A stretch of DNA of 64,000 bases from Myxococcus landrumus (GTDB taxonomy: Bacteria > Myxococcota > Myxococcia > Myxococcales > Myxococcaceae): assembly GCF_017301635.1 (NCBI RefSeq), contig NZ_CP071091.1:8486501-8550500 (forward strand), given 5' to 3'. Shown here one piece after another: positions 1-64,000 of the stretch (the stretch's first letter is position 1; every line of letters begins with the position of its first letter). The position numbers were made by a program, and so were the translations under genes. The notes beneath the pieces were generated by a model. The model made no database searches. It saw nothing but the letters and a program-made list of their open reading frames with translations, and was not told where the DNA came from.

Positions 1-107
1 ACGTGGCCCTCATCTTCGCGCTGCTGGCCCCCGTCACCGTGGTGGCCTTCGTGCGCTTCGCGCTGGGCGATGCCCCGGAGGATGCGCGGGAGGAGCCGCG
101 GCGATGA
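1..107 (+). CDS. mrpF: MrpF/MnhF-like antiporter subunit (3' end only)
   Basis: Only the last 34 codons are in the window, read in the frame that starts at base 3. They encode the end of a hydrophobic helix (ALLAPVTVVAFVRFALG) and a short charged tail. The stop TGA overlaps the ATG of the next gene (ATGA), the tight coupling seen through the rest of this operon. A small hydrophobic protein directly ahead of MrpG is the normal place for MrpF, a membrane subunit of multisubunit Na+/H+ antiporters. The assignment rests on position and hydrophobicity, because the diagnostic N-terminal part is outside the window. Confidence 0.6.
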   Translation, partial: VALIFALLAPVTVVAFVRFALGDAPEDAREEPRR

Positions 108-415
108 CGGTCCTGAATGTCATCTCCGCGCTCTTCCTCCTCGCGGGCGCGGGTTTCTGTCTGGCGGGCACCGTGGGCGTGCTGCGCTTCCCGGACATCT
201 ACTGCCGGCTCCACGCCCTCACCAAGGTGGACAACCTGGGGCTGGGCCTCGTGGTGGTGGGGCTGTCGCTCGAAGCGGGCTCGTGGGCGACGGCGCTCAA
301 GCTGTTCCTCGTCTGGTTCCTGGTCCTCATCTCCAGCGCCTTCACCTGCCAGCTCATCGCTCGCGCGGCGCTCCGCCGAGGCGTCGGAGCCTGGGGAGGC
401 TCGCGCGAGTCATGA
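104..415 (+). CDS. mrpG: MrpG/MnhG monovalent cation/H+ antiporter subunit G
   Basis: A 103-residue protein with three hydrophobic segments. It carries the family signature around residues 20-50: GTVGVLRFPDIYCRLHALTK, then a Gly/Leu-rich helix. PhaG/MnhG proteins are usually 90-130 residues with exactly this 'G..R.PD.Y.R.HA.TK' block. It is an inner-membrane subunit of the Mrp-type complex that exchanges Na+ or K+ for protons. The start ATG overlaps the previous stop by 4 bases and its own stop overlaps the next start, so translation is coupled. Length and motif leave little doubt about the family; the transported ion cannot be read from sequence. Confidence 0.9.
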   Translation: MTVLNVISALFLLAGAGFCLAGTVGVLRFPDIYCRLHALTKVDNLGLGLVVVGLSLEAGSWATALKLFLVWFLVLISSAFTCQLIARAALRRGVGAWGGSRES

Positions 416-1344
416 TGGACGCGCTGCTCGATGGAGGGCTCGCCCTGAGCCTGCCCTTCCTGGCGTGGCTGGTGCTCCACACCGAGGCCCTGTCCCAGGC
501 GGTGGTGCTCTTCGTCGCGATGGGCTTGATGTCCGCGCTCGCGTGGGCGCGGCTGGAGGCTCCCGACATCGCGCTGGTGGAGGCCGCCGTGGGTACGGGC
601 CTCACCGGCGCGCTCCTGATGCACACGCTGAGCTGGACGGAGGAGACCGCGCCCGAGACCCTCACCCGCGCCACCCGCTGGGTCTGGGACATCCTGGCCG
701 CCACCGCGCTGACGGGCGTGCTGGGGTGGGCCGTGCTCGCGCTGCCCACCGACAGCCAGGGCTTGGGCCCGGAGGTCGCCGCGCGCCTGGCCGACAGCGG
801 CGTGGAGCATCCCGTCACGGCGGTGCTCTTGAACTTCCGTGGCTACGACACGCTGCTGGAAATCGCGGTGCTGCTGGTGGCCGCGCTGGGCGCGCGAGCG
901 GTGAACCCTCGGACGGACCGGCCCAAGCTGGAGACAGAGCACGACCCGCTGACGGGGGAGCTGTTCCGGATGATGACGCCCGCGGTGCTGTTGCTGGCGG
1001 GGTATCTCGTGTGGGTGGGCGCGCACGGCCCCGGTGGCGCGTTCCAGGCGGGCGCCATCCTCGCGGGAGGTGGCGTGGTGGCCATCCTCACGACGCGGAT
1101 GGGGACTCCGCGGATGTCGTCGAGGCGCGTGCGCTGGGCGCTGCTGACGGGGCCGTTGTTGTTCATCGGCGTGGCCGTGGCGCCCCTCTTCAGCGGAGGG
1201 AGGTTGCTGGAGTTCCCTCCGCGCCTGGCCGGGACGCTCATCTTCGTGGTGGAGCTGGCGCTGACGGTCACCATCACCCTGGTCCTGTTGATGTTCTTCC
1301 CCGGGGCGCGTCCACCCAAGGTGGAGCCCGAGGGGGCGCCGTGA
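412..1344 (+). CDS. MrpB/MnhB subunit fused to an N-terminal DUF4040 (MbhD-like) domain
   Basis: A 310-residue membrane protein. Residues ~1-70 look like DUF4040/MbhD, with the run APDIALVEAAVGTGLTGALL typical of the C-terminal part of MrpA and of hydrogenase subunit MbhD. Residues ~180-310 match MnhB (GELFRMMTPAVLLLAGYLVW, then VGAHGPGGAFQAGAILAGG). In classical seven-gene Mrp operons the DUF4040 part belongs to the large MrpA; here it has been separated and joined to B, as in Mbh/Mrp-like complexes. The start ATG at 412 (a second ATG is at 415) overlaps the mrpG stop. The longer open frame upstream lies over mrpG and is not expected to be used. Confidence 0.85.
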   Translation: MMDALLDGGLALSLPFLAWLVLHTEALSQAVVLFVAMGLMSALAWARLEAPDIALVEAAVGTGLTGALLMHTLSWTEETAPETLTRATRWVWDILAATALTGVLGWAVLALPTDSQGLGPEVAARLADSGVEHPVTAVLLNFRGYDTLLEIAVLLVAALGARAVNPRTDRPKLETEHDPLTGELFRMMTPAVLLLAGYLVWVGAHGPGGAFQAGAILAGGGVVAILTTRMGTPRMSSRRVRWALLTGPLLFIGVAVAPLFSGGRLLEFPPRLAGTLIFVVELALTVTITLVLLMFFPGARPPKVEPEGAP

Positions 1345-1658
1345 GCTCCTGGGTGCTCTATGCGCTGTCCGGCATGGCGATGTTCAGCGTGGGGCTGGTG
1401 GGCCTCTTCGCGCATCGGCACGTGGTGAAGCGCATCCTGGCGTCGAACATCATGGGCTCCGGAGTGCTGCTCGTCCTCGTGGCCCTGGCGCGGCGAGTCC
1501 CTTCAGGTGCGCCGGACCCCATCCCTCACGCGCTGGTGCTCACGGGCATCGTGGTCTCGGTGAGCTCGACGGCGCTGGGCGTGGCGCTGGCGCGGCGCAT
1601 CGCGCGTCTCCAGTCCACCGGGGATGTCTCGACGCACTCCGAACCGGGGGGCTCATGA
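1341..1658 (+). CDS. mrpC: MrpC/MnhC subunit (NuoK-like)
   Basis: A 105-residue, three-helix membrane protein. It has the NuoK/MnhC pattern: helix 1 GMAMFSVGLVGLFAHRHVVK, helix 2 NIMGSGVLLVLVALA, and helix 3 preceded by DPIPHALVLTGIVVSVSSTALG. The acidic/Pro 'DP.P.ALVLTGIV' block is the family hallmark. It starts with GTG at 1341, giving a 4-base overlap with the previous stop, and its stop overlaps the next ATG. It is homologous to NuoK of complex I and is expected to help form the lateral ion pathway. Length is normal for the family. Confidence 0.9.
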   Translation: MSSWVLYALSGMAMFSVGLVGLFAHRHVVKRILASNIMGSGVLLVLVALARRVPSGAPDPIPHALVLTGIVVSVSSTALGVALARRIARLQSTGDVSTHSEPGGS

Positions 1659-3082
1659 CGGGGGCCTGGGCCTTGATGGCATGGCCGGTCATCCTCCCTC
1701 TGCTCGGCGCGGTGCTCGCGTTGCTGGTGGGGCGCGGCGGAGTGCGCATCGTCGCGGGTGTCGCATCCGTGGCGACGCTCGCAGCGGTGGCGATGCTGGC
1801 GTGGGAGGTGGCGACCGTCGGTGCGCTGCATCAGGACATCGGTGGCTGGGGCGCGCCCCTGGGCATCGCGTGGCGCGCGGATGGGCTGGCGGTGTTGATG
1901 ATGCTGACGGTGGGCCTGGTGGGCTCCCTCATCAGCGTCAATGCGCTGGACCACCTGGGGAGCCGGGAGGACCGAGAGTACCTCCCGCTGTGGCTGTTCG
2001 TCTGGTGCGCGCTCAACGCACTGGTGATGTCGGCGGATGCCTTCAATCTCTACGTCACGCTGGAGTTGACGACGCTGGGGGCCGTCGCGCTCATCGTGGT
2101 GCGCAGGGACCTGCCAGGATTGGAAGCGGGCCTGCGCTACCTGCTCTTCGCGCTGCCGGGCTCGCTCTGCTACCTGCTGGGCATCACGCTGCTGTATGGC
2201 GCGTACGCCGCGCTGGACATGGGGCTCCTGGCCCAGCGAGTCCAGCCAGGGCCCGTGACGTGGATGGCGGCGGCGCTGGTGACGGTGGGGCTGTGCCTCA
2301 AGACGCCCCTGTTCCCCCTGCACGTCTGGTTGCCGCCGACCTACGGCGGAGCGCCCACCCCGGTGACGGCGCTCCTGTCGGCGCTCATCTCGAAGGGCTC
2401 CTACTACGTGCTGTTCCGCATGTGGCTGGAGGTCTTCGCTCCGGTGCTCGACGCCGAGGTGGGGCAGTTCCTGGGCGTCCTGGGCGCTGCGGCGGTGCTG
2501 TGGGGCTCGTTGCTAGCGCTGAGCCAGTCGAAGCTCAAGCAGGTCGTCGCCTATTCGAGCGTGGCGCAGATTGGCTACATGTTCCTGGTCTTCCCGATGG
2601 CGACGAGCGGGGCCCGGTCTGGAGCCATCTACCTGGTCGTCTCGCACGCCGCCGCGAAGGCATCCATGTTCGTGGCGGTGGGGAACATCCACCAGGCGGT
2701 GGGTATCACCGAGCTGGGCAGTGTGCAGGGGCTGGCCTACCGCATGCCCTTCACGTTCCTGGCGATGGCGCTGGGAGGCATCAGCCTGATTGGCATTCCT
2801 CCCAGCGGCGGGTTCATCGCGAAGTGGTACTTGCTCAACGCCGCCATCCAGACGCACCAGTGGTGGTGGGGCGGGGTGTTGCTGGTGGGCAGCCTGCTGG
2901 CGGCGGCGTATGTCTTTCGCATCCTCCGAGGCTCGTTCCTGCCGCTGCCGCCCGGCGTGGAGGTGCGCTCGATTCCGCTGGGGAACGAGCTGGCGCCGCT
3001 CGCGCTCGCGCTCATCGCGTTGGTGTTGGGATTGGTGCCGTGGTTCCCGCTGGACCTGCTGGCGGTGGGGGCGGCGCGATGA
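1655..3082 (+). CDS. mrpD: MrpD/MnhD antiporter subunit
   Basis: A 475-residue polytopic protein of the proton-conducting transporter family (NuoL/M/N-like). The key charged residues are present: the TM5 glutamate in NLYVTLELTT (Glu137) and the TM7 lysine in LCLKTPLFPLHVWLP (Lys216). A second family block, PPTYGGAPTPVTALLSALISKG, follows, and a later KLKQVVAYSSVAQIGYMF. Length and motif spacing match MrpD, the core antiporter subunit. Its ATG overlaps the mrpC stop and its stop overlaps the next gene, so it is part of one translation-coupled operon. The ion specificity is not visible. Confidence 0.92.
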   Translation: MTGAWALMAWPVILPLLGAVLALLVGRGGVRIVAGVASVATLAAVAMLAWEVATVGALHQDIGGWGAPLGIAWRADGLAVLMMLTVGLVGSLISVNALDHLGSREDREYLPLWLFVWCALNALVMSADAFNLYVTLELTTLGAVALIVVRRDLPGLEAGLRYLLFALPGSLCYLLGITLLYGAYAALDMGLLAQRVQPGPVTWMAAALVTVGLCLKTPLFPLHVWLPPTYGGAPTPVTALLSALISKGSYYVLFRMWLEVFAPVLDAEVGQFLGVLGAAAVLWGSLLALSQSKLKQVVAYSSVAQIGYMFLVFPMATSGARSGAIYLVVSHAAAKASMFVAVGNIHQAVGITELGSVQGLAYRMPFTFLAMALGGISLIGIPPSGGFIAKWYLLNAAIQTHQWWWGGVLLVGSLLAAAYVFRILRGSFLPLPPGVEVRSIPLGNELAPLALALIALVLGLVPWFPLDLLAVGAAR

Positions 3083-4563
3083 AGGGCACCTGGCTCCCGA
3101 TATGGGTGGTGTTGAGTTCGCTGTTGCCCGGGCTGGTCATCTTCCTGCTGCCGCAACGTCAGCGGCGCACGCGGACGACGCTCAACCTGGCCGCGGCCGT
3201 GACGAAGCTGGGGCTCACGGTCTTCATGGCATGGGGGGTGTTCCAGGGGCGTCACTATGAGACTCGCCTGCCCTTCCTCCCCAACGCGGACCTGGTGCTC
3301 CGGGCGGACACGTTCAGCCTGCTCTTCATCCTCCTGTCCGCGGTGCTCTGGTTCGTGACGACCATCTACGCGGTGGGCTACCTGGAGGGCACCGAGCACC
3401 TGAGCCGGTTCTTCGGCTTCTTCTCGCTGTGTGTCTCATCGACGATGGGCATCGCGCTCGCGGGCAACCTGCTCACGTTCTTCTTGTTCTACGAGATGCT
3501 CACGCTGTCGACGTACCCGCTGGTCATCCACAAGGGAACGCCCGATGCGCTTCGCGCGGGCAATGTGTACCTGCGCTACACGCTGAGCGGCGCGACGTTG
3601 CTGCTCGCGGGCGTGGTGTTGCTGTACGTGCTCGCGGGCTCCGTGGAGTTCACGGAGCGGGGTGCGCTCTGGGGGGCGGTCGAGCACCGCACGGGGTTGC
3701 AGGTGGCCTTCGTGTTGATGATCGCGGGGCTGGGCGTCAAGGCGGCGCTGGTGCCGCTGCATGGGTGGCTGCCCGTCGCGATGGTGGCGCCCGCACCCGT
3801 GAGCGCGCTGCTGCATGCCGTCGCGGTGGTGAAGGCGGGGGCCTTTGGAATCACGCGCGTCATCTACGATGTGTATGGCGTGTTCCTGGTGCATGACCTG
3901 GGCGTGATGCGGCCGCTGGCGGTGGTCGCGGGAATCACCATCCTCTACGGCTCGCTGCGAGCACTCCAGCAGGGCGACTTGAAGCGGCGGCTGGCGTACT
4001 CGACGGTGAGCCAGGTCGCGTACATCGTGGTGGGCGTCTCCATCTTCGGCACGGTGTCGACGATTGGAGGGCTGGTGCACCTGGTCCACCAGGGGGTGAT
4101 GAAGATCACCCTGTTCTTCTGCGCGGGGAACTTCGCGGAGGAGCTGCACGTGCATCGGGTGAAGGACTTGCGCGGGGTGGGGCGGCGGATGCCGCTCACG
4201 ATGGGGGCGTTCACCATCGCCGCGCTGGGGATGATTGGGATTCCTCCCGTCGCGGGCTTCATCACCAAGTGGTACCTGGGCATCGGCGCGCTGGAGGCGA
4301 AGGAGCCCTGGTTGGTGGGCGTGTTGCTGATGAGCAGCCTGCTCAACGCGGGCTACTTCCTGCCCATCCTCTACTCCGCGTGGTTCCAGGCCCCGCATGA
4401 GGACTGGAAGCCGAACCCTCGTCGCTGGGAGATTGGCCTGTCCTTGCTGTTGCCCACACTGACGACGGCCGCGCTGTCGCTCGCGATGGGCCTGTTCGCG
4501 GGCTGGGAGTTCAGCCCCTTGAGCTGGACGAGGCTCATCACCGAGCGGGAGTTCAGGCCGTGA
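3079..4563 (+). CDS. Second MrpD-like proton-translocating subunit
   Basis: A 494-residue polytopic membrane protein of the same family as the preceding gene but clearly diverged. The TM5 Glu is kept (LTFFLFYEMLTLSTYPLV, Glu139) and so is the TM7 Lys (GLGVKAALVPLHGWLP, Lys221). The block VAPAPVSALLHAVAVVKAGAFG and KRRLAYSTVSQVAYIVVG follow. Having two D-type subunits plus a third antiporter-like subunit in one operon departs from the seven-gene Mrp set and resembles Mbh/Mrp-like assemblies. The start ATG at 3079 lies in the preceding stop (4-base overlap). An open frame extends upstream over mrpD but lacks family similarity. Confidence 0.88.
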   Translation: MKGTWLPIWVVLSSLLPGLVIFLLPQRQRRTRTTLNLAAAVTKLGLTVFMAWGVFQGRHYETRLPFLPNADLVLRADTFSLLFILLSAVLWFVTTIYAVGYLEGTEHLSRFFGFFSLCVSSTMGIALAGNLLTFFLFYEMLTLSTYPLVIHKGTPDALRAGNVYLRYTLSGATLLLAGVVLLYVLAGSVEFTERGALWGAVEHRTGLQVAFVLMIAGLGVKAALVPLHGWLPVAMVAPAPVSALLHAVAVVKAGAFGITRVIYDVYGVFLVHDLGVMRPLAVVAGITILYGSLRALQQGDLKRRLAYSTVSQVAYIVVGVSIFGTVSTIGGLVHLVHQGVMKITLFFCAGNFAEELHVHRVKDLRGVGRRMPLTMGAFTIAALGMIGIPPVAGFITKWYLGIGALEAKEPWLVGVLLMSSLLNAGYFLPILYSAWFQAPHEDWKPNPRRWEIGLSLLLPTLTTAALSLAMGLFAGWEFSPLSWTRLITEREFRP

Positions 4564-6299
4564 ACCTGCCGGAGTTCGCCGTCGGCGCGGCGCTGCTGGT
4601 GCCGCTCGGGCTGGTGCTGGCGGTGATGATTCCCGGCACGCGCGCGGCGGGGACGTGGCTGGCGCCGTGGGCCGCGTTGCCAGCGCTGGGGTTGGGGCTT
4701 GGGACAGGGGCGACGCTCCACTGGAAGAGCGTGCTCCTGGGGATGTGGCTGTACGTGCCAGATACCGCGACGCACACGTACCTGATTTTCACGGGGGCGC
4801 TGTGGCTCTGCGCGGGGCTCTTCGCGCGGGGGTATCTGCGCGACGACTCGAACCGGACCTCGTTCTGGGGCTTCTACCTGGCGACGCTGACGGGGAACGT
4901 GGGGGCGGTGCTCGCGATGGACGTCGCGAGCTTCTATCTGTTCTTCGCGATGATGACGTTCTGCGCGTATGGCCTCATCGTCCACGTGCGTGACGAACGC
5001 GCGGCCGGGGCGGCGCGGGTCTACATCGTGATGGCGTTGCTAGGAGAGGTATGCCTCCTGGCGGCCTTCTTCCTCACGGTGGGGATTCGCATCAACCTGA
5101 TGCTCGTGGACGTCGTGCAGGTGGTGTCGGAGTCGGGTTCACGAGACCTCATCGTGGTGCTGGTGCTCGTGGGGTTCGGCGTCAAGGTCGGCGCGCTGCT
5201 GTTGCACATGTGGCTGCCCCTGGCGCACCCCGTCGCGCCCGCGCCCGCCAGCGCCGTGTTGAGCGGAGCCATCATCAAGGTGGGCGTGTTGGGGTGGATG
5301 CGCTTTCTTCCCCTGAGGGAAGTGAGCCTCCCGACGGCGGGCACGGTCTGTGTGGTGATGGGCCTGGCGGCGGCGTTCTATGCCGTGGCCGTGGGGCTCA
5401 CGCAGCGCGAGGCGAAGACGGTGCTCGCGTACTCGAGCGTGAGCCAGATGGGGTTCATCACGCTCGCGGTGGGGCTGGCGCTGGGGTCTCCTGGCGCGGC
5501 GCCGATGTTGATGGGCTCGGTGCTCGTCTATGCGGTGCACCACTCGATGGCGAAGGGGTTGCTGTTCCTCGGCGCGGGGTTGTTGCCGGCGACGGGCTGG
5601 CGAGGGTGGAGAGGCGGACTGGTGCTGGCGGGGCTCGGGTGGTCCGCGCTGGAGATAGCGGGCGCGCCGCTGACGAGTGGGGCCCTGGCGAAGCTGTCCC
5701 TCAAGTCCGCCGAGGCCACGGCGAACGGTCCCGAGTCCATTCCCGTGCTGCTCTCGCTCGCGGCGGTGGGCAGCACGCTCCTCATGGCGCGCTTCCTGGA
5801 GCGCGTGGTGGCGGAGTCTCCGGAGCGGGGTGAGTCCCGTGCGGGGTGGATGGGCGTGTCGTGGGGGCTGTTGTTCGCGGTGGATGCGGCGCTGCTCTTC
5901 GGGAGCCCGGTGGGGCGCGAGGAGCTCCCGCGCCTGCTCGAACCGAAGAACCTCGTCTCGGCCGCGTGGCCCGTCCTGGTGGGGGCCGGGGTGTGCGCGC
6001 TCGCCTGGGGCTTGCGTCGGAGGCTGGGATGGCGGCTGCCGCGGATTCCCGCGGGCGACGTGCTCTGGCCGCTGATGCGTGTGATTCAGCCCGCCTGGAG
6101 GCTGCTGACCGCGGGAGCGGAGCGGGAGCCGGTGGGGCAGGGGAAGACGTCCGAACACTTCCAGCAAGGCGTCGAGCGGCTCCAGCGCTTCCTCCTCGAC
6201 GAGGTGGACCAGGCGGAGGCGCGGCTCAGCCGCTTGCGACAGGTGGGGCTCGCGTTGCTCGTGTGGCTGGCGGTCTTCCTGCTGCTCCTCATTCGCTGA
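4560..6299 (+). CDS. MrpA/HyfB-like proton-conducting subunit lacking the TM5 glutamate
   Basis: A 579-residue polytopic protein of the NuoL/HyfB/MrpA superfamily, last gene of the operon. The TM7 lysine is present (GFGVKVGALLLHMWLP, Lys209), as are VAPAPASAVLSGAIIKVGVLG and REAKTVLAYSSVSQMGFITLA. The TM5 position that is Glu in the two upstream paralogues reads YLFFAMMTFCAYGL here, so it is Ala130. It is shorter than full MrpA (~750-800) because the DUF4040/MrpB-like part is encoded separately upstream. The C-terminal ~80 residues are amphipathic (HFQQGVERLQRFLLDEVDQAEARLSRL) and end in one helix. It starts in the previous stop (ATGA). Confidence 0.85.
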   Translation: MNLPEFAVGAALLVPLGLVLAVMIPGTRAAGTWLAPWAALPALGLGLGTGATLHWKSVLLGMWLYVPDTATHTYLIFTGALWLCAGLFARGYLRDDSNRTSFWGFYLATLTGNVGAVLAMDVASFYLFFAMMTFCAYGLIVHVRDERAAGAARVYIVMALLGEVCLLAAFFLTVGIRINLMLVDVVQVVSESGSRDLIVVLVLVGFGVKVGALLLHMWLPLAHPVAPAPASAVLSGAIIKVGVLGWMRFLPLREVSLPTAGTVCVVMGLAAAFYAVAVGLTQREAKTVLAYSSVSQMGFITLAVGLALGSPGAAPMLMGSVLVYAVHHSMAKGLLFLGAGLLPATGWRGWRGGLVLAGLGWSALEIAGAPLTSGALAKLSLKSAEATANGPESIPVLLSLAAVGSTLLMARFLERVVAESPERGESRAGWMGVSWGLLFAVDAALLFGSPVGREELPRLLEPKNLVSAAWPVLVGAGVCALAWGLRRRLGWRLPRIPAGDVLWPLMRVIQPAWRLLTAGAEREPVGQGKTSEHFQQGVERLQRFLLDEVDQAEARLSRLRQVGLALLVWLAVFLLLLIR

Positions 6300-6398
6300 G
6301 CTGCGCCGCGCCGAGCCCGTGGGCCCGGGGGCTTCGCATGGGACCTCGCTTGACGTCGCGGGTGTGATGGTGCGCCCGTGACGAACGATGCGCGGCGC

Positions 6399-6432
6399 CG
6401 TCACGTCAGGGGCACTGAGCCCTGACGTGACG
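6399..6432. terminator. 13-bp inverted repeat between convergent genes
   Basis: Perfect stem of 13 bp (6399-6411 with 6420-6432; core GTCACGTCAGGG / CCCTGACGTGAC) and an 8-base loop, placed between the end of the antiporter operon (+) and the end of ileS (-). No T-run follows on either strand, as is common in high-G+C genomes. Position and symmetry suggest a bidirectional terminator. Confidence 0.7.
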
Positions 6433-6447
6433 TGCCGTCGTGCAACC

Positions 6448-9400
6448 TCAGGCGCGCTCGACGCGGATGCGCGCGGGCAGGCCGTTGAGCTGGACCTCTT
6501 CCTCCGTCCCGGCAAGGCCCTCGGGGCCCACCTGGATGGAGGCGGCGAGTGTCTCGCGAGCAATCAGCTCCCGGCCCTCCTCCGTGACGCGCTTCACGCG
6601 CGCGTCGCCATCCACCCACACGCGAATCTGGTCCGTGTAGCCCAGCTCCATGTCCTTGCGCGCACCCTGCACTCGGGCCAGCAGCTCACGCACCAGGCCC
6701 TCGTCGATGAGCGCCTCGGTCAGCTCGGTGTGCAGCACCACCACGCCCGCGCCCGTGCCCGCCGCCGCGTAGCCCGGATTGGCCTCCACGAGCGTCTCCA
6801 GCTCCTCGGCGGTGAACACCAGCGACTCGCCGCCGACCGTCATGGCCACCTGGCCCGTCTGGAGCAGCTCCCGGTGCAGCGCGCGGCCGTCACCCGAGTC
6901 GAACGCCTTGCGCACCGGCGCCAGCTTGGGCCCGAGCCGCCCGCCCACCGCGCGCAGGTTCGGCCGCACCCGGAAGCGCACCACGTCCGCGTCCGGGCTG
7001 CCCGGCTCCACGAAGCGAATCTCGTGCACGTTCAGCTCGTCGGCGAGCAGGTCCTTGTACACGGACAGCCGGTCCGTCAGCTCCTTGCGCGCCAGGATGA
7101 TGTCCGCGCGAGACAGCGGCTGACGCACCTTGAGCTTGTTGTCCGTGCGCACCTTCAGGCCCGGAGACACCAGCTCGCGCACCGCCGCCATGTCCGCGGC
7201 CAGCTCCGCGTCGATGAGGCTCGCATCGACCTTGGGGAAGTCCGCCAGGTGCACGCTCTCCTGCTGCGTCTTGGGCCACGGCTTGTGAACGAGGTTCGTC
7301 CACATCGCGTCCGTGAAGAACGGGATGAACGGAGCGGCCATCGCGGTGATGGTGGTGAGCGCCTCGTACAGCGTGAAGTAGGCGTCGCGCTTGTCCTGCT
7401 CCAGCCCCGCCGTCCAGTAGCGGTCGCGGCTGCGGCGCAGGAACCAGTTGGAGAGCCCGTCCACCAGCGCCACCAGCCGCTGGGCCGCGTCGTAGACCTG
7501 GTACGTCTCCAGCGCCTTCTCCACGTCGCGCAGCGTGAGCTGCACCTCGGAGAGAATCCAGCGGTCCAGGAGCGGCCGCTGCTTCACCTCGCGCCAGCCC
7601 TGGCTCTTGCGCACCGCCAGCCACGGCGCCTCGGTGGCGTTCGGGTTCCCCGCCGCGGGGTTGAAGCCGTCGATGTTCGCGTAGATGGTGAAGAACGAGT
7701 AGACGTTGCGCAGCTTGATCTGAAAGTCCTTCTGCAACAGGCGCACGTTGCCCAGCGAGTGGCGCGTGTTGGACCACGTCGGGCTCGCCGCGTAGAAGAA
7801 CCAGCGGAACGCATCCGCGCCGGGCGCCTTGGCGTTGGGGTCCTTCACCGTCACGCGCTCGGACGCGGCCAGGCGAGGCACTTCCACGGGCATCACGCCC
7901 ACGCCCTTCGAGGACGGGGCGACGCCCAGCGTCTGGACCTCCGACGGGGCCAGCAGCACCACCCGGCGCTTGAGCTTCTTGTGGACCTTGAGGGGCACCG
8001 TGATGGAGACCTCGGGGCGGTCCGGGCGGAAGAGCTGCACCTTCGCGCCCTCCGTCAGGTCCAGGCCCTCCAGGTCCTCGCGAGCGATGAGCGCGACGCC
8101 GGGCTCCGCGGGAACACCGGCCTCGGTGGCGGTCAGCACCGCGAAGTCCATGCGGACTTCATCCAGGATGATTTCCGGAGGCGTGTAGTTGCCCTTGGAC
8201 TTGGACTCCTTGCGGCCCTCCTTGTCGGAGACGTGGCCCAGGACGATGCAGCTCTTGTACGGACGCGGCCACTCGCGCAGGGGCTTCATGCCCATGCGCG
8301 CCTGGGTCTCCTCGTCGAAGACGAGCGTGTTCACCATCAGCAGCGAGTAGAACCAGCCGCGCGTCTGGTCGATGGCCTCGGAGATGAAGTCGGCCGGGTA
8401 GGCGCGGTTGAAGATGTCCAGCGAGCCCGGCGCGTGCGGGAAGCCCCACTGCGCGAAGGGCATGCAGCCGGAGTCGAACCACACGTCGATGACTTCGGGC
8501 ACGCGCTGGAAGTGCCCCGGCGTGCCGGGCTTCTGGTACGTCACCTTGTCAATCCAAGGCTTGTGGACGATGAGGTGCCGCGCGTTGGCCTCGTGTGGCT
8601 TGCCGGCGAGGAACGCGGCGAGCTCCGCCTCCACCGCGGCCAGGTTGCTGCCGGGCTTCTCGCGCAGGGCCTCGAGCGAGGGCATCGCCTCCACCTCGCC
8701 CGTCTCGGTGTGGACCCAGAGCGGGAGCGGCGTGCCCCAGTAGCGCTCGCGCGACAGGGCCCAGTCGACGTTGTTGGCGAGGAAGTCGCCGAAGCGGCCT
8801 TCCTTGATGTGCTCCGGCACCCAGTTGACGGCGCGGTTGTTCGCGATGGCCTGGTCCTTCATGGCCGTGGTGCGGATGTACCAGGCGGGGCGGGCGAACT
8901 GGATGAGCGGGTCGTCATCCGCGCGCCAGCAGAACGGGTACTCGTGCTTGTACTGCTCGGTGACGAGGATGAGGCCGCGCTCCTTCAGGTGGCGCTGGAT
9001 GTCCTTGTCCGCGTCCTTCACGAACTTGCCGGCGACCAGGGGCACTTCCTCGGAGAAGGTGCCGTCCGGCTTCACGGCGCAGAACAGCTCCAAGGCGTGC
9101 GGCTGGGCGAAGCGCTCGCGGTCCTTGCGGAAGGCGTCGTAGTCGTCCTCGCCGAAGGCCGGGGCGATGTGGACGATGCCCGTGCCGCTGGAGAGGGTGA
9201 CGAAGTCCGCGGCCAGCACGCGCCAGGCGCGCGAGTCATCGCCGCCGTCGCGCAGCTTCGCGCGCGTGTCCTTCTCGTTCGCGAAGTACGCATCGAAGGG
9301 CGGCACGTAGCGCTTGCCCACCAGCGTGCTGCCCATCTGCGTGTCGAGCACGGGCAGGTCCTTCTTGAGCTTCTTGGCCAGCTCCTCGCGCAGCGCGGCG

Positions 9401-10194
9401 GCGACGATGAGCTTGCGGTCACCCGCGTCGACGGTGACGTAGTCCACGTTCGGGTTGACGGCCGCGAACATGTTGGACGGCAGCGTCCACGGGGTGGTCG
9501 TCCACACGACGAGCGCGGTGTCCGGCGTGTCGCGCAGGGGGAAGGCGACGTAGACGCTGGGGTCGTCGACCGTCTTGTAGCCCAGGCCGACCTCGGCGGA
9601 GCTCAGCGCGGTGCCGCCCTGGGGCCACCACCAGACCACCTTGTGGCCCTGGTACAGGAGGCCCTTCTTGTGCAGTTCGGCCAGGGCCCACCAGACGCTC
9701 TCCACGAAGGGGCGGTGGTAGGTGACATAGGCCTGGTTCAGGTCGACCCAGAAGCCAATGCGCTCGGTGAGGCGCTCCCACTCGGAGGTGTAGCGGAAGA
9801 CGGATTCGATGCAGCGCTCGGTGAAGGGCTCGACGCCATAGCGCTCGATTTCGGCCTTGCCGTGGATGCGCAGTTCCTTCTCGACCTCCACCTCCACGGG
9901 CAGGCCGTGGGTGTCCCAGCCCGCCTTACGGGGCACATAGTGGCCGCGCATGGTCTGGAAGCGGGGGAACAGGTCCTTGATGACGCGGGTGAGGACGTGC
10001 CCATTGTGGGGCAGGCCGTTGGCGGTGGGGGGACCTTCGTAGAAGACGAAGCTCTTGGCTCCCTCTCGTGCCTCGAGCGAGCGCTCGAAAATGCGGCGGT
10101 CCTTCCAGAAGGCGAGGATGCGGCGCTCCTCGGCCGGGAAGTCCATCTCCGCGGGCACGGCGTCGAACAGGGAAGCTGGCTCGTTCTCAGGCAT
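6448..10194 (-). CDS. ileS: Isoleucyl-tRNA synthetase, eukaryotic/IleRS2 type
   Basis: A 1248-residue class I aminoacyl-tRNA synthetase that charges tRNA-Ile in the cytoplasm. The HIGH-type motif is HNGH at residues 63-66 (GLPHNGH). The KMSKS-type motif is KESKSKGNY at 662-670. The editing domain (CP1) lies between, with the WTTTPWTLPSN block, and an anticodon-binding domain follows. GLPHNGH, SRERYWGTPLP and a KSKGNY motif point to the IleRS2 branch shared with eukaryotes, which in the literature is linked to mupirocin tolerance. About 110 residues separate KSKGNYTPPEIILDEV from GADAFRW, where only ~10-15 are usual; this looks like an inserted module. The start is ATG 10194; the frame stays open further upstream without similarity. 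Confidence 0.95.
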   Translation of the reverse strand: MPENEPASLFDAVPAEMDFPAEERRILAFWKDRRIFERSLEAREGAKSFVFYEGPPTANGLPHNGHVLTRVIKDLFPRFQTMRGHYVPRKAGWDTHGLPVEVEVEKELRIHGKAEIERYGVEPFTERCIESVFRYTSEWERLTERIGFWVDLNQAYVTYHRPFVESVWWALAELHKKGLLYQGHKVVWWWPQGGTALSSAEVGLGYKTVDDPSVYVAFPLRDTPDTALVVWTTTPWTLPSNMFAAVNPNVDYVTVDAGDRKLIVAAALREELAKKLKKDLPVLDTQMGSTLVGKRYVPPFDAYFANEKDTRAKLRDGGDDSRAWRVLAADFVTLSSGTGIVHIAPAFGEDDYDAFRKDRERFAQPHALELFCAVKPDGTFSEEVPLVAGKFVKDADKDIQRHLKERGLILVTEQYKHEYPFCWRADDDPLIQFARPAWYIRTTAMKDQAIANNRAVNWVPEHIKEGRFGDFLANNVDWALSRERYWGTPLPLWVHTETGEVEAMPSLEALREKPGSNLAAVEAELAAFLAGKPHEANARHLIVHKPWIDKVTYQKPGTPGHFQRVPEVIDVWFDSGCMPFAQWGFPHAPGSLDIFNRAYPADFISEAIDQTRGWFYSLLMVNTLVFDEETQARMGMKPLREWPRPYKSCIVLGHVSDKEGRKESKSKGNYTPPEIILDEVRMDFAVLTATEAGVPAEPGVALIAREDLEGLDLTEGAKVQLFRPDRPEVSITVPLKVHKKLKRRVVLLAPSEVQTLGVAPSSKGVGVMPVEVPRLAASERVTVKDPNAKAPGADAFRWFFYAASPTWSNTRHSLGNVRLLQKDFQIKLRNVYSFFTIYANIDGFNPAAGNPNATEAPWLAVRKSQGWREVKQRPLLDRWILSEVQLTLRDVEKALETYQVYDAAQRLVALVDGLSNWFLRRSRDRYWTAGLEQDKRDAYFTLYEALTTITAMAAPFIPFFTDAMWTNLVHKPWPKTQQESVHLADFPKVDASLIDAELAADMAAVRELVSPGLKVRTDNKLKVRQPLSRADIILARKELTDRLSVYKDLLADELNVHEIRFVEPGSPDADVVRFRVRPNLRAVGGRLGPKLAPVRKAFDSGDGRALHRELLQTGQVAMTVGGESLVFTAEELETLVEANPGYAAAGTGAGVVVLHTELTEALIDEGLVRELLARVQGARKDMELGYTDQIRVWVDGDARVKRVTEEGRELIARETLAASIQVGPEGLAGTEEEVQLNGLPARIRVERA

Positions 10195-10398
10195 GGTGCG
10201 GTGCTTGATAGCACCGCGAGGCCGGGAAGGAAGGGGGCTCCAGGGGGGAGGGGGCCCGGTTCCGGGGGATTCTGGGCTCCAGGGTGTTCGCCGGCTCCCA
10301 GTGCACGGGGACCTGAGGGGCCGGAGTCCTTCTGCGTTCGCCGGGCGGGGTGGGCGTTCAAGAGCGGGCATGCCACCTGGAGGGGGCCCTGGGTCCTC

Positions 10399-10914
10399 TC
10401 AGTAGCCCTGGCGGAAGGGCCACTTGGCGGTCAACACGAGCCCCACCTCGGTGGGATGCCGGACGAGCCCCTCGCGGTTGGACTCTTCGTTGGAGAGGGG
10501 GATTCCGAAGCGCAGGGCCATGGAGCAGAAGCCCACGGACACGTAGGGGGCGACGTGCAGCCCGGTGGTGGGGAGGTACTTCGGAGTGCCTGTTATGTGC
10601 ATCACTCCCAGTTCCAGCCCGACGATGTAGAGATTGGCTTGGACGCCACCGCTGAACCTCGCGCTCTTGCCGCCCATCGTCTGGAGCTGGGTGAAGAGGC
10701 CCACGGCGCTTGGGGTGCCCCCGGATTCGGAGTAGTGATTGAGGGTGGCTTCCAGACCCAATCCCGCGACGGGCTCATCGCCGAGCATGGAGACGCTGAC
10801 GAGCGGGCCCACGGAGATGTACGTGCCGGGCTTGAAGTTGTCCGTGAGGTCGGCGTGTGAGGGCCGCGGGGCCAGGAGAAGGAGGAGCGGGAGGAGTGCG
10901 AGTCGTCGGGGCAT
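10399..10914 (-). CDS. Secreted protein of unknown function, possibly a small outer-membrane barrel
   Basis: A 171-residue protein with a clear signal peptide (MPRRLALLPLLLLLAPRPSHA, cleavage after SHA). The mature part alternates aromatic/hydrophobic and polar residues (TYISVGPLVSVSML, VAGLGLEATLNHYSESGG, GVQANLYIVGLELGVMHIT, HVAPYVSVGF), as in small outer-membrane beta-barrels. I do not recognise the family. It lies downstream of the BamA/TamA-like gene on the same strand with a 104-base gap containing a short inverted repeat, so co-transcription is uncertain. Confidence 0.75.
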   Translation of the reverse strand: MPRRLALLPLLLLLAPRPSHADLTDNFKPGTYISVGPLVSVSMLGDEPVAGLGLEATLNHYSESGGTPSAVGLFTQLQTMGGKSARFSGGVQANLYIVGLELGVMHITGTPKYLPTTGLHVAPYVSVGFCSMALRFGIPLSNEESNREGLVRHPTEVGLVLTAKWPFRQGY

Positions 10915-10976
10915 TCCCAGACGGAAAGCAATTGGAGTGCCGCAAGCCCTTCACGCGGATGTGATGACTTCGGCTG

Positions 10977-10999
10977 TGCACGTTCCTGCGCGGCGTGCA
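10977..10999. terminator. Short inverted repeat TGCACG/CGTGCA
   Basis: A 6-bp perfect stem (10977-10982 with 10994-10999) with an 11-base G+C-rich loop in the gap downstream of the BamA/TamA-like gene. It could terminate that transcript or be an operator for the next gene. It is weak evidence by itself. Confidence 0.3.
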
Positions 11000-11018
11000 G
11001 GCGCCGATACGTTTCAGG

Positions 11019-12125
11019 TCAGAACGCCTCGCCCACGTTCAGGTAGAAGCTGGGCTCGTTGCCGTAGGCCACGTCGAGCCGGATGTTCACCGGCACGTCC
11101 GACAGCGGCGCGAAGCGCAGACCCAGTCCTCCCGCGGGCTTGATGTTCTTCGCCTCCAGGTCCTTCAGGCTGTGCGCCACCGTCGCCGCCGATGCGAACA
11201 CCACACCGCCGAAGCGCCAGAACAGCGGCGCCCGGTACTCCACCTGCGCCCCCAGGTGCTGCCGCTCGCGGAACCGGCCCTCCAGATACCCACGGCTCAG
11301 CTCCATGCCCCCCAGCCGGCCCGTGTCGTAGAACGGCACCTCTCCATCCCTCAGCTCCACCAACCCCTGCAGCGCGAGCACATGCCGGGTCCCCCACGGC
11401 AGTGACACGTAGCGACGCACGTCCAGCCGCAACAGGTCGAAGTCGTAGTCCGAGCCCCAGTCCCCGTTGGCGGTGCGCAGGTTGAGCCGCGCCAGCAAAC
11501 CCGTGGTGGGATTGAGTGTGTTGTCGCGCGAGTCATACAGCGCGGTGAGCCCGAACTGGAGCGTGTTCCCTCCCGCCGCCCCCGGCGTGCTGCGCACCGC
11601 GCCGTCCTGGGCCACCTTCGTCATGCGCACGTTCTGGAGCCGCAGCGTGGGCCCCACGTACAGCCGAGGCGCGACGCGCCACTTGGGGCTCAACTCCAGC
11701 TCCATGTAGATGGGCGTGAAGTCCTCTTCATCCGCCGAGCGCGTGTCGGCCCCCATGCCGAAGAAGCGGTCCGGGAAGCGTGCTCCGCTCAACGTCGCCG
11801 TCAGGTTGAGCCGGTCCTCGAGGAAGTAGACATCCGGCTGCAACAGCAACGTGAACTGCCCGCGCACGCTCGCCGCGGCGGCCAGCAGCACCTGCGACTC
11901 CCGGCGCCCCGAGCCCGCGGGCGGCTGGTACACGAACGAGGCCGCGCCTCCCAACAGGAAGCTCGTCTCGGGCTGATACGCGGGCAGCAGGAAGGGGACG
12001 ATGCTGAACTTCCCCTCGACGAACTCCACCGACGCGGGCGGTGGTGTCTCGGGTTCCGAAGAAGGCGGGGGGGTGGAGGCGAGCAGGGCGCCCAGCAGCG
12101 GGACGACGGTACACAGGGGTGTCAT
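11019..12125 (-). CDS. BamA/TamA-family outer-membrane protein (surface-antigen barrel)
   Basis: A 368-residue protein with an N-terminal hydrophobic stretch (VVPLLGALLAS) and a 16-strand-type Omp85 barrel. Visible family features are the internal GLTALYDSRDNTLNPTTGLL block (the 'D.RD....P..G' motif of surface-antigen barrels) and the late GGLGLRFAPLSDVPVNIRLDVAYG with an aromatic C-terminus (VGEAF). There are no POTRA domains, so it is a stand-alone barrel and not BamA itself. It lies 7 bases downstream of the hydrolase gene on the same strand, probably one transcript. Function beyond outer-membrane localisation is unknown. Confidence 0.82.
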   Translation of the reverse strand: MTPLCTVVPLLGALLASTPPPSSEPETPPPASVEFVEGKFSIVPFLLPAYQPETSFLLGGAASFVYQPPAGSGRRESQVLLAAAASVRGQFTLLLQPDVYFLEDRLNLTATLSGARFPDRFFGMGADTRSADEEDFTPIYMELELSPKWRVAPRLYVGPTLRLQNVRMTKVAQDGAVRSTPGAAGGNTLQFGLTALYDSRDNTLNPTTGLLARLNLRTANGDWGSDYDFDLLRLDVRRYVSLPWGTRHVLALQGLVELRDGEVPFYDTGRLGGMELSRGYLEGRFRERQHLGAQVEYRAPLFWRFGGVVFASAATVAHSLKDLEAKNIKPAGGLGLRFAPLSDVPVNIRLDVAYGNEPSFYLNVGEAF

Positions 12126-12132
12126 GGGGCGG

Positions 12133-13494
12133 TTACACGTTCTCGTCGAGCCAGTCGAACAGCCGCTCTTCCGCGAGCGCGGCGGAGGCTGCCTGGCAAT
12201 GCAGGGGCGCGGCCTCTGCCTGGGTGAAGGTCATCAGGTGCTTGGGGCCGCGAAGCGCGTCGTACAGCTTGCGCGACTGGCCCGGGGAGACGTCCTCCGC
12301 CTCGCCGTCCATGATGAGCACCGGGCAGCGGATGCGTTCCACGATGGCCTCGTTGGTGAACTCCTCCAGCTTGCGAAATAGCTCCGAGGGTGAGCGCGCG
12401 CCATGTTTCCAATACACGTCCTTCAACCAGTAGTCCGCCGTGGGCCAACGGCTCGCAAGCCCATGGATGGCCTCGTCGAACGCCTCTGGATGTGACTTCA
12501 ACAGCGACAGCGCTCCTGGCAGGAAGCGATTGAAGTGCTCGGTGTGCTGCTCCCACCAGCTCAACACCCCGGGATTGGCGATGCACAGCGCCACCCGCTG
12601 CTCGAACGCCACCGCCCGAGGCGCCAGCGCTCCACCAAACGACAGGCCCATCAACAGGATGCGCTTCGGGTCGACTCCGCTGATGCGCTCGGCCGCGTCC
12701 ACCACCGGGCTCACGGCCTTCTCCCAGTCCGGCCGGAAGCTCAGGTTCTTCTCTCGCAGCGCCCGCCCTTGTCCCGGGCCATGGAAGAACAGCACGTGGT
12801 AGCCGCGCCTGCGCGCCCCCTCCCACACCCACTTCGTCTCCTCCGGCCAGGCGTGCAGTCCCTGGTGGAGCAGAATCACGGGCGCGCTGGCCTGGGCGTA
12901 CGGCGAGCGCACGAAGGAGGCCGGCAGGCTCGAGCCCTCATAAGGGATGTCCATCGGCTGGATGTCGAACCCCAGGAGCACGTTGGACTTCTCGAACGTG
13001 GACGCCGCCGCCCGCGTCACCTCCAGCAGCGCCGGGTCCTCGCGGTTCGTGTAGTGAATCGTCGCCGCGCGGTAGTAGTTGGCGGCGCGCGCATACGCCT
13101 GTCCCGCCGTCACCCGATGGCCCTTGGCCTCCGCGGCGGTGGCGTGCTGATGCACCCGCGTCGCCGTCTTCACCCACGACTCGAACCAGCTCTTCTCATC
13201 TCCGGGCTGGATGCGCCGGGCCGTCTCCAGCACGTCCCCCACGTCTGACTGGCCATGCGTCGCATGCCCCAGGAACCACAGGAGCTGGTTGTCCATCAGC
13301 CCGTCCCCCGACAGGCGCAGGTCGTACCAGGCGTCGCTCCGGGGATTCAGGCCCTGCACTTCCTTGGATTCGGGCTCCATCACCCTCCGCGTGCCCGCCG
13401 TGACGGCCACTCCGCCCACGAAGAGCCCGGCCCCCGCCAGCACGCCTCGTCGAGAGAGTCTGCCTGCGCTAGTGTCGGGCCCTGGGTTGGCCAT
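12133..13494 (-). CDS. Tat-exported alpha/beta hydrolase
   Basis: A 453-residue protein beginning with a twin-arginine signal (RLSRRGVLAGAGLFVGGVAV), so it is predicted to be exported folded. The catalytic nucleophile elbow is GLSFGG (Ser285), preceded by the oxyanion-region block VILLHQGLHAWPEET; the acid/His region is VLIMDGEAEDVSPGQSRKLY and AAPLHCQAAS. The size and N-terminal helical cap resemble FrsA/2,6-dihydropseudooxynicotine-hydrolase-like enzymes. The start is set at ATG 13494, which has CCGGAG 10 bases upstream; the TTG three codons earlier is too close to that site. It is divergent from a TetR gene with a perfect palindrome between them, so TetR repression is likely. Confidence 0.85.
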   Translation of the reverse strand: MANPGPDTSAGRLSRRGVLAGAGLFVGGVAVTAGTRRVMEPESKEVQGLNPRSDAWYDLRLSGDGLMDNQLLWFLGHATHGQSDVGDVLETARRIQPGDEKSWFESWVKTATRVHQHATAAEAKGHRVTAGQAYARAANYYRAATIHYTNREDPALLEVTRAAASTFEKSNVLLGFDIQPMDIPYEGSSLPASFVRSPYAQASAPVILLHQGLHAWPEETKWVWEGARRRGYHVLFFHGPGQGRALREKNLSFRPDWEKAVSPVVDAAERISGVDPKRILLMGLSFGGALAPRAVAFEQRVALCIANPGVLSWWEQHTEHFNRFLPGALSLLKSHPEAFDEAIHGLASRWPTADYWLKDVYWKHGARSPSELFRKLEEFTNEAIVERIRCPVLIMDGEAEDVSPGQSRKLYDALRGPKHLMTFTQAEAAPLHCQAASAALAEERLFDWLDENV

Positions 13495-13496
13495 GG

Positions 13497-13533
13497 GATT
13501 CAATCTCCGGAGTTAATCGGTTGATTGAATCAA
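13497..13533. promoter_or_regulatory. Palindromic operator candidate between hydrolase and TetR gene
   Basis: Bases 13521-13533 read TTGATTGAATCAA, a perfect 13-base palindrome, unusually A+T-rich for this genome. A second inverted pair, GATTCAAT (13497-13504) and ATTGAATC (13525-13532), overlaps it and reaches the hydrolase start. Location between divergent genes, one a TetR regulator, is the classic setting for a TetR operator. Confidence 0.6.
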
Positions 13534-13599
13534 TAGAGTGAGAGAGGCTCCGCCGTCAAGCGCGGGCCCAGAGTCCTGTTGTTTCAAGGGTTTGGTGGA

Positions 13600-14199
13600 A
13601 TGGGAACGAAGGAGCAAGACGCCCAGGAGCGAATCCTCCGGGCCACCATCATCTGCATCGAGCGGGACGGTCTGGACGCGACGGGCATCCGGGAGATTGC
13701 CCGGGAGGCCCAGGTCAACAGCGCGGCCATCAGCTACTACTTCCGCAGCAAGGAGAAGCTGATTGCCCAGGCGCTGGAGGCGTCGCTGGACCAGGCCTTC
13801 GGGCACGTGCTGCTGGACTTCGACAAGCTGGTCGCCGAAGGGCTGAGCATCCGCGAGGCCTTCGAGACGCTGCTCGAGGACATCGCGGGCAACCTGGGCC
13901 GCTACCCGCGCATCGCGCATGCGCACTTCCACGACGCGCTGGTGCATCAGCGCTACGACGGCGCCGCCATCCATCGCCTCAATGCGTTCCTGGAGGAGCT
14001 GTCGCGCAAGCTCGCCCCGGCCACCGCGCACCTGACGGAGGACAAGCGGCGCATCGCGCTCGTGCAGCTCTGGTCCTCCGTGTCGCTCATGTCGATGGCG
14101 CCGCGCACGTTCGACCAGTTCATCCTCCTGGACTTCCGCACACTGGAGACGCGGCGCACGTGGGTGAAGCAGTCGCTGCGCCTGCTGTTTCCCGCATGA
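13600..14199 (+). CDS. TetR-family transcriptional regulator
   Basis: A 199-residue regulator. Residues ~8-55 form the TetR helix-turn-helix: AQERILRATIICIERDG, then GIREIAREAQVNSAAISYYFRSKEKLI with the family-typical 'YYF.SKE.L'. The C-terminal ~140 residues are the helical ligand domain, with no recognisable ligand class. ATG 13600 is preferred over the upstream TTG because AAGGG lies 9 bases ahead. It is divergent from the Tat-exported hydrolase, which it probably controls through the palindrome between them. Confidence 0.88.
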   Translation: MGTKEQDAQERILRATIICIERDGLDATGIREIAREAQVNSAAISYYFRSKEKLIAQALEASLDQAFGHVLLDFDKLVAEGLSIREAFETLLEDIAGNLGRYPRIAHAHFHDALVHQRYDGAAIHRLNAFLEELSRKLAPATAHLTEDKRRIALVQLWSSVSLMSMAPRTFDQFILLDFRTLETRRTWVKQSLRLLFPA

Positions 14200-14288
14200 G
14201 TCCCCGCTGCGGGAGCGCCGGCCCGCGCGGCGGCTTCAACGCGATGGATGATTTCGCGCCTGTTTAAACCTGACGGACCCGGAGTCCT

Positions 14289-14377
14289 TGAGTGTGTTCA
14301 CTCATGGGCACTCCAGCCCCGCACGGGAATTGATGTTCTGGCTGCCCTGACATTTCGAGAAAGTATCGATTTTCTCG
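14289..14377. promoter_or_regulatory. Leader region of the metalloprotease gene with two inverted repeats
   Basis: The 256-base gap between the TetR gene and the metalloprotease holds two inverted repeats: TGAGTG-tgtt-CACTCA (14289-14304) and CGAGAAA-8 bases-TTTCTCG (14356-14377). The first could end the TetR transcript. The second has an ATCGAT in its loop and looks like a dyad operator or a leader hairpin. I see no convincing -35/-10 pair. Confidence 0.35.
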
Positions 14378-14455
14378 TCACTTCTTGCGGGCTCGACTGC
14401 GAGGGCACTCCCAGGTGGGGGTGTCTGTCTCATCCGCGTTTCGCGGGAGGACCGC

Positions 14456-17400
14456 ATGCGTCTAGCGTCGAAGTGGGCCGCCTGTCTCGCGCTGTGTAGC
14501 AGCGCGCTGGCGTGGGCTTTCCAGCCATCTCAAACCACCCAGTTGTCGAGCCAGGCGTTCTTCAAGCCGGAGCTGTACCTGCCCGTCTCCAATGTCTCGT
14601 TGGACGAGGCCCGCCCGAAGCTTCAGGGTGCGGGGCCGAGCGCGTGGGATGACTTCTTCGCCCGCAACGGGAAGGACTTTCACGTCTACCTGGACCCGCT
14701 GACGGGGTCCCCCACCGCCATCCAGGGCTCCATTCCGCTCATCCCCGGCACGGGCGTGGGCAACACGGTGAGCCTGTCCACGCTGCAGCAGCAGTTGGGC
14801 CGCTCCACGGGGGAGGTGGATGAGGCCGTCGTCGCGGATGTCTTCTTCAAGTTCCTCCACGACAACCAGGCCGCGCTCGGGGTGGACCTGCTCCAGTTGG
14901 GGCAGCCCCGGGTGACGCGCGTCACGGACGTGCTCTGGCATGTGTACGTGCCGCAGGAGGTGGACGGCATCCCCGTTCGCCACGGCCGGCTCGTCGCCAC
15001 CATCAACCACGGCAACATGGTGCTGGTGGGCACGGAGGCGTGGAGCAACGTCACCTCGTCCACGCGCCCCACGCTGAGCCCCGAGCAGGCGCTGACCTCG
15101 GGGGGTGAGCGCTTTGGTCTCCTCGAGTCCCCCGCCACGATGTGGCAGGCGCCCACGCTGGAGATGGCCCCCATGGCCCGCGCGGACGCGGGCTTTGGCC
15201 AGGGCTATCACCACCAACTGGTGTGGACGTATGGCTTCCAGAACCCCGGCGAGCAGGAGCGCTGGAAGGTGACGGTGGACGCGCACACCGGCGAGGTGCT
15301 CGCGCTGGAGGACGACAACCACTACCTGGACGCCACCATCAAGGGCGGCATCTACCCGCTGAGCAACACGGAAATCTGCCCGTCCAACACCACGTGCGGG
15401 ACGATGCAGGTCGACTCGCCCATGCCCTGGGCCAACACGGGCCTGGCCGCGCCCAACAACTTCACGGACGGCGCCGGCGTCTTCAACTACAGCTCCGGCA
15501 ATGTCACGACGACGCTGGCCGGCAAGTACGTGCGCGTGAGCGACACGTGTGGCTCGCCCAGCACCAGCTCGGGCACGGGCAACATCAACCTGGGCGGCAC
15601 CAACGGTCAGCATGACTGCGCCTCGGGTGGTGGTGGCACGGGCAACACGCCGGCCTCGCGCTCGGCCTTCTACGAAATCAACCGCATCGCGGAGCTGGCG
15701 CGTGGCTGGCTGCCGTCCAACACGTGGCTGCAAGGGCAGCTCACCGCGAACGTCAACATCAACAGCACGTGCAACGCCTTCTGGAACGGCTCCACCGTGA
15801 ACTTCTATCGCAGCGGCGGTGGCTGCCGGAACACGGGCGAAATCGCCGCCGTGTTCGACCACGAGTGGGGCCACGGCATGGATGACTTCGACTCCGGTGG
15901 CGCGCTCAGCAACTCCAGCGAGGCGTACGCGGACATCGCGTCCATCTACCGGCTCCAGGCCTCGTGCGTGGGCTACGGCTTCTTCGCCACCACGGACCTG
16001 GGCTGCGGCAAGACGCCGGACGGCACGGGCTACAACCAGAACGAGGCGCAGGCGGGCGGCGCGTGGTGCAACGCGCGGTGCTCCGGCGTGCGCGACGCGG
16101 ACTACATGGCGCACGTCAACCAGACGCCCGCCACGCCGCAGAACTTCGTGTGCTCGCGCTGCTCCTCCGGCACGGGCCCGTGCGGCCGTCAGGTGCACTG
16201 CGCCGCGGCGCCCGTGCGTCAGGCCGCGTGGGATTTGGTGGCCCGCGACCTCCAGGCCGCGCCGTTCAACTACGACTCCAACACCGCGTACATCATCGGC
16301 AACAAGGTCTTCTACCAGGGCAGCGGCAACGTGGGCTCGTGGCACGCGTGCAACTGCTCGGCGGGCACGTCCGACGGCTGCGGCGCGAGCCATGGCTACA
16401 TGCAGTGGCTGGCCGCGGATGACGACAACGGCAACCTGAACGACGGCACGCCGCACATGACGGCCATCCACGCCGCGTTCAACCGCCACGGCATCGCCTG
16501 CCAGACGCCCGCGCCCACCAACTCCGGCTGCGCCGCGGGCCCGAAGACGGCGCCCACCGCCACCGCTGCTCCCAGCGACGGCCAGGTGGCGCTGAGCTGG
16601 AACACGGTGCCCAACGCCAGCGAGTACTGGGTGATGAAGACGGAAGGGTACGCGGGCTGTGACTTCGGCAAGGTGCGCGTGGCCACCGTCTCCGGCTCCA
16701 CGTACACGGACACCGAGGTCGCCAACGGCCGTCAGTACTGCTACTCCGTCGTCCCGGCCAGCACCAGCGCCTGCTACGGCCCCGCCGCTTCGTGTGTCTG
16801 CGCGACGGCGGGCGGCCCGTGCACGCCTCCGGGGACGGCGACGCTCTCCACCCCCGCGGATGGCGCGGCCAACGTGGCGCTGGCGCCCGTGCTTGACTGG
16901 GCGGACGTGGCGGGTGCCACCTCGTACGAGGTGCAGGTGGCGACGGACGCGGGCTTCGGCACCGTGGTGCGCTCGGCGAATGCGCTCTCCAGCAGCACGT
17001 GGAGCGTCACGCCCGCGCTGACCGCCAACACGCAGTACTACTGGCGCGTGCGCGCGGTGAGCGGCTGCGGCACCAGCGCGTACAGCACGGCCTTCCGCTT
17101 CACCACCGCGGACACCACGTGTCAGCCGGCGGCGGCGCCCACGCTCTCCACCCCGGCCAACGGGGCGACGGGCGTGGCGCTCTCCCCGACGCTGGACTGG
17201 GGCGACGTGACGGGCGCCACCTCGTACGAGGTGCAGGTGGCGACGGACGCGGGCTTCGGCACCGTGGTGCGTTCGGCGAACGCGCTGGGGAGCAGCACGT
17301 GGAATGTCACCCCCGCGCTGACGGCCAACACCCCGTACTACTGGCGGGCACGCGCGGTGGATTCCTGCGGCGCGGGCAACTTCAGCGCGGGCTTCAGCTT

Positions 17401-18016
17401 CACCACGCAGAGCGGCGGCGGTGGCACCTGCACCACGCCGCCCGTGGCCACGTATGACAGCGCGCTGGGGGCTCCCGCGTGTGGCACTGGCTGCGGCTGC
17501 GACACCGGCACGTTGGTCAACAGCCGCGGCAGCCAGTTCCTCGCGGCCGAGCCCAACACCCCGAACGCGGTGGACGGCTGCCCGGATGGCCCGTTCGGCT
17601 TCTACCACCTGGATGAGAGCATCGACCGCGTCGTGCTCCGCAGCGTGGACGGCGGCCCCATCACCCCGGGCAAGCAGGTCAAGGTGGACGTGACGGTGTG
17701 GTGCTACGACGCCTCGGACCGCCTGAACCTGTACTACGCGCCCGTGTCGGGCTTCCCCGCGTGGTCGACGCTCGTCTCCGGCCTGACGTGCACGGGCGCC
17801 GGCGCGAGGACGTTCAGCCACACCTTCACCGCGGGCAGCACCGTGGGCCAGCACGTGCTCCGGGCGCAGTTCGTCGAAGGCTCCAGCCCTCAGGCGAGCT
17901 GCACCTTCGGCCTCTACGACGACAATGACGACGTCGTCTTCGGCGTGGCGGCTTCCGTCGCGTCGGGCCCCGTGAAGTCCTCGCCCGCCCAGGGCCGCGC
18001 GCGCGCCACGCGCTGA
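14456..18016 (+). CDS. Secreted zinc metalloprotease with fibronectin type III repeats
   Basis: An 1186-residue exported protease. A signal peptide (cleavage near AWA|FQ) is followed by an FTP/PepSY-type propeptide (~30-290) and a catalytic domain with the zinc motif HEWGH at 469-473 inside VFDHEWGHGMDDF. A likely third ligand is Glu489 in NSSEAYADI. Many Cys in 500-590 suggest disulfides. Three Fn3-like modules follow (~700-785, ~790-885, ~890-985), the last two near-identical, then a Cys-containing beta-rich C-terminus (~995-1170) with a DDNDD stretch. The layout fits extracellular gluzincins (M4/M36-like), useful for degrading prey or matrix protein. ATG 14456 has GGGAGG 6 bases upstream. 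A strong hairpin follows the gene. Confidence 0.88.
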   Translation: MRLASKWAACLALCSSALAWAFQPSQTTQLSSQAFFKPELYLPVSNVSLDEARPKLQGAGPSAWDDFFARNGKDFHVYLDPLTGSPTAIQGSIPLIPGTGVGNTVSLSTLQQQLGRSTGEVDEAVVADVFFKFLHDNQAALGVDLLQLGQPRVTRVTDVLWHVYVPQEVDGIPVRHGRLVATINHGNMVLVGTEAWSNVTSSTRPTLSPEQALTSGGERFGLLESPATMWQAPTLEMAPMARADAGFGQGYHHQLVWTYGFQNPGEQERWKVTVDAHTGEVLALEDDNHYLDATIKGGIYPLSNTEICPSNTTCGTMQVDSPMPWANTGLAAPNNFTDGAGVFNYSSGNVTTTLAGKYVRVSDTCGSPSTSSGTGNINLGGTNGQHDCASGGGGTGNTPASRSAFYEINRIAELARGWLPSNTWLQGQLTANVNINSTCNAFWNGSTVNFYRSGGGCRNTGEIAAVFDHEWGHGMDDFDSGGALSNSSEAYADIASIYRLQASCVGYGFFATTDLGCGKTPDGTGYNQNEAQAGGAWCNARCSGVRDADYMAHVNQTPATPQNFVCSRCSSGTGPCGRQVHCAAAPVRQAAWDLVARDLQAAPFNYDSNTAYIIGNKVFYQGSGNVGSWHACNCSAGTSDGCGASHGYMQWLAADDDNGNLNDGTPHMTAIHAAFNRHGIACQTPAPTNSGCAAGPKTAPTATAAPSDGQVALSWNTVPNASEYWVMKTEGYAGCDFGKVRVATVSGSTYTDTEVANGRQYCYSVVPASTSACYGPAASCVCATAGGPCTPPGTATLSTPADGAANVALAPVLDWADVAGATSYEVQVATDAGFGTVVRSANALSSSTWSVTPALTANTQYYWRVRAVSGCGTSAYSTAFRFTTADTTCQPAAAPTLSTPANGATGVALSPTLDWGDVTGATSYEVQVATDAGFGTVVRSANALGSSTWNVTPALTANTPYYWRARAVDSCGAGNFSAGFSFTTQSGGGGTCTTPPVATYDSALGAPACGTGCGCDTGTLVNSRGSQFLAAEPNTPNAVDGCPDGPFGFYHLDESIDRVVLRSVDGGPITPGKQVKVDVTVWCYDASDRLNLYYAPVSGFPAWSTLVSGLTCTGAGARTFSHTFTAGSTVGQHVLRAQFVEGSSPQASCTFGLYDDNDDVVFGVAASVASGPVKSSPAQGRARATR
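16916..17271 (+). repeat. Duplicated Fn3 segment, 300-bp period
   Basis: A 56-base block is identical at 16916-16971 and 17216-17271, exactly 300 bp apart, within longer similar sequence. It encodes ATSYEVQVATDAGFGTVVR in both Fn3-like modules. Near identity at DNA level suggests a recent in-frame module duplication or gene conversion. Confidence 0.85.
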
Positions 18017-18040
18017 ACCCGGGCTGGCGAAAGGCCACCG

Positions 18041-18070
18041 CCTGCCCTGTCTCACACACGACAGGGCAGG
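18041..18070. terminator. Hairpin terminator after the metalloprotease
   Basis: A perfect 11-bp stem, CCTGCCCTGTC (18041-18051) with GACAGGGCAGG (18060-18070), and an 8-base loop TCACACAC, 24 bases after the stop codon. The following bases are T/G-rich (tgttgtctggctttgg), giving a fair intrinsic terminator for this G+C content. Confidence 0.8.
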
Positions 18071-18243
18071 TGTTGTCTGGCTTTGGAGTGACCCCTCCCC
18101 GCAGGGCATCGCCCTCCAGGGAGGGGTGTTCGTGACGACTGTGTCGGGTGAAAGACAGACAGACTTGCGGGCCTCTTGGGAATTTTGAGGAGTGAGTAGA
18201 ATTCCAATCGCAGGCAAATCATGGCCTGTTGATAGGAGCCCGC

Positions 18244-19230
18244 ATGCAAGCGATTCCAGCCCCGGCGTTTCTGTTCAACCTCTGCGCCGGATATTTCGCG
18301 CCCAGGTGTTTGCATCTCGTGGCTCAGTTGGGGGTCGCGGATGTTCTGGGGAACACACCCATGAGCTCTGAGGACTTGGCACGGGCCACGGGAGCCCAGG
18401 CGGACACCCTCCACCGGATGATGCGGATGTTGGCCACGAACGGGGTGTTCGAGCGGCGGGGCAACGGCTGGGCGCACACGGATTACTCCGAGCACCTGAA
18501 GGTGAGCCACCCCCACTCGCTCCGCTCCTTCGTGTTGATGATGGGCAATGACCTCAACTGGAACGCGGCGGGGGCGCTGGGCGTCACCCTCCGGACGGGA
18601 GAGACGGCGGCCGAGGTGGTGTCGCCTGGCGGGCTCTGGCCGTACCTGCGGGCACGTCCCGAGGATGCGCGCATCTTCGACGCGGCGATGATCAGCAAGT
18701 CCCACATGGCCATCGGCGCGGTGCTCCAGGGGTTGGACTTCAACCGCTACGAGCACGTCGCGGACATCGCGGGAGGCCGAGGCCACATCCTCTCGGCGAT
18801 TCTGGACGCCACGCCGCGCGCACAGGGCACGCTGTTCGATTTGCCGGACGTGGTGGCGAACTCGCTCTCGCACCCGCGCATGAAGAAGCACCCGGGTGAC
18901 TTCTTCGTGGGGCCGCTGCCTCGCGCCGACGCGTACCTGGTGAGCAACATCCTCCACGACTGGCTGGACCCGCAGGCCATCTCTATCCTCCGGCACATCC
19001 GGGAGGTGGCGCCCTCCCACGCGGAGGTGCTGGTGCTGGAGATGATGCTGCCCGAGGGGCCGGAGCCGCATCCCGCCGTGGTGATGGACCTCATCATGCT
19101 GTCGCTGGCGGGAGGCCGGGAGCGCACGCAGGGCCAGTACGACGCCCTGTTCGCCGAAGGGGGCTTCAAACTGGACCGCATCATCTCCACCCACAGCCCC
19201 TACTCCATCCTGGTGGGCAAGGTCGCGTGA
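18244..19230 (+). CDS. SAM-dependent O-methyltransferase (family 2, plant-type dimeric)
   Basis: A 328-residue enzyme. The N-terminal ~90 residues form the winged-helix dimerisation domain (HLVAQLGVADVLGNTPMSSEDLA, RMMRMLATNGVFERR). The SAM site is DIAGGRGHIL, and the catalytic-base region is VSNILHDWLD, where the His of HDW is the usual general base of this family. Enzymes of this class methylate hydroxyl groups of small aromatic or polyketide molecules; the substrate cannot be predicted. ATG 18244 is chosen because TAGGAG lies 5 bases upstream; a TTG five codons earlier lacks this. It stands alone, with no biosynthetic cluster around it. A 7-bp hairpin follows at 19297-19315. Confidence 0.88.
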   Translation: MQAIPAPAFLFNLCAGYFAPRCLHLVAQLGVADVLGNTPMSSEDLARATGAQADTLHRMMRMLATNGVFERRGNGWAHTDYSEHLKVSHPHSLRSFVLMMGNDLNWNAAGALGVTLRTGETAAEVVSPGGLWPYLRARPEDARIFDAAMISKSHMAIGAVLQGLDFNRYEHVADIAGGRGHILSAILDATPRAQGTLFDLPDVVANSLSHPRMKKHPGDFFVGPLPRADAYLVSNILHDWLDPQAISILRHIREVAPSHAEVLVLEMMLPEGPEPHPAVVMDLIMLSLAGGRERTQGQYDALFAEGGFKLDRIISTHSPYSILVGKVA

Positions 19231-19296
19231 TGGTTGAGGTGCTAAACCCTCCATTTCATTGAAACTGTCACTGGGTGGCAATAATGGGACGGGGCC

Positions 19297-19315
19297 CCGC
19301 GCGGCGAACGCGCGG
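19297..19315. terminator. CCGCGCG/CGCGCGG hairpin
   Basis: A 7-bp perfect stem with a 5-base loop (GCGAA), 67 bases after the methyltransferase stop and 56 before the next start. It is probably the methyltransferase terminator; no T-run follows. Confidence 0.45.
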
Positions 19316-19370
19316 AGGGCTCGTTGAGTCGAGGTAGTCTTGGGGGCTCCTTCCCTTCGGGAGCCGCACC

Positions 19371-21002
19371 ATGATTCGCAGCCTCGGTGTCTTGAGTCTC
19401 GTCGCTTGTGTCGCCTCGGGTTGTTCGGAGTCCGGTGGGGAAGGCGGGAAGGGTGGCCCGTCGGAGTCGGCCTGTGAGGCGTTTGGCCGGTATGGGCCCG
19501 TGGGCACCACCTTCACGCTGCCGGGGCCCGATGCCAACGGCGAGCTGTACATCCCGGACGTGCAGAAGCGCTTTCCCCAAGTGGACTGGCGCACGCTGGA
19601 CCGGCTGTACATCCCGGCGGGCCGCTACACGCTCATCAACCTGGGCAACCTCCCGAACCGCTCGGCGGACCGGCGGCTGGTCATCACCAACACGGGGGGA
19701 CAGGTGGTCATTCGCCCCAACGCCGGGAGCAAGCAGGGCTATCTCTGGGCGGTGAATGGGGGCTCGAACTGGGTCCTCACCGGCCGGTATGACCCGGACT
19801 CGGGCACGGGGCACGCGGACTTTCCCGGCCACCGCTGCGGCGAGTACGCCACGTCGCGCGAGCGCTACGGCATCTTGAGCGACGACCTCTTCCTGAGCGG
19901 CGGTCACATGGGGCTGGGCATTGGGGACGCGCACAGCTTCGAATTGGAGTACCTGGAAATCACCCGTGCGGGCTTCGCGGGCGTGCGCATCAACCGCGCG
20001 GCGGGGAGCGACGGCAAGGTGCCGCCCCTCAACGACATCCAGTTGCACGACCTCTACATCCACGACACGGCCAGCGAGGCCATCTACTTCGGCTCCACGC
20101 AAGGCGCGCCCACGCCGCTGGGTGCGAACCTGAAGGTCTACAACAACCGGTTGGTGCGCACGGGGACGGAGTCTCTTCAAATCCAGAACCTGGGCGATGG
20201 CGCGGAGATCCACCACAACGTCTTCGCCTTCGGCGCCATCGACTGGCGCGCGGCCTTCGCGAGCTACCAGGACAACAACTCCCAGGCGCAGGTGCGCGCG
20301 GGCCGCATCCGCTTCCACCACAACGTCTTCGTGGGAGGCGCGGGCGCGCTGCTCAACTTCTTCGCGCAGCCGGAGCCGGGGGACTCGCCGCTGAACGTGG
20401 AGTTCACGGACAACTACTTCGCGGACACGCTGTCCCTGGGCATCTGGTTTGGTGGCACGACGGGCTCGGACGCCCGGTTCCTCTGGGAGCGCAATGCCTT
20501 CCGAGGACTCGACTTCGGCTACCAGGCTGTCTATCCGGCCTCGAGGGACCCGGAGGTGGTCCTCGCCAAGGCGGACACCATCAAGTCTCCCATCACGCTG
20601 AAGGAGAACCAGTGGGAGGGGCCTCGCAAGTTGTTCGCGGGGCTGACGGGGGGCAGCGGAACGGCGGGGACGGTGACGGCCACGGACAACGTGAATGGCC
20701 CGGTGGCGCCGCTGACGTTTGTCTCCACGGGGTTGCCGGCGGGGACGGCGACGCGGAAGCTCGAGCGGTGGGCGGCGCGCGCCACCCTGGCCCCCACCGC
20801 GCCCGAGGTGACGTACGCGGAAGGGGCGCTGGTGATGCATGACGGGCGGCTTTATCGGGCGCGGGCCCAGAGCACGAACAAGGTGCCTCCGGACAACGCG
20901 GCCGTGTGGGAGGTGTTGCCTCCGCCCGTGGATGACCTGCGCACCGCGCCGGGCACCGAGTGGGCCCAGCGCGGCATTGGACTGCTCGACGTCGCGAAGT
21001 AG
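19371..21002 (+). CDS. Lipoprotein with right-handed beta-helix fold
   Basis: A 543-residue lipoprotein: the signal peptide ends in the lipobox VASGC, followed by Gly/Ser-rich linker. Residues ~60-400 carry recurrent beta-helix features: LVITNTGGQVVIRP, FELEYLEITRAGFAGVRINRAA, LHDLYIHDTASEAIYFG, LKVYNNRLVRTGTESLQIQNL, AEIHHNVFAFGAI, IRFHHNVFVGGAG and VEFTDNYFADTLSLG. These resemble pectate-lyase/PL-type parallel beta-helices. The C-terminal ~55 residues (TYAEGALVMHDGRLYRARAQ, then DNAAVWEVL) resemble a ChiC/CBM5-12 carbohydrate-binding module. It may bind or cleave polysaccharide at the cell surface; catalytic residues were not identified. Confidence 0.8.
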   Translation: MIRSLGVLSLVACVASGCSESGGEGGKGGPSESACEAFGRYGPVGTTFTLPGPDANGELYIPDVQKRFPQVDWRTLDRLYIPAGRYTLINLGNLPNRSADRRLVITNTGGQVVIRPNAGSKQGYLWAVNGGSNWVLTGRYDPDSGTGHADFPGHRCGEYATSRERYGILSDDLFLSGGHMGLGIGDAHSFELEYLEITRAGFAGVRINRAAGSDGKVPPLNDIQLHDLYIHDTASEAIYFGSTQGAPTPLGANLKVYNNRLVRTGTESLQIQNLGDGAEIHHNVFAFGAIDWRAAFASYQDNNSQAQVRAGRIRFHHNVFVGGAGALLNFFAQPEPGDSPLNVEFTDNYFADTLSLGIWFGGTTGSDARFLWERNAFRGLDFGYQAVYPASRDPEVVLAKADTIKSPITLKENQWEGPRKLFAGLTGGSGTAGTVTATDNVNGPVAPLTFVSTGLPAGTATRKLERWAARATLAPTAPEVTYAEGALVMHDGRLYRARAQSTNKVPPDNAAVWEVLPPPVDDLRTAPGTEWAQRGIGLLDVAK

Positions 21003-21014
21003 ACGCGGGTGGGG

Positions 21015-22538
21015 CTAGCGGACCTGGCTCACGAGCCAGGTCTGCGCATCGGGGCGGCTCCAGAACTCATCCCAGCCGCTGTGGGTGTTGCCGTCCATCA
21101 CCGTGACCTGGAGCTCGCTGGTGTAGTTCGCGCACTGGCGCATCTGGGTCGTGTAGCCATCGGTGGGGTTGGTCCACTTCCACGCGTTGAACGTCCCATC
21201 GCCCCGGTTGCCCGCGGCCCAGATGGGGAAGTCCGCCAGCGCGCAGAGCGGCGTGGCGGTGGGCGTGGTGTAGGCCACGGGCATTCCGCCGGCGTAGGTG
21301 CTCCGGTACTGCTGCATCTGGTCGATGACGCCCGCGCCTCCGAAGGACAGGCCCGTCATGGTCACCCGGTCCGGGTCGATGGAGTAGAGGTTGATGGCCT
21401 CCAGCACCAGGGCGTGGGTGAGGGCCGTGTTCCAGTAGGTGTCCAGCGGCGCGCCGATGCGAGGTGCGTTGGGGGCGATGACGACGGCGGGGTAGGTGTT
21501 GATGAGCGGCTTGCCGGGGATGAGCTGGCGGATGAAGCCCTCCGGATTGGCGTTCACCTGGGTGTGGTCCGCGGTGAGCGTGATGCCGCCCCGGCCATGC
21601 AGGGAGAGGACGAGCGGGTACTTCTTCCCGGGAATCGCGCCGAAGTCGATGGGGAGGAAGACGGCGGTGTCGTAGGTGCCGCCACGAGACCAGACGTGCA
21701 TCTTGCCCGCGCGCGCGTCGGGGGCCACGGTGCCCGGATGCACCATGACGCTGACGGTGTCCGAGGCGGACCTGCCGCCGTTGTCGGTGGCGGTGAGGCG
21801 GAAGACGTGAAGGCCGCCCTGGGTGAGCCCGCTGATGCTCACGGTGGGCGTGTTGGCGTTGGTCAGGACGGCGGTGGACGCGCCGAGGACCTGCTCCCAC
21901 TGATAGGCGGCGATGGTGCCGTCGCTGTCGCTGGCCGTGCCCTGGAGCTGAACCGAGGTCTGGACCGGGAGGACGATGCCCGTGTCATTGCCCGCGTAGG
22001 CGGTGGGGGGCTGGTTGGCGAGCCGCTCACCCAGCACTTGCAGCTCGCGGACGCGGCACAGGCCGTCGGTGGGCGCGCGCTTGCACTGGAGGCGCACGTA
22101 GCGCGTCTCGATGGACTGGGCGAGCGCGTGGGTCCAGGTGGGCTGGGTGTTGTTGGTGATGGCCGCGCCGGGAATGGACTGGAAGGAGTCCGTGAGGGCG
22201 GCGCGGTGGAGCAGCTCGAAGTCGAGCATCTGCTGGCCGGCGGTGGTGTCCCGGCCGGAGTGCAGGGTGAGGCTGTCGATGCGGTGGATGGCCTGGAGGT
22301 CGACCTCCAGCCACTCGGGGCTGGAGGCCGCGGGGACGACGGCGGAGGCCCAGCGGTCCTCGGTGTTGAGCACTCCGTTGAACGCCTTGGCGTGGCTGTA
22401 CTGCGTGGGATAGCCGTTGGCGTGCACGGAGGATGCGGAGGACGGCTTTCCGAGCGCGACGTTGGTGGCTTGCGCCCACGCGGGGAGGGTGAACAGCGTC
22501 AGGGCGGTGACGAGGAGTCTCCGAGGGAGCCTGGACAT
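21015..22538 (-). CDS. Secreted esterase with discoidin (F5/8) and PKD domains
   Basis: A 507-residue exported enzyme. After a signal peptide (cleavage near AWA|QA) comes an F5/8 type C/CBM32-like domain (~25-170; NVALGKPSSASS start typical of discoidin). A PKD/chitinase-like Ig domain follows (~175-268; NQPPTAYAGNDTGI and GTIAAYQWEQVLG). Then comes an alpha/beta hydrolase domain with the oxyanion block PLVLSLHGRGG, nucleophile GLSFGG (Ser398) and a probable catalytic His486 in MDGNTHSGWDEFW. The layout matches extracellular polysaccharide esterases such as feruloyl or acetyl-xylan-type enzymes. It converges with the beta-helix lipoprotein with only 12 bases between, suggesting linked roles in carbohydrate degradation. 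Confidence 0.85.
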   Translation of the reverse strand: MSRLPRRLLVTALTLFTLPAWAQATNVALGKPSSASSVHANGYPTQYSHAKAFNGVLNTEDRWASAVVPAASSPEWLEVDLQAIHRIDSLTLHSGRDTTAGQQMLDFELLHRAALTDSFQSIPGAAITNNTQPTWTHALAQSIETRYVRLQCKRAPTDGLCRVRELQVLGERLANQPPTAYAGNDTGIVLPVQTSVQLQGTASDSDGTIAAYQWEQVLGASTAVLTNANTPTVSISGLTQGGLHVFRLTATDNGGRSASDTVSVMVHPGTVAPDARAGKMHVWSRGGTYDTAVFLPIDFGAIPGKKYPLVLSLHGRGGITLTADHTQVNANPEGFIRQLIPGKPLINTYPAVVIAPNAPRIGAPLDTYWNTALTHALVLEAINLYSIDPDRVTMTGLSFGGAGVIDQMQQYRSTYAGGMPVAYTTPTATPLCALADFPIWAAGNRGDGTFNAWKWTNPTDGYTTQMRQCANYTSELQVTVMDGNTHSGWDEFWSRPDAQTWLVSQVR

Positions 22539-22574
22539 GAGACCTCTGGGACACGGGTGGTGAAGATTTCTGGC

Positions 22575-22601
22575 TGCACTTGAACTTGCGTTGCAAGTGC
22601 A
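22575..22601. promoter_or_regulatory. Inverted repeat TGCACTTG/CAAGTGCA upstream of the esterase
   Basis: An 8-bp perfect inverted repeat (22575-22582 with 22594-22601); the inner AAC/GTT extends the symmetry with a one-base bulge. It sits 37 bases upstream of the esterase start and 118 bases downstream of the SRPBCC gene on the same strand. It could be the esterase operator or the upstream gene's terminator. Confidence 0.45.
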
Positions 22602-22718
22602 ATCATTGAACGAGAAGTGGCTCGCAAGGTCGCGCAGGCGACGGCAACTCCTCGTCCCGTGGGGTCTCGACGACTTCCGGCTCGCGTGTTCGGTCTCGGG
22701 ATGACCGGACCGGGTACG

Positions 22719-23273
22719 TCAGCGCGCCGAGGGCTTCTTCCCAGCAGAGTTGCGAGCGGGGACCTTCTTCGCGGACGCGGCCTTCTTCGCCACGGTGGTC
22801 TTCTTCGCGGACGCGGCCTTCTTCGCCACGGTGGTCTTCTTCGCGGACGCGGCCTTCTTCGCCACGGTGGTCTTCTTCGCGTCGGGCGCGCGCGCACCGG
22901 TCAGCGCGGCGTTCCAGTGTTCGATGTACCCGGCGCGCGCCGCCGCGTCGGGGAGTCCCTCCATGTGCAGTGCGACGGTGCTCCCGCGCGCGGCGGCGAG
23001 GACTCGAAGCTGCGCGGTCCTCGGCTGAGGCCAGTCCGCGCGGCTCAAGCGGATGCGCAGCAGGGAAGGGGGCCGCACCCGAACGGCGAGGACGTGGGTC
23101 CCATCCGCGAGCGTGGTCTCCTCGCCCTCCGTCAGTGCCGTCCGTGCCTGGGACAGCCATCGTCCCAAACCCTGGGCCTCGGCCCAGTTCCGCCAGGCGT
23201 CCTGCGCGGTGAGGTCCATCGTGCGACGGGCACCGGCCTGGTAGCTGCCATCCGCTGTGAGTCCTGTGGGCAT
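22719..23273 (-). CDS. SRPBCC-like protein with a Lys/Ala-rich histone-like tail
   Basis: A 184-residue protein. Residues ~15-130 look like an SRPBCC/AHSA1-type domain (LTAQDAWRNWAEAQGLGRWL, then ALHMEGLPDAAARAGYIEHWNAALTG). The C-terminal ~50 residues are three perfect repeats of KKTTVAKKAASA plus KKVPARNSAGKKPSAR, strongly basic like histone H1/HU tails. ATG 23273 is chosen because GGAG lies 9 bases upstream; the frame is open further upstream without similarity. It is divergent from the next gene by 121 bases. DNA or polyanion binding is an inference from composition only. Confidence 0.75.
   Translation of the reverse strand: MPTGLTADGSYQAGARRTMDLTAQDAWRNWAEAQGLGRWLSQARTALTEGEETTLADGTHVLAVRVRPPSLLRIRLSRADWPQPRTAQLRVLAAARGSTVALHMEGLPDAAARAGYIEHWNAALTGARAPDAKKTTVAKKAASAKKTTVAKKAASAKKTTVAKKAASAKKVPARNSAGKKPSAR
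22771..22878. repeat. Three perfect 36-bp tandem repeats (coding)
   Basis: The 36-base unit is repeated at 22771-22806, 22807-22842 and 22843-22878 without a mismatch. It is in frame with the minus-strand gene and encodes KKTTVAKKAASA. Perfect identity at synonymous positions implies recent expansion; copy number is likely to vary between strains. Confidence 0.95.
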
Positions 23274-23394
23274 GCGTGTGTTCTCCGAGGGCTCGCACGA
23301 TGAAGAGTGTCCAGCGCCCGAGCAACCTCGAAGTCGCACCCCGTCCCTCGCACGGCGCCCCCTGTCCGAAGGGGTCCTGGTGTAGACAGTCCCC

Positions 23395-24456
23395 GTGCGT
23401 TCCGACTCATCCGCTTCCTCCCCGCTCATCGAGCTCCTGCGGGAAGAAACCCGCCGCTACGTGCGGGGCTATCGCTCCGCCTCGCTGTGCGCTGGACTCA
23501 CCGTGAGGGGCGCGCACCACGTGCTCCCCTTGCGCGGACACGGGACTCCGCCCGCCGAGAATGCCTTGTACTTCCTGGGCACGCTGACCCAGGTCTTCAC
23601 GGGCTCACTCTTGAGACTCCTCGCGGATGGCGACCGGGCGCGGCTCGACATGCCGCTGTCGGAGGTGATTCCCAGGCCGCTCCTCCCGGATGCCAACGCG
23701 GGCACCATCACCTTGGAGCAGTTGGCCCGGCACACCTCTGGAATGCCGTACCTGCCGCCCAACCTGGAGGTGGCGGCGGCCAACCCCGAGGACCCTTTCG
23801 GCCACTACTCCGCGAGCCTCTTCGGCGACTTCCTCCGGAGCTATCACCCGGACTCGCCTCCGCCGCGCCCCGCTTCGTCGTCCCTGCTGGGCATGGGCGT
23901 CCTGGGCCATGCGCTCTCGCGCCGCGCGGGCGTCAACTACGGCCACGCGCTGCGGGACTGGCTGTTCACGCCCCTGAAGATGACGGACACCTCCATGCGC
24001 GTGACGGACGAACTGGCGCCGCGCCTGCTCCCGGGACACTCCGCGCGCGGCAAGCGCATGGCGCCCTGGACCTTTCCCGCGCTGCCCGGCGCCGCGGGGC
24101 TTCACTCCACCGTGCCGGACCTGCTGCGCTTCCTCGATGCCTGTCTCGGCGGCGATGAAGCCCTGTCGAAGTCCCTGAAGCGGACCTGGGACTCCGGAAC
24201 GGAGCAGGGGGCCTCCCCCCGAAAGGGGCTGGGCTGGTCCCTGTCCCAGCTCCAAGGCCACACCATCGCGTGGAGCTCATCGGTGATGGGCGGCTACGTC
24301 GGCTTCCTGGGACTGGCTCCCTCGGCGAACGCCGGTGTCGTCCTGCTCTCGGATACCGCCTGGTCCTGGTTCTCCGCGTTCAGGAACCGCGTCCCCCTGG
24401 AGGCTCCCGGCCTCGCGCTCCTGTCCCGGCTCCTCTCGGAGTCAGGCTCGCGGTGA
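23395..24456 (+). CDS. Beta-lactamase-fold protein lacking catalytic residues
   Basis: A 353-residue cytoplasmic-looking protein of the class C beta-lactamase/serine hydrolase fold. Recognisable blocks are LLRLLADGDRARLDMPLSEVIPRPL, ITLEQLARHTSGMPYLP, LFTPLKMTDTSMRVT, GAAGLHSTVPDLLRFL, and GYVGFLGLAPSANAGVVLLSD. The SxxK motif expected at GSVTK reads GTLTQ (Thr63, Gln66), the YxN motif region reads SSLLGMG, and the HxG near the end reads SSSVMGG. All three active-site elements are therefore changed, so it is probably a non-catalytic binding or sensing protein. It starts at GTG 23395; an in-frame ATG only occurs much later. Confidence 0.8.
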   Translation: MRSDSSASSPLIELLREETRRYVRGYRSASLCAGLTVRGAHHVLPLRGHGTPPAENALYFLGTLTQVFTGSLLRLLADGDRARLDMPLSEVIPRPLLPDANAGTITLEQLARHTSGMPYLPPNLEVAAANPEDPFGHYSASLFGDFLRSYHPDSPPPRPASSSLLGMGVLGHALSRRAGVNYGHALRDWLFTPLKMTDTSMRVTDELAPRLLPGHSARGKRMAPWTFPALPGAAGLHSTVPDLLRFLDACLGGDEALSKSLKRTWDSGTEQGASPRKGLGWSLSQLQGHTIAWSSSVMGGYVGFLGLAPSANAGVVLLSDTAWSWFSAFRNRVPLEAPGLALLSRLLSESGSR

Positions 24457-24568
24457 CGTCAGGCCGCGGTGCTTGTAGGGAACTGACGGGGCGAGCCCTC
24501 GCTCGGAACCCCACGGAGTTGCTCGCGCGTGGCGCCGAAGCCGTGGCAGCCTGCGCCCCCCAAATCCC

Positions 24569-25465
24569 ATGGTTGAATACGACCCTCATCGCTGGTGGAG
24601 CTACTTCCATTACCTCAAGGGCTCGATGGTCCGCGAAATCGTGGCCCGGGTCATGGTGTGCGTCCTGTGGTCCGTGGGCGTCACCGCGTATCACTATTAC
24701 GTCCGGCCGGTGGCCATCCCCGCCACGGTGCACACGCTGGCGGGACTCTCGCTGAGCCTCCTGCTCGTCTTCCGCACCAACTCTTCCTATGACCGGTTCT
24801 GGGAAGGGCGGAAGCTGTGGGGCGGCATCGTCAACGAGACGCGCAACCTGGCGCGGGCCTCGGGCGTCTTCCTCGGCGCGAGCCCCGCGCTCTATGCCGC
24901 GCTGGTGCGGTGGACAGCGGCCTTCCCGTTCGCCTCCGCGTCGTCCCTGCGAGGCCGGGCGAGCCTGGGGCCGCTGGCGAAGGACCTCCCTCCGGACGAA
25001 GTGGCGGAGGTGATGCACAGCCAGCACGTGCCCTTCGCGGTGGCACGGAGGATGAGCGCGCTCCTGGACCAGGGCCGCCGCGAGGGCCGCTATCCCGAGT
25101 ACGTGCAGATGCAGCTGGACCAGAACGTCCAGCTCCTCATCGACTACCTCGGAGGTTGTGAGCGCATCCGCAAGACGCCCATCCCATTCGCGTACGTGAT
25201 GCACCTGCGCCGCGCGCTGCTCGTGTACTGCTACACGCTCCCGTTCGCGCTGGTGGATGCGTTTGGCGGGCTGACGGTGCTGGCCACGTTCCTCGTCGCG
25301 TATGTGTTCTTCGGCATCGAGGAGATTGGCGTCGAAATCGAGGACCCCTTCGGCCACGACGACAACGACCTGCCACTGGACCAGATCTGCAACACCATCC
25401 ATGGCAACCTGTCCGCGCTGCTCCCCGCGCAGCCGCCACAGCCGGAGACACCTCCGGCCGCCTGA
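24569..25465 (+). CDS. Bestrophin-family anion channel
   Basis: A 298-residue inner-membrane protein of the bestrophin/UPF0187 (YneE) family. The N-terminal HRWWSYFHYLKGSMVREI, the helix LAGLSLSLLLVFRTNSSYDRFWEGRKLWGGIVNETRNLAR and the C-terminal GLTVLATFLVAYVFFGIEEIGVEIEDPFGHDDNDLPLD are all family signatures. Bacterial members form pentameric channels; some conduct anions, while a Klebsiella homologue was reported to be cation selective, so selectivity is not certain. Length is normal. It stands alone and converges with the nitronate monooxygenase gene. Confidence 0.92.
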   Translation: MVEYDPHRWWSYFHYLKGSMVREIVARVMVCVLWSVGVTAYHYYVRPVAIPATVHTLAGLSLSLLLVFRTNSSYDRFWEGRKLWGGIVNETRNLARASGVFLGASPALYAALVRWTAAFPFASASSLRGRASLGPLAKDLPPDEVAEVMHSQHVPFAVARRMSALLDQGRREGRYPEYVQMQLDQNVQLLIDYLGGCERIRKTPIPFAYVMHLRRALLVYCYTLPFALVDAFGGLTVLATFLVAYVFFGIEEIGVEIEDPFGHDDNDLPLDQICNTIHGNLSALLPAQPPQPETPPAA

Positions 25466-25481
25466 GCGGGGTGGGGTGCCG

Positions 25482-26570
25482 TCAGAGGGCCGCGAGCCGG
25501 CCCAGGACTCGGGTCGTGTCCTGCTCCAGGAAGTCGACCAGCTCCGCGGCGCGCGAGTGCCGGATGAGCGGCGCGTTCTGCCCCGCCCACAGCGACATGA
25601 GGTCCTCGCGCCCCTGTCGGGACGCGGCCTGTCTCATGGGCTGGGTGAGCCAGTTCTGGATGGGGTAGGGCGGGATGTCCCGCTCGAGGGGCGTGAGCTC
25701 CTTCATGAAGCGGTTGCGGATGCCTCGCGCGTAGCGGCCGGAGAAGACGCGGGTCAGCGCGGTGGCGCGAGAGGTCTCCGGGTTCCTCAGCGCCCGGCGG
25801 TAGGCCTCGCTCGCGTTGGACTCCTCGCAGGCGAGGAAGGCGGTCCCCACCTGCACGCCCTCCGCCCCCAGCGCCAGGGCCGTGGCCACCGACCGGCCGT
25901 CCGCGATGCCTCCCGACGCGATGACGGGTGTGCGCACCTGGTCCACCAACTGGGGCACCAGCGCCGTCGTCGCGGGAGCCTCTTCAACGGGCCGGAGGAA
26001 GCAGGCGCGATGTCCTCCGGCCTCGCTGCCCGAGGCGACGATGAGGTCCACTCCCGCCTGGTCCAGCGCGAGGCCCTCCGCCACGTGGGTCGCCGTGCCC
26101 ACCGTGATGATGCCTCGGGCCCGGCACGCCTCCAGGATGCGGGCCGAGGGGACGCCGAAGATGAAGCTGAACACCGCCGGCCGCATCGCGAGCACCGCCT
26201 CCACCTGCTCCTCGTAGTCCGGGGCGAAGGCGGCGGGGTACGCCGGCAGCGGGACGCCCAGCTCGTCGAACCAGGGTTTCAGCCGCTCCACGCTGGCCTG
26301 GAACTCCTCGGGGGATGGCCGCAGCTCACGCTCCCCCTCCAGCGGGACCCACAGGTTGATGGAGAAGGGGCGCGAGGTGAGCCCGCGCAGCTCCCGGATG
26401 GTGGCCTCGATTCCGGCGCCGTTCAGGTGGTTGGCGCCGAACGAGCCCAGCCCTCCGGCCTCCGACACCGCCGCGGCCAGCTTCGTCGACGACATGCCGC
26501 CGCCGAACGGGCCCTGCACCAACGGGAGCCGGACTCCCAACGTCCGCGTGACTCGTGTCTCGGTCCACAT
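25482..26570 (-). CDS. Nitronate monooxygenase / FMN-dependent oxidoreductase
   Basis: A 362-residue TIM-barrel flavoenzyme of the 2-nitropropane dioxygenase family. The N-terminal LGVRLPLVQGPFGGGMSSTKLAAAVSEAGGLGSFGANHL and the central GVDLIVASGSEAGGHRACFLRP, then PVIASGGIADGRSVATALALGAEGVQVGTAFLACEES, are characteristic FMN and phosphate-binding blocks. Such enzymes oxidise alkyl nitronates to carbonyls and nitrite and may detoxify propionate-3-nitronate; some members have other substrates. ATG 26570 is preceded by AGGAGGG at 7 bases. The longer open frame upstream has no similarity and lacks a ribosome site. Confidence 0.9.
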   Translation of the reverse strand: MWTETRVTRTLGVRLPLVQGPFGGGMSSTKLAAAVSEAGGLGSFGANHLNGAGIEATIRELRGLTSRPFSINLWVPLEGERELRPSPEEFQASVERLKPWFDELGVPLPAYPAAFAPDYEEQVEAVLAMRPAVFSFIFGVPSARILEACRARGIITVGTATHVAEGLALDQAGVDLIVASGSEAGGHRACFLRPVEEAPATTALVPQLVDQVRTPVIASGGIADGRSVATALALGAEGVQVGTAFLACEESNASEAYRRALRNPETSRATALTRVFSGRYARGIRNRFMKELTPLERDIPPYPIQNWLTQPMRQAASRQGREDLMSLWAGQNAPLIRHSRAAELVDFLEQDTTRVLGRLAAL

Positions 26571-26809
26571 GCAGAAGCCCTCCTGTCGCCTGGGTGGCGT
26601 AGCGGCGGGCAGCTCGCTCCGCCTCCTGAATGCCGGGCGGACGGGCCTGCCTCCCCGCCCAGGGTTACCGCGAGGAGAAGCTGGCCTTGTCGAAAGCGCG
26701 CCTCCGCCGGAGCTGCGGGAGCTTGCCCCGGTCAGGTCTGGGTGCAAGCCTGCCGTCGGGCCACTGTGCCACCACCGACGCAAACCCAGCCTTCGGGGAG
26801 CTCGACACC

Positions 26810-27364
26810 ATGCACGCACCGGGACCGACCCTGCACACCGCACGACTCATCCTCCGCCCCACGGCGCTGGAGGACTTCGAGGGGTTCGTCGCCCTGATGT
26901 CGGACGCGGAGAGCGCCCGCTTCATCGGCGGCGTCCAGGCCCGCTCCGTCGTCTGGCGCGGCTTCACCGGCATGGCGGGAGCCTGGGCCCTCCAAGGCTT
27001 CTCCATGTTCTCCGTCCTGGAGCGCTCCACCGGCAGGTGGGTGGGCCGGGTGGGCCCCTGGCAGCCGGAGGGCTGGCCGGGGCCTGAGGTGGGCTGGTCC
27101 CTGCTGCGGGAGACCTGGGGCCGGGGGTACGCCGTGGAGGCGGCCTCCGCCGCGATGGACTGGGCCTTCGACCACCTGGGCTGGACGGAGGTCATCCACT
27201 CCATCGCCCCCGAAAACGTCCCCTCCCAGCAGGTCGCGCGGCGGCTCGGCTCCACCCTGAGGGGGCCTGGGAAGCTGCCAGCCCCCTTCGAGGCCGCCCC
27301 CGTTGAGCTCTGGGGCCAGACGCGGGAGGCCTGGCGGGCCCGCGCGGCACCGTCCAATGGGTGA
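26810..27364 (+). CDS. GNAT-family N-acetyltransferase (RimJ/RimL-like)
   Basis: A 184-residue acetyltransferase. The N-terminal TLHTARLILRPTALEDFEGFVALMSD and the acetyl-CoA loop VGWSLLRETWGRGYAVEAASAAMDWAF (R-x-x-WGRGYA) followed by ENVPSQQVARRLG are typical of the RimJ/RimL subgroup, which acetylates alpha-amino groups of proteins or small amines. The substrate is unknown. ATG 26810 has GGGGAG 9 bases upstream. It is divergent from the nitronate monooxygenase (239-base gap with nothing recognisable). Confidence 0.88.
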   Translation: MHAPGPTLHTARLILRPTALEDFEGFVALMSDAESARFIGGVQARSVVWRGFTGMAGAWALQGFSMFSVLERSTGRWVGRVGPWQPEGWPGPEVGWSLLRETWGRGYAVEAASAAMDWAFDHLGWTEVIHSIAPENVPSQQVARRLGSTLRGPGKLPAPFEAAPVELWGQTREAWRARAAPSNG

Positions 27365-27584
27365 CCCCGGGTGGGATTACAGGGCATGGAAGGGCCCCTG
27401 GTGTTATGTCCGGTGGTGGGCTAGTCCTCGCCGTTGGGACGTGTCCGCCCAAGGCTCCCTTTCTCAAGGGGCAGGGGGGCGACTAGATTCGAAGTCTCGC
27501 ACGGAGGGACACGCACCGTGCGCGAGTGTCAGAGGGGCGAGCCGCCCGCCGTACGCGTCGGCCCGACCCATGCCGTAACCCAAA

Positions 27585-27612
27585 GACCTGCCACACCCTT
27601 GGGGAGCAGGTC
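27585..27612 (+). promoter_or_regulatory. Hairpin just upstream of the infC ribosome site
   Basis: GACCTGC (27585-27591) and GCAGGTC (27606-27612) form a 7-bp stem with a 14-base loop, ending 15 bases before the AGGAG of infC. A leader hairpin here could affect IF3 translation, which is autoregulated in other bacteria. The rest of the 274-base gap after the GNAT gene shows nothing I can name. Confidence 0.35.
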
Positions 27613-27638
27613 CTTCAACTCTTTCGCAGGAGCGTCAC

Positions 27639-28358
27639 ATTCTTCGTGATCAGAGAGGTAACCGCGGCGGGAGCCGCGACCAGAGAACCAATCGCCGTAT
27701 CCGTGCCCGCGAGGTCCGCGTGGTCGGCTCCGATGGCTCACAGCTCGGAGTCATGCCGCTCGAGGCCGCGCTCGAGAAGGCCCGCTCGGAAGGGCTCGAC
27801 CTCGTCGAGGTCAGCCCCATGGCACAGCCGCCAGTCTGCAAAATCATGGACTACGGCAAGTTCAAGTACGAGGAGAAGAAGAAGGCCTCGGAAGCCAAGC
27901 GGGCGCAGCTGATTGTCCACCTCAAGGAAGTGAAGCTCCGTCCCAAGACGGAGGAGCACGACTACGAGTTCAAGGTCCGCAACACGCGGCGCTTCATCGA
28001 AGAGGGCAACAAGGCCAAGGTGGTCATCCAGTTCCGCGGGCGTGAAATCACGCACAAGGAGCAGGGCACGGCCATCCTCGATGACGTGGCGAAGGACCTG
28101 AAGGAAGTGGCCGTCGTGGAGCAGCCGCCCCGGATGGAAGGGCGACTGATGTTCATGATTCTGGCGCCGACGCCGAAGGTGGCGCAGCGTGCTCGCGAGC
28201 AGGCCCGTCAGGCCGCGGGAATCACCAAGCCGCGCCCCAGCACAGCTCCGTCCGCCGAGGAGAAGCCGGCCGCGCCCGCCGCTGCGGCCGCCGCCCCCAG
28301 CAGCGCCCCCTCCGAGGAGCGTGCGCCCGCGTCGGACACGACCGGCCCGACTCCCTGA
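27639..28358 (+). CDS. infC: Translation initiation factor IF-3 (Dsg homologue), AUU start
   Basis: A 239-residue IF3. The N-domain NRRIRAREVRVVGSDGSQLGVMPLEAALEKARSE, linker CKIMDYGKFKYEEKKK and C-domain LRPKTEEHDYEFKVRN with VVIQFRGREITHKEQG are all canonical. The first in-frame GTG/ATG (27720, 27753) would remove conserved N-terminal residues. The frame is open back to ATT at 27639, which has a perfect AGGAG 6 bases upstream (27628-27632). AUU starts are a hallmark of infC, where IF3 discriminates against them and so autoregulates. After the C-domain comes a ~55-residue Ala/Pro/Ser-rich tail. Myxococcus Dsg, an IF3 needed for fruiting, is known for such an extension. rpmI and rplT do not follow. 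Confidence 0.93.
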   Translation: MLRDQRGNRGGSRDQRTNRRIRAREVRVVGSDGSQLGVMPLEAALEKARSEGLDLVEVSPMAQPPVCKIMDYGKFKYEEKKKASEAKRAQLIVHLKEVKLRPKTEEHDYEFKVRNTRRFIEEGNKAKVVIQFRGREITHKEQGTAILDDVAKDLKEVAVVEQPPRMEGRLMFMILAPTPKVAQRAREQARQAAGITKPRPSTAPSAEEKPAAPAAAAAAPSSAPSEERAPASDTTGPTP

Positions 28359-28414
28359 GACCCACACCCCCGCACGCGGTGGACAGCCTCCATCTCCACC
28401 GCGTGGGGGGTCTC
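28357..28414 (+). terminator. Two-part hairpin terminator of infC
   Basis: An inner 11-bp perfect stem, CACGCGGTGGA (28373-28383) with TCCACCGCGTG (28395-28405), is enclosed by an outer 7-bp stem GAGACCC (28357-28363) with GGGTCTC (28408-28414). The outer arm starts inside the infC stop codon. The strong, isolated structure explains why infC is monocistronic here. Confidence 0.8.
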
Positions 28415-28564
28415 CCCTGGACCTTTCTTCACCCCGCCGCGACTTCCAGCTTCCTTGGAAAGGGAGCGTGGCTTCGCGGACGTTGGGATGCTTCAGGGCT
28501 GCATCCTCCGCGACATGACGGTGTAGGCTGATAGGTTGGAAGCCTCGGAAATCTGACTCAGCCC

Positions 28565-30181
28565 ATGCAGCAGAAGCTTTCCGCCGACATGTCGACGACC
28601 GCTGTCCAGACGAAGGGCAAGTCCGCGCAGGCCCCGCGGAGTGTGCCTGCCCTGACCGTCGTGTCCCACCCGCAGGCCCAGCGGATTGGTGAGCGGCTCC
28701 TCTTGGAGGTGCTCGCCAGCGTGGGCCGGACAGCGGCGCTCTCCCGCAACGCACCGGACTTCTCGCGGCCCGGAGGGCTGCTGGCGCTGCCGTTGGCGGA
28801 CCCGTTCCTCAGCCGGACGCCCGTGCTGTTCGAGCCGGCGGCGAACGGAGGCTTGCGGCTGTTGGTGCCAGAGGACGGCACGCAGGTGTCCGTCGCGGGC
28901 GAGTCCGTGGCGGGAGGGCGCGAGTTCTCCCGCGAGGAGCTGGCCGCGGGCGTGCCGCTGGTGCTGGCCGAGCGTGTGGTGCTGCTGCTCCACCTGGCTT
29001 CGCCGTCCTCGGAAGGGGCCGTGAAGGACCTGGGGTTGGTGGGGCAGGCGGAGGGCATCCACCAGCTTCGCGAGGACATCCTCCGGGTGGCGGACCTCCA
29101 GGTGCCGGTGCTCATCCGGGGCGAGACGGGCACGGGCAAGGAGCTGGTGGCCCGCGCCATCCATGACCAGGGGCCTCGGCGCTCCGGTCCCTTCATCAGC
29201 GTCAACCTGGGCGCGCTCTCCAAGGAACTGGTGGCCGCCGAGCTGTTCGGCGCGCAGCGCGGCGCGTACACCGGCGCGAACCGGGACCGCGAGGGCTTCT
29301 TCCGCGCCGCGCACGGCGGCACGCTCTTCCTGGACGAGGTGGGCGAGGCGCCCCCCGAGGTGCAGGCGGCGCTCCTGCGCGTGCTGGAGACGGGCGAGGT
29401 GACGCCGGTGGGCGGCCACGCGCCGGTGCCGGTGGACGTGCGGCTGGTCGCCGCGACGGACTCGGATTTGGAGGCGCGCATCGAGGAGCGCATGTTCAAG
29501 GCGCCGCTGCTGCATCGGCTGGCGGGCTTCGAGCTGTGCGTGCCGCCCCTGCGCGAGCGGCGCGAGGACATTGGCCTGCTCTTCGTCCACTTCGCGCGCC
29601 AGGAATTGGAGACCACGGGCGAGACGTGGCGGCTGGCCTCCACGGACCCGCGCGCGCAGCCGTGGCTGCCGTCGGCGGTGGCCGTGCGGCTGGTGCGCTA
29701 CGGCTGGCCCGGCAACGTCCGTCAGCTCCGCAACGTCACGCGCCAGCTCATCATCGGCAGCCGGGGCCTCCCGGGGCTGCGCGTGGACTCTCGGCTGGAA
29801 CAGCAACTGGATGGCGAGTCGCTGCCGGTGCCGGGGCGGGTGCTGAGCTCTCCGGCGCAGGGACAGGCGGAGCTTCCGGACGCGAAGTCCTCCCGGCGCA
29901 AGCCCTCCGAGGTGGGGGAGACCGAGCTCCTGGAGGCGCTGCGCTCGTGCTCGTGGGACTTGAAGGCCACCGCGGACTTCCTGGGCATTCCCCGCCCGTC
30001 CGTCTACGTGCTCATCGACAAGAGCCCGCTCATCCGCACCGCCCGGGACTTGAGCCCGGAGGAAATCACCCGCTGCTTCCAGGAGTGCGAGGGTGACCTG
30101 GACAAGATGGTGCAGCGGCTGGAGGTCTCCCGTCGTGCGCTTCAGCGGCGCGTCCGGGAGCTGGGCCTCTCGGACGCCTGA
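28565..30181 (+). CDS. Sigma-54 enhancer-binding protein with FHA-like sensor domain
   Basis: A 538-residue activator of sigma-54 RNA polymerase. Residues ~50-145 resemble an FHA domain (GRTAALSRNAPDFSRP through GVPLVLAERVVLLLHLA), which would read phosphothreonine signals. The AAA+ domain has Walker A GETGTGKE (186-193), the sigma-54 contact loop GAYTGA (233-238, Tyr in place of the usual Phe, as in many FHA-type members), Walker B GGTLFLDEVGE, and YGWPGNVRQLRN. The C-terminus has a Fis-type HTH (ELLEALRSCSWDLKATADFLGI) and a second HTH-like segment (EEITRCFQECEGDLDKMVQRLEVS). There is no receiver domain; control by a Ser/Thr kinase is expected. The start ATG 28565 has only a weak ribosome site; ATG 28589 is possible. 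Confidence 0.9.
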   Translation: MQQKLSADMSTTAVQTKGKSAQAPRSVPALTVVSHPQAQRIGERLLLEVLASVGRTAALSRNAPDFSRPGGLLALPLADPFLSRTPVLFEPAANGGLRLLVPEDGTQVSVAGESVAGGREFSREELAAGVPLVLAERVVLLLHLASPSSEGAVKDLGLVGQAEGIHQLREDILRVADLQVPVLIRGETGTGKELVARAIHDQGPRRSGPFISVNLGALSKELVAAELFGAQRGAYTGANRDREGFFRAAHGGTLFLDEVGEAPPEVQAALLRVLETGEVTPVGGHAPVPVDVRLVAATDSDLEARIEERMFKAPLLHRLAGFELCVPPLRERREDIGLLFVHFARQELETTGETWRLASTDPRAQPWLPSAVAVRLVRYGWPGNVRQLRNVTRQLIIGSRGLPGLRVDSRLEQQLDGESLPVPGRVLSSPAQGQAELPDAKSSRRKPSEVGETELLEALRSCSWDLKATADFLGIPRPSVYVLIDKSPLIRTARDLSPEEITRCFQECEGDLDKMVQRLEVSRRALQRRVRELGLSDA

Positions 30182-30189
30182 GCCGTCTG

Positions 30190-30218
30190 GACACGTCAGA
30201 GGGGCATGATGACGTGTC
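30190..30218 (+). terminator. GACACGTCA/TGACGTGTC hairpin
   Basis: A perfect 9-bp stem (30190-30198 with 30210-30218) with an 11-base loop, 9 bases after the stop of the enhancer-binding protein gene. It shares its TGACGTGTC arm with the inverted repeat at 40668-40718. It may be a terminator or a protein-binding dyad. Confidence 0.6.
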
Positions 30219-30356
30219 GTTGACGCGTCCAGTGCGCTCGCTCGAGTCCCTCCGTGGAGGTCTTCCCGAGGGAGTCGAGCACGCGACGCGGCTGGTACGT
30301 TGCCTGCAACTTCACGTCGTCAACGCGCAGTCCCACCCAAGAAGGAGCCACGGCCC

Positions 30357-30710
30357 ATGGCCAACAAGTCGCTCAAGCCCGTCGTCATCCTCATCCAGCC
30401 CTCGGGCCCCCTCCCCGCCGACCCCCGTGTCCACCTGGGCCAGGAGGTGACGTTCCGGCTGGATGGTGTCTCCTCCGCGGAGGTGCGGTTCACGGATGGA
30501 AGCTGCTTCTCCCAGCCCGGCCCGTTCTTCCTGTCGAACGCCTCCCCCCTGGCGGCCAACAGCGAGCACACCGTGACGTTGACCGCCGCCCCGCGCAACT
30601 ACCCGTATGACCTCGTCCTGCCCCCCACGGCCGTGAGCCGCCTGGGCGGCAACGCGGAGACGAAGAAGGGCGGCCTGGATGTGACGACGGACCCGCCCGA
30701 GGAGACGTAG
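30357..30710 (+). CDS. Small protein of unknown function, Ig-like fold possible
   Basis: A 117-residue protein without signal peptide. The sequence is beta-rich and regular (VVILIQPSGPLPADPRVHLG, EVTFRLDGVSSAEVRFTDGS, EHTVTLTAAPRNYPYDLVLP), suggesting an Ig-like or Fn3-like sandwich, followed by a charged tail (TKKGGLDVTTDPPEET). I do not recognise a family. ATG 30357 has AAGGAG 9 bases upstream. It converges with the kinase gene, 19 bases apart, and lies 175 bases after the sigma-54 activator. Confidence 0.75.
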   Translation: MANKSLKPVVILIQPSGPLPADPRVHLGQEVTFRLDGVSSAEVRFTDGSCFSQPGPFFLSNASPLAANSEHTVTLTAAPRNYPYDLVLPPTAVSRLGGNAETKKGGLDVTTDPPEET

Positions 30711-30729
30711 TCGCCGTCGGAGTCCGTCT

Positions 30730-33700
30730 TCAGGGAGAGGAAGGGCGGGTGAGCAGCTCCACGTCGGAGGCGAGCCTGCCCTTCCACCACGCGGCGAGCG
30801 CGGGGTTGCGCGCCAGCGCTTCATCCGCGTCCGCGCGAGCCCGCTCGCGCCATACTTGTTGCTGAGTGGCGGGCGCGGAGCCCTGGGCCAATGCCCCTCT
30901 CAACCCGGCGCGCAGGAGCCGCGCTCGTGCCCACTGGGGCCGTGCGGCCAGGATGCGCTCCACGAACTCAATGCCGCGCATCAGCACGGGCGTCGCGTCC
31001 TCGCCCCGGCCCTGCTTCCATTGTCCCCAGGCGAGCTGAAGCTCCGCGGCGGCCAGCACGTACTCGTGCTTCCGGGGCGCCAGCTCCACCGCCTGCGCGA
31101 GCGCCTCCGCGGCCTTCTGGAAGTCCTCGTCCGTGGCGGCGCCCTTCAGCGCGCGATGTCGGGCGCGCACGTCGAGCACGCCGCCCTGGTAGCGCCAGGC
31201 GTACCCGAGGCGCGGATTGAGGGCCCGGGCGCGCGTGAGGGCTTCCTCCGCCTGGGCCAGGTCCGGGCCCACGTCGCGCTTTCGCTCCAACGCGTGCGTG
31301 GCCCACAGCACGTGGACCCGCGCCAGGTTGGTCCACATGTCCGCGTCACCTGGCAGCAGGTCCAGCGCCCGGCGGTAGTCCTCCTTCGCCGCGCGGAGGC
31401 TCGTGGTGGGGTCCTCGCCTCTCGCCAGGAGGAAGCCCGCGCGCACCGCCTGCACCTCGCCCAGGTTGTTGTAGGCGAATGACTGTTGTGGCGCGATGTC
31501 GCGAGCCTGCTCGAAGGCCTGTCGGGCCTCGGCCAGCAGGGGCTCCACGTCCTTGCCGTCCTCCCAGTGCTGCTCGGCCTGCCACAAGAGCGTGGCACCC
31601 TGTCCATTGGGGAGCTGGGGCAGCCGGGGGTTGATGTCCCGGCCCTGTTTGTAGAGCGCCAGCGCGCGCGCCACGTCCGGCTCCGGGTCCTGGCCGTGCT
31701 CCTGCTTCCAGCGCGCGAGCTGCTCGGACACGTCCGCGCCCTGGTAGCAGGCGATGACGTTGCGAGGGTTGAGCGCGAGCGCCTTCTCGATGGCCTCCAT
31801 GGCGCGGCGCAAGTCCCCCTGCGTGTCCGTCGCCTGGGGCAGGCCCGCCCGGGCCCGGTAGGAGTTGCCGAGGTTGATCCACGCGTCCGCCTGCGTCTCG
31901 CGCACGCGGATGGCCGCCAGGTACGTGTCGATGGCCTTGTCCTGGTGGGCGCGCGGGTCCAGGCCGTGCTCGTTCTCGTAGTCGGCCCAGATTTGATGGG
32001 TCAGCCCCAGCGTCGCGTAGAAGGCATAGTCGCGCTCCTCGGGGCTCAGCTGCTCCAGCGCCTCGACGGCCAGGCCGAGCTGCTTCCTCGGGTCCTGTGA
32101 GAGCCGCTGCTGGTGGCGGGCCCAGAGCCTGTGCGCGATGGCCAGCTCCAGCGTCACGCGGTCGCTGGGCGGCGCCAGCTTCAGCGCGGCCTGGGCCGCG
32201 TCGATGGCCTTGCCTAGGATGTCCTCCACGTCGCTCGCGTTCTGGTTGGCGTGCTGCTCGGCCAGGCGGCGGTGCAGGCGTGAGCGCACGATGAGCGAGG
32301 GATGGTGGTCCGGCGCGGCCTTCAGCGCGCGGTCCAGCGCCTCCAGTCCCTTCTGGTAGAGAGGCTGGATGTTGCCCGCCCCGTAGAGCTCCATGACCAG
32401 CGCGGCCAGCTCCAATCGCCCGAGCGCGTAGTGCCCCGCGGGCTGGCTCTCCGCGGTGGCGATGGCCTGGGCGTAGGCGCGCCGTCCGGCCTCCAGGTCC
32501 GCCTGGGAGCCCGCCGAGTCACCCTGGTGCCAGCGCCCCGCCGCGCGGGCGAGGTACACGTCGCCTCGCAGGAGCGGCGCCTCGTAGAACCAGGGGAGGG
32601 CCTCGCCCATCGCGTCCAGGTGCGCGAGCGCCTCCTCATGGTGTCCTTCGTGGAAGGCGAAGAGGGCCTTCACGTACAGCGGCGGCGCGGGGACGTCCGG
32701 CCCTTCCGCCTGTCGAAGGTAGGCGAGCGCGGGGTCGCGGTAGCGCTGCTCCAGCTCCCGGCGGCGCGCCTCCCGGTTCTCCGGGCTGCGGCGCTCCACG
32801 TCCAGCAGCAGCTTCTCGCGGTACTGGTCCCCCATCACCACCGCCAGCGCCCAGGCCGCGCGAGGCTCCCGGTAGCCATGCTCCCACGCGGCCTCGAGCT
32901 TCTTGCGCGCGCCCTCCACGTCTCCCAGCGCCCACAGCGCGCGGCCCAGGGCGTAGTTGCCGGGGCCCGCCGCGCGCCCGCCCGACTCGAGCACCTCCGC
33001 CTCCAGCGCCTCCATGCTCGCGCGCAGCGCCTTGCGGTCCTCGCGCGTGTCGTGCAGTCGCGAGAGGAACGAGTAGCGCGCGGACGCCTCGATGCGCTCC
33101 ACGCGCTCGGTGAAGCTGCGGGTGAGCCGCTCGCGCTCGGCCACCTCGCTCCGCGCGAGCACCGCCTGCCCCAGCGCCAGCGCGACCACCGTCAGCGCCG
33201 CCACCCCCAGGCTCAGCACCACGCGGTGCTTGCGCGCCTTCTTGCGCAGCCGGTAGCCCACGCCCCGCCGGGCCTGCACCGGCTCTCCGCCGAGGAAGTG
33301 CTCCAGGTCATCGGCCAGCGCCCTCGCCGAGTCGTAGCGGGCCGACCGCTCCTTCTCCAGGCACTTGAGGACGATGGCCTCCAGGTCCTCGGGGATGTCC
33401 CGGTCCAACGTGCGCGGCGGGGGCGGTTCCTCCGTCTGGAGCCGGGTGATGATGTCGTGCTCGTTGTCGCCGCTGAAGGGCGTGCGCCCGGTGAGCAGCA
33501 GGTACAGCGTGGCGCCCAGGCCATAGACATCCACGCGCCGGTCCAGCCGGGCCGTGTCGCCCCGGGCCTGCTCGGGGGCCATGTAGTGCGGCGTGCCCAT
33601 CACCACGCCGTGCATGCCCGCTTCCTCGCGCCAGTCGCGGGCGAGGCCGAAGTCCATGACGAAGGGCACGAAGTCGCCGTCTTCCGTGCGCTCCACCAGG

Positions 33701-34428
33701 ATGTTGCCGGGCTTGATGTCCCGGTGGACCAGGCCCGCGCGGTGCGCGGCGTGCACACCCTCCGCGGCCTGGCGCAGGAGCAGCACCTTCTGCTCGGGCG
33801 TCAGCGTCGGCGCGAGCTGTCCCAGGGACTGGCCCGCGACGTAGCGCATGGCGATGTAGCCGCGCCCCTGCACCTCGCCGACCTCGTACACCTCGCACAC
33901 CCGCTCGTGGCGCACGCGGGCCTGGGCGCGGGCCTCGGACAGGAAGCGCCGGGCCAGCTCCGGGTCTCCACCGCGCACGAACTTGAGCGCCACGTTGCGC
34001 CGCAAGAGCGGGTCATACGCCAGGAACACCTGCCCCATGCCGCCCTGGCCCAGGAAGCGCACGGGCTGGTAGCGGTCCCAGTCGGGGACCGGAAAGCCCG
34101 GCTCCGAGGCCGCGTCGGACGAGGCGGGCGCCTGCGGGGACACCACGGGCGTCTCCGGGTCCAGCGTGGCGGCCTCCAGCGGGCCGGGGCCCGTGCCCGC
34201 CGTGTCATCCACGTCGCGCGAGAGCTCGTCGCGCAGGGCACCGAGCGTGTACTCGCCCAGTCGCCCCTGCTCACTCAGGAGCTCCAGGGGGCTCCTGCCC
34301 TGGTCGAGCGCCTCCTCGCGCAGCCTGGCGGCCTCCTCTGCGGAGACGAGCCCTTCGTTCAGCGCGAGGAGCAGCTCCTCCTCGTACCTCTCCTGCGTCT
34401 TCCCCGCGATATCCACGGCCCCCAGCAT
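30730..34428 (-). CDS. Membrane Ser/Thr protein kinase with TPR sensor domain
   Basis: A 1232-residue Hanks-type kinase. Residues ~120-385 are the kinase domain: Gly loop FLGQGGMGQVF, Lys149 in VALKFV, HRDIKPGN (catalytic Asp237), DFGLA (259-261), and MAPEQ. A basic segment and one transmembrane helix (~403-424) follow. About 800 residues of TPR-type helical repeats make up the rest, on the far side of the membrane if the topology is simple. The first ~100 residues are helical, with an acidic, Pro-rich linker. The whole active site is intact. Start ATG 34428 has a weak ribosome site; GTG 34416 is an alternative. Myxobacteria have many such kinases; an FHA-type sigma-54 activator sits 549 bases beyond its 3' end on the other strand. 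Confidence 0.9.
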   Translation of the reverse strand: MLGAVDIAGKTQERYEEELLLALNEGLVSAEEAARLREEALDQGRSPLELLSEQGRLGEYTLGALRDELSRDVDDTAGTGPGPLEAATLDPETPVVSPQAPASSDAASEPGFPVPDWDRYQPVRFLGQGGMGQVFLAYDPLLRRNVALKFVRGGDPELARRFLSEARAQARVRHERVCEVYEVGEVQGRGYIAMRYVAGQSLGQLAPTLTPEQKVLLLRQAAEGVHAAHRAGLVHRDIKPGNILVERTEDGDFVPFVMDFGLARDWREEAGMHGVVMGTPHYMAPEQARGDTARLDRRVDVYGLGATLYLLLTGRTPFSGDNEHDIITRLQTEEPPPPRTLDRDIPEDLEAIVLKCLEKERSARYDSARALADDLEHFLGGEPVQARRGVGYRLRKKARKHRVVLSLGVAALTVVALALGQAVLARSEVAERERLTRSFTERVERIEASARYSFLSRLHDTREDRKALRASMEALEAEVLESGGRAAGPGNYALGRALWALGDVEGARKKLEAAWEHGYREPRAAWALAVVMGDQYREKLLLDVERRSPENREARRRELEQRYRDPALAYLRQAEGPDVPAPPLYVKALFAFHEGHHEEALAHLDAMGEALPWFYEAPLLRGDVYLARAAGRWHQGDSAGSQADLEAGRRAYAQAIATAESQPAGHYALGRLELAALVMELYGAGNIQPLYQKGLEALDRALKAAPDHHPSLIVRSRLHRRLAEQHANQNASDVEDILGKAIDAAQAALKLAPPSDRVTLELAIAHRLWARHQQRLSQDPRKQLGLAVEALEQLSPEERDYAFYATLGLTHQIWADYENEHGLDPRAHQDKAIDTYLAAIRVRETQADAWINLGNSYRARAGLPQATDTQGDLRRAMEAIEKALALNPRNVIACYQGADVSEQLARWKQEHGQDPEPDVARALALYKQGRDINPRLPQLPNGQGATLLWQAEQHWEDGKDVEPLLAEARQAFEQARDIAPQQSFAYNNLGEVQAVRAGFLLARGEDPTTSLRAAKEDYRRALDLLPGDADMWTNLARVHVLWATHALERKRDVGPDLAQAEEALTRARALNPRLGYAWRYQGGVLDVRARHRALKGAATDEDFQKAAEALAQAVELAPRKHEYVLAAAELQLAWGQWKQGRGEDATPVLMRGIEFVERILAARPQWARARLLRAGLRGALAQGSAPATQQQVWRERARADADEALARNPALAAWWKGRLASDVELLTRPSSP

Positions 34429-34532
34429 ACGGGGTTGCGTGGCCCGACGGGGAGACCCGCCGGGAGGTCCACGAGTCCCCGAGTTGGGGACTGGGGGAAG
34501 GGTGTGGACCTCCCGGCGGAAAGGGGACGGCC

Positions 34533-37500
34533 CTAGCGGCGCTTGTTGCGGCGGCGCAGGCCGAGCAGGCCCAGCAGCGCAATCCACGACGAGGCCGGAG
34601 CCGCGCTGCAGCCACCACCGGCGAACGAGCGCGTGTTCAGCACCGTCCACCGGTACTCGGCGGGGGTGGCGTCCACGTTGCCCGCCTCATCCACGGCGCG
34701 GACCCGCAGGGTGTGGTCACCGTGCGAGACGTCGTAGGTGGTGCCGCATGCGGTGTACGGGCCGCCGTTGAGGCTGCACTCGTACCGCACGCCGTTCTCG
34801 GTGGAGCCGTAGTCGAACTCGGCCTCCGTGGCATCGGTGCGGCCCGGGGGGCTGCGGACGAACGAGGTGTCCGGCGCCACCGTGTCGATGCGGAACGTAT
34901 CCACGTTGGAGACGGGGCTGACGTTGCCCGCCCGGTCCGCGGCCGTGGCCGTCACCGAGTGCGAGCCTTCCGCCATCGGCGTGGACGGCGTGCAGCTCCA
35001 GCGGCCGGCGTCATTCGTGACGGCGGTGCACAGCACCGTGGAGCCCTCGCGCACCGTCACCGTGGTGCCCGGCTCGGACGTGCCACTGATGACCGGCGTG
35101 TTGTCGTTGAGGAGCGAGCCCGGCGTGGGGCCGGTGATGACGGGGGCGGCCGGCGCCGTGGTGTCCACCGTGAAGGTGGTGGGCGCGGACGGGGGGCTGA
35201 CACTGCCACCGGGGTTGGTGGCGGTGGCCGTCACCGTGTGCGGCCCCTGGGGCAGCGGCGTGGACGGCGTGCAGCTCCAGCGGCCACTGGCGTCGGCCGT
35301 GGCGGTGCACAGCACCGTGGAGCCCTCGCGCACCGTCACCGTGGCGCCCGGCTCCGAGGTGCCGGTGATGGCCGGCGTCGGGGTCGGGACGATGGCTCCC
35401 GTGGCGGGACCGGTGATGACGGGCGGAGCGGGGGGCACCAACTGGATGACGATGTTCGTCGGAGGCGCCGTCTCCGTGGTGCCCAGCACCGTGGACGTGA
35501 CGACCACCGAGTGCGGACCCTCGGGGATGTTGCCCAGGTTGCAGGTCCAGTTCCCGTTGGCGTCGGTGACGGCGGTGCAGGCCGGGGTGGGGTTGCCGTC
35601 GACGTAGACGTGGATGGTGGTGCCCGGCGTCGCGGGACCGCCGATGACCGGGTCCGTCACGCCGCCAGGGCCCGGGTCCGTCACCACGGGGATGAGCTGG
35701 CAGATGGACAGCGAGTCCACGCGGAACGTGGCTGTCGTCGCCGAGTTGTTGTTGGTGGCGCAGTCGGTGTCGATGAAGGCCACGCGCACGTCACCCGTGG
35801 CCGCGTCGAAGTCGCGCCGCTCCGTGAAGCCCTGCTCCATGGCGGCCTCGCGGGTGGTGGACCCCGTCGTCGGGGGGACGCGTCCCAGCGAGAAGCGCTG
35901 CGCGCCGGTGCTGGTGGTGTGGTTGACGCCGAAGATGCCCGGGTACCACCGGGGGCTGCCGTCGTAGTCCGCCGCGCCGGAGACGTAGCTGATGCGGTAG
36001 CGGCCGGGAACCGTGAGCGCCGCCTGGATGGCCGCGTCCGGCAGGGTGGGCGTGCCGATGTTCGCCACCTGCGTGCACTCGTTGCGAGCGTGGCGGGTGA
36101 GGATGGTGTGCACGGCCTTGTTCTGGCAGCCGGAGCCGGACTCCACCGCGCAGGTGGCGCCGCAGCCGTCGCCCGCCGTGGTGTTGCCGTCGTCGCACGC
36201 TTCCGTGGCCGCCTTCACGCCGTCACCACACCGCACCGCGCAGTCCGAAGGGATGTCCAGGCAGGTGTAGCCCGTCTCGATGGTGCACGTGGCCGTGCAA
36301 CCATCGCCCGAGGTGGTGTTGGCGTCGTCGCACTGCTCGCTCCCGTCGAGCATTCCGTTGCCGCAGATGTTGGCGGTGACGCAGAGGTCCGAGTGGGGGT
36401 TGCAGGTGCCGCTCTCGCAGACGCCCGACGCGTTGCACGCCTGGCCGTTCTCCCACAGGCAGCGCGGCGAGCAGGTGTCGCCGCTCTGGAGGTTGCCGTC
36501 GTCGCAGACCTCGGCGCCGGCGACCACGCCGTCACCGCAGGTGGTGTTGCACGCGCTGGGAGCACCGCTGCACGAATAGCCGGGCTCCGTCGCGCAGACG
36601 CCGCTGCACCCGTCGCCCGCGGTGGTGTTGCCGTCGTCGCACGTCTCTCCCGCGTTCAGCGCGCCGTTGCCACAGCTCTGCGTACACGTGGAGGCCCCGT
36701 TCGTGGGCCGGGTGCAGACGTAGCCGGACTCCACCGCGCAGGTGGCGTTGCAGCCATCGTTCGCCACGGTGTTGCCGTCGTCACACGCCTCGGTGCCCGC
36801 GACGAAGCCGTCGCCGCAGGTGGTGGTGCAGACGGACGGAGCGACCGTGCAGGAGTAGCCCGTCTCCACGCCGCAGCCGGAGGAGCAGCCGTCGCCCGAC
36901 GTGGTGTTGCCGTCGTCGCACGTCTCGTTCGGGTCCTGGACGTTGTTGCCGCAAGACAGGACGCACACGGAAGGCGCGTTCGTGGGCCGGCTGCAAGCGT
37001 AGCCGGGCTCCACGCGGCACTCGGTGGCGCAGCCGTCATTGGGGTTGAGGTTGCCGTCGTCGCACTGCTCGCCCGGGTTCACCACGCCGTTGCCGCACGT
37101 GTTCACACAGGCCTGGCCCGGGGTGGGGCACGAGGCGCCCAGCTCCAGGGTGCAGGCGACGGAGCAGCCATCGCCCATGTTGGTGTTGCCGTCGTCGCAC
37201 AGCTCGCCGGGGTTGAGCTGGCCGTTGCCGCACAGCGGGGCGCAAGCCGAGGGGGCGCCGCTGCACTCATAGCCGCTCTCGATGCGGCAGGCCGCGGAGC
37301 AGCCATCGCTGCCCAGCGTGTTGCCGTCGTCGCACTGCTCACCGGCGTTGAGCTGGCCGTTGCCGCAGGTGGCGACACAGGCCTGGCCCGGGGTGGGGCA
37401 CGCGTGGCCGGACTCCACGCGGCAGCTCGCGTTGCAGCCGTCGCCCGCCGTCGTGTTTCCATCGTCGCACTGCTCTCCGGCGTTGAGCTGGCCGTTGCCA

Positions 37501-38678
37501 CACGTGCGCGCGCAGGAGCTGGGGGAACCCGCGCAGCCGTAGCCGGGCTCGATGCCGCAGCTCGCGCTGCAGCCATCGTTGTTGGCCGTGTTGCCGTCGT
37601 CGCACTCCTCGCGCGGAGACACGGCGCCGTCACCGCAGCGGTCGTCGTAGGCGTCCACGAAGATGTAGCGGAACGCGTTGGGCTCCGAGGCCCCGTTCTC
37701 GTTGCACAGCTCGATGCTGTTGAGGCCCGTGCGCCAGCCGGCCGTCGAACCGAACTCCCGGATGATGCTCTTCTGCCAGGGCATGCCACCCGGCTCGCTC
37801 ACCGTGATGGGCGTGAAGTTCGCCCCGTTCACCGTCGCGTGGTCGAACTCGTTGTCATTGAACGTCGCCAGGCGCAGGCGGAACTGGGAGACCTTGGTGG
37901 TCGAGGGGATGATGAACCGCTGGTAGACACACGTCGGGGCACCCAGGGGCGCCGCCATGAAGCGCGCCGTCTGGATTTCCTGCGGCCAGTCCTGGGCCGC
38001 ACGCGTGCCGGTGGCCGCACCCTGGTTGTTGCTGGTGTAGAACCAGTGCGGGTCCAGGCCGGACTCCAGCCGACGGTTGTTCTGGTCCACGCCGGTGTTG
38101 AAGACCACGACGCCCGCCCTCACGCAGCGGCTGGGCGCACCCGCGCAGGCGAAGCCGGGTTCGACTTCACACATGCGGTTGCAGCCGTCGCCCTCGGCGC
38201 GGTTGCCGTCGTCGCAAATCTCCTGGTCGAAGTTGGGCCACTCGCGGTTGTTGAACGCGCCGTTGCCGCACAGCGACAGGTCACAGGTGGCGGAGCAGCC
38301 GTTGTTGCCCGCCACCGTGTCGCCGTCGTCGCAGGCCTCGCCGGCGTTGACCACGTCGTTGCCGCACAGCGAGGAGAGGGAGCATGCCCGCCCGGGCACG
38401 TGGCACAGGTAGCCCGCCTCGATGGTGCCCGTGGCGGAGCAGCCATCGCCGCTCACCGTGTTGCCGTCGTCGCACTGCTCACCGGGCTGCAGCCGGCCGT
38501 CGCCCACGAGCGCGGAGGACTGGCTGGAGACCAGGACCTCCTCGGAGGCGGAGGACGGAGGCGTGGGCTCGCAGCCGGTGAGGGCCGCGAAGAGCGCGAG
38601 CGTGAGGGCCGCGCGGAGCCCGGCGCGCGCGGGCGACCGGGGCTCGGGACAGAAGGGTTCAGGGACTCGTGTCGTCAT
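34533..38678 (-). CDS. Cys-rich surface lipoprotein with DUF4215 repeats, Ig-like domains and MYXO-CTERM (TraA-like layout)
   Basis: A 1381-residue cell-surface protein. The N-terminus ends in a lipobox (AALTGC, Cys36). There are 14 DUF4215 repeats of the form CGNG..N.GE.CDDGNT..GDGC, split by a ~150-residue beta-rich module after repeat 3 ([20 protein letters not shown] onwards). A second module (~860-990, [17 protein letters not shown] onwards) follows, then three Ig-like domains ([19 protein letters not shown] type), one further beta domain with [19 protein letters not shown], and a C-terminal MYXO-CTERM signal: GGCSAAP, a hydrophobic helix, and [18 protein letters not shown] proteins are processed by myxosortase and displayed on the outer membrane. 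The gene lies 12 bases after an OmpA/TSP3 gene, as traA lies with traB in Myxococcus. Confidence 0.9.
36130..38530 (-). repeat. Array of 14 DUF4215-encoding repeats
   Basis: Degenerate repeats of about 105-115 bp with a strongly conserved core encoding CDDGNT (tgcgacgacggcaac in the coding sense), interrupted at about 37660-38110 by a non-repeat module. Each encodes a Cys-rich knot of ~36 residues with six cysteines. Confidence 0.85.
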
Positions 38679-38690
38679 GGAGTGTCTGCC

Positions 38691-40538
38691 TCACTTCTCG
38701 AGGGTGTCGGCCCCGGGGGTTCCCTGCTTCGTCTCGACGCCCTCGGCGTCACCGACGATGCGGAACTCCACGCGGCGGTTCTTGGCGCGGCCTGGCTTGG
38801 TGGTGTTCTCGGCGATGGGCTTCTTCGGGCCGTAGCCCTGCGCGTCCAGCCGCTCGCGGCTGACCGTCTTGCCCACCAGGTACTTCACCACCGCCTCGGC
38901 GCGACGCCGGGAGAGGTCCAGGTTGTAGTCTTCCTTGCCCGTGTTGTCGGTGTGGCCCTCGACGCGCAGCTTCTCGATTTCAGGGTGCGACGCGAGGATG
39001 GCCGCCACGCTGTCGAGCAGCTTGTGGCTGCGCGCGCTGATGACGTCCTGGTTGTTCTCGAAGAAGACCGACTCGAGGATGCGAATCTGCCCCTCGCCAA
39101 TCTGCGCGAGCTGCTTCTGCTTGCAGCCGTGGTTCTTCTCCGTCCCGGGCTCATCCGGGCAGTTGTCCAGCCGGTCCACGAGTCCATCGCCGTCGCGGTC
39201 CTTGTCCGGGCAGCCGCGGTTCTCCTTCGGGCCCGCCTCGTTCATGCAGGCATCGCGCGCGTCCGCCACGCCGTCCTGGTCATTGTCCGGGTCCGGGCAG
39301 CCGTTGCCGTCCTCGAAGCCGTCCACGTCCTCGGCCTTGTCCGGGCACGCGTCCTTGGAGTCCGCGAGTCCATCGCCGTCCGAGTCCGGGTCATCCGGGC
39401 AGCCGTCGGAGTCCTCGAAGCCGTTGAGGTTCTCCGCCTGGGCCGGGCAGCGGTCCGCCAGGTTGAGCAGGCCATCCTGGTCGTCATCCGTGTCCGCGCA
39501 GCCGTTGAGCTGGGCGAGGCCGGGCGACACCGGGCAGCGGTCCGCGAAGTTCTTCACGCCGTCGCCATCCGCGTCCAGGTCGGGACAGCGGGCCGCGTCG
39601 TGGGGCTGGCCCGCGACACATGAAGCGACCTTCGTGCCCTCGGGGCCGAAGTTGACGCCCGCCAGCACGCGGAACTCGGGCGTGCCGGGCGTCTGGCCGA
39701 AGCCAGGGCCGCCCATGATGTAGAACTCGGTGCCCTCGGTCCGGGCGCTGCGCAGACCCAGCAGCACCTCGAGCGACTCGGGCGCGTCCGCGAACGGCAG
39801 CGTGCCGCGCACCACCAGCTCTTCCCGCAAACCAAACAGCTCGGCGGTGACGTTGACGCCGCCGTTCATCTCCACGCCCATCTCATCGCGCAGCGGCGTC
39901 GCGCCGGGGGTGAGGGCGTACGTCTTGCTCCTCACGAGCGCGCCCACGTCCGCGCCCACGCGCCACGTGTCGGCCAGCCGCTTGCCGAGCCCCAGTCGCG
40001 GGGTGAAGACGAAGCCATCATCCTTGGTGAGCACCTCTTCGCTGCCCAGGGGCAGGGCCACACCCAGGTGCAGGCCGAGGTCGAGCGGGCCTCCGCGCGA
40101 CTCGGACAGGATGCCCGCGCGCGCCTGGAGCCAGGGCGTGCCCAGCGCGCTGGTCGACGGCGTCTCGAAGCCCAGCGCCCGCGTGTTCGGGCCCCACTGC
40201 GCGACCACCGGCACCTGCGCGCCGACTTCCAACCAGTCCGTCAGGCCATAGGCGCCGCTGAAGTGCACCGTCACGCGGTCGGAGACGATGGTGCCCTGCC
40301 GCTCGTCGTTGCGCAGAAGCACCAGCGGCCTGCGCTGGTAGTGGGCCGTCATGCCCAGGCGGAAGGTGTCATCCGGCAGCAGGTCGCCCGTGGACAGCAC
40401 GAGGCTGTCCTTCGCGCCGGGGTTCAACTGCAGCCGCTCCAGCTCCAGGCTGGGGATCCGCTGGGTCTGTGCCTCAGCGGAAAACGCACAGAGGACGGCC
40501 AGTCCTCCGAGCAAGGATGCGTGACTTCTCGGTTTCAA
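38691..40538 (-). CDS. OmpA-family outer-membrane protein with TSP3 repeats (TraB-like layout)
   Basis: A 615-residue outer-membrane protein. The start is TTG 40538: GGAGGA lies 5 bases upstream and it gives a clean signal peptide (KPRSHASLLGGLAVLCAFSAEA|QTQ); the open frame upstream lacks this. Residues ~25-300 form a beta-barrel (LGMTAHYQRRPLVLL, WLEVGAQVPVVAQ, GLHLGVALPLGS). They are followed by calcium-binding thrombospondin type 3 repeats (DLDADGDGVKNFADRCP, DSDGDGLADSKDACP and others). The C-terminal OmpA domain binds peptidoglycan (VEGHTDNTGKEDYNLDLSRRRAEAV). It is the first gene of a two-gene operon with the Cys-rich MYXO-CTERM lipoprotein. TraB of Myxococcus has the same barrel plus OmpA design. 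Confidence 0.9.
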   Translation of the reverse strand: MKPRSHASLLGGLAVLCAFSAEAQTQRIPSLELERLQLNPGAKDSLVLSTGDLLPDDTFRLGMTAHYQRRPLVLLRNDERQGTIVSDRVTVHFSGAYGLTDWLEVGAQVPVVAQWGPNTRALGFETPSTSALGTPWLQARAGILSESRGGPLDLGLHLGVALPLGSEEVLTKDDGFVFTPRLGLGKRLADTWRVGADVGALVRSKTYALTPGATPLRDEMGVEMNGGVNVTAELFGLREELVVRGTLPFADAPESLEVLLGLRSARTEGTEFYIMGGPGFGQTPGTPEFRVLAGVNFGPEGTKVASCVAGQPHDAARCPDLDADGDGVKNFADRCPVSPGLAQLNGCADTDDDQDGLLNLADRCPAQAENLNGFEDSDGCPDDPDSDGDGLADSKDACPDKAEDVDGFEDGNGCPDPDNDQDGVADARDACMNEAGPKENRGCPDKDRDGDGLVDRLDNCPDEPGTEKNHGCKQKQLAQIGEGQIRILESVFFENNQDVISARSHKLLDSVAAILASHPEIEKLRVEGHTDNTGKEDYNLDLSRRRAEAVVKYLVGKTVSRERLDAQGYGPKKPIAENTTKPGRAKNRRVEFRIVGDAEGVETKQGTPGADTLEK

Positions 40539-40667
40539 GAGTTCCTCCACGTCCACGCGGCTCCGTGAGAGCGCGCGACCTTCGACCACCCCGTTGGGTG
40601 CGCCGGCACAGTTGCACGGCGCGGGCCAGGGTGTCGTGAGGTGGACGGAGGAACCTATGCGTCAGGT

Positions 40668-40718
40668 TGACGTGTCAGGGCGTGTTCCGGTTCATCCAGG
40701 CACGTCGCTGACACGTCA
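40668..40718. promoter_or_regulatory. Spaced inverted repeat TGACGTGTCAG / CTGACACGTCA
   Basis: Two perfect 11-bp inverted arms (40668-40678 and 40708-40718) are separated by 29 bases, in the 254-base gap between the sigma-factor gene and the OmpA/TSP3 gene (both minus). Each arm is itself nearly palindromic (TGACgtGTCA). The long spacer favours a paired protein-binding site for the surface-protein operon over a terminator, though both are possible. Confidence 0.5.
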
Positions 40719-40792
40719 GAACGCGGAGGGCTGGGTGGAGGATTACCCGGCCCGAATCACCTGCTTCGGTGTCGAAAGACCTTGGGAGCGCC

Positions 40793-41683
40793 TCAGCCCT
40801 GGGCGAGGGAGGCCGCGTCCAGGCCCGCGTCGGCCATGAGCAGGGCCAGCTCCGCCTTGAGCTTGTCCTTGGCGCGAATCTCGAGCTGACGGGCGCGCTC
40901 GCGGGAGAAGCCGAAGTGCTCACCCAGCTCGCTGAGCGTCATCTCCGAGTCGCCCATCACGCGGTTCTCGATGATGAAGCGCTCGCGCGGGTCCAGCCGG
41001 CGAAGCGCGCGCTGGACCAGGTCCTTGGCGAGCCCCGCCTGCTGGCGGTCCGCGACTTCGTCCTCGTGGGATGCGGAGGCCGACTCCACGAAGTCCAGGT
41101 GGGTGGCGTCACCGTCCTCGCCCACCGGCGCATCCAGCGACAGGTCGCGGCCGCCCATGCGCTGCTCCATCTCGCGCACTTCGGAAGCCTTCACGTTGAG
41201 CTTGCGCGCAATCTCCTCCGCGTTGACGACGCTCGCGTCACCGGCGCCCATGCGCTCCAGCTCGCGGCGCGTGCGCGCCAGGCTGAAGAAGAGCCGGCGC
41301 TGCGCCTGCGTGGTGCCCAGCTTCACCAGGCTCCAGTTGCGCAGGATGCAGTTCTGGATGTACGCGCGAATCCACCAGACCGCGTAGGAGATGAGGCGGA
41401 TGCCCTTGTCCGGGTCGAACTTCTGCACCGCCTTCATCAGGCCGATGTTCGCCTCCTGGATGAGGTCGGACATCTTCAGCCCGTAGGAGCGGTACTCGTA
41501 GGCCACCTTCACCACGAAGCGCAGGTTGGCCGTCACCAACTGGTGCCCCGCCATCAGGTCACCCTTGCGGAAGCGACGTGACAGCTCCTGCTCCTGCGGC
41601 TGCGTCAACAGCGGGTATTGGTTGATCTCCGAGAGGTACGTGGAGAGGGAGTCCGGGGAGGAGAAGTGAGAAGAGTCCTGCAT
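40793..41683 (-). CDS. Sigma-32 (RpoH)-type alternative sigma factor
   Basis: A 296-residue sigma-70-family factor of the RpoH-like group typical of Myxococcus SigB/SigC. Region 1.2 is [20 protein letters not shown]. Region 2 contains [59 protein letters not shown], the core-binding and -10 recognition helices. Region 4 ends with [26 protein letters not shown]. The start ATG 41683 gives an N-terminus like known family members; the longer frame upstream overlaps a sigma-54 promoter match. Which Myxococcus paralogue it equals cannot be decided here. Confidence 0.88.
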
Positions 41684-41741
41684 GGCATCTCTCGGGGAAG
41701 GGGGCCGTTGGGAGCCGCGTTGGGCGGCCTGGGGCTCCTTC

Positions 41742-41756
41742 GCAATGCGCATGCCA
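41742..41756 (-). promoter_or_regulatory. Sigma-54 (-24/-12) promoter candidate for the sigma-factor gene
   Basis: On the minus strand the sequence reads TGGCAT-GCGCA-TTGC. This fits the sigma-54 consensus TGGCAC-N5-TTGC with one mismatch and exact GG-to-GC spacing. The transcription start would be ~12 bases downstream, near 41730, leaving a leader of ~47 bases before ATG 41683. No other candidate promoter was seen in this 277-base gap. Confidence 0.55.
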
Positions 41757-41960
41757 TTTCCGAATCACCCCGTTTCCAAGTGAATGCGCGGGTTTGCATC
41801 ACCGGAGCAGGGTGCTTAAGGGCGGCACCCTTTCGTTTTTACAGGGGTGGGAACCGAAGACTCTTCCGATTGTGCTCCGGCCAACGGGAGCGGTCCGCAC
41901 GGTCCGCTCGTCCTTTCGTACAAGTCTCCTTCGAGGGTGCGGACGCGTCCTGTATCGCGC

Positions 41961-43298
41961 TCACGGCGTCGGAGTGTTGTCCTCGCGAAGTTGTGTGAGG
42001 GTGAACTCGAGGATGCGCCGGTGGCGTTGGCTCCGCGGGGAGTCCGGGCCCAGCTCGCGCAGGGCCTCGGTGAGCAGCTGCTCCGCCTGGGCGCGCTCTC
42101 CTCGCGCGCGCAGGACGCGGGCATGGCCCACGAGCACCTGTGTCCGCGAGGGGCCCTTCACGCGCGACAGGGCCCGCTCGCTCGCGGCGAGGGCCAGGTC
42201 CTTCTTCCCCGCCATCAGATACAGCGAGGCGAGGCGCGAAGGCGGACCGGGGTCCTCTGGAAACTCCTGCTCGCTGCGCTCCAGGGCGGGGATGGCCACT
42301 TCGGGGCGGTCCATCAACGCGGCCGCCATCTCGCGATGCGCGTCCAGCGCCGCGCGCTCCTCCGCGTCCTTCGCACGCACAGCCTCCGCCTCGAGGAAGC
42401 TCCACCACGTCTGTGCCATCTGCTTCATGCCGGGCTCATCACCCGCCACCTCGCGGACCTCGCAGACCACTTCGTACAGCGACGAGCGCTGCGGCGAGGT
42501 CAGCGTTCCTTCAGGCGTGTCGAGGGCCCGCAGGGCCTCCTGTTCGAGCGTGCCGCGCAGCGCCCGTGCTTCGTCGGTCTCGATGTCGAGCGCGCAGCCC
42601 AGGCCCACGTACAAGAGCCGCGAGCGGTCCTCCACGCGAGCCAGCGCGGGCAGCTCCTTCGCTGTCTGTCTCACGCAGTCGATGGCGCGGCCGGTGGCGG
42701 CGAGGGACTTGAGCAGGGAGACGGTGGTGCCGGCGCGGCGAGAGTCATTGCGCGGCAGCGTCTCCAGGATTTGTTGATACGTGGTGGCGGCTTCCTCGTG
42801 GTGGCCCGCGAGCGCGAGTGCATCCGCTCGCGCGAGGTCCTCGCGGCCTTGGCGGAAAGCCTGCTCGGAGTGGTTGAGGTATCCGAGCAACTGCTGCACG
42901 GACACCGCGCCCAGCGAGCGGCTCACGACTCCGCCCTGCTCTGGCTCCAGGACGAACAGGGTGGGCCACGTGTCGATGGGGTAGCGCTCGAGGAAGGCCG
43001 CGTTGGTGTCGACCTCCGTGTTGATGGCGAGCCAGATGAAACGGTCCGCATTCGGCCTCAGCTCGGGGGAGGGCAGCACCGTCGCGCGCATGGAGCGGCA
43101 GGACTGGCACCAGGGGGCCCAGACCTCCACGAAGAGGGGGAGGTGGCGCTCCCGGGCTGCCTGGAGGGCTTTTTTCCAATCATTTTCGATGAAGGAAATC
43201 CCGTTCGATGGGGTCGTGCCGCGCTGCGTCGAGGAGCCTTGGGAGGCGCAGCCGGCGAGGAGCAACAGCAGGACGCCAACAGCGGTTTTCATTGCCAT
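41961..43298 (-). CDS. Lipoprotein with thioredoxin-like domain and TPR-like repeats
   Basis: A 445-residue lipoprotein (lipobox LLAGC, Cys17). Residues ~38-135 are thioredoxin-like with the active site WAPWCQSCRSM (Cys64, Cys67) and the cis-Pro region IDTWPTLFVLEP, so a redox role outside the inner membrane is likely. The remainder (~140-445) is helical with TPR-like pairs (GHHEEAATTYQQILETLPRN, ARVLRARGERAQAEQLLTEALRELGP), probably binding partner proteins. ATG 43298 has GGAG 5 bases upstream; a second ATG follows two codons later. Partner proteins are unknown. Confidence 0.85.
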   Translation of the reverse strand: MAMKTAVGVLLLLLAGCASQGSSTQRGTTPSNGISFIENDWKKALQAARERHLPLFVEVWAPWCQSCRSMRATVLPSPELRPNADRFIWLAINTEVDTNAAFLERYPIDTWPTLFVLEPEQGGVVSRSLGAVSVQQLLGYLNHSEQAFRQGREDLARADALALAGHHEEAATTYQQILETLPRNDSRRAGTTVSLLKSLAATGRAIDCVRQTAKELPALARVEDRSRLLYVGLGCALDIETDEARALRGTLEQEALRALDTPEGTLTSPQRSSLYEVVCEVREVAGDEPGMKQMAQTWWSFLEAEAVRAKDAEERAALDAHREMAAALMDRPEVAIPALERSEQEFPEDPGPPSRLASLYLMAGKKDLALAASERALSRVKGPSRTQVLVGHARVLRARGERAQAEQLLTEALRELGPDSPRSQRHRRILEFTLTQLREDNTPTP

Positions 43299-43442
43299 GG
43301 GGGCTCCGGAAGGAGGGGGCTGTCGCGAGTCCCCAGACACCCAGGAGCCAAATGGGTTCCCGGGATGAGCCGTGTCGCGCAACTTCGTGAGACAGCGTGA
43401 GACAATGGATGGGACGCCCTATCCCCCTGGGCGGGAGCCCTC

Positions 43443-44375
43443 ATGAGCCAGATCAACCGCAGCCGTCCTTCCTTCGCCTCGACTCCGACCTCGTCGTTGA
43501 AGAGCCCCGCCGGAGAGCAGGCGCAGGGCACCAAGAAGGCGGATGCGACGCTCCTGTCGCGGGGCAAGGATGAGTTCCAGGCGCAGGCGAAGGCCTCGCC
43601 GCTGAGCGGGCTCAAGACGATTTTCGGCGGGAACAAGGCGGAGCGGGCGAATGACGGCCTGTTCATGGGCGCCAACGGGCAGACCTTCCCGCCCGGCACG
43701 CCGCTGAAGGACATCCCCGGTGTCACGCCTCCGGGAAACGCCAACCCGTCGAAGACGATTCTCTACGTCAACGGCATCCTGACGACGGCCTCCGCGCAGA
43801 TGGATGAGATGAAGGCCATCGCGCAGACGTCGGGCGCGCGCGTGGTGGGCATCCACAACTCGACGCAGGGCATCGTGTCGGACCTGGCCGAGTGCGTGGG
43901 GGACAAGCTGGACAAGGGGAAGAACCCCGCGGTGGACACGCTGGCGGACACTGTCTACACGGAGCTGAAGGCGGGCCGTGAGGTGCACCTCATGGGCTAC
44001 AGCCAGGGCGGCCTCATCACCGCGCGTGCGCTGAACGACGTGCAGCGCCGGCTGCGCATCGAAGACGGGATGTCCTCCGCGCAGGTCGAGAAGCTGATGG
44101 GCAAGCTGAGCGTGGAGACCTTCGGCGCCGCGTCCACGCGCTATCCGGACGGTCCGCAGTACGTGCACTACATCAACAACCGGGATGCGGTTCCCGTGGT
44201 GGCCGGCCTGGGCGGCAGTGTCGACCCGCTGGCGTTCGCGAAGGACGCGGGCAAGGGCGCGGTGGTGCACCGCTTCTCGGAAGGGGGCCTCAACCTCCTC
44301 GACAACCACATGCTGAACATCAGCTACCTGAAGCACCGCGTGCCCTTCGAGCAGGCGCGCGCGGGCAACTTCTAG
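43443..44375 (+). CDS. Alpha/beta-hydrolase-fold protein with lipase-type GYSQG motif
   Basis: A 310-residue protein without signal peptide. The first ~95 residues are polar and low complexity (SRPSFASTPTSSLKSPAGEQ), often seen in proteins exported by non-Sec routes. The fold begins at TILYVNGILTTASAQMDEMKAIAQ. The nucleophile elbow is LMGYSQGGLITARAL (Ser in GYSQG), and a plausible His lies in LLDNHMLNISYLKHR. The motif matches lipase class 3/PE-PPE-like hydrolases. The substrate is unknown. ATG 43443 has GGGAG just upstream. It is followed by a hairpin at 44392-44414. Confidence 0.75.
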   Translation: MSQINRSRPSFASTPTSSLKSPAGEQAQGTKKADATLLSRGKDEFQAQAKASPLSGLKTIFGGNKAERANDGLFMGANGQTFPPGTPLKDIPGVTPPGNANPSKTILYVNGILTTASAQMDEMKAIAQTSGARVVGIHNSTQGIVSDLAECVGDKLDKGKNPAVDTLADTVYTELKAGREVHLMGYSQGGLITARALNDVQRRLRIEDGMSSAQVEKLMGKLSVETFGAASTRYPDGPQYVHYINNRDAVPVVAGLGGSVDPLAFAKDAGKGAVVHRFSEGGLNLLDNHMLNISYLKHRVPFEQARAGNF

Positions 44376-44391
44376 AGCGTGTCGAGAAGAG

Positions 44392-44414
44392 GGGCGGTGG
44401 CCAGCTCACCGCCC
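44392..44414. terminator. GGGCGGTG/CACCGCCC hairpin between convergent genes
   Basis: An 8-bp perfect stem (44392-44399 with 44407-44414) with a 7-base loop, 17 bases after the hydrolase stop and overlapping the 3' end of the small lipoprotein gene on the other strand. It is probably a bidirectional terminator. Confidence 0.65.
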
Positions 44415-44728
44415 GAATGACGAGGGGCCTGCGTCCGGACAGTCGCAGCGGTAGGTCTTCCCGCAGTCGTCGTAGGTCTCTCCGCACGACACCGTCGCTC
44501 CTCCAAAAGTCTGGACGATTTCCCCTCCCTCCATATGGGTCTCGCAAGTGCTGAAGAGGCACTCGCGCGGCCCATTCCGCGTCTGGGTGACCACGCACTC
44601 GTCATAGGGCGATGCCGCGTCCGGGCGGGCAGCGGGTGGAGGTGTGGGGGGGGCTCACCAGGCTTGTTGCAGCCCATGCAGCACAGGCACAAACACAAGG
44701 TGAGCCAGCTCTCGCGGTGCCGCTTCAT
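44406..44728 (-). pseudogene. Small Cys-rich lipoprotein, frameshifted at a homopolymer
   Basis: From ATG 44728 the frame gives a lipoprotein signal (LTLCLCLCCMGC, lipobox CMGC) and then NKPGEPPP. At a run of eight G (44646-44653; C in the coding sense) the reading frame changes. If one base were added to the run, the signal would continue into TPPPAARPDAASPYDECVVT and a Cys-rich domain (ECLFSTCETHMEGGEIVQ, VSCGETYDDCGKTYRCDCPD) ending at 44406, giving a coherent ~107-residue protein. Without it, the signal frame runs into composition-shadow sequence. The cause may be a sequencing error, a recent mutation or a phase-variable switch. No family is recognised. Confidence 0.65.
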
Positions 44729-44837
44729 GGATGCTTTCGCAGACAGGTGGCCAGTCTAGGCGCGACCTCGGAGCTGTCTCATGAGGATGCCGTGACCCGC
44801 CCCGCCAAGGTCCTTCTGGCGACGTCTTCACCCAGGT

Positions 44838-46091
44838 TCAGCGTCGAGACCCGAGGCAGTCCACGACCGCCGCGGCCAGGTTCGACGCTCGGGGTTCGCC
44901 GATCCGGAACGACCAGAGGTTCGTGATGTAGCCGAAGCCAACTCCTGCATCGGGGTCGGCGAAGGCGACCGAACCGCCGGAGCCGGGATGGCCGAACGAC
45001 CCGGGCCCGACGAAGGGCATCGGCGGGCAGGCTCGCCAGAATCCGAACGACATGTAGAAGGAGCGGTTGGCCGGAACGTCCAGTCCCGGCGGCAGCCCAT
45101 TCATCCTCGTCTTGTCGGTCTGGACGCGGGTCATCTTCTCGACCGTGGCTGGATTGAGCAGTCGCACGCCGTCGACCTCGCTCACTGTCGCCGCGTACAT
45201 CCGCGCCAGTGAGTGGGCGTCCGAGAACATGTTCCCGAAGGGGAACTCCGCGGCGCGGAAGGCACGCGTGTTCATGTACCCGCTGGTGTGGTCGAGGGCA
45301 CCGCCGAGCAGGCCGGCGCGGGCCTGCACGGAGTTCGGACCCCACACGGCGTTCATCCAAGCGATGACCGTGTCCCTGTCGAGGCCGGTGGTTTCAATCA
45401 TCCCGGCGGTCATCTCCTCCAACGTGAACGGAGCGGCGTACTCGATTCGCGCCACCCGTTCCTCCTGCTTCTCCGGCAGACCTATCCAGGCGCTCAGTCC
45501 GAGAGGGGCCACGACTTCGTCGGCGAAGAAGGTGCCAATCGACTTGCCCGTGATGCGCCGTACCAGCTCCCCGACCAGGAAGCCGAAAGTCATGCTGTGG
45601 TAGACGTGCTCGGTTCCCGGCTGCCACTCCGGCTTCTGTGCCTCGAGTGCCCGGATGACGGGATGCCACGCGCAGGCGTCCTCGAAGGTCAGGGGGCCGT
45701 CGACGATGGGCAGACCGGCCTGGTGTGAGAGCAGCCAGCGCACCGGGATGTGTTCCTTGCCGGCGGCGCCGAACTCAGGCCAGTACTTGACCACGGGCGC
45801 ATCCAGGTCGAGCTCGCCTCGCTGTGCCAGCAGATGGGCGCAGATCGCCGTCGCGCCTTTGGTCGTGGAGGCGACCAACGCGATGGTGTCCTTGCTCCAC
45901 GGGCGGTTCGCTTCGCGCTCGGCGAGACCGCCCCACAGGTCGACCACGGGGCGGCCGTCTTTGTAGACACAACACGCCGCACCCACTTCGCCGGGGGTTC
46001 CCTTGAAGTTCGCCCGGAAGACATCGGCCACTTTCCCCCAGCCGTCCTCCACGTGTCCCTGCACTGCGATTCCATGAGTCGTATCCAACAT
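44838..46091 (-). CDS. Family VIII esterase / class C beta-lactamase-like serine hydrolase
   Basis: A 417-residue serine hydrolase, cytoplasmic by sequence (no signal peptide). The catalytic SxxK is STTK at 75-78 (LVASTTKGATAIC), the Tyr motif is in WQPGTEHVYHSMTFGFLVGEL, and the third element is SFGHPGSGGSVAFADPDAG. Other family blocks are LDAPVVKYWPEF and IPVRWLLSHQAGLP. EstB-type esterases with this arrangement hydrolyse short-chain esters and sometimes beta-lactams. Unlike the related protein at 23395-24456, all catalytic elements are present. Length is typical. The neighbours give no clue to the substrate; the 220-base gap upstream shows only a 6-bp inverted repeat at 46210-46230. Confidence 0.9.
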   Translation of the reverse strand: MLDTTHGIAVQGHVEDGWGKVADVFRANFKGTPGEVGAACCVYKDGRPVVDLWGGLAEREANRPWSKDTIALVASTTKGATAICAHLLAQRGELDLDAPVVKYWPEFGAAGKEHIPVRWLLSHQAGLPIVDGPLTFEDACAWHPVIRALEAQKPEWQPGTEHVYHSMTFGFLVGELVRRITGKSIGTFFADEVVAPLGLSAWIGLPEKQEERVARIEYAAPFTLEEMTAGMIETTGLDRDTVIAWMNAVWGPNSVQARAGLLGGALDHTSGYMNTRAFRAAEFPFGNMFSDAHSLARMYAATVSEVDGVRLLNPATVEKMTRVQTDKTRMNGLPPGLDVPANRSFYMSFGFWRACPPMPFVGPGSFGHPGSGGSVAFADPDAGVGFGYITNLWSFRIGEPRASNLAAAVVDCLGSRR

Positions 46092-46311
46092 GTCGCACGT
46101 CCTTTCTGGGAAGGTCTGAAACGCATTGCAGGCGCAGCCTCACGGCGCTCGGGTGTGCGCTTCGCGGGCCGACGTCTCATGTCTGTTGTTGCTTGGTGTT
46201 TGAGGGCCTGTCGAGACGAGGGGACTCGACGGCTTCCTCGCTCGGCGCAGGTGTGCGCGCCGCGAGGAACTCGCTACGAACGACGCACGTGGAGGACGTG
46301 CGGTGTCTTCT

Positions 46312-46671
46312 TCAGCTTCCTTTTGCTTCTTCTGCTTCGGCGCGCGCGAGAGCGTGGGTCAGCCGTTCACGTTCCCGGATGATCCACTGTCCCTTCGGGT
46401 AGTTCCGGACGAAGGTCTCGATGAACTCCACGGGGTCTTCTCCGACAATCTGTCGAATGGGCGTCCGGTTCGCCGCGCTCTGTTCGAACAGGTCGACGAG
46501 GTCCGCGTAGATGGCGGTCCCGTCTCCTCCCATTCCGAAGTACATCAGGTACCGCTCCAGCGCTTGAATCGCCGTGCGATAGCTCGGCGGAAGTTGTTGC
46601 GCGCGCGCCTTGTATTGCCGCCATTGCCCCTTCTCGCCGATCACCTTCGCGATGAACTTTGAGATGAACAT
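46312..46671 (-). CDS. DUF1048 family protein
   Basis: A 119-residue soluble protein with the DUF1048 pattern: FIAKVIGEKGQWRQYKARAQQLPPSYRTAIQALERYLMYFG, then IYADLVDLFEQSAANRTPIRQIVGEDPVEFIETFVRNYP. DUF1048 genes commonly lie immediately behind a PadR regulator, as here, with a single base between the PadR stop and this ATG, so they are one transcription unit. ATG 46671 has AGGAGG upstream inside the PadR gene. Its function is unknown; the pair may form a stress or antibiotic-sensing module, which is inference from context. Confidence 0.88.
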   Translation of the reverse strand: MFISKFIAKVIGEKGQWRQYKARAQQLPPSYRTAIQALERYLMYFGMGGDGTAIYADLVDLFEQSAANRTPIRQIVGEDPVEFIETFVRNYPKGQWIIRERERLTHALARAEAEEAKGS

Positions 46672-46672
46672 G

Positions 46673-47002
46673 TCACCTGCCTCCTTTTTGGAGCTGGTCG
46701 AGCCGTTCGTTGAGGAAGCGCCACGTCTGCCAGAACTCTTCGAGATAGGCCTGCCCCTGGTCGTTGAGTGAGTACACCTTGCGAGGAGGCCCCTTCTCGG
46801 ACGGGACCTTCTCCACGACGACCAGGCCGCGCTGCTCGATTCTGACGAGCAGCGCATAGATGGTGCCCTCGGCGATGTCGGAGAAGCCCATCTCCCGCAA
46901 CCGCGCCGTGATTTCGTAGCCGTACTCCGGCTGCACGGACAGGATCGCCAGGACGATGCCCTCCAGCGTGCCCTTGAGCATCTCCGTCATCTGCTTGCTC
47001 AC
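46673..47002 (-). CDS. PadR-family transcriptional regulator
   Basis: A 109-residue winged-helix regulator. The hallmark PadR sequence is complete: MLKGTLEGIVLAILSVQPEYGYEITARLREMGF, AEGTIYALLVRIEQRGLVVVEKVPSEKGPPRKVYSLNDQGQAYLEEFWQTW. Short PadR proteins (subfamily 2) often repress their own operon and respond to small toxic molecules. It is the first gene of a two-gene unit with DUF1048. Upstream at 47031-47052 is an A+T-rich stretch containing ACTA..TAGT symmetry that could hold its operator. Confidence 0.92.
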   Translation of the reverse strand: MSKQMTEMLKGTLEGIVLAILSVQPEYGYEITARLREMGFSDIAEGTIYALLVRIEQRGLVVVEKVPSEKGPPRKVYSLNDQGQAYLEEFWQTWRFLNERLDQLQKGGR

Positions 47003-47030
47003 GAAGCGCTCCTCGACCTACTCAGTGTCG

Positions 47031-47052
47031 CTGACTACCAGTACATAGTAAC
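47031..47052. promoter_or_regulatory. A+T-rich putative PadR operator/promoter
   Basis: The stretch gactaccagtacatagtaac contains ACTA and TAGT arms around a GTAC centre, 29-50 bases upstream of the PadR start. Its low G+C stands out against the surroundings. PadR regulators bind similar A+T-rich dyads at their own promoter. Confidence 0.35.
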
Positions 47053-47119
47053 GCTAAATAGCTGGAGCGCAAGTCCACCTGCGATGAATGACGTGGCTCC
47101 ATCGGCTCCGACTTGAGCC

Positions 47120-47557
47120 TCATCGGGCGAGCTTGAAGGCGACGACCGCCTTGTCATCGACGGTGCCCGACAGCGTGAGGCGCAGCTCCCATGCTCCGGG
47201 CATGAAGAGGTCCAGGTCGGAGATTTCGAAGTCACTGTCGCCACGCGCTGTGATTCGCACGGGCTCATCGAGCCCATGTCCCATGGTGGGCATCCACGGC
47301 TGAACGGCGAGGCGCAGACCTGGGACGGGCTTCCCCGTGGTGCTCTCGGTGACGCGGATGAGGAAGCTCCGAGGACCTCTCCGCAGCGGCAGCGCATCCG
47401 TCATCACATCGATGCGCAAGCGCCCCGAGGTGCTCGTCACGGTGGCCACCGGCGCGGACCGCGGAGCGCGGGCGGCAGTCCCCGTGTCCGCAGGAGCCTC
47501 GGGCTTCGCAGGAGGCGCGGCGCTCATCAGCAGGCACAGCAACAGAGTCGTCTTCAT
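47120..47557 (-). CDS. Exported YtkA/FixH-like protein
   Basis: A 145-residue protein with a short signal peptide (MKTTLLLCLLMSAAPPAKP). The domain (GRLRIDVMTDALPLRRGPRSFLIRVTESTTGKPVPG, then VQPWMPTMGHGLDEPVRI and DLDLFMPGAWELRLTLSG) matches the YtkA-like/FixH fold. The M-PTMGH.. block with Met and His is conserved and in related proteins is linked to copper handling. It is divergent by 115 bases from two Sco-type genes and near YcnI, supporting a role in copper delivery to cytochrome oxidase. ATG 47557 has GGGAGGA 4 bases upstream. Confidence 0.82.
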   Translation of the reverse strand: MKTTLLLCLLMSAAPPAKPEAPADTGTAARAPRSAPVATVTSTSGRLRIDVMTDALPLRRGPRSFLIRVTESTTGKPVPGLRLAVQPWMPTMGHGLDEPVRITARGDSDFEISDLDLFMPGAWELRLTLSGTVDDKAVVAFKLAR

Positions 47558-47672
47558 GTGTCCTCCCGTGGGGAATCCCAGGCGCGAAGCCTTGTAGCGG
47601 GACGAGACGCACAGAGACGCGCGACAAGTTGCCACAGCACATGCCCCGTCCATTTGCGCGAGGGTGGCGTTC

Positions 47673-48392
47673 ATGGACCGCCACGCCTCACGTCGCCGCT
47701 TCGCGGGAGCCGCTCGCCTGCTCTGGTGGGGACTGGGCGCGTTGAGCCTGGCCGTGGTGTGCGCGCTGGGAGCCGCGATGGCATCCGTGGCGAGACTGGC
47801 TTTGTCTGATGTGAGCTGGTTTCCGCCGAGCACCGAGTGGGTCCAGAGTCCCTTGCCCTTTCATGGGCAGCTCCCTCGCTACGCGCTCCACGACACGGAG
47901 GGCGCCGAGGTGGGGACCCGCCGGCTTCGCGGGCACGCCTATGTCCTCCAATTCGTGGCGTCCGCACCGCCGCCGGGCCCACGTCACGCCGTGACACGGC
48001 TCACGGACGTGATGCGCCGGCTCGAGGCTCGGGGTGTCTCGCTGCGATTCATCGTGATGAATCGGCTGACGACCGGGAACGAAGTGCGCGCGCTCTCGCC
48101 CGCATGGCACGTCGTGGAGTCGGATGGCGCACTGGAGTCACAGGTGTGGCCACTGCTGCGCGAGGCCGCGCCCGCGGACGACCTGGACTCAGGTGCCACG
48201 CTGCTGGTCGACCAGGCCGGCGGCCTGCGAGGTGTCTACGCCCTGGCGACGGATGCACGTGCCATCGACGCCCTCGTGGCCGATGCGTGGCAGCTCGTGG
48301 AGGCCGGGCCTGTTCCCGCTGTCGCGGGCCTTCCGTCGAACCATCCCCACGTCACAGGCGTGGGCTGTGAGCTTGAGTCGAGGAGACATTGA
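47673..48392 (+). CDS. Sco-like membrane-anchored protein lacking the CxxxC motif
   Basis: A 239-residue protein with one N-terminal transmembrane helix (LLWWGLGALSLAVVCALGAAMA) and a thioredoxin-like domain of Sco type. The elements LPRYALHDTEGAEVGTRRLRGHAYVLQFVASAP and VTRLTDVMRRLEARGVSLRFIVMNRL align with Sco1, but the copper-binding CPxxCP position reads APPPGPRHA. No Cys occurs until residue ~233. It is translated 2 bases ahead of a canonical Sco gene. It may be a structural partner or a degenerate copy. ATG 47673 is preferred over GTG 47664 because GAGGGTGG precedes it. Confidence 0.72.
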   Translation: MDRHASRRRFAGAARLLWWGLGALSLAVVCALGAAMASVARLALSDVSWFPPSTEWVQSPLPFHGQLPRYALHDTEGAEVGTRRLRGHAYVLQFVASAPPPGPRHAVTRLTDVMRRLEARGVSLRFIVMNRLTTGNEVRALSPAWHVVESDGALESQVWPLLREAAPADDLDSGATLLVDQAGGLRGVYALATDARAIDALVADAWQLVEAGPVPAVAGLPSNHPHVTGVGCELESRRH

Positions 48393-48394
48393 CG

Positions 48395-49063
48395 ATGGAG
48401 ACGACGTCCCAGGAACAATCCCCCGCTCGCGTCCGGCGCTGGAGGGCCCTGCTGCTGGTGGGCGCATTCGCGCTCGTCGCGGGGCTCGGCCTGCCGCTGT
48501 GGCGCGACAGTCAGGCTCGCATGCGTGCGGGTGGCCTCCCCACCTTCGGAAACCTCCCCGCGTTCCAACTGACGGACCAGACCGGACGCGCGTTCTCCGA
48601 CGCGGACCTGCGCGGTGAAGTCGTGGTCGCGGACTTCATGTTCACCCGCTGCCCCACGGTGTGCCCGCTGCTCACCGCGAAGATGGTGCGCCTCCAGCGT
48701 GAGGCCCGCGACAGCGGCCTCTCCGTGCGCTTCGTGTCGTTCAGCGTGGACCCTCGCTACGACACGCCCGAGCGGCTCGCCGCGTACGCGAAGACGCGTC
48801 ACCTCGACACCTCCAACTGGTCCTTCCTCACCGGCTCACTGGAGACGGTGGAGACCACGGTGCTGGAAGGCTTTCGCGTGATGATGGGGCGCGACGCCGA
48901 CGCGGGAGACGACGACTTCCTCAGCATCTTCCACGGCGAGCACTTCGTCCTCGTGGACGCCGAAGGCCGCATCCGTGGGTACTACCGCGTGGTGGACGAC
49001 TCCGGCGGCCTCGAATCACTCCAGCGAGACCTCGAAGCCCTGGTGCGGACGCGCGGCGGCTGA
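48395..49063 (+). CDS. Sco1/SenC-type copper chaperone
   Basis: A 222-residue membrane-anchored protein: one N-terminal helix (ALLLVGAFALVAGLGLPLW) and a thioredoxin-like domain. The copper ligands are present: FTRCPTVCPLL (Cys86, Cys90) and the distal His in SIFHGEHFVLVD. VRFVSFSVDPRYDTPERL is another family hallmark. Sco proteins deliver copper to, or reduce, the CuA site of cytochrome c oxidase. ATG 48395 follows the previous stop by 2 bases with GGAG 9 bases upstream, so it is coupled to the Cys-less Sco-like gene. Confidence 0.92.
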   Translation: METTSQEQSPARVRRWRALLLVGAFALVAGLGLPLWRDSQARMRAGGLPTFGNLPAFQLTDQTGRAFSDADLRGEVVVADFMFTRCPTVCPLLTAKMVRLQREARDSGLSVRFVSFSVDPRYDTPERLAAYAKTRHLDTSNWSFLTGSLETVETTVLEGFRVMMGRDADAGDDDFLSIFHGEHFVLVDAEGRIRGYYRVVDDSGGLESLQRDLEALVRTRGG

Positions 49064-49091
49064 AGTCCACCGCGCGCCAGCGCCCGTCCGG

Positions 49092-49292
49092 TTACTGACG
49101 CCCGGGCGGCTTGAGGTCCGCGGGCAATCCAGGCCCCGTGGGCGGCCGCTCCAGCCGGCCAGGCTTCGTGAGGCCCTGGCCGGAAAGAGGACCCGCATCC
49201 TCCTGCGGACCCGGGCGACCCTTCGCTCCATCGTCCGAGCACGCGCCGAGAACGGCACACGCGGCGATGAGGACAATCCCTTGTCGAATCAT
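49092..49292 (-). CDS. Small lipoprotein of unknown function
   Basis: A 66-residue lipoprotein: signal MIRQGIVLIAACAVLGAC with lipobox LGAC, followed by a short Pro/Gly-rich chain (KGRPGPQEDAGPLSGQGLTK, ending LPADLKPPGRQ). It lies 16 bases after the YcnI gene on the same strand and is probably co-transcribed. A GTG three codons upstream could also serve as the start. It has no recognisable domain; small lipoproteins near YcnI may assist copper transfer, but that is only positional. Confidence 0.65.
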   Translation of the reverse strand: MIRQGIVLIAACAVLGACSDDGAKGRPGPQEDAGPLSGQGLTKPGRLERPPTGPGLPADLKPPGRQ

Positions 49293-49308
49293 CGTTCGCA
49301 CCCCGGCC

Positions 49309-50031
49309 TCAGTACTTGACCCAGATTTCCGTGCCCGGATGAATCTCCGTCAGCACCTTCGTCCCGGGCTCCGTCTCGATGAGCGCCTTCGTCACCGGAT
49401 TGGGGCTGTAGGCACTGTCCCCCGCCCAGACGATGAGCGCATCGCGGAACACGGCGAAGTCATGCACGTGGGCCTCCACGGTGTACTTGTTCCAGCCCGG
49501 CGTGCGAGCGGGATACACGAAGAGCTCCGGAGCGGGCTCCGGCTGCGGCGTGGAGCCCGAGTCCTCTGCTCCATGGCCGCCATGTCCGGACGTGCCCACC
49601 CACTCCACCGTCGTCTCGCGGCCCTGGGCATCGCGGCAGACCTGCGTGGTGGGGAAGTACACGGTGGTGAAGGGCGCGTCCGGCAGCCGTGCACGCAGCG
49701 AGAGCCGGTGCGCGTGTGTGTCCGCGGGCAGCACGTCCGCGGTGGTGCCTCGGGTCCAGGTGATGGAGGTCACCTGTCCATTCCCATCCTTCTCCACCGT
49801 GGCCTTGCCGAAGGTGGAGTCGAGCGGACGAACTGACGTGACGCCCTCCGGAATCCGAACCTTCACGCGATAGGTGTCCGCGCCGCTGCACCCATGGCTG
49901 ATGGTGAACTGCGCATCGTACGTCGTGCCCGCGACGGCGGGCCCCGGTCCGGTGACGGAGATGTGAGCGTGTGCCGCGGTACCTGCCACCAGACTCGCGA
50001 CGGCGAACAGCGTTGGAAGTGAGGACTTCAA
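49309..50031 (-). CDS. YcnI-type copper-binding protein (DUF1775)
   Basis: A 240-residue exported protein. The start is TTG 50031: GGAGG lies 5 bases upstream and it gives the signal peptide KSSLPTLFAVASLVAGTAAHA. Cleavage leaves a mature N-terminus beginning with His23 (HISVTGPGP), the residue that binds Cu(II) in YcnI proteins. DUF1775 blocks follow: FTISHGCSGADTYRVKVRIPEGVTSVRP, VEKDGNGQVTSITWTRG, FTTVYFPTTQVC. A His/Gly/Ser insert (GTSGHGGHGAEDSG) is extra and may also bind metal. The upstream ATG alternatives would add a non-signal N-terminus. It clusters with Sco and YtkA-like genes, a copper trafficking context. Confidence 0.88.
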   Translation of the reverse strand: MKSSLPTLFAVASLVAGTAAHAHISVTGPGPAVAGTTYDAQFTISHGCSGADTYRVKVRIPEGVTSVRPLDSTFGKATVEKDGNGQVTSITWTRGTTADVLPADTHAHRLSLRARLPDAPFTTVYFPTTQVCRDAQGRETTVEWVGTSGHGGHGAEDSGSTPQPEPAPELFVYPARTPGWNKYTVEAHVHDFAVFRDALIVWAGDSAYSPNPVTKALIETEPGTKVLTEIHPGTEIWVKY

Positions 50032-50097
50032 GCGGGCCTCCCTGGAAGATGACTGCACCAGGGGCATCGGCCTAGCAGACCGCTGAACGGCCACCGC

Positions 50098-50118
50098 TGC
50101 GGCCTTTTGCCGCAGCAC
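50098..50118 (-). terminator. GCTGCGGC/GCCGCAGC hairpin
   Basis: An 8-bp perfect stem (50098-50105 with 50111-50118) and a 5-base loop, 57 bases beyond the stop of the AAA ATPase gene and ahead of the YcnI start, both on the minus strand. It is probably the ATPase terminator. Confidence 0.55.
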
Positions 50119-50174
50119 GTGGGGGCATGCCCATCACTTTCCCCCGGCAACCATCCGGAAAGCGGATGTTGGAT

Positions 50175-51458
50175 TCACCACATCCCGTGCTCTCGCAAGA
50201 GGGCGCCCAGGGGCCGGGCTCCACTGCGATGGGCATCGAAGAGGCTCGCGGCCATCTGTCGCGAGGGATGTCTCCACCCCATGTGCTCGCGACCCTCCAG
50301 GGACACGGGGCCGCAGAAGATGAGCGAGGCGAGCAGCTCCTCCTCGGAGGTGAACACCGGATGCTCCAGCGGCAGCGGGCTCTGGCTGGCCAGGAACACC
50401 TGCCGTCCACCCAGCTCGCGCAGGCTCGCCTCCACCCAGCGCGGATGGAGCCCGTTGGCGGGCTCGTCGAGGATGGCGAAGTCCTCATTGCCGTCCAGGT
50501 AGTACAGCAACGACAGCAGGCGCTTCTGTCCGAAGCCCAGCTCCGCCTGGCTCAGCGCATGTCCGCCCCGCCGGACGAACTGGAACCCCAGCCCTCCGAA
50601 ACCCACCCGCCCGCCATTCTCGAACGGGCGCTTCTCCAACACCTCCACGCGCAGCCGTCCCGACTCCAGGTCCGCCAGGCTCACGAAGCGCGCGAGAAAG
50701 CCCCGCTCCAGCGCGTCATGCCGAAGCTCCAGCGCGTCCACGTCGGGCTCCTGCTCCACGCGCTCCTTCAGCCAGCCGGGCATCCACGAGGGCAGGGCCA
50801 TCAACCCCAGGGGGAACACCTCGCCGTCGCGGACCTCCATGGCGTAGCGCATCGCGCTCATCCGCTCGAACATCCCCAGGGACTCATCGAAGCGCTGCGG
50901 CGCGAGCAGGAACGTGCGCCGCAAGAGCGGCTTGAGGCGCTCCTTCACGCCCGCGTCGATGTACTGCGCCGTCATGAACAACAGCGTCCACACCGAGCGG
51001 TCCAACAGCGACCAGCTCATCGCGCGGGACCACACCGGCGCGCCATCCACCTTGCAATCAATCCCCTCCGCATCCGCGCGCATCACCATGCGCGCCGAGG
51101 GCGAGGACCACCGCAGCTCCAGCTCGATGAGCGGCTGAAGGCCCGTGTCCGCGACCCGCGTCGGCAGGAGCCCCGCGCCCTGCCGGGCGAGCGCCTCCTG
51201 CCGGGGAGGCACCTCCGACTCGTTGCGCGCGTAGACGTGCAGCTTCAGCCCGGGCAGGGCGAGCTCGTACTCCAGCGCGAAGGGCTCGTGGATGAGGCTG
51301 GAGAAGTCCGAGCCGATGACGGTGCTGAACAACTCCAGCAGCGTCGTGCGTCCGGTGCCGTTGGCGCCCAACAGCAGGTTGAGCGAAGGGCTGGGCGTGA
51401 GCTCGGTGCCGGGAGCAACACCCCGGTAGCGGTGGACGGTGAGCCGGGTGAGCTTCAT
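50175..51458 (-). CDS. RecF/OLD-like AAA ATPase with an Arg in Walker A
   Basis: A 427-residue ABC-type ATPase of the kind seen in SMC/RecF/OLD proteins. The N-terminus MKLTRLTVHRYRGVAPGTEL leads to Walker A GANGTGRTTL (31-40), where the normally invariant Lys is Arg37. The signature-like segment is ALSQAELGFGQKRLLSLLYYL, Walker B is FAILDEPANGLHP, and the H-loop region reads VFLASQSPLPLEHP. The middle ~200 residues lack a coiled coil or TOPRIM motif. Stand-alone ATPases of this type occur in defence and DNA-repair loci, but no partner gene adjoins it. It is divergent from the DUF2911 gene by 193 bases. Confidence 0.8.
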   Translation of the reverse strand: MKLTRLTVHRYRGVAPGTELTPSPSLNLLLGANGTGRTTLLELFSTVIGSDFSSLIHEPFALEYELALPGLKLHVYARNESEVPPRQEALARQGAGLLPTRVADTGLQPLIELELRWSSPSARMVMRADAEGIDCKVDGAPVWSRAMSWSLLDRSVWTLLFMTAQYIDAGVKERLKPLLRRTFLLAPQRFDESLGMFERMSAMRYAMEVRDGEVFPLGLMALPSWMPGWLKERVEQEPDVDALELRHDALERGFLARFVSLADLESGRLRVEVLEKRPFENGGRVGFGGLGFQFVRRGGHALSQAELGFGQKRLLSLLYYLDGNEDFAILDEPANGLHPRWVEASLRELGGRQVFLASQSPLPLEHPVFTSEEELLASLIFCGPVSLEGREHMGWRHPSRQMAASLFDAHRSGARPLGALLREHGMW

Positions 51459-51574
51459 TCAAGTTCCTCGCGCGCGAAGCTTCGCCCCGTGGGTGCCGCG
51501 ACGGGAATACCCTTGCCCGCCGAGTGTCTGGTTGCCTGCCCGTACCATGACGCACTCGGGCGCGCTTGAAGCGT

Positions 51575-51601
51575 TTGGTGAGGCCTGGAGTCGTCTATAC
51601 A
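51575..51601 (+). promoter_or_regulatory. Possible sigma-70-type promoter of the DUF2911 gene
   Basis: TTGGTG (51575-51580) and TATACA (51596-51601) are spaced by 15 bases, about 50 bases upstream of ATG 51652, in an otherwise G+C-rich gap between divergent genes. The spacing is short of the ideal 17, so this is a tentative call. Confidence 0.3.
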
Positions 51602-51651
51602 CTCCGCCCGCTTTCGCACCCCTCTGGTTCAGAAAGGAAGAAGTGAGGACC

Positions 51652-52497
51652 ATGAAGAAGCTTGCCCTCGGAGTCCTGTTCTCCGCGCTCGTGGCGCTGG
51701 TCGCCGCGCCCGCGTCCGCCGAGCTCGCGCTGCCCGCCGCCAGCCCCGCCGCCAAGGCGTCTCAAGAGGTGGGTGTCACCACCATCTCCATCGACTATTC
51801 CAGCCCGGCCGTGAAGGGCCGCAAGATTTGGGGAGACCTGGTCCCCTGGGACAAGACGTGGCGCTCCGGTGCCAACGCTGCCACCAAGATTACCTTCAGC
51901 AACGACGTGACGTTCGGCGGCAAGCCCGTGCCCGCGGGCACGTACTCCATCGTCACGCTGCCCTCGCAGAAGGGCTGGAAGGTGATGCTGAACAAGGAGC
52001 TGGGCCTGTTCTCCACGCCGGCGCAGTACTCCGCGGCGAATGACGTGGCCACCGTCGCGGGCACCACGACCGCGATTCCCAGCCGCGAGCGCCTGACGTA
52101 CATCTTCTCCAACACCACCGACGACGGCACCACGCTGGACCTGGAGTGGGAGAAGCTGCGCGTCTCCGTCGCCATCAAGGTGGACACCGCCAAGCTCGCC
52201 GCGGCGAACATCGCCCAGTCGGTGCGCGCGACGGCGTCCGAGCACGCGCAGGCCGCGCGCTACATCGCCGAGACGTCCAAGGACTACGCCGCCGCGCTGA
52301 AGCACGCGGACGCGTCCGTGGCCATCAACTCCAACTGGTTCAACCAGTGGATTCGCGCTGAAATCCTGGCCAAGAGCGGCAAGTACGCGGAGGCCCGTCA
52401 GGCCGCGCAGATTGCGTGGGACCTGGGCCAGAAGGACGCGAACTTCTTCTACAAGAACCAGGTCCAGCAGGCCCTGGCGGACTGGAAGAACAAGTAG
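51652..52497 (+). CDS. Exported DUF2911 protein with TPR-like C-terminus
   Basis: A 281-residue exported protein. A signal peptide (KKLALGVLFSALVALVAAPASA) precedes the DUF2911 domain (~35-155): GVTTISIDYSSPAVKGRKIWG, LVPWDKTWRSGANAATKITFSNDVTFGGKPVPAGTYSIVTLP, WKVMLNKEL. Residues ~185-281 are helical with TPR-like composition (DYAAALKHADASVAINSNWFNQWIRAEILAKSGKYAEARQAAQIAWDLG). DUF2911 is common in Bacteroidota and Myxococcota; its function is unknown. ATG 51652 has GTGAGGA closely upstream. It converges with bshA across a 13-bp hairpin. Confidence 0.88.
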   Translation: MKKLALGVLFSALVALVAAPASAELALPAASPAAKASQEVGVTTISIDYSSPAVKGRKIWGDLVPWDKTWRSGANAATKITFSNDVTFGGKPVPAGTYSIVTLPSQKGWKVMLNKELGLFSTPAQYSAANDVATVAGTTTAIPSRERLTYIFSNTTDDGTTLDLEWEKLRVSVAIKVDTAKLAAANIAQSVRATASEHAQAARYIAETSKDYAAALKHADASVAINSNWFNQWIRAEILAKSGKYAEARQAAQIAWDLGQKDANFFYKNQVQQALADWKNK

Positions 52498-52511
52498 TCC
52501 GTCGTGACGGT

Positions 52512-52545
52512 GGAGCCTCTCGCCTCTTCAGCGGCGAGGGGCTCC
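52512..52545. terminator. 13-bp hairpin between DUF2911 gene and bshA
   Basis: Arms 52512-52524 (GGAGCCTCTCGCC) and 52533-52545 (GGCGAGGGGCTCC) pair over 13 positions with one T-G wobble; the loop is 8 bases. The right arm is within the last codons of bshA. It probably terminates both convergent transcripts. Confidence 0.7.
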
Positions 52546-53691
52546 GCTCACGAGCCGCCGGTAGAGCGACTCGTACTGGTCGATGGCCGGCTCCTTCCTG
52601 AAGCGCTCGACGACGTCGGCTCGCGCTCGGAGGGAGAAGGCCCGCCACCTCGCCGAATCCTTCAACAGACTCAGCACGTGCCCCGCCATGGCGCGCACGT
52701 CCCCCAGCGGCGCGAGGAAGCCCGTCTCCCCGTGGCGCACCACCTCGGGAATGCCGCCCACGTCGCTGGCCACCACGGGCACGCCGCAGCTCAGCGCCTC
52801 CAGCGCCGCGAGCCCGAAGCTCTCCTGCTCGCTGGGCAACAGGAACACGTCCGCCGAGGCGAGCAGCTTCACGAAGTGGTGCTGCTTGCCCGGGAAGGCC
52901 ACGCGGTGGGCCAGCCCCAGCTCGCGCAGCATCCCTTCCGCGGGGGCGCGCTCCGGTCCATCTCCCACCATCACCAGTCGGCAAGGCAGTTGGCGGTGCA
53001 CCTCCGCGAAGACGCCCACCACGTCGGTGATGCGCTTGACGGGCCGGAGGTTGGAGACGTGGATGAGGACGGGCTCGTGCTCGCCCAGGTCCGGGAAGAG
53101 GGCCTTCAGCGACGCGCGCTCGCGCCCGGGGACGTAGTGCTCGGTGTCCACGAAGTTGGCGATGACGTCGATGGGGACGCTGGTGGGGATGTTGAAGCCG
53201 CTCCACGTCGCGTCGCGGAGGAACGCGGACGGCGTCGTCACCGCGTCGCTGCGCAGGATGGAGAAGCGCGTCATGGGCAGGTAGCTGGGGTGGATGCCCA
53301 CCAGCGTCGTGTCCGTCCCGTGCAGCGTGGTGACGATGCGCGGCGCCTTGTCTCCCAACACCTCGCGCGCCATCCACGCCGCGGTGGCGTGAGGCACCGC
53401 GTAGTGCACGTGCAGCACGTCGAGCTGCTCGGCCGTGGCGACCTCAATCATCTTCGAGGCCAGCGCGATGGGATACGCGCCGGAGTGCTGGAGCACGGGG
53501 TAGTCGCTCTCCGTCACCTCGTGGAACGTCACGCCCCGAGGCAGGGTGTCCAGCCGCACCGGGAGCTCCCGGGCGATGAAGTGGACGCGGTGTCCGCGCT
53601 CGGCCATGGCCAGGCCGACGCCGGTGGCGACCATGCCGCTGCCACCAAAGGTTGGAAAGCAGGTGATGGCGACGCGGAGGGGAGGACTCAT
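52528..53691 (-). CDS. bshA: BshA, N-acetyl-alpha-D-glucosaminyl L-malate synthase
   Basis: A 387-residue GT4-family glycosyltransferase that joins GlcNAc from UDP-GlcNAc to L-malate, the first step of bacillithiol synthesis. Family features are VAITCFPTFGGSGMVATGVGLAMAERGH, DVLHVHYAVPHATAAWMAREVLG, VTTLHGTDTTLVG, IANFVDTEHY, LIHVSNLRPVKRI and the donor-site block LLPSEQESFGLAALEALSCGVPVVASDVGGIPEVV with the E-x7-E pattern. Its ATG overlaps the bshB1 stop by 4 bases, the last gene of bshC-bshB1-bshA. Confidence 0.95.
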   Translation of the reverse strand: MSPPLRVAITCFPTFGGSGMVATGVGLAMAERGHRVHFIARELPVRLDTLPRGVTFHEVTESDYPVLQHSGAYPIALASKMIEVATAEQLDVLHVHYAVPHATAAWMAREVLGDKAPRIVTTLHGTDTTLVGIHPSYLPMTRFSILRSDAVTTPSAFLRDATWSGFNIPTSVPIDVIANFVDTEHYVPGRERASLKALFPDLGEHEPVLIHVSNLRPVKRITDVVGVFAEVHRQLPCRLVMVGDGPERAPAEGMLRELGLAHRVAFPGKQHHFVKLLASADVFLLPSEQESFGLAALEALSCGVPVVASDVGGIPEVVRHGETGFLAPLGDVRAMAGHVLSLLKDSARWRAFSLRARADVVERFRKEPAIDQYESLYRRLVSGAPRR

Positions 53692-54500
53692 CGGCTTTGA
53701 GGGAAGAACAGGGGCTTCTCGAAGCTATTCCGGCGGAAGTGCTCCACCGGGTCGACGAGCCCCAGCATCTCCCGGACGATGTACGGCTCTCCATGGGCCA
53801 CACCCACCTGGGCGCCATAGAACCGGTCCCGTGCCTCCAGCGAGGAGAGCGACAGCGCTGAACCCACCAGCGTGGCGGGAGCTCCCGGGCGCGGCAGCAC
53901 CTGGCTGGCGTAGCAGTGCACCGCCGCCGTCTTCGTCTCGTACACGGAGGACACGTCCACGACGAAGCTGGGCGCGGCGAGGTGCCGCAGCGGGTAGTAG
54001 AGCACCTGCCGAGGAGTGAAGGGCGCGCCGGGCGGCTCGGTCTCGAACTTGCGCACGCCGGCGAAGAACAGCGCGCGGGTGACCAGGGCGCTCGCGGCCT
54101 CGTGGTCCGGATGGCGCTCCTCTTCCCAGGGGACGATGACCAGCTCCGGACGCAGCCGGCGAAGCACCTCCACCACCCGCGCCACCGCCGCGTGGCGGGT
54201 GCGCTCGGGCTCGGGTGTCTCGAAGCCGGCCCAGGGATTGAGCCACCCATCCGGAAGCTCCAGGTTCTCCCGCACCGTCAGGCCCAGCACCTTCGAGGCG
54301 GCCTGCGTCTCCTCCGCGCGAGTCTCCAGCGTGCCTCGGGAGCTCTTCTCTCCTCGGGACAGGTCGATGATGCCGGTGCGGTGGCCTTGGCTCGACAGCT
54401 TCGCGAGCAGTCCTCCGCAGAACAGCTCCACGTCGTCCGGGTGCGGGCCGAAGGCCAGCGCCTCCAGCCCGTAGGTCGTGCCACCTGGAGTGCCACTCAT
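53688..54500 (-). CDS. bshB1: BshB1, bacillithiol biosynthesis deacetylase
   Basis: A 270-residue zinc-dependent PIG-L/LmbE-family deacetylase that removes the acetyl group from GlcNAc-malate. The metal and catalytic motif is [14 protein letters not shown] (His20, Asp22, Asp23), with the third ligand region [18 protein letters not shown] and conserved [19 protein letters not shown]. The Pro/Asp and [12 protein letters not shown] pattern is specific to BshB1. It overlaps bshC and bshA by 4 bases on either side, so the three are translated together. Confidence 0.95.
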
Positions 54501-56158
54501 GGCGTCAGGTCCTGGAGGTCCCCGGAGAAGGGGACACAGGCGTCGAGCACCTTGCGCGTGAACTCCCGCGTGCCGAAGCGGCAGGCGTAATACGACATGC
54601 CGTGGATGCGCTCTTGAGGCGCACCGTCGGGAACGAGCAAGGCGCGCAGCCGGTCCAGTCGCTCGGCGGCGACGGTGTCGCGCAATGCGAGGGCCCGGCC
54701 ATAGCGGCCCACGAGCCGCGAGAGCGCGGTGCGCACGGTGCCCCGCGTGCGCTTGAGTGCGTCCAGGAGCTGCGGGTCGAGCTTGAGCATCGCCTCGCCC
54801 AGCGGCTCCAGCTCCGTGAGGAAGGTCCTGAACAGCCGCGCCTCCAGCATGTCGGCGGACTCGAAGGGCTCCGCCTCGTTGCGCGTGGCCAGCCGCGCCA
54901 GCAGCGCTTCGCGGGGCTCGTTGACCTCGTCGGGCGTGAGGTCCAGCTTGTTGAGCAGCCTGCGCGCCCGGTCATCCACCACGCGGAAGCGCGCGCGCGG
55001 CACCACGAGCGGCATGGGCCTGCCCGCGTGCTCATAGAGGGGCGGGAGCTGCGCGAAGTACGAAATCTCTCCGGGGCCCCCGACATAGGCGGCGGTGGGC
55101 AGCAGCGTGTCCTGGAGCAGGGGCCTGAGGAGCGCGGAGGTGGTGAAGCGCAGCGGCTCATGTTCCAGCGCGCGCAGCAGCGCGTCCGTCGTCACCTGGG
55201 CGCCCGCGGGATGGCCCACCAGGCTCCACGTCCCAGGGCCCGCGGGGTCCAGCCGGTAGCGCGCGCCGTCGAGTCCGTCCGGCGAGTAGAAGCTCAGCGG
55301 CGAGCCCGGGCGGATGTGGACCTGCACCGTGAAGCCCGCTTGCGTCAGCGCGTCCACGTGGCGGGAGAGCTTGCCGGAGATGGCTTCCGCATCCTGGAGG
55401 GCGAGGCGATGGATGGGGGCCGCGAAGGGCGCGATGCGCGCGTCCCTCGGGTCGATGAAGACGAGGCCTTCCTCGGCGAAGATGGAGGCGAGGACCTGGG
55501 TGAAGGCCTCCGAGAGCGTCGCGTCGGGCCGGTAGGCGCGCTCCAACAGCTCCAGGTGCTCGGCGGCTCGAGGCTCCGCGTTCAGCTCCGCGCGCAGGGC
55601 CTCCAGTGCCTGGGTGACACCCGGGCCCAGTCGCTGATGGGCGACAGGCGCACGCGAGGCGGCCGCGTCGGCGATGTCCAAGGACACGCGACAACACGCA
55701 CCTCGCGGGCTGGCGACAAAACAGTGGTCCACTTCCGGCAGGTCGTGGTCCTCGGTTTGAAGCCAGAAGACGGGAACACAGGGCCGGCCAGTTTCTTCCC
55801 GAAGTGCTTTCGCGTCGGCGATGGCGGCGGCGGCTTTGTAGAGCGTGTAGAGGGGCCCGAGGAACAGGCCCATCTGTTGACCCGTGACGACGGCGATGGT
55901 GCCGGGACGGGACAGCTCCTCGAGATGCCGCAGCCGGGCGGGGCTCGGAGCGAGCCTCGCGTTCTGGGCCGCGATGATATCGAGCAGGGCCGGTGGGATG
56001 GAGCGAGCGCCAGCGGCCGCTGCGGCCTCCGCGCGGGCGGCGCGGTGACGGAAGCGGTCGGGCAGGAAGGCGAGCGCGCGTGGGTCTCCCTTGAGCCACG
56101 CGGTGGGAAAGGAGGGCGTCACGGGGGCGGTGATAACAGGTCGGCTCCTTGCCGGCAC
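54497..56158 (-). CDS. bshC: BshC, putative cysteine ligase of bacillithiol synthesis
   Basis: A 553-residue (or shorter) Rossmann-type enzyme that adds cysteine to GlcN-malate, the last step of bacillithiol synthesis. Recognisable blocks are [85 protein letters not shown], and the C-terminal [22 protein letters not shown]. The start is uncertain: GTG 56158 lacks a ribosome site, while a GTG at 56122 would give 541 residues, close to the usual size. It is first in the operon bshC-bshB1-bshA. Confidence 0.93.
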
Positions 56159-56265
56159 GGAGAAGGTCGGTGCCGTCCACGCGACGTATGCATCTGGCCA
56201 GCCGCGTCATGGACATGAAGGCCGTGCGCGCGTGGGTGAAGACCTTGTTGTAGGGTCCGCCCCGG

Positions 56266-58752
56266 ATGCGAAACCTGCTCACCTTTGGCATGGCGTTGGT
56301 CATGAGCGTTGGAATCGGGACCCCAGCTCTCGCGCAAGCACCTCGGCAACCTCACGCAGGAGAAATCGCCGCGGGTCTGCGGCGGCTCGGCGTGACAGGC
56401 AGCGTGCTCTACGTCGCGGCCCACCCGGACGATGAGAACACGCGCTTTCTCGCCTGGCTGGTGGGAGAGCGCGGCCTGCGCGCGGGCTATCTCTCCCTCA
56501 CGCGAGGGGATGGAGGACAGAACCTCATCGGCACCGAGCAGGATGAGATGCTCGGCCTCATCCGCACGTACGAGCTGCTCGCGGCCCGCCGCGTGGATGG
56601 CGCGGAGCAGCTCTTCACGCGCGCGCGGGACTTTGGCTACACGAAGTCCGCCGACGAGGCGCTGCGCATCTGGGGCCACGACGCGGTGCTGGCGGACGTG
56701 GTGCTGGCCATCCGCCGCTTCCAGCCGGACCTCATCGTCACGCGCTTCGACACGAAGCCGCCGAACCACGGGCACCACACCGCGTCCGCGCTGCTCGCCG
56801 CCGAGGCCTTCACCGCCGCCGCGGACCCGAAGCGCTTCCCGGAGCAGCTCGACCTGGTGAAGCCGTGGAAGGCGGACCGGTTGTTGAACAACGTCCCCAT
56901 CTGGAACCGGAAGCCCGACGCGGACATGTCCGCCTATCTCAAGGTGGACGTGGGCGGCTACGACGCGCTGCTGGGGCGCTCGTGGGGCGAGGTGTCCGCG
57001 GAGAGCCGCAGCCAGCACAAGAGCCAGGGCTTCGGTGTCCCCGCGGAGCGCGGCCCGCTGCTCGAGTACTTCACGCCGCTGGACGGGACGCGCCCCAAGG
57101 CCGATGTGTTCGAGGGCCTGGACTTGTCCTGGAGCCGCTGGAAGGGCACGGAGGCGGTGGCTCGCGCGGTGGATGACGCGGTGAAGGGCTTCGATGTGCG
57201 TGCGCCGTCGCGCACGGTGCACGCGCTGCTGCGGGTGCACGAGGCGCTGTCCGCGCTTCCCGACGACCATCCGTGGAAGGCCCTCAAGCTGCGCGAGACG
57301 GAGGCCCTGGTGGCCGCGTGCGCGGGCCTGTTCCTGGAGGCGCGTGCGTCGGAGGCCGTGGGCGTGCCGGGCGCGCCGGTGAAGCTGAGCCTGTTCGCGT
57401 TGAACCGCTCGTCCGCGGCGCTCCGGCTGGTGAGTGTGTCATTGCCGGGGGGCGAGCGCGTGCCGGTGGACGCGGCGCTCGCGGAGCATGCGCCCTTCAA
57501 GCTGGAGAAGCAGGTGAAGCTGCCCGAGGACGCGGCCATCACCACGCCGTACTGGCTGCGCAAGCCCGTGTCCGGCGGGATGTTCGCGCTGGACGCGTCG
57601 GACCGGGCGCTGACGGGGCTTCCGGAGGGGCCCACCGCGCTGACGGTGTCGTTCGTCTATGAGGTCTCGGGCCGGCGCATCACCGTGACGCGTCCGGTGG
57701 TCTTCGTGTGGACGGACCCGGTGCGAGGCGAGCTGTACCGCGCATTCGAGGTGGTGCCCTCCGTCACCGCGACGCTGGAGCGCGACCGGGTGATGTTCCC
57801 CAACGGCGCGACGCAGGTCATCTCGGTGATGCTGGGCGCGGGGCGCGCGGAGGCCGCCGGGAAGGTGCGTCTGGAGATGCCTCCAGGCTGGAAGTCCGAG
57901 CCGGTGGACCACGCCTTCCAGCTCGCCGCGCGCGGCGACGAGCGGACCGTCCAGTTCAAGGTGACGCCGCCGAAGGGGGCCACGGAGAAGGGGCGCCTGC
58001 GCGTCGTGGTGGACCTGGGCGGCCGACTGGAGTCGTGGAAGGTGCGCTCAGTGGCGCATGAGCACCTGCCGCCGCTCGCGGTGCGACAGGCCTCCGAGGC
58101 GACGCTGATTCCCTTCGCGCTGACGACGAAGGTGAAGCGCCTGGGCTACATCCCTGGGCCTGGGGACAAGGTGGCGGAGAGCCTGGCGGCGGTGGGGTAC
58201 GAGGTGACGGTGCTCCCCGACGAGCGGCTGGCCTCGGAGAAGCTGGAGCGCTTCGACGCCATCCTCGTGGGCGTGCGCGCCTTCAACGCCAACCCGCACA
58301 TCGCGGTGCATCGGGAGAAGCTGCTGAGCTACGTGAAGGGGGGTGGACGGTTGGTGGTGCAGTACAACACCAACAGCCGCGTGGGTCCGCTGGAGTCCTT
58401 CGTGGGCCCGTATCCGCTGGAGATTGGCCGGGACCGGGTGACGGATGAGACGGCGGTGATGACGCCCGTGTCCGCCAACGAGCCGCTCCTGTTGGCGCCC
58501 AACCGGCTGACGGCCGCGGACTTCGAGGGCTGGGTCCAGGAGCGCGGGCTCTACTTCGCATCGAAGTGGAATGAGCAGTACCGCCCGGTGTTCGCGATGA
58601 ACGACGTCGGCGAGGAGCCGCAGCGGGGCTCGTTGCTGGTCGCTCGTCATGGCAAGGGTGTGTTCGTCTACACGGGCCTTGCGTTCTTCCGTCAGCTCCC
58701 CGCCGGAGTCCCCGGCGCGTACCGCCTCCTGGCGAACATCCTCGCGCAATGA
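56266..58752 (+). CDS. Secreted PIG-L family deacetylase with C-terminal beta domains
   Basis: An 828-residue exported enzyme. A signal peptide (MRNLLTFGMALVMSVGIGTPALA) precedes a PIG-L deacetylase domain (~35-290) with YVAAHPDDENTRFLAWL (His53, Asp55, Asp56) and PPNHGHHTASALLAAEAF supplying the third metal ligand. The rest includes Ig-like/NEW3-type domains (~375-600) and a C-terminal class I glutamine-amidotransferase-like or ThuA-like region (VKRLGYIPGPGDKVAESLAAVGYEVTVLPDE, then FDAILVGVRAFNANPHIAVHREKLLSYVKGGGRLVVQYN). It probably deacetylates an extracellular amino sugar. It is divergent from bshC and overlaps the following small gene by 4 bases, and so is tied to the symporter rather than to bacillithiol. 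Confidence 0.88.
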   Translation: MRNLLTFGMALVMSVGIGTPALAQAPRQPHAGEIAAGLRRLGVTGSVLYVAAHPDDENTRFLAWLVGERGLRAGYLSLTRGDGGQNLIGTEQDEMLGLIRTYELLAARRVDGAEQLFTRARDFGYTKSADEALRIWGHDAVLADVVLAIRRFQPDLIVTRFDTKPPNHGHHTASALLAAEAFTAAADPKRFPEQLDLVKPWKADRLLNNVPIWNRKPDADMSAYLKVDVGGYDALLGRSWGEVSAESRSQHKSQGFGVPAERGPLLEYFTPLDGTRPKADVFEGLDLSWSRWKGTEAVARAVDDAVKGFDVRAPSRTVHALLRVHEALSALPDDHPWKALKLRETEALVAACAGLFLEARASEAVGVPGAPVKLSLFALNRSSAALRLVSVSLPGGERVPVDAALAEHAPFKLEKQVKLPEDAAITTPYWLRKPVSGGMFALDASDRALTGLPEGPTALTVSFVYEVSGRRITVTRPVVFVWTDPVRGELYRAFEVVPSVTATLERDRVMFPNGATQVISVMLGAGRAEAAGKVRLEMPPGWKSEPVDHAFQLAARGDERTVQFKVTPPKGATEKGRLRVVVDLGGRLESWKVRSVAHEHLPPLAVRQASEATLIPFALTTKVKRLGYIPGPGDKVAESLAAVGYEVTVLPDERLASEKLERFDAILVGVRAFNANPHIAVHREKLLSYVKGGGRLVVQYNTNSRVGPLESFVGPYPLEIGRDRVTDETAVMTPVSANEPLLLAPNRLTAADFEGWVQERGLYFASKWNEQYRPVFAMNDVGEEPQRGSLLVARHGKGVFVYTGLAFFRQLPAGVPGAYRLLANILAQ

Positions 58753-58919
58753 GCCCTCCCGTGAATCCTGACACCTCGAAGGCGCCTCCCGAGAAGCGGG
58801 CGGAGCTGGATGACGCGCCGCCCGTGTTGGGCTCGTGGCGCAACATCTACCTGTTCGTGGTGGGTGCCTTCCTCCTGTTCGTGTCGCTGACCTGGACCCT
58901 CACCTGGGTGTATTCGTGA
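58749..58919 (+). CDS. 56-residue single-helix membrane protein coupled to a symporter
   Basis: An ATG inside the stop of the previous gene opens a 56-residue protein: a polar N-terminus (SPPVNPDTSKAPPEKRAELD), one helix (NIYLFVVGAFLLFVSLTWTLTW) and a C-terminal VYS. Its stop overlaps the GTG start of the sodium:solute symporter. Precise 4-base overlaps on both sides argue that it is translated. Small one-helix subunits preceding SSS or acetate permeases are known elsewhere; whether this one is a subunit is inference. Confidence 0.75.
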   Translation: MSPPVNPDTSKAPPEKRAELDDAPPVLGSWRNIYLFVVGAFLLFVSLTWTLTWVYS

Positions 58920-60619
58920 CTTCGCTCGACTGGTTGGTCCTCGTCGGAACGATTGCGCTCATCGTCGGCTGGGGGATGTGGAAGTCGCGTGGCGCGCGGA
59001 ACGCGGAGGACTTCCTCCGAGGCAAGCGCGTGCTGAAGTGGCACACCATCGGGTTGACGGTGATGGCGACGCAGGCGAGCGCCATCACGTTCCTGTCGGT
59101 GCCGGGGCAGGCCTACGAAGACGGCATGCGCTTCGTGCAGTTCTACTTCGGCCTGCCGTTCGCGATGATTCTCATCAGCGCCGTGTTCGTTCCCATCTAT
59201 TACAAGATGAACGTCATCACGGCGTACCAGTACCTGGAGTCGCGCTTCGACTTGAAGACGCGGCTGCTGGGCGCCTTCCTGTTCCTGGTGCAGCGTGGAA
59301 TGGCGGCGGGCATCACCCTCTACGCGCCGTCCATCATCCTCTCGACCATCCTGGGCTGGCCGCTGGAGCCCACGGTGCTGGCCATTGGCGCGGTGGTGAT
59401 TCTGTACACCGTGTCGGGTGGCGCCAGCGCGGTGAGCCAGACGCAGAAGCAGCAGATGGTGGTGATGATGAGCGGCATGGTGGTGGCCGCGCTGGTCATC
59501 CTCTGGCGGCTGCCTTCGAACGTGTCCTTCGGCGACGCGGTGGATGTCGCGGGAGCGTTCGGCCGGCTGAACGTGGTGAGCTTCGACTTCAACGTGCAGG
59601 ACCGCTACAACTTCTGGTCGGGCATCACCGGCGGCTTCTTCCTGGCGCTGTCGTACTTCGGCACGGACCAGTCGCAGGTGGGACGCTACCTGTCGGGGAA
59701 CTCCATCTCCGAGAGCCGGTTGGGATTGCTCTTCAACGGCGTGCTCAAGCTGCCGATGCAGTTCATCATCCTCTTCGTCGGCATCCTCGTCTTCGTCTTC
59801 TACCAGTTCAATTCGCCGCCGCTGCTCTTCAACGACACGTTGCGTGCGCGCGTGCAGGCCACCGAGAAGGCGGGGGAGTACGCGGCGCTGGAGTCGAAGT
59901 GGGAGCAGGTGCAGTCCAGCAAGCGGGAGCAGTTGGAGCGCTATCTGGCGACGGGTGACGCGGCGGCGCGGGAGGGCGTGCGCGAGTCGCTGCGCGCCAC
60001 CGCGAACGAGGCCAGCGCGATTCGGAAGGACGCGAAGACGCTGGTGACGACGGCGCTGCCCGGGGCGGAGACGAAGGACTCCGACTACATCTTCATCGGC
60101 TTCGTGAAGCGCTGGTTGCCCAGTGGCCTGTTCGGCCTGCTCATCGCGGTCATCCTGTCGGCGGCGATGAGCTCCATCGCGAGCGAGCTGACGGCGCTGG
60201 GGGCGACGACGACGGTGGACTTCTATCGGCGGCTGGTGCGCCCGGAGGCGTCGGACAAGCACGTGCTGGTGGCGTCGAAGGCGTTCACGGTGTTCTGGGG
60301 ACTGGTGGCCGTGAGCTTCGCGAGCTTCGCGTCGCTCCTGGACAACCTCATCCAGGCGGTGAACATCCTGGGGTCCATCTTCTACGGGACGGTGCTGGGG
60401 CTCTTCCTGGTGGCGTTCTTCCTCAAGCACGTGAAGGGGCACGCGGTGTTCACCGCCGCGGTCATCTCGCAGGCCACGGTGATTGCGCTCTTCATGCTCA
60501 GCAGCATCGGCTACCTCTGGTACAACGTGATTGGTTGTGCGCTCGTGGTGGTGTTGAGCCTGGTGGCCCAGGCCGTGATGCCGCGTGAGGTGGACGTGGT
60601 TCCGGCGGCGGGGGCGTAA
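58916..60619 (+). CDS. Sodium:solute symporter (SSS family)
   Basis: A 567-residue polytopic membrane transporter that couples Na+ entry to solute uptake. Family blocks are WHTIGLTVMATQASAITFLSVPGQAYEDGMRFVQFYFGLPFAM, GGASAVSQTQKQQMVVM, SYFGTDQSQVGRYLSGNSISES, and LIAVILSAAMSSIASELTALGATTTVDFYRRL. A cytoplasmic insert of ~90 residues (ATEKAGEYAALESKWEQVQ to TTALPGAETKDSDY) is predicted to be coiled-coil, as in SGLT-like bacterial members. Its substrate may be a sugar released by the co-encoded deacetylase. It starts with GTG 58916 in the previous stop. A 9-bp hairpin follows at 60640. Confidence 0.92.
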   Translation: MTSLDWLVLVGTIALIVGWGMWKSRGARNAEDFLRGKRVLKWHTIGLTVMATQASAITFLSVPGQAYEDGMRFVQFYFGLPFAMILISAVFVPIYYKMNVITAYQYLESRFDLKTRLLGAFLFLVQRGMAAGITLYAPSIILSTILGWPLEPTVLAIGAVVILYTVSGGASAVSQTQKQQMVVMMSGMVVAALVILWRLPSNVSFGDAVDVAGAFGRLNVVSFDFNVQDRYNFWSGITGGFFLALSYFGTDQSQVGRYLSGNSISESRLGLLFNGVLKLPMQFIILFVGILVFVFYQFNSPPLLFNDTLRARVQATEKAGEYAALESKWEQVQSSKREQLERYLATGDAAAREGVRESLRATANEASAIRKDAKTLVTTALPGAETKDSDYIFIGFVKRWLPSGLFGLLIAVILSAAMSSIASELTALGATTTVDFYRRLVRPEASDKHVLVASKAFTVFWGLVAVSFASFASLLDNLIQAVNILGSIFYGTVLGLFLVAFFLKHVKGHAVFTAAVISQATVIALFMLSSIGYLWYNVIGCALVVVLSLVAQAVMPREVDVVPAAGA

Positions 60620-60639
60620 GGCACCCCTCGGGTGGGAAG

Positions 60640-60666
60640 GAGCGTCGCGCGGGACTGGCGACGCTC
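60640..60666 (+). terminator. GAGCGTCGC/GCGACGCTC hairpin
   Basis: A perfect 9-bp stem (60640-60648 with 60658-60666) and a 9-base loop, 20 bases after the symporter stop. It fits an intrinsic terminator of the deacetylase-symporter operon; no T-run follows. Confidence 0.65.
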
Positions 60667-60725
60667 TGAAGTGGCTCGAGTCATTGGTGTCCGTGGAGGG
60701 GGCGCGTCATGATGGATGCGACCCC

Positions 60726-62309
60726 ATGAACGACGACCTGGAGCGAGCGCGCCGCGAGGTACGCCCCGATACGCTGGCCTCGATGCGGCGTCTGGACGCC
60801 GCGCTTCAGCGCGCGGACGTCCGCTGGGAGGGGAGGACGGTGCGGGAGTGGCTGGCGCTGTATGTGGCGCCCCAAGGCCCGCTTGAGGCGCTGACGCAGC
60901 TGCGGGAGGCGGGGCTGGGCGCGGTGCCAGCGATGTTGGAGGCGCTCGAGGTCAGCCAGACGAGAGGGTGGGGAGAGGCCGAGCATGAGCGTCGGCTCGT
61001 CTTCCTGGACCTGCTGGCGCAGGTGGACCCGGTGCCCACGGGGATTGTCCCCGCGTTGCTGGAGGTGTTGGAGGTGCCGGGGGCGCGCGTGCGCCGGGCG
61101 GTGCTGGCGCTGATGGCGAAGCTGGAGCCCCGGCCCACGAAGGCCCTGCTCCGAGGTCTCTTCGCTTGCCTGAAGGACCGCGATGGCGAGGTGCGAGCCC
61201 GTGCGGCGCAGGTCTGCTCGCGGCTCGATGGAGCCATTCCGGCGAGCATTCGGGACGCGGTTCTCGGGCTGCTCACGGACGAGAACCGATGGGCGCGGTG
61301 CTACGCACTCGTGGCGCTCGGGAGGGTGACGCCGCCCGAGTCCTCGCTGGTGGTGGTGTTGGAGGAGCAGGCCCAGCTCGACGATGACAACCGGACGGAA
61401 GCTTTGCGCGCGCTGCTGGTGCATGCACCGGAGCGCGCGATGCCGCTGCTCGTGGAGGAGGCCCGGAAGGGCCTCACGAGCACCGATGTGTGGGGGGCAC
61501 AGCATGCATCGGGTGTCCGTGCGTTGTGTCTGTTGCGAGAGCAGGGGAGTCAGGCCGCGTCGGTCCTGGGCGACTTGAGGCGATTGAAGTCCGAGGTCAA
61601 GTCACCGGTCTTCATTGACGCGGCCATTGACGCCATCGTGCGCGACGGGCTTCGTCCGCGTGAGTCCAAGGGCACCACCGAGGGGGCCGCGCGAGCGGCG
61701 GCGCTGCGAGTTCCCTTGCCTCCGCCGTTGAACGCGGCGGAGCGGCCCGTGGACAGGTTGGTCCGTTGGGCCGTGTCGTGTGGGGGGCCCGGGACGGAGT
61801 CGCGGGTGCGCATCGTGCTGGCCGCTTCGCGCCGGGTGGTGGGGCTCTGGGATGTGGAGTACCCGGACAACGAATGGCCGCGGCGTGGGCTCCAGGCGAT
61901 GGAGGGCTGGGTGGGCGACCCGACGGAGGCGGCGGCGCGCCATGCGCGGCACGAGGCGAGTCTCTACCCGAGTCAGCTCAGTGCCCCGGCGGCCTTCGCG
62001 GCGGCATGGGCCGTGACCCATGCTTCGCGCTGCATCCCGGTGGAAGGACCCGTGGAACCGCACGAGCGCGACGTGGACGACGGAGCCCTGAGGGCATGTC
62101 TCCAGTCCGCGACGAAGGCGCTGTCCACGTCGATGGGAGACCTGGGGCCCTTGGGTGGAAACCAGCGGGCTCCCGATGGGCTCTCCGCCTCGGAGGCAGT
62201 GAGAGTCCTTCATCGCGCCATCCAAGATGAGGTCCTCCCCTGGGCCCTTGGAACGGGGGACCCCGTGGTCGAGGTGCGGCGTGAGAGGGACCGGCTCGAC
62301 CGGGCGTAG
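60726..62309 (+). CDS. HEAT-repeat protein of unknown function
   Basis: A 527-residue soluble protein. Residues ~60-300 contain HEAT-like helical pairs (IVPALLEVLEVPGARVRRAVLALMAKLEP, ALLRGLFACLKDRDGEVRARAAQVCSRLDG, RDAVLGLLTDENRWARCYALVALGRVTP). The C-terminal ~200 residues (RWAVSCGGPGTESRVRIVLAASRRVVGLWDVEYPDNEWPRRGLQ and AAFAAAWAVTHASRCI) resemble the Imm-5-like/putative immunity-type helical domain seen after HEAT repeats, but I cannot place it firmly. No signal peptide. ATG 60726 is chosen as the first ATG of the coherent reading; its ribosome site is weak. Confidence 0.75.
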   Translation: MNDDLERARREVRPDTLASMRRLDAALQRADVRWEGRTVREWLALYVAPQGPLEALTQLREAGLGAVPAMLEALEVSQTRGWGEAEHERRLVFLDLLAQVDPVPTGIVPALLEVLEVPGARVRRAVLALMAKLEPRPTKALLRGLFACLKDRDGEVRARAAQVCSRLDGAIPASIRDAVLGLLTDENRWARCYALVALGRVTPPESSLVVVLEEQAQLDDDNRTEALRALLVHAPERAMPLLVEEARKGLTSTDVWGAQHASGVRALCLLREQGSQAASVLGDLRRLKSEVKSPVFIDAAIDAIVRDGLRPRESKGTTEGAARAAALRVPLPPPLNAAERPVDRLVRWAVSCGGPGTESRVRIVLAASRRVVGLWDVEYPDNEWPRRGLQAMEGWVGDPTEAAARHARHEASLYPSQLSAPAAFAAAWAVTHASRCIPVEGPVEPHERDVDDGALRACLQSATKALSTSMGDLGPLGGNQRAPDGLSASEAVRVLHRAIQDEVLPWALGTGDPVVEVRRERDRLDRA

Positions 62310-62513
62310 GACCTGGCAAGGCTTTGTGTCCATGCGTTTCAATCTGGCACAAGCCACGCGCTACCGAATGCCTCGCACTTGAGAGTGTTTATTCACTGGT
62401 GGTCCTGGTTTCTGGTGTGACAGGATTCACGGTGGGTCACCGGCCTGACTTCCTTGAACCCAACCATCGCGGGCAGCGTCGGTGCTGCCTCCGCTCCACG
62501 AGGACCAGTGAAT

Positions 62514-63035
62514 ATGAGAACAAACCTGTCATGGCTCACCCTGGCATTCCTGACGTTCGCCTCGAGCGCCAGCTTCGCCCAGGTCGCCGCCGTGGACGAC
62601 GTGTGCGCGGAGGGCGGCTCGCCGCCAGCAAGCTTTCCGAGCTGCGCCTGGTCCATCCCGGTGGAGGGGGGCGAGGTCCTGCTCGACACGGTCGGTATCG
62701 CGAGTGCGGAGGAAGTCCGGGCCGCGCTGGCAGAGGGGCGGGACCCGACGCTTTCGCATCACGTCCTCACGGACGAGGAAGGCGCGTGGGTCGTCGAGGG
62801 AGTGGTTCACGCGATGAGCGCGTTCTCCGGCGTCGTCCTCGACGATTTGCCGACCCATGGGTTGCGAGATCACGAAGGGCCGGTGACGGTGATTGCTGGC
62901 AAGGTCGTCGTGCACCGCATGCTCGGCGGACGCGTCGTCATCTTCGGGTGGGACGACGGCGGCTACACGATCCTGTTCAGGGTCCCAGGACTCCCTCCCT
63001 TCTTCTATGACAGCCATACCGGCTGGAGTTGGTAG
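62514..63035 (+). CDS. Secreted protein of unknown function
   Basis: A 173-residue exported protein: signal peptide MRTNLSWLTLAFLTFASSASFA, then a domain with two N-terminal Cys (VDDVCAEGGSPPASFPSCAW), an acidic helix (ASAEEVRAALAEGRDP) and a beta-rich C-terminus (VTVIAGKVVVHRMLGGRVVIFGWDDGGYTILFRVPG). I do not recognise it. ATG 62514 has GAGGA 10 bases upstream. It stands alone between the HEAT gene and a small minus-strand gene. Confidence 0.72.
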   Translation: MRTNLSWLTLAFLTFASSASFAQVAAVDDVCAEGGSPPASFPSCAWSIPVEGGEVLLDTVGIASAEEVRAALAEGRDPTLSHHVLTDEEGAWVVEGVVHAMSAFSGVVLDDLPTHGLRDHEGPVTVIAGKVVVHRMLGGRVVIFGWDDGGYTILFRVPGLPPFFYDSHTGWSW

Positions 63036-63071
63036 CCTGCTCGAATTCAGCAAACCTCTCTCCCAGCCACC

Positions 63072-63239
63072 TCAGGGGCCCGTGGGCGTCGTGAGGACGC
63101 ACTGGTTGGTTTGCTCCTCCCAGGCGCCGCCCGCATCGAGACACGTGTCGATACGCCACCAACGACGGCAGTGCGGGAGCGCGAAGGCGCTCAACAGCAC
63201 GACGGCAACAGCCAACCCGATGTAGCTCCAGCGGTGCAT
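63072..63239 (-). CDS. Small one-helix protein with a conserved CLDxGGxW tail
   Basis: A 55-residue protein: one N-terminal helix (IGLAVAVVLLSAFALPHC) and a short soluble tail RRWWRIDTCLDAGGAWEEQTNQC. The pattern 'DxCLDxGGxW....xxC' is familiar from many small bacterial membrane proteins of unknown function. ATG 63239 fits the helix start; the frame is open further upstream without similarity. Confidence 0.7.
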   Translation of the reverse strand: MHRWSYIGLAVAVVLLSAFALPHCRRWWRIDTCLDAGGAWEEQTNQCVLTTPTGP

Positions 63240-63378
63240 GGGGCCATCAGTACAGGTCTGGCGGAGGAGCGTCCATGACGCCATCCTCGCGCGGAGTCTC
63301 TTCCACGAGGCCCCCTGCTCGCCATGCCATGGCCAGGAGCGGGCTCACCGTGGCGAGCCCGCTCCCAATGACATCACA

Positions 63379-64000
63379 TCAAACGCCGATTTCGACGTTC
63401 TCGAGCACACCCAGCGCGTCCGGAACCAGGAGCGCTGCGGAGAAGTACGTGCTCACGAGGTAGGACGAGATGGCCTTCTCGTTGATGCCCGTGAACCGCA
63501 CGGACACGCCCGGCTCGACCTCGTCCTGAAGCCCCGTGCGGTGCAGGCCGATGACGCCCTGGTCCGCCTCACCCGTGCGCATCACGATGATGGAGCTCGT
63601 GCGCGACTCGGTGATGGGAATCTTGTCGCATGGCAGGATGGGCACCCCGCGCCAGGACATGACCTTGCTGCCCTGCACCTCCACCACCGCCGGGTACAGC
63701 CCCCGGCGCGTGCACTCCCGGCCGAACGCCGCGATGGTGCGCGGGTGCGCCAGGAAGAAGCGCGACTTGCGGCGACGGCTCAACAGCTCGTCCATGTCGT
63801 CCGGCGTCGGCGGGCCCGAGCGCGTGTGGAGCCGCTGCTTCAGGTCCGCGTTGTGCAGCAGACCGAAGTCACGGTTGTTGATGAGCTCGTACTCCTGCTG
63901 CTCCTTCAGCGCTTCAATCGTCAGGCGGAGCTGCTGCTCCGTCTGGTTCATCGGGCCGTTGTACAGGTCCGCGACGCGCGTGTGCACCCGCAGAATCGTC
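63379..64000 (-). CDS. Family 2 encapsulin shell protein (C-terminal part, cut by window end)
   Basis: About 207 residues of an HK97-fold encapsulin of family 2 (SrpI-like); the N-terminus lies beyond the window. Diagnostic blocks are [111 protein letters not shown], and [41 protein letters not shown]. Family 2 shells enclose cargo such as cysteine desulfurase or terpene cyclases; subfamily 2B carries an inserted cyclic-nucleotide-binding domain, which would lie outside this part. An internal GTG at 63987 is not the start. Confidence 0.9.

What the first reader, a model, noticed from the sequence alone, without database searches (positions are those of the whole stretch)
34533..40538. TraB-TraA-like operon: OmpA/TSP3 barrel plus giant Cys-rich MYXO-CTERM lipoprotein
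Seen: a barrel/TSP3/OmpA-domain protein is followed after 12 bases by a 1381-residue protein with 14 DUF4215 Cys-rich repeats, two extra beta modules, three Ig-like domains and a MYXO-CTERM tail. Known: TraA of Myxococcus is a polymorphic outer-membrane receptor with Cys-rich repeats and MYXO-CTERM that works with OmpA-type TraB in kin recognition and outer-membrane exchange. Here the A-like protein is about twice the size and adds Ig domains. Inferred: this is a paralogous recognition or adhesion pair and may display variable specificity through its non-repeat modules.
Basis: partly seen in the sequence, partly recalled or inferred. Interest (0 to 1): 0.75.

Follow-up and report, generated by a model that had tools for sequence, protein, structure and literature searches.

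The report
Myxobacterial surface adhesin with membrane anchor
Two neighbouring genes of a social soil bacterium encode a giant sticky surface protein and an outer-membrane barrel that probably clamps it to the cell wall; the plan resembles the known TraA/TraB kin-recognition pair, but the sticky part is a different, non-variable protein, and the two belong to a larger family of such paired or fused genes.

Summary
P0002 (barrel, TSP3, OmpA) is followed after 12 bases by P0001 (1381 aa: 14 DUF4215 repeats, two extra beta modules, Ig domains, MYXO-CTERM). P0002 is a distant TraB paralogue (268.9 bits; TraB cut-off 700). P0001 is not TraA-like: no TraA N-terminal domain, another Cys-repeat family, a lipoprotein signal, reversed gene order. 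The true traAB lies elsewhere in the genome. Variable specificity fails a calibrated test: in 33 close genome pairs the TraA variable domain averages 72.6% identity (down to 49%), P0001's modules 92.4 and 91.5%. The pairing is strongly conserved: every P0002 orthologue found (52 genomes) has a P0001-type gene beside it. More widely, 37 of 61 TraB-like barrels sit beside (28) or are fused to (9) a MYXO-CTERM protein, four more by eye. In this genome's fusions the internal MYXO-CTERM is followed at once by a second signal peptide. Best reading: a wall-anchored adhesin with conserved, perhaps glycan-directed binding, one branch of a family of MYXO-CTERM adhesin plus barrel-anchor pairs that includes TraAB. 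One fused member (MXAN_5598) was already likened to TraAB in print; I did not find the wider family described.

The parts
38691..40589 (-). P0002, upstream gene: TraB-like protein; signal peptide, outer-membrane barrel (residues ~42-320), TSP3 Ca-binding repeats (~321-490), OmpA peptidoglycan-binding domain (~500-615); true start probably GTG at 40550
   Evidence: PDB 5wtl (TSP3-OmpA) E 1e-53
34533..38678 (-). P0001, downstream gene: 1381-aa Cys-rich surface protein (97 Cys)
38571..38678 (-). P0001 signal peptide with lipoprotein lipobox LTGC (Cys36)
   Evidence: sequence; L-[TS]-G-C in 26 of 26 alignable proteins of the genus
38124..38507 (-). first block of DUF4215/TIGR02232 Cys-rich repeats
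37638..38123 (-). module 1 (residues 186-347): galactose-binding / CBM35-like beta sandwich, low-confidence model
36123..37637 (-). second block of DUF4215/TIGR02232 Cys-rich repeats
35649..36134 (-). module 2 (residues ~849-1010): jelly-roll-like beta domain, absent in some orthologues
34644..35648 (-). Ig-like region (Big_13 / Ca_tandemer, then OmpL47-like)
   Evidence: PDB 2yn3 E 8e-10
34536..34622 (-). MYXO-CTERM sorting tag [29 protein letters not shown]
   Evidence: TIGR03382 21.7 bits (cut-off 15.85); Cys conserved in 26 of 27
38679..38690 (-). 12-base gap between the two ORFs; about -4 to +21 bases in orthologues

Best explanation
A bicistronic operon makes a two-part surface adhesin. 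Shown: adjacency, domain make-up, conservation of both lipid-anchor motifs, and non-variability. Inferred: P0002 sits in the outer membrane by its barrel, with the TSP3 rod and OmpA domain reaching down to clamp peptidoglycan. P0001 is exported by Sec, gets a lipid at Cys36 and probably another at the MYXO-CTERM cysteine after myxosortase cleavage, and is displayed outside as a disulphide-stiffened repeat chain held at both ends. Its conserved module 1 (CBM35/galactose-binding-like) and, where present, module 2 bind a conserved ligand, most likely a polysaccharide of the matrix, of kin cells or of prey. P0002 transmits the load to the wall. It works like TraA/TraB in mechanics (surface binder plus wall-anchored barrel), not in allele-specific kin recognition.
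For: P0002 matches the TraB profile over barrel and OmpA (268.9 bits) and the TSP3-OmpA structure 5wtl (1e-53). All 49 genomes with module 1 have a P0002 orthologue just upstream on the same strand, and 3 further genomes with a P0002 orthologue have a P0001 relative with lipobox and MYXO-CTERM beside it. In a survey of 61 TraB-like barrels, 24 have a MYXO-CTERM gene directly downstream, 4 upstream and 9 are fused to one, four more by eye; elsewhere in the same regions about 1.5% of ORFs have such tails. The fusion label changes at least 6 times on a barrel tree, so fused and split states interconvert. Both lipidation motifs are near-invariant in the genus. Modules are as conserved as repeats in close pairs. 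The module 1 model lies nearest CBM35 and other sugar-binding domains.
Against: No interaction between the two proteins is shown; adjacency and fusion are indirect. Module models are weak (pLDDT 59 and 72, best Z 7.5 and 7.1, best Foldseek E 3e-3), so the glycan reading is tentative. The modules are missing in some orthologues, so neither is needed for the core function. About 20 of 61 TraB-like barrels still lack a visible MYXO-CTERM partner. Survey rows are related, so the Fisher value (8e-34) overstates the evidence.
Confidence: 0.6

Rival explanations
1. P0002 is chiefly a display helper: its barrel guides or stabilises P0001 at the surface during export, and wall anchoring is secondary.
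For: The same genetic pairing and fusions fit a chaperone or exporter role; PMC3325183 raised such a role for TraB.
Against: MYXO-CTERM proteins, TraA included, are reported to cross the outer membrane by the type II secretion system (PMC11980579), so no dedicated pore is needed. The OmpA and TSP3 parts are well conserved and typical of wall anchoring.
Confidence: 0.15
2. The genes are only co-transcribed: P0002 is a general envelope stabiliser and P0001 an independent matrix- or prey-binding surface protein.
For: About 20 of 61 TraB-like barrels have no visible MYXO-CTERM partner; one barrel in this genome stands alone (L035) and one is followed by a FecR-domain gene (L026).
Against: 52 of 52 genomes keep the pair in a tight operon-like layout, and related barrels are fused to MYXO-CTERM adhesins on several branches.
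Confidence: 0.16
3. One reading: a paralogous TraA/TraB recognition pair with variable specificity, possibly driving outer-membrane exchange.
For: TraB-like partner, Cys-rich stalk and MYXO-CTERM are shared with TraAB.
Against: No TraA N-terminal domain, hhalign 0.1-0.2%, different repeat family, modules not polymorphic while the TraA variable domain is, reversed order, P0002 outside the TraB branch, true traAB present elsewhere.
Confidence: 0.07

Closest known systems
TraA/TraB outer-membrane exchange pair (MXAN_6895 / MXAN_6898)
   Same: two-gene operon; barrel-TSP3-OmpA partner; long Cys-rich surface protein with MYXO-CTERM
   Different: TraA has a polymorphic PA14-like domain, TIGR04201 repeats and a type I signal peptide; order traA-traB with a 4-base overlap. 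Here: no PA14 match, TIGR02232/DUF4215 repeats, CBM-like modules, Ig domains, lipobox, order B-A with a 12-base gap
MXAN_5598-type fusion (AgmC N-terminal domain), present in this genome at L025:3123-10754
   Same: MYXO-CTERM adhesin joined to a TraB-like barrel and OmpA domain; likened to TraA plus TraB in PMC11980579
   Different: one polypeptide with internal MYXO-CTERM and second signal peptide; different adhesin domains; its barrel groups with TraB, not with P0002
MXAN_4924 (TraA paralogue)
   Same: Cys-rich MYXO-CTERM surface protein
   Different: has the TraA PA14-like domain (PMC3325183); no TraB-like neighbour in the regions read
OmpA-family protein of PDB entry 5wtl (TSP3-OmpA)
   Same: TSP3 rod followed by OmpA domain, E 1e-53 to P0002 339-612
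   Different: the solved chain covers only the periplasmic part; no MYXO-CTERM partner is known to me

Membership tests
TraA (NF033759 / TIGR04566) | N-terminal PA14-like variable domain | tested here: not met
   no match at E<=1; own TraA scores 327 bits against TIGR04566; hhalign of modules vs variable domain 0.1-0.2% (shallow alignments)
TraA (NF033759 / TIGR04566) | TIGR04201 Cys-rich repeats | tested here: not met
   P0001 has TIGR02232 repeats instead (588 bits); TraA has TIGR04201
TraA (NF033759 / TIGR04566) | polymorphic recognition domain | tested here: not met
   close pairs: modules 92.4 and 91.5% vs TraA variable domain 72.6%; species-level, not within-species, data
TraA (NF033759 / TIGR04566) | C-terminal MYXO-CTERM | tested here: met
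   TIGR03382 21.7 bits, cut-off 15.85
TraB (NF033763) | score over the curated cut-off of 700 bits | tested here: not met
   268.9 bits; own TraB 1014 bits
TraB (NF033763) | barrel + TSP3 + OmpA architecture | tested here: met
   barrel assigned by profile similarity to TraB, not by a structure model
TraB (NF033763) | same branch as TraB on a barrel-OmpA tree | tested here: not met
   TraB with the AgmC-type fusion and L026 (100/93), P0002 in the other group; long branches, midpoint root
TraAB outer-membrane exchange system | drives lipid and lipoprotein exchange on contact | not testable with these tools
   needs a transfer assay
MYXO-CTERM adhesin + TraB-like barrel pairs (grouping proposed here) | MYXO-CTERM gene adjacent or fused to a TraB-like barrel gene | tested here: met
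CBM35 / galactose-binding-like domain (module 1) | beta-sandwich fold of that class | tested here: inconclusive
   pLDDT 59; Foldseek top hit 2w1w E 3e-3, TM 0.45; Z 7.0 to 2w47, rmsd 3.3, 119 aligned
PA14 domain (modules 1 and 2) | PA14 fold | tested here: inconclusive
   no Pfam match; models too weak to exclude the fold

The most novel reading that the evidence does not exclude
TraAB is one specialised branch of a broad, previously unnamed class of myxobacterial cell-surface machines, each made of a MYXO-CTERM binder and a wall-clamped TraB-like barrel. They are encoded as A-B or B-A operons or as single precursors with an internal MYXO-CTERM followed by a second signal peptide, cut into binder and anchor. 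The binder is exchangeable (PA14, DUF4215 plus CBM-like, Ig/AgmC, Kelch), so one anchoring scheme serves kin recognition, gliding and other adhesion. The DUF4215 member would be held to the membrane at both ends.
Probability: 0.45. Interest if true: 0.68.

Novelty: new variant of a known kind. Interest (0 to 1): 0.52.

Why it matters
Gram-negative cells must hold large surface adhesins under load. If TraB-like barrels are general wall anchors for MYXO-CTERM adhesins, the puzzling TraA-TraB partnership becomes one case of a common design, and many paired genes in myxobacteria become testable as adhesion devices for motility, predation or multicellular development. The fused precursors also offer a direct test of myxosortase acting inside a polypeptide, and a ready set of binder-anchor pairs known to belong together.

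Tried and rejected
P0001 as a TraA homologue: rejected. Variable specificity: rejected at species level with the TraA variable domain as control. Modules as known Pfam or PDB families by sequence: nothing (one search hits only the Ig region). Structure of modules: low to medium confidence; PA14 is not among the listed matches, which proves nothing. TIGR03901 over the whole genome finds only 9 strong hits and misses TraA's tail, so it was not used to count MYXO-CTERM proteins. A link to the sigma-32-like gene upstream was dropped: it was found beside the pair only in the four closest genomes. Promoter scan gave none, terminators no clear excess. Literature on AgmC, on DUF4215 with MYXO-CTERM, or on TIGR02232 in this library: none.
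Full report
OBSERVATION. The window lies in a complete 10.37-Mb chromosome at 8486501-8550500. One relative, G069, has exactly the length I remember for Myxococcus stipitatus DSM 14675 (memory, not tested), and named relatives are Myxococcus, Pyxidicoccus, Citreicoccus and Corallococcus. Added here: P0001 has a lipoprotein lipobox (LTGC, Cys36), kept in 26 of 26 alignable proteins of the genus, besides a MYXO-CTERM whose cysteine is kept in 26 of 27; the exception, G076, has a shortened ORF.

THE REAL TRAAB. The genome holds true traA and traB about 0.8 Mb away (L024: TraB 1014 bits, TraA 1127 bits, overlapping by 4 bases in the order traA-traB), and all 27 genomes of the genus have a TraA over the cut-off. 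P0002 scores 268.9 bits against TraB (cut-off 700): a distant paralogue. On a tree of 67 barrel-OmpA proteins TraB groups with the AgmC-type fusion and the L026 barrel, and P0002 with its orthologues lies in the other, large group (long branches, midpoint root, so a lead rather than proof).

IS P0001 TRAA-LIKE? No TraA model matches at E<=1. Its Cys repeats are TIGR02232/DUF4215, not the TIGR04201 repeats of TraA. Profile comparison of both modules with the TraA variable domain gives 0.1-0.2% probability (alignments are shallow).

DO THE MODULES VARY? I compared the same 27 genomes for P0001, P0002 and, as positive control, TraA. In the 33 pairs with P0002 at least 90% identical, mean identities are: P0001 first repeats 92.9, module 1 92.4, second repeats 89.8, module 2 91.5, Ig 90.7, P0002 95.1, TraA stalk 92.9, TraA variable domain 72.6, the last falling to 49-53% in several pairs such as G075/G078. 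Over all pairs module 1 (79.7%) is more conserved than the second repeat block (75.8%), while module 2 (63.8%) drifts like the Ig part. So the allelic signature of a recognition domain is absent. What does vary is module content between lineages: Corallococcus shows no module 2, G006 has module 2 but no module 1, and G004 and G007 have short proteins in which I see neither, yet these keep lipobox, Cys-rich repeats, Ig part and MYXO-CTERM. This is one genome per species; within-species variation was not tested.

PAIRING. All 49 genomes with module 1 (of 96 of the family searched) have a P0002 orthologue just upstream on the same strand (compared by coordinates; ORFs read in 26 genus neighbours and others). 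G004, G006 and G007 keep a P0002 orthologue with a P0001 relative beside it. Gaps run from about -4 to +21 bases.

A WIDER FAMILY. In this genome other TraB-like barrels also sit with MYXO-CTERM proteins: L033 (475-aa barrel-OmpA gene overlapping a 1792-aa Ig adhesin with AgmC_N similarity), L025 (2543-aa fusion, AgmC_N 404 bits, matching by architecture the MXAN_5598 fusion of PMC11980579) and L029 (1899-aa Kelch/HYR fusion). In both fusions the internal MYXO-CTERM is followed directly by a second signal peptide, so binder and anchor could both reach the periplasm and be cut apart (inferred). I then read about 60 regions around TraB-like barrels of other genomes: of 61 barrels with a readable ORF, 24 have a MYXO-CTERM gene directly downstream, 4 directly upstream, 9 are fused and 24 show none by my pattern, of which four (L297, L308, L313, L326) do have such tails by eye. 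Elsewhere in the same regions about 7 of 475 ORFs carry such tails. The fusion label needs at least 6 changes on the tree. Rows are related, so the Fisher value of 8e-34 is descriptive only. The regions came from matches to P0002, and the tail pattern is my own.

STRUCTURE. P0002 339-612 matches the solved TSP3-OmpA chain 5wtl at 1e-53. The modules have no significant sequence match in Pfam or the PDB. Models: module 1 pLDDT 59, nearest CBM35 and other sugar-binding beta sandwiches (Foldseek E 3e-3; Z about 7); module 2 pLDDT 72, nearest jelly-roll folds of the TNF/C1q, lectin and capsid kind (Z up to 7.1). These Z values are in the range that unrelated models reach, so the glycan reading is a lead.

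MECHANISM AND NOVELTY. The best reading is a wall-anchored surface adhesin that works like TraA/TraB in mechanics but with a conserved ligand. What is known: TraAB, the MXAN_5598 fusion likened to it (PMC11980579), MXAN_4924 as a TraA paralogue (PMC3325183), and myxosortase sorting of MYXO-CTERM proteins (PMC11980579). What I did not find in the library searched: this DUF4215 pair, the reversed B-A order, the double lipid-anchor motifs, or the general association of TraB-like barrels with MYXO-CTERM proteins. Supplementary tables, which list the M. xanthus MYXO-CTERM proteins, could not be opened, so parts may be known there.

Noticed in passing
L025:3123-10754 (residues ~1920-1975) and L029:7495-13194 (residues ~1310-1370): Two adhesin-barrel fusions with an internal MYXO-CTERM directly followed by a second signal peptide, suggesting a precursor cut into two surface parts.
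   Followed up: partly
L033:7217-14019: A second separate pair in the same B-A order, overlapping by 4 bases, whose 1792-aa Ig adhesin resembles the AgmC N-terminal domain.
   Followed up: partly
window 32302-34536 (+): 744-aa convergent gene without any Pfam or NCBIfam match, syntenic beside the pair in most orthologous loci.
   Followed up: partly
window 40793-41752 (-): Sigma-32 (RpoH)-like factor upstream of the pair; found beside it only in the closest genomes, where it is 99-100% identical over 293 residues, far more conserved than its neighbours.
   Followed up: partly
G060, G065, G066, G075-G078 (L338-L341): A second TraA-like protein of about 500 aa in 7 of 27 genomes of the genus; it fits the known paralogue MXAN_4924 and has no TraB-like neighbour in the regions read.
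   Followed up: yes
L182:3951-7307: P0001 orthologue of G076 lacks the MYXO-CTERM end (1118 aa): a frame break or an assembly error.
   Followed up: no
   Followed up: partly
window 34713-39623 (+): 1636-codon open frame antisense to P0001 and P0002, probably a by-product of high GC content.
   Followed up: no
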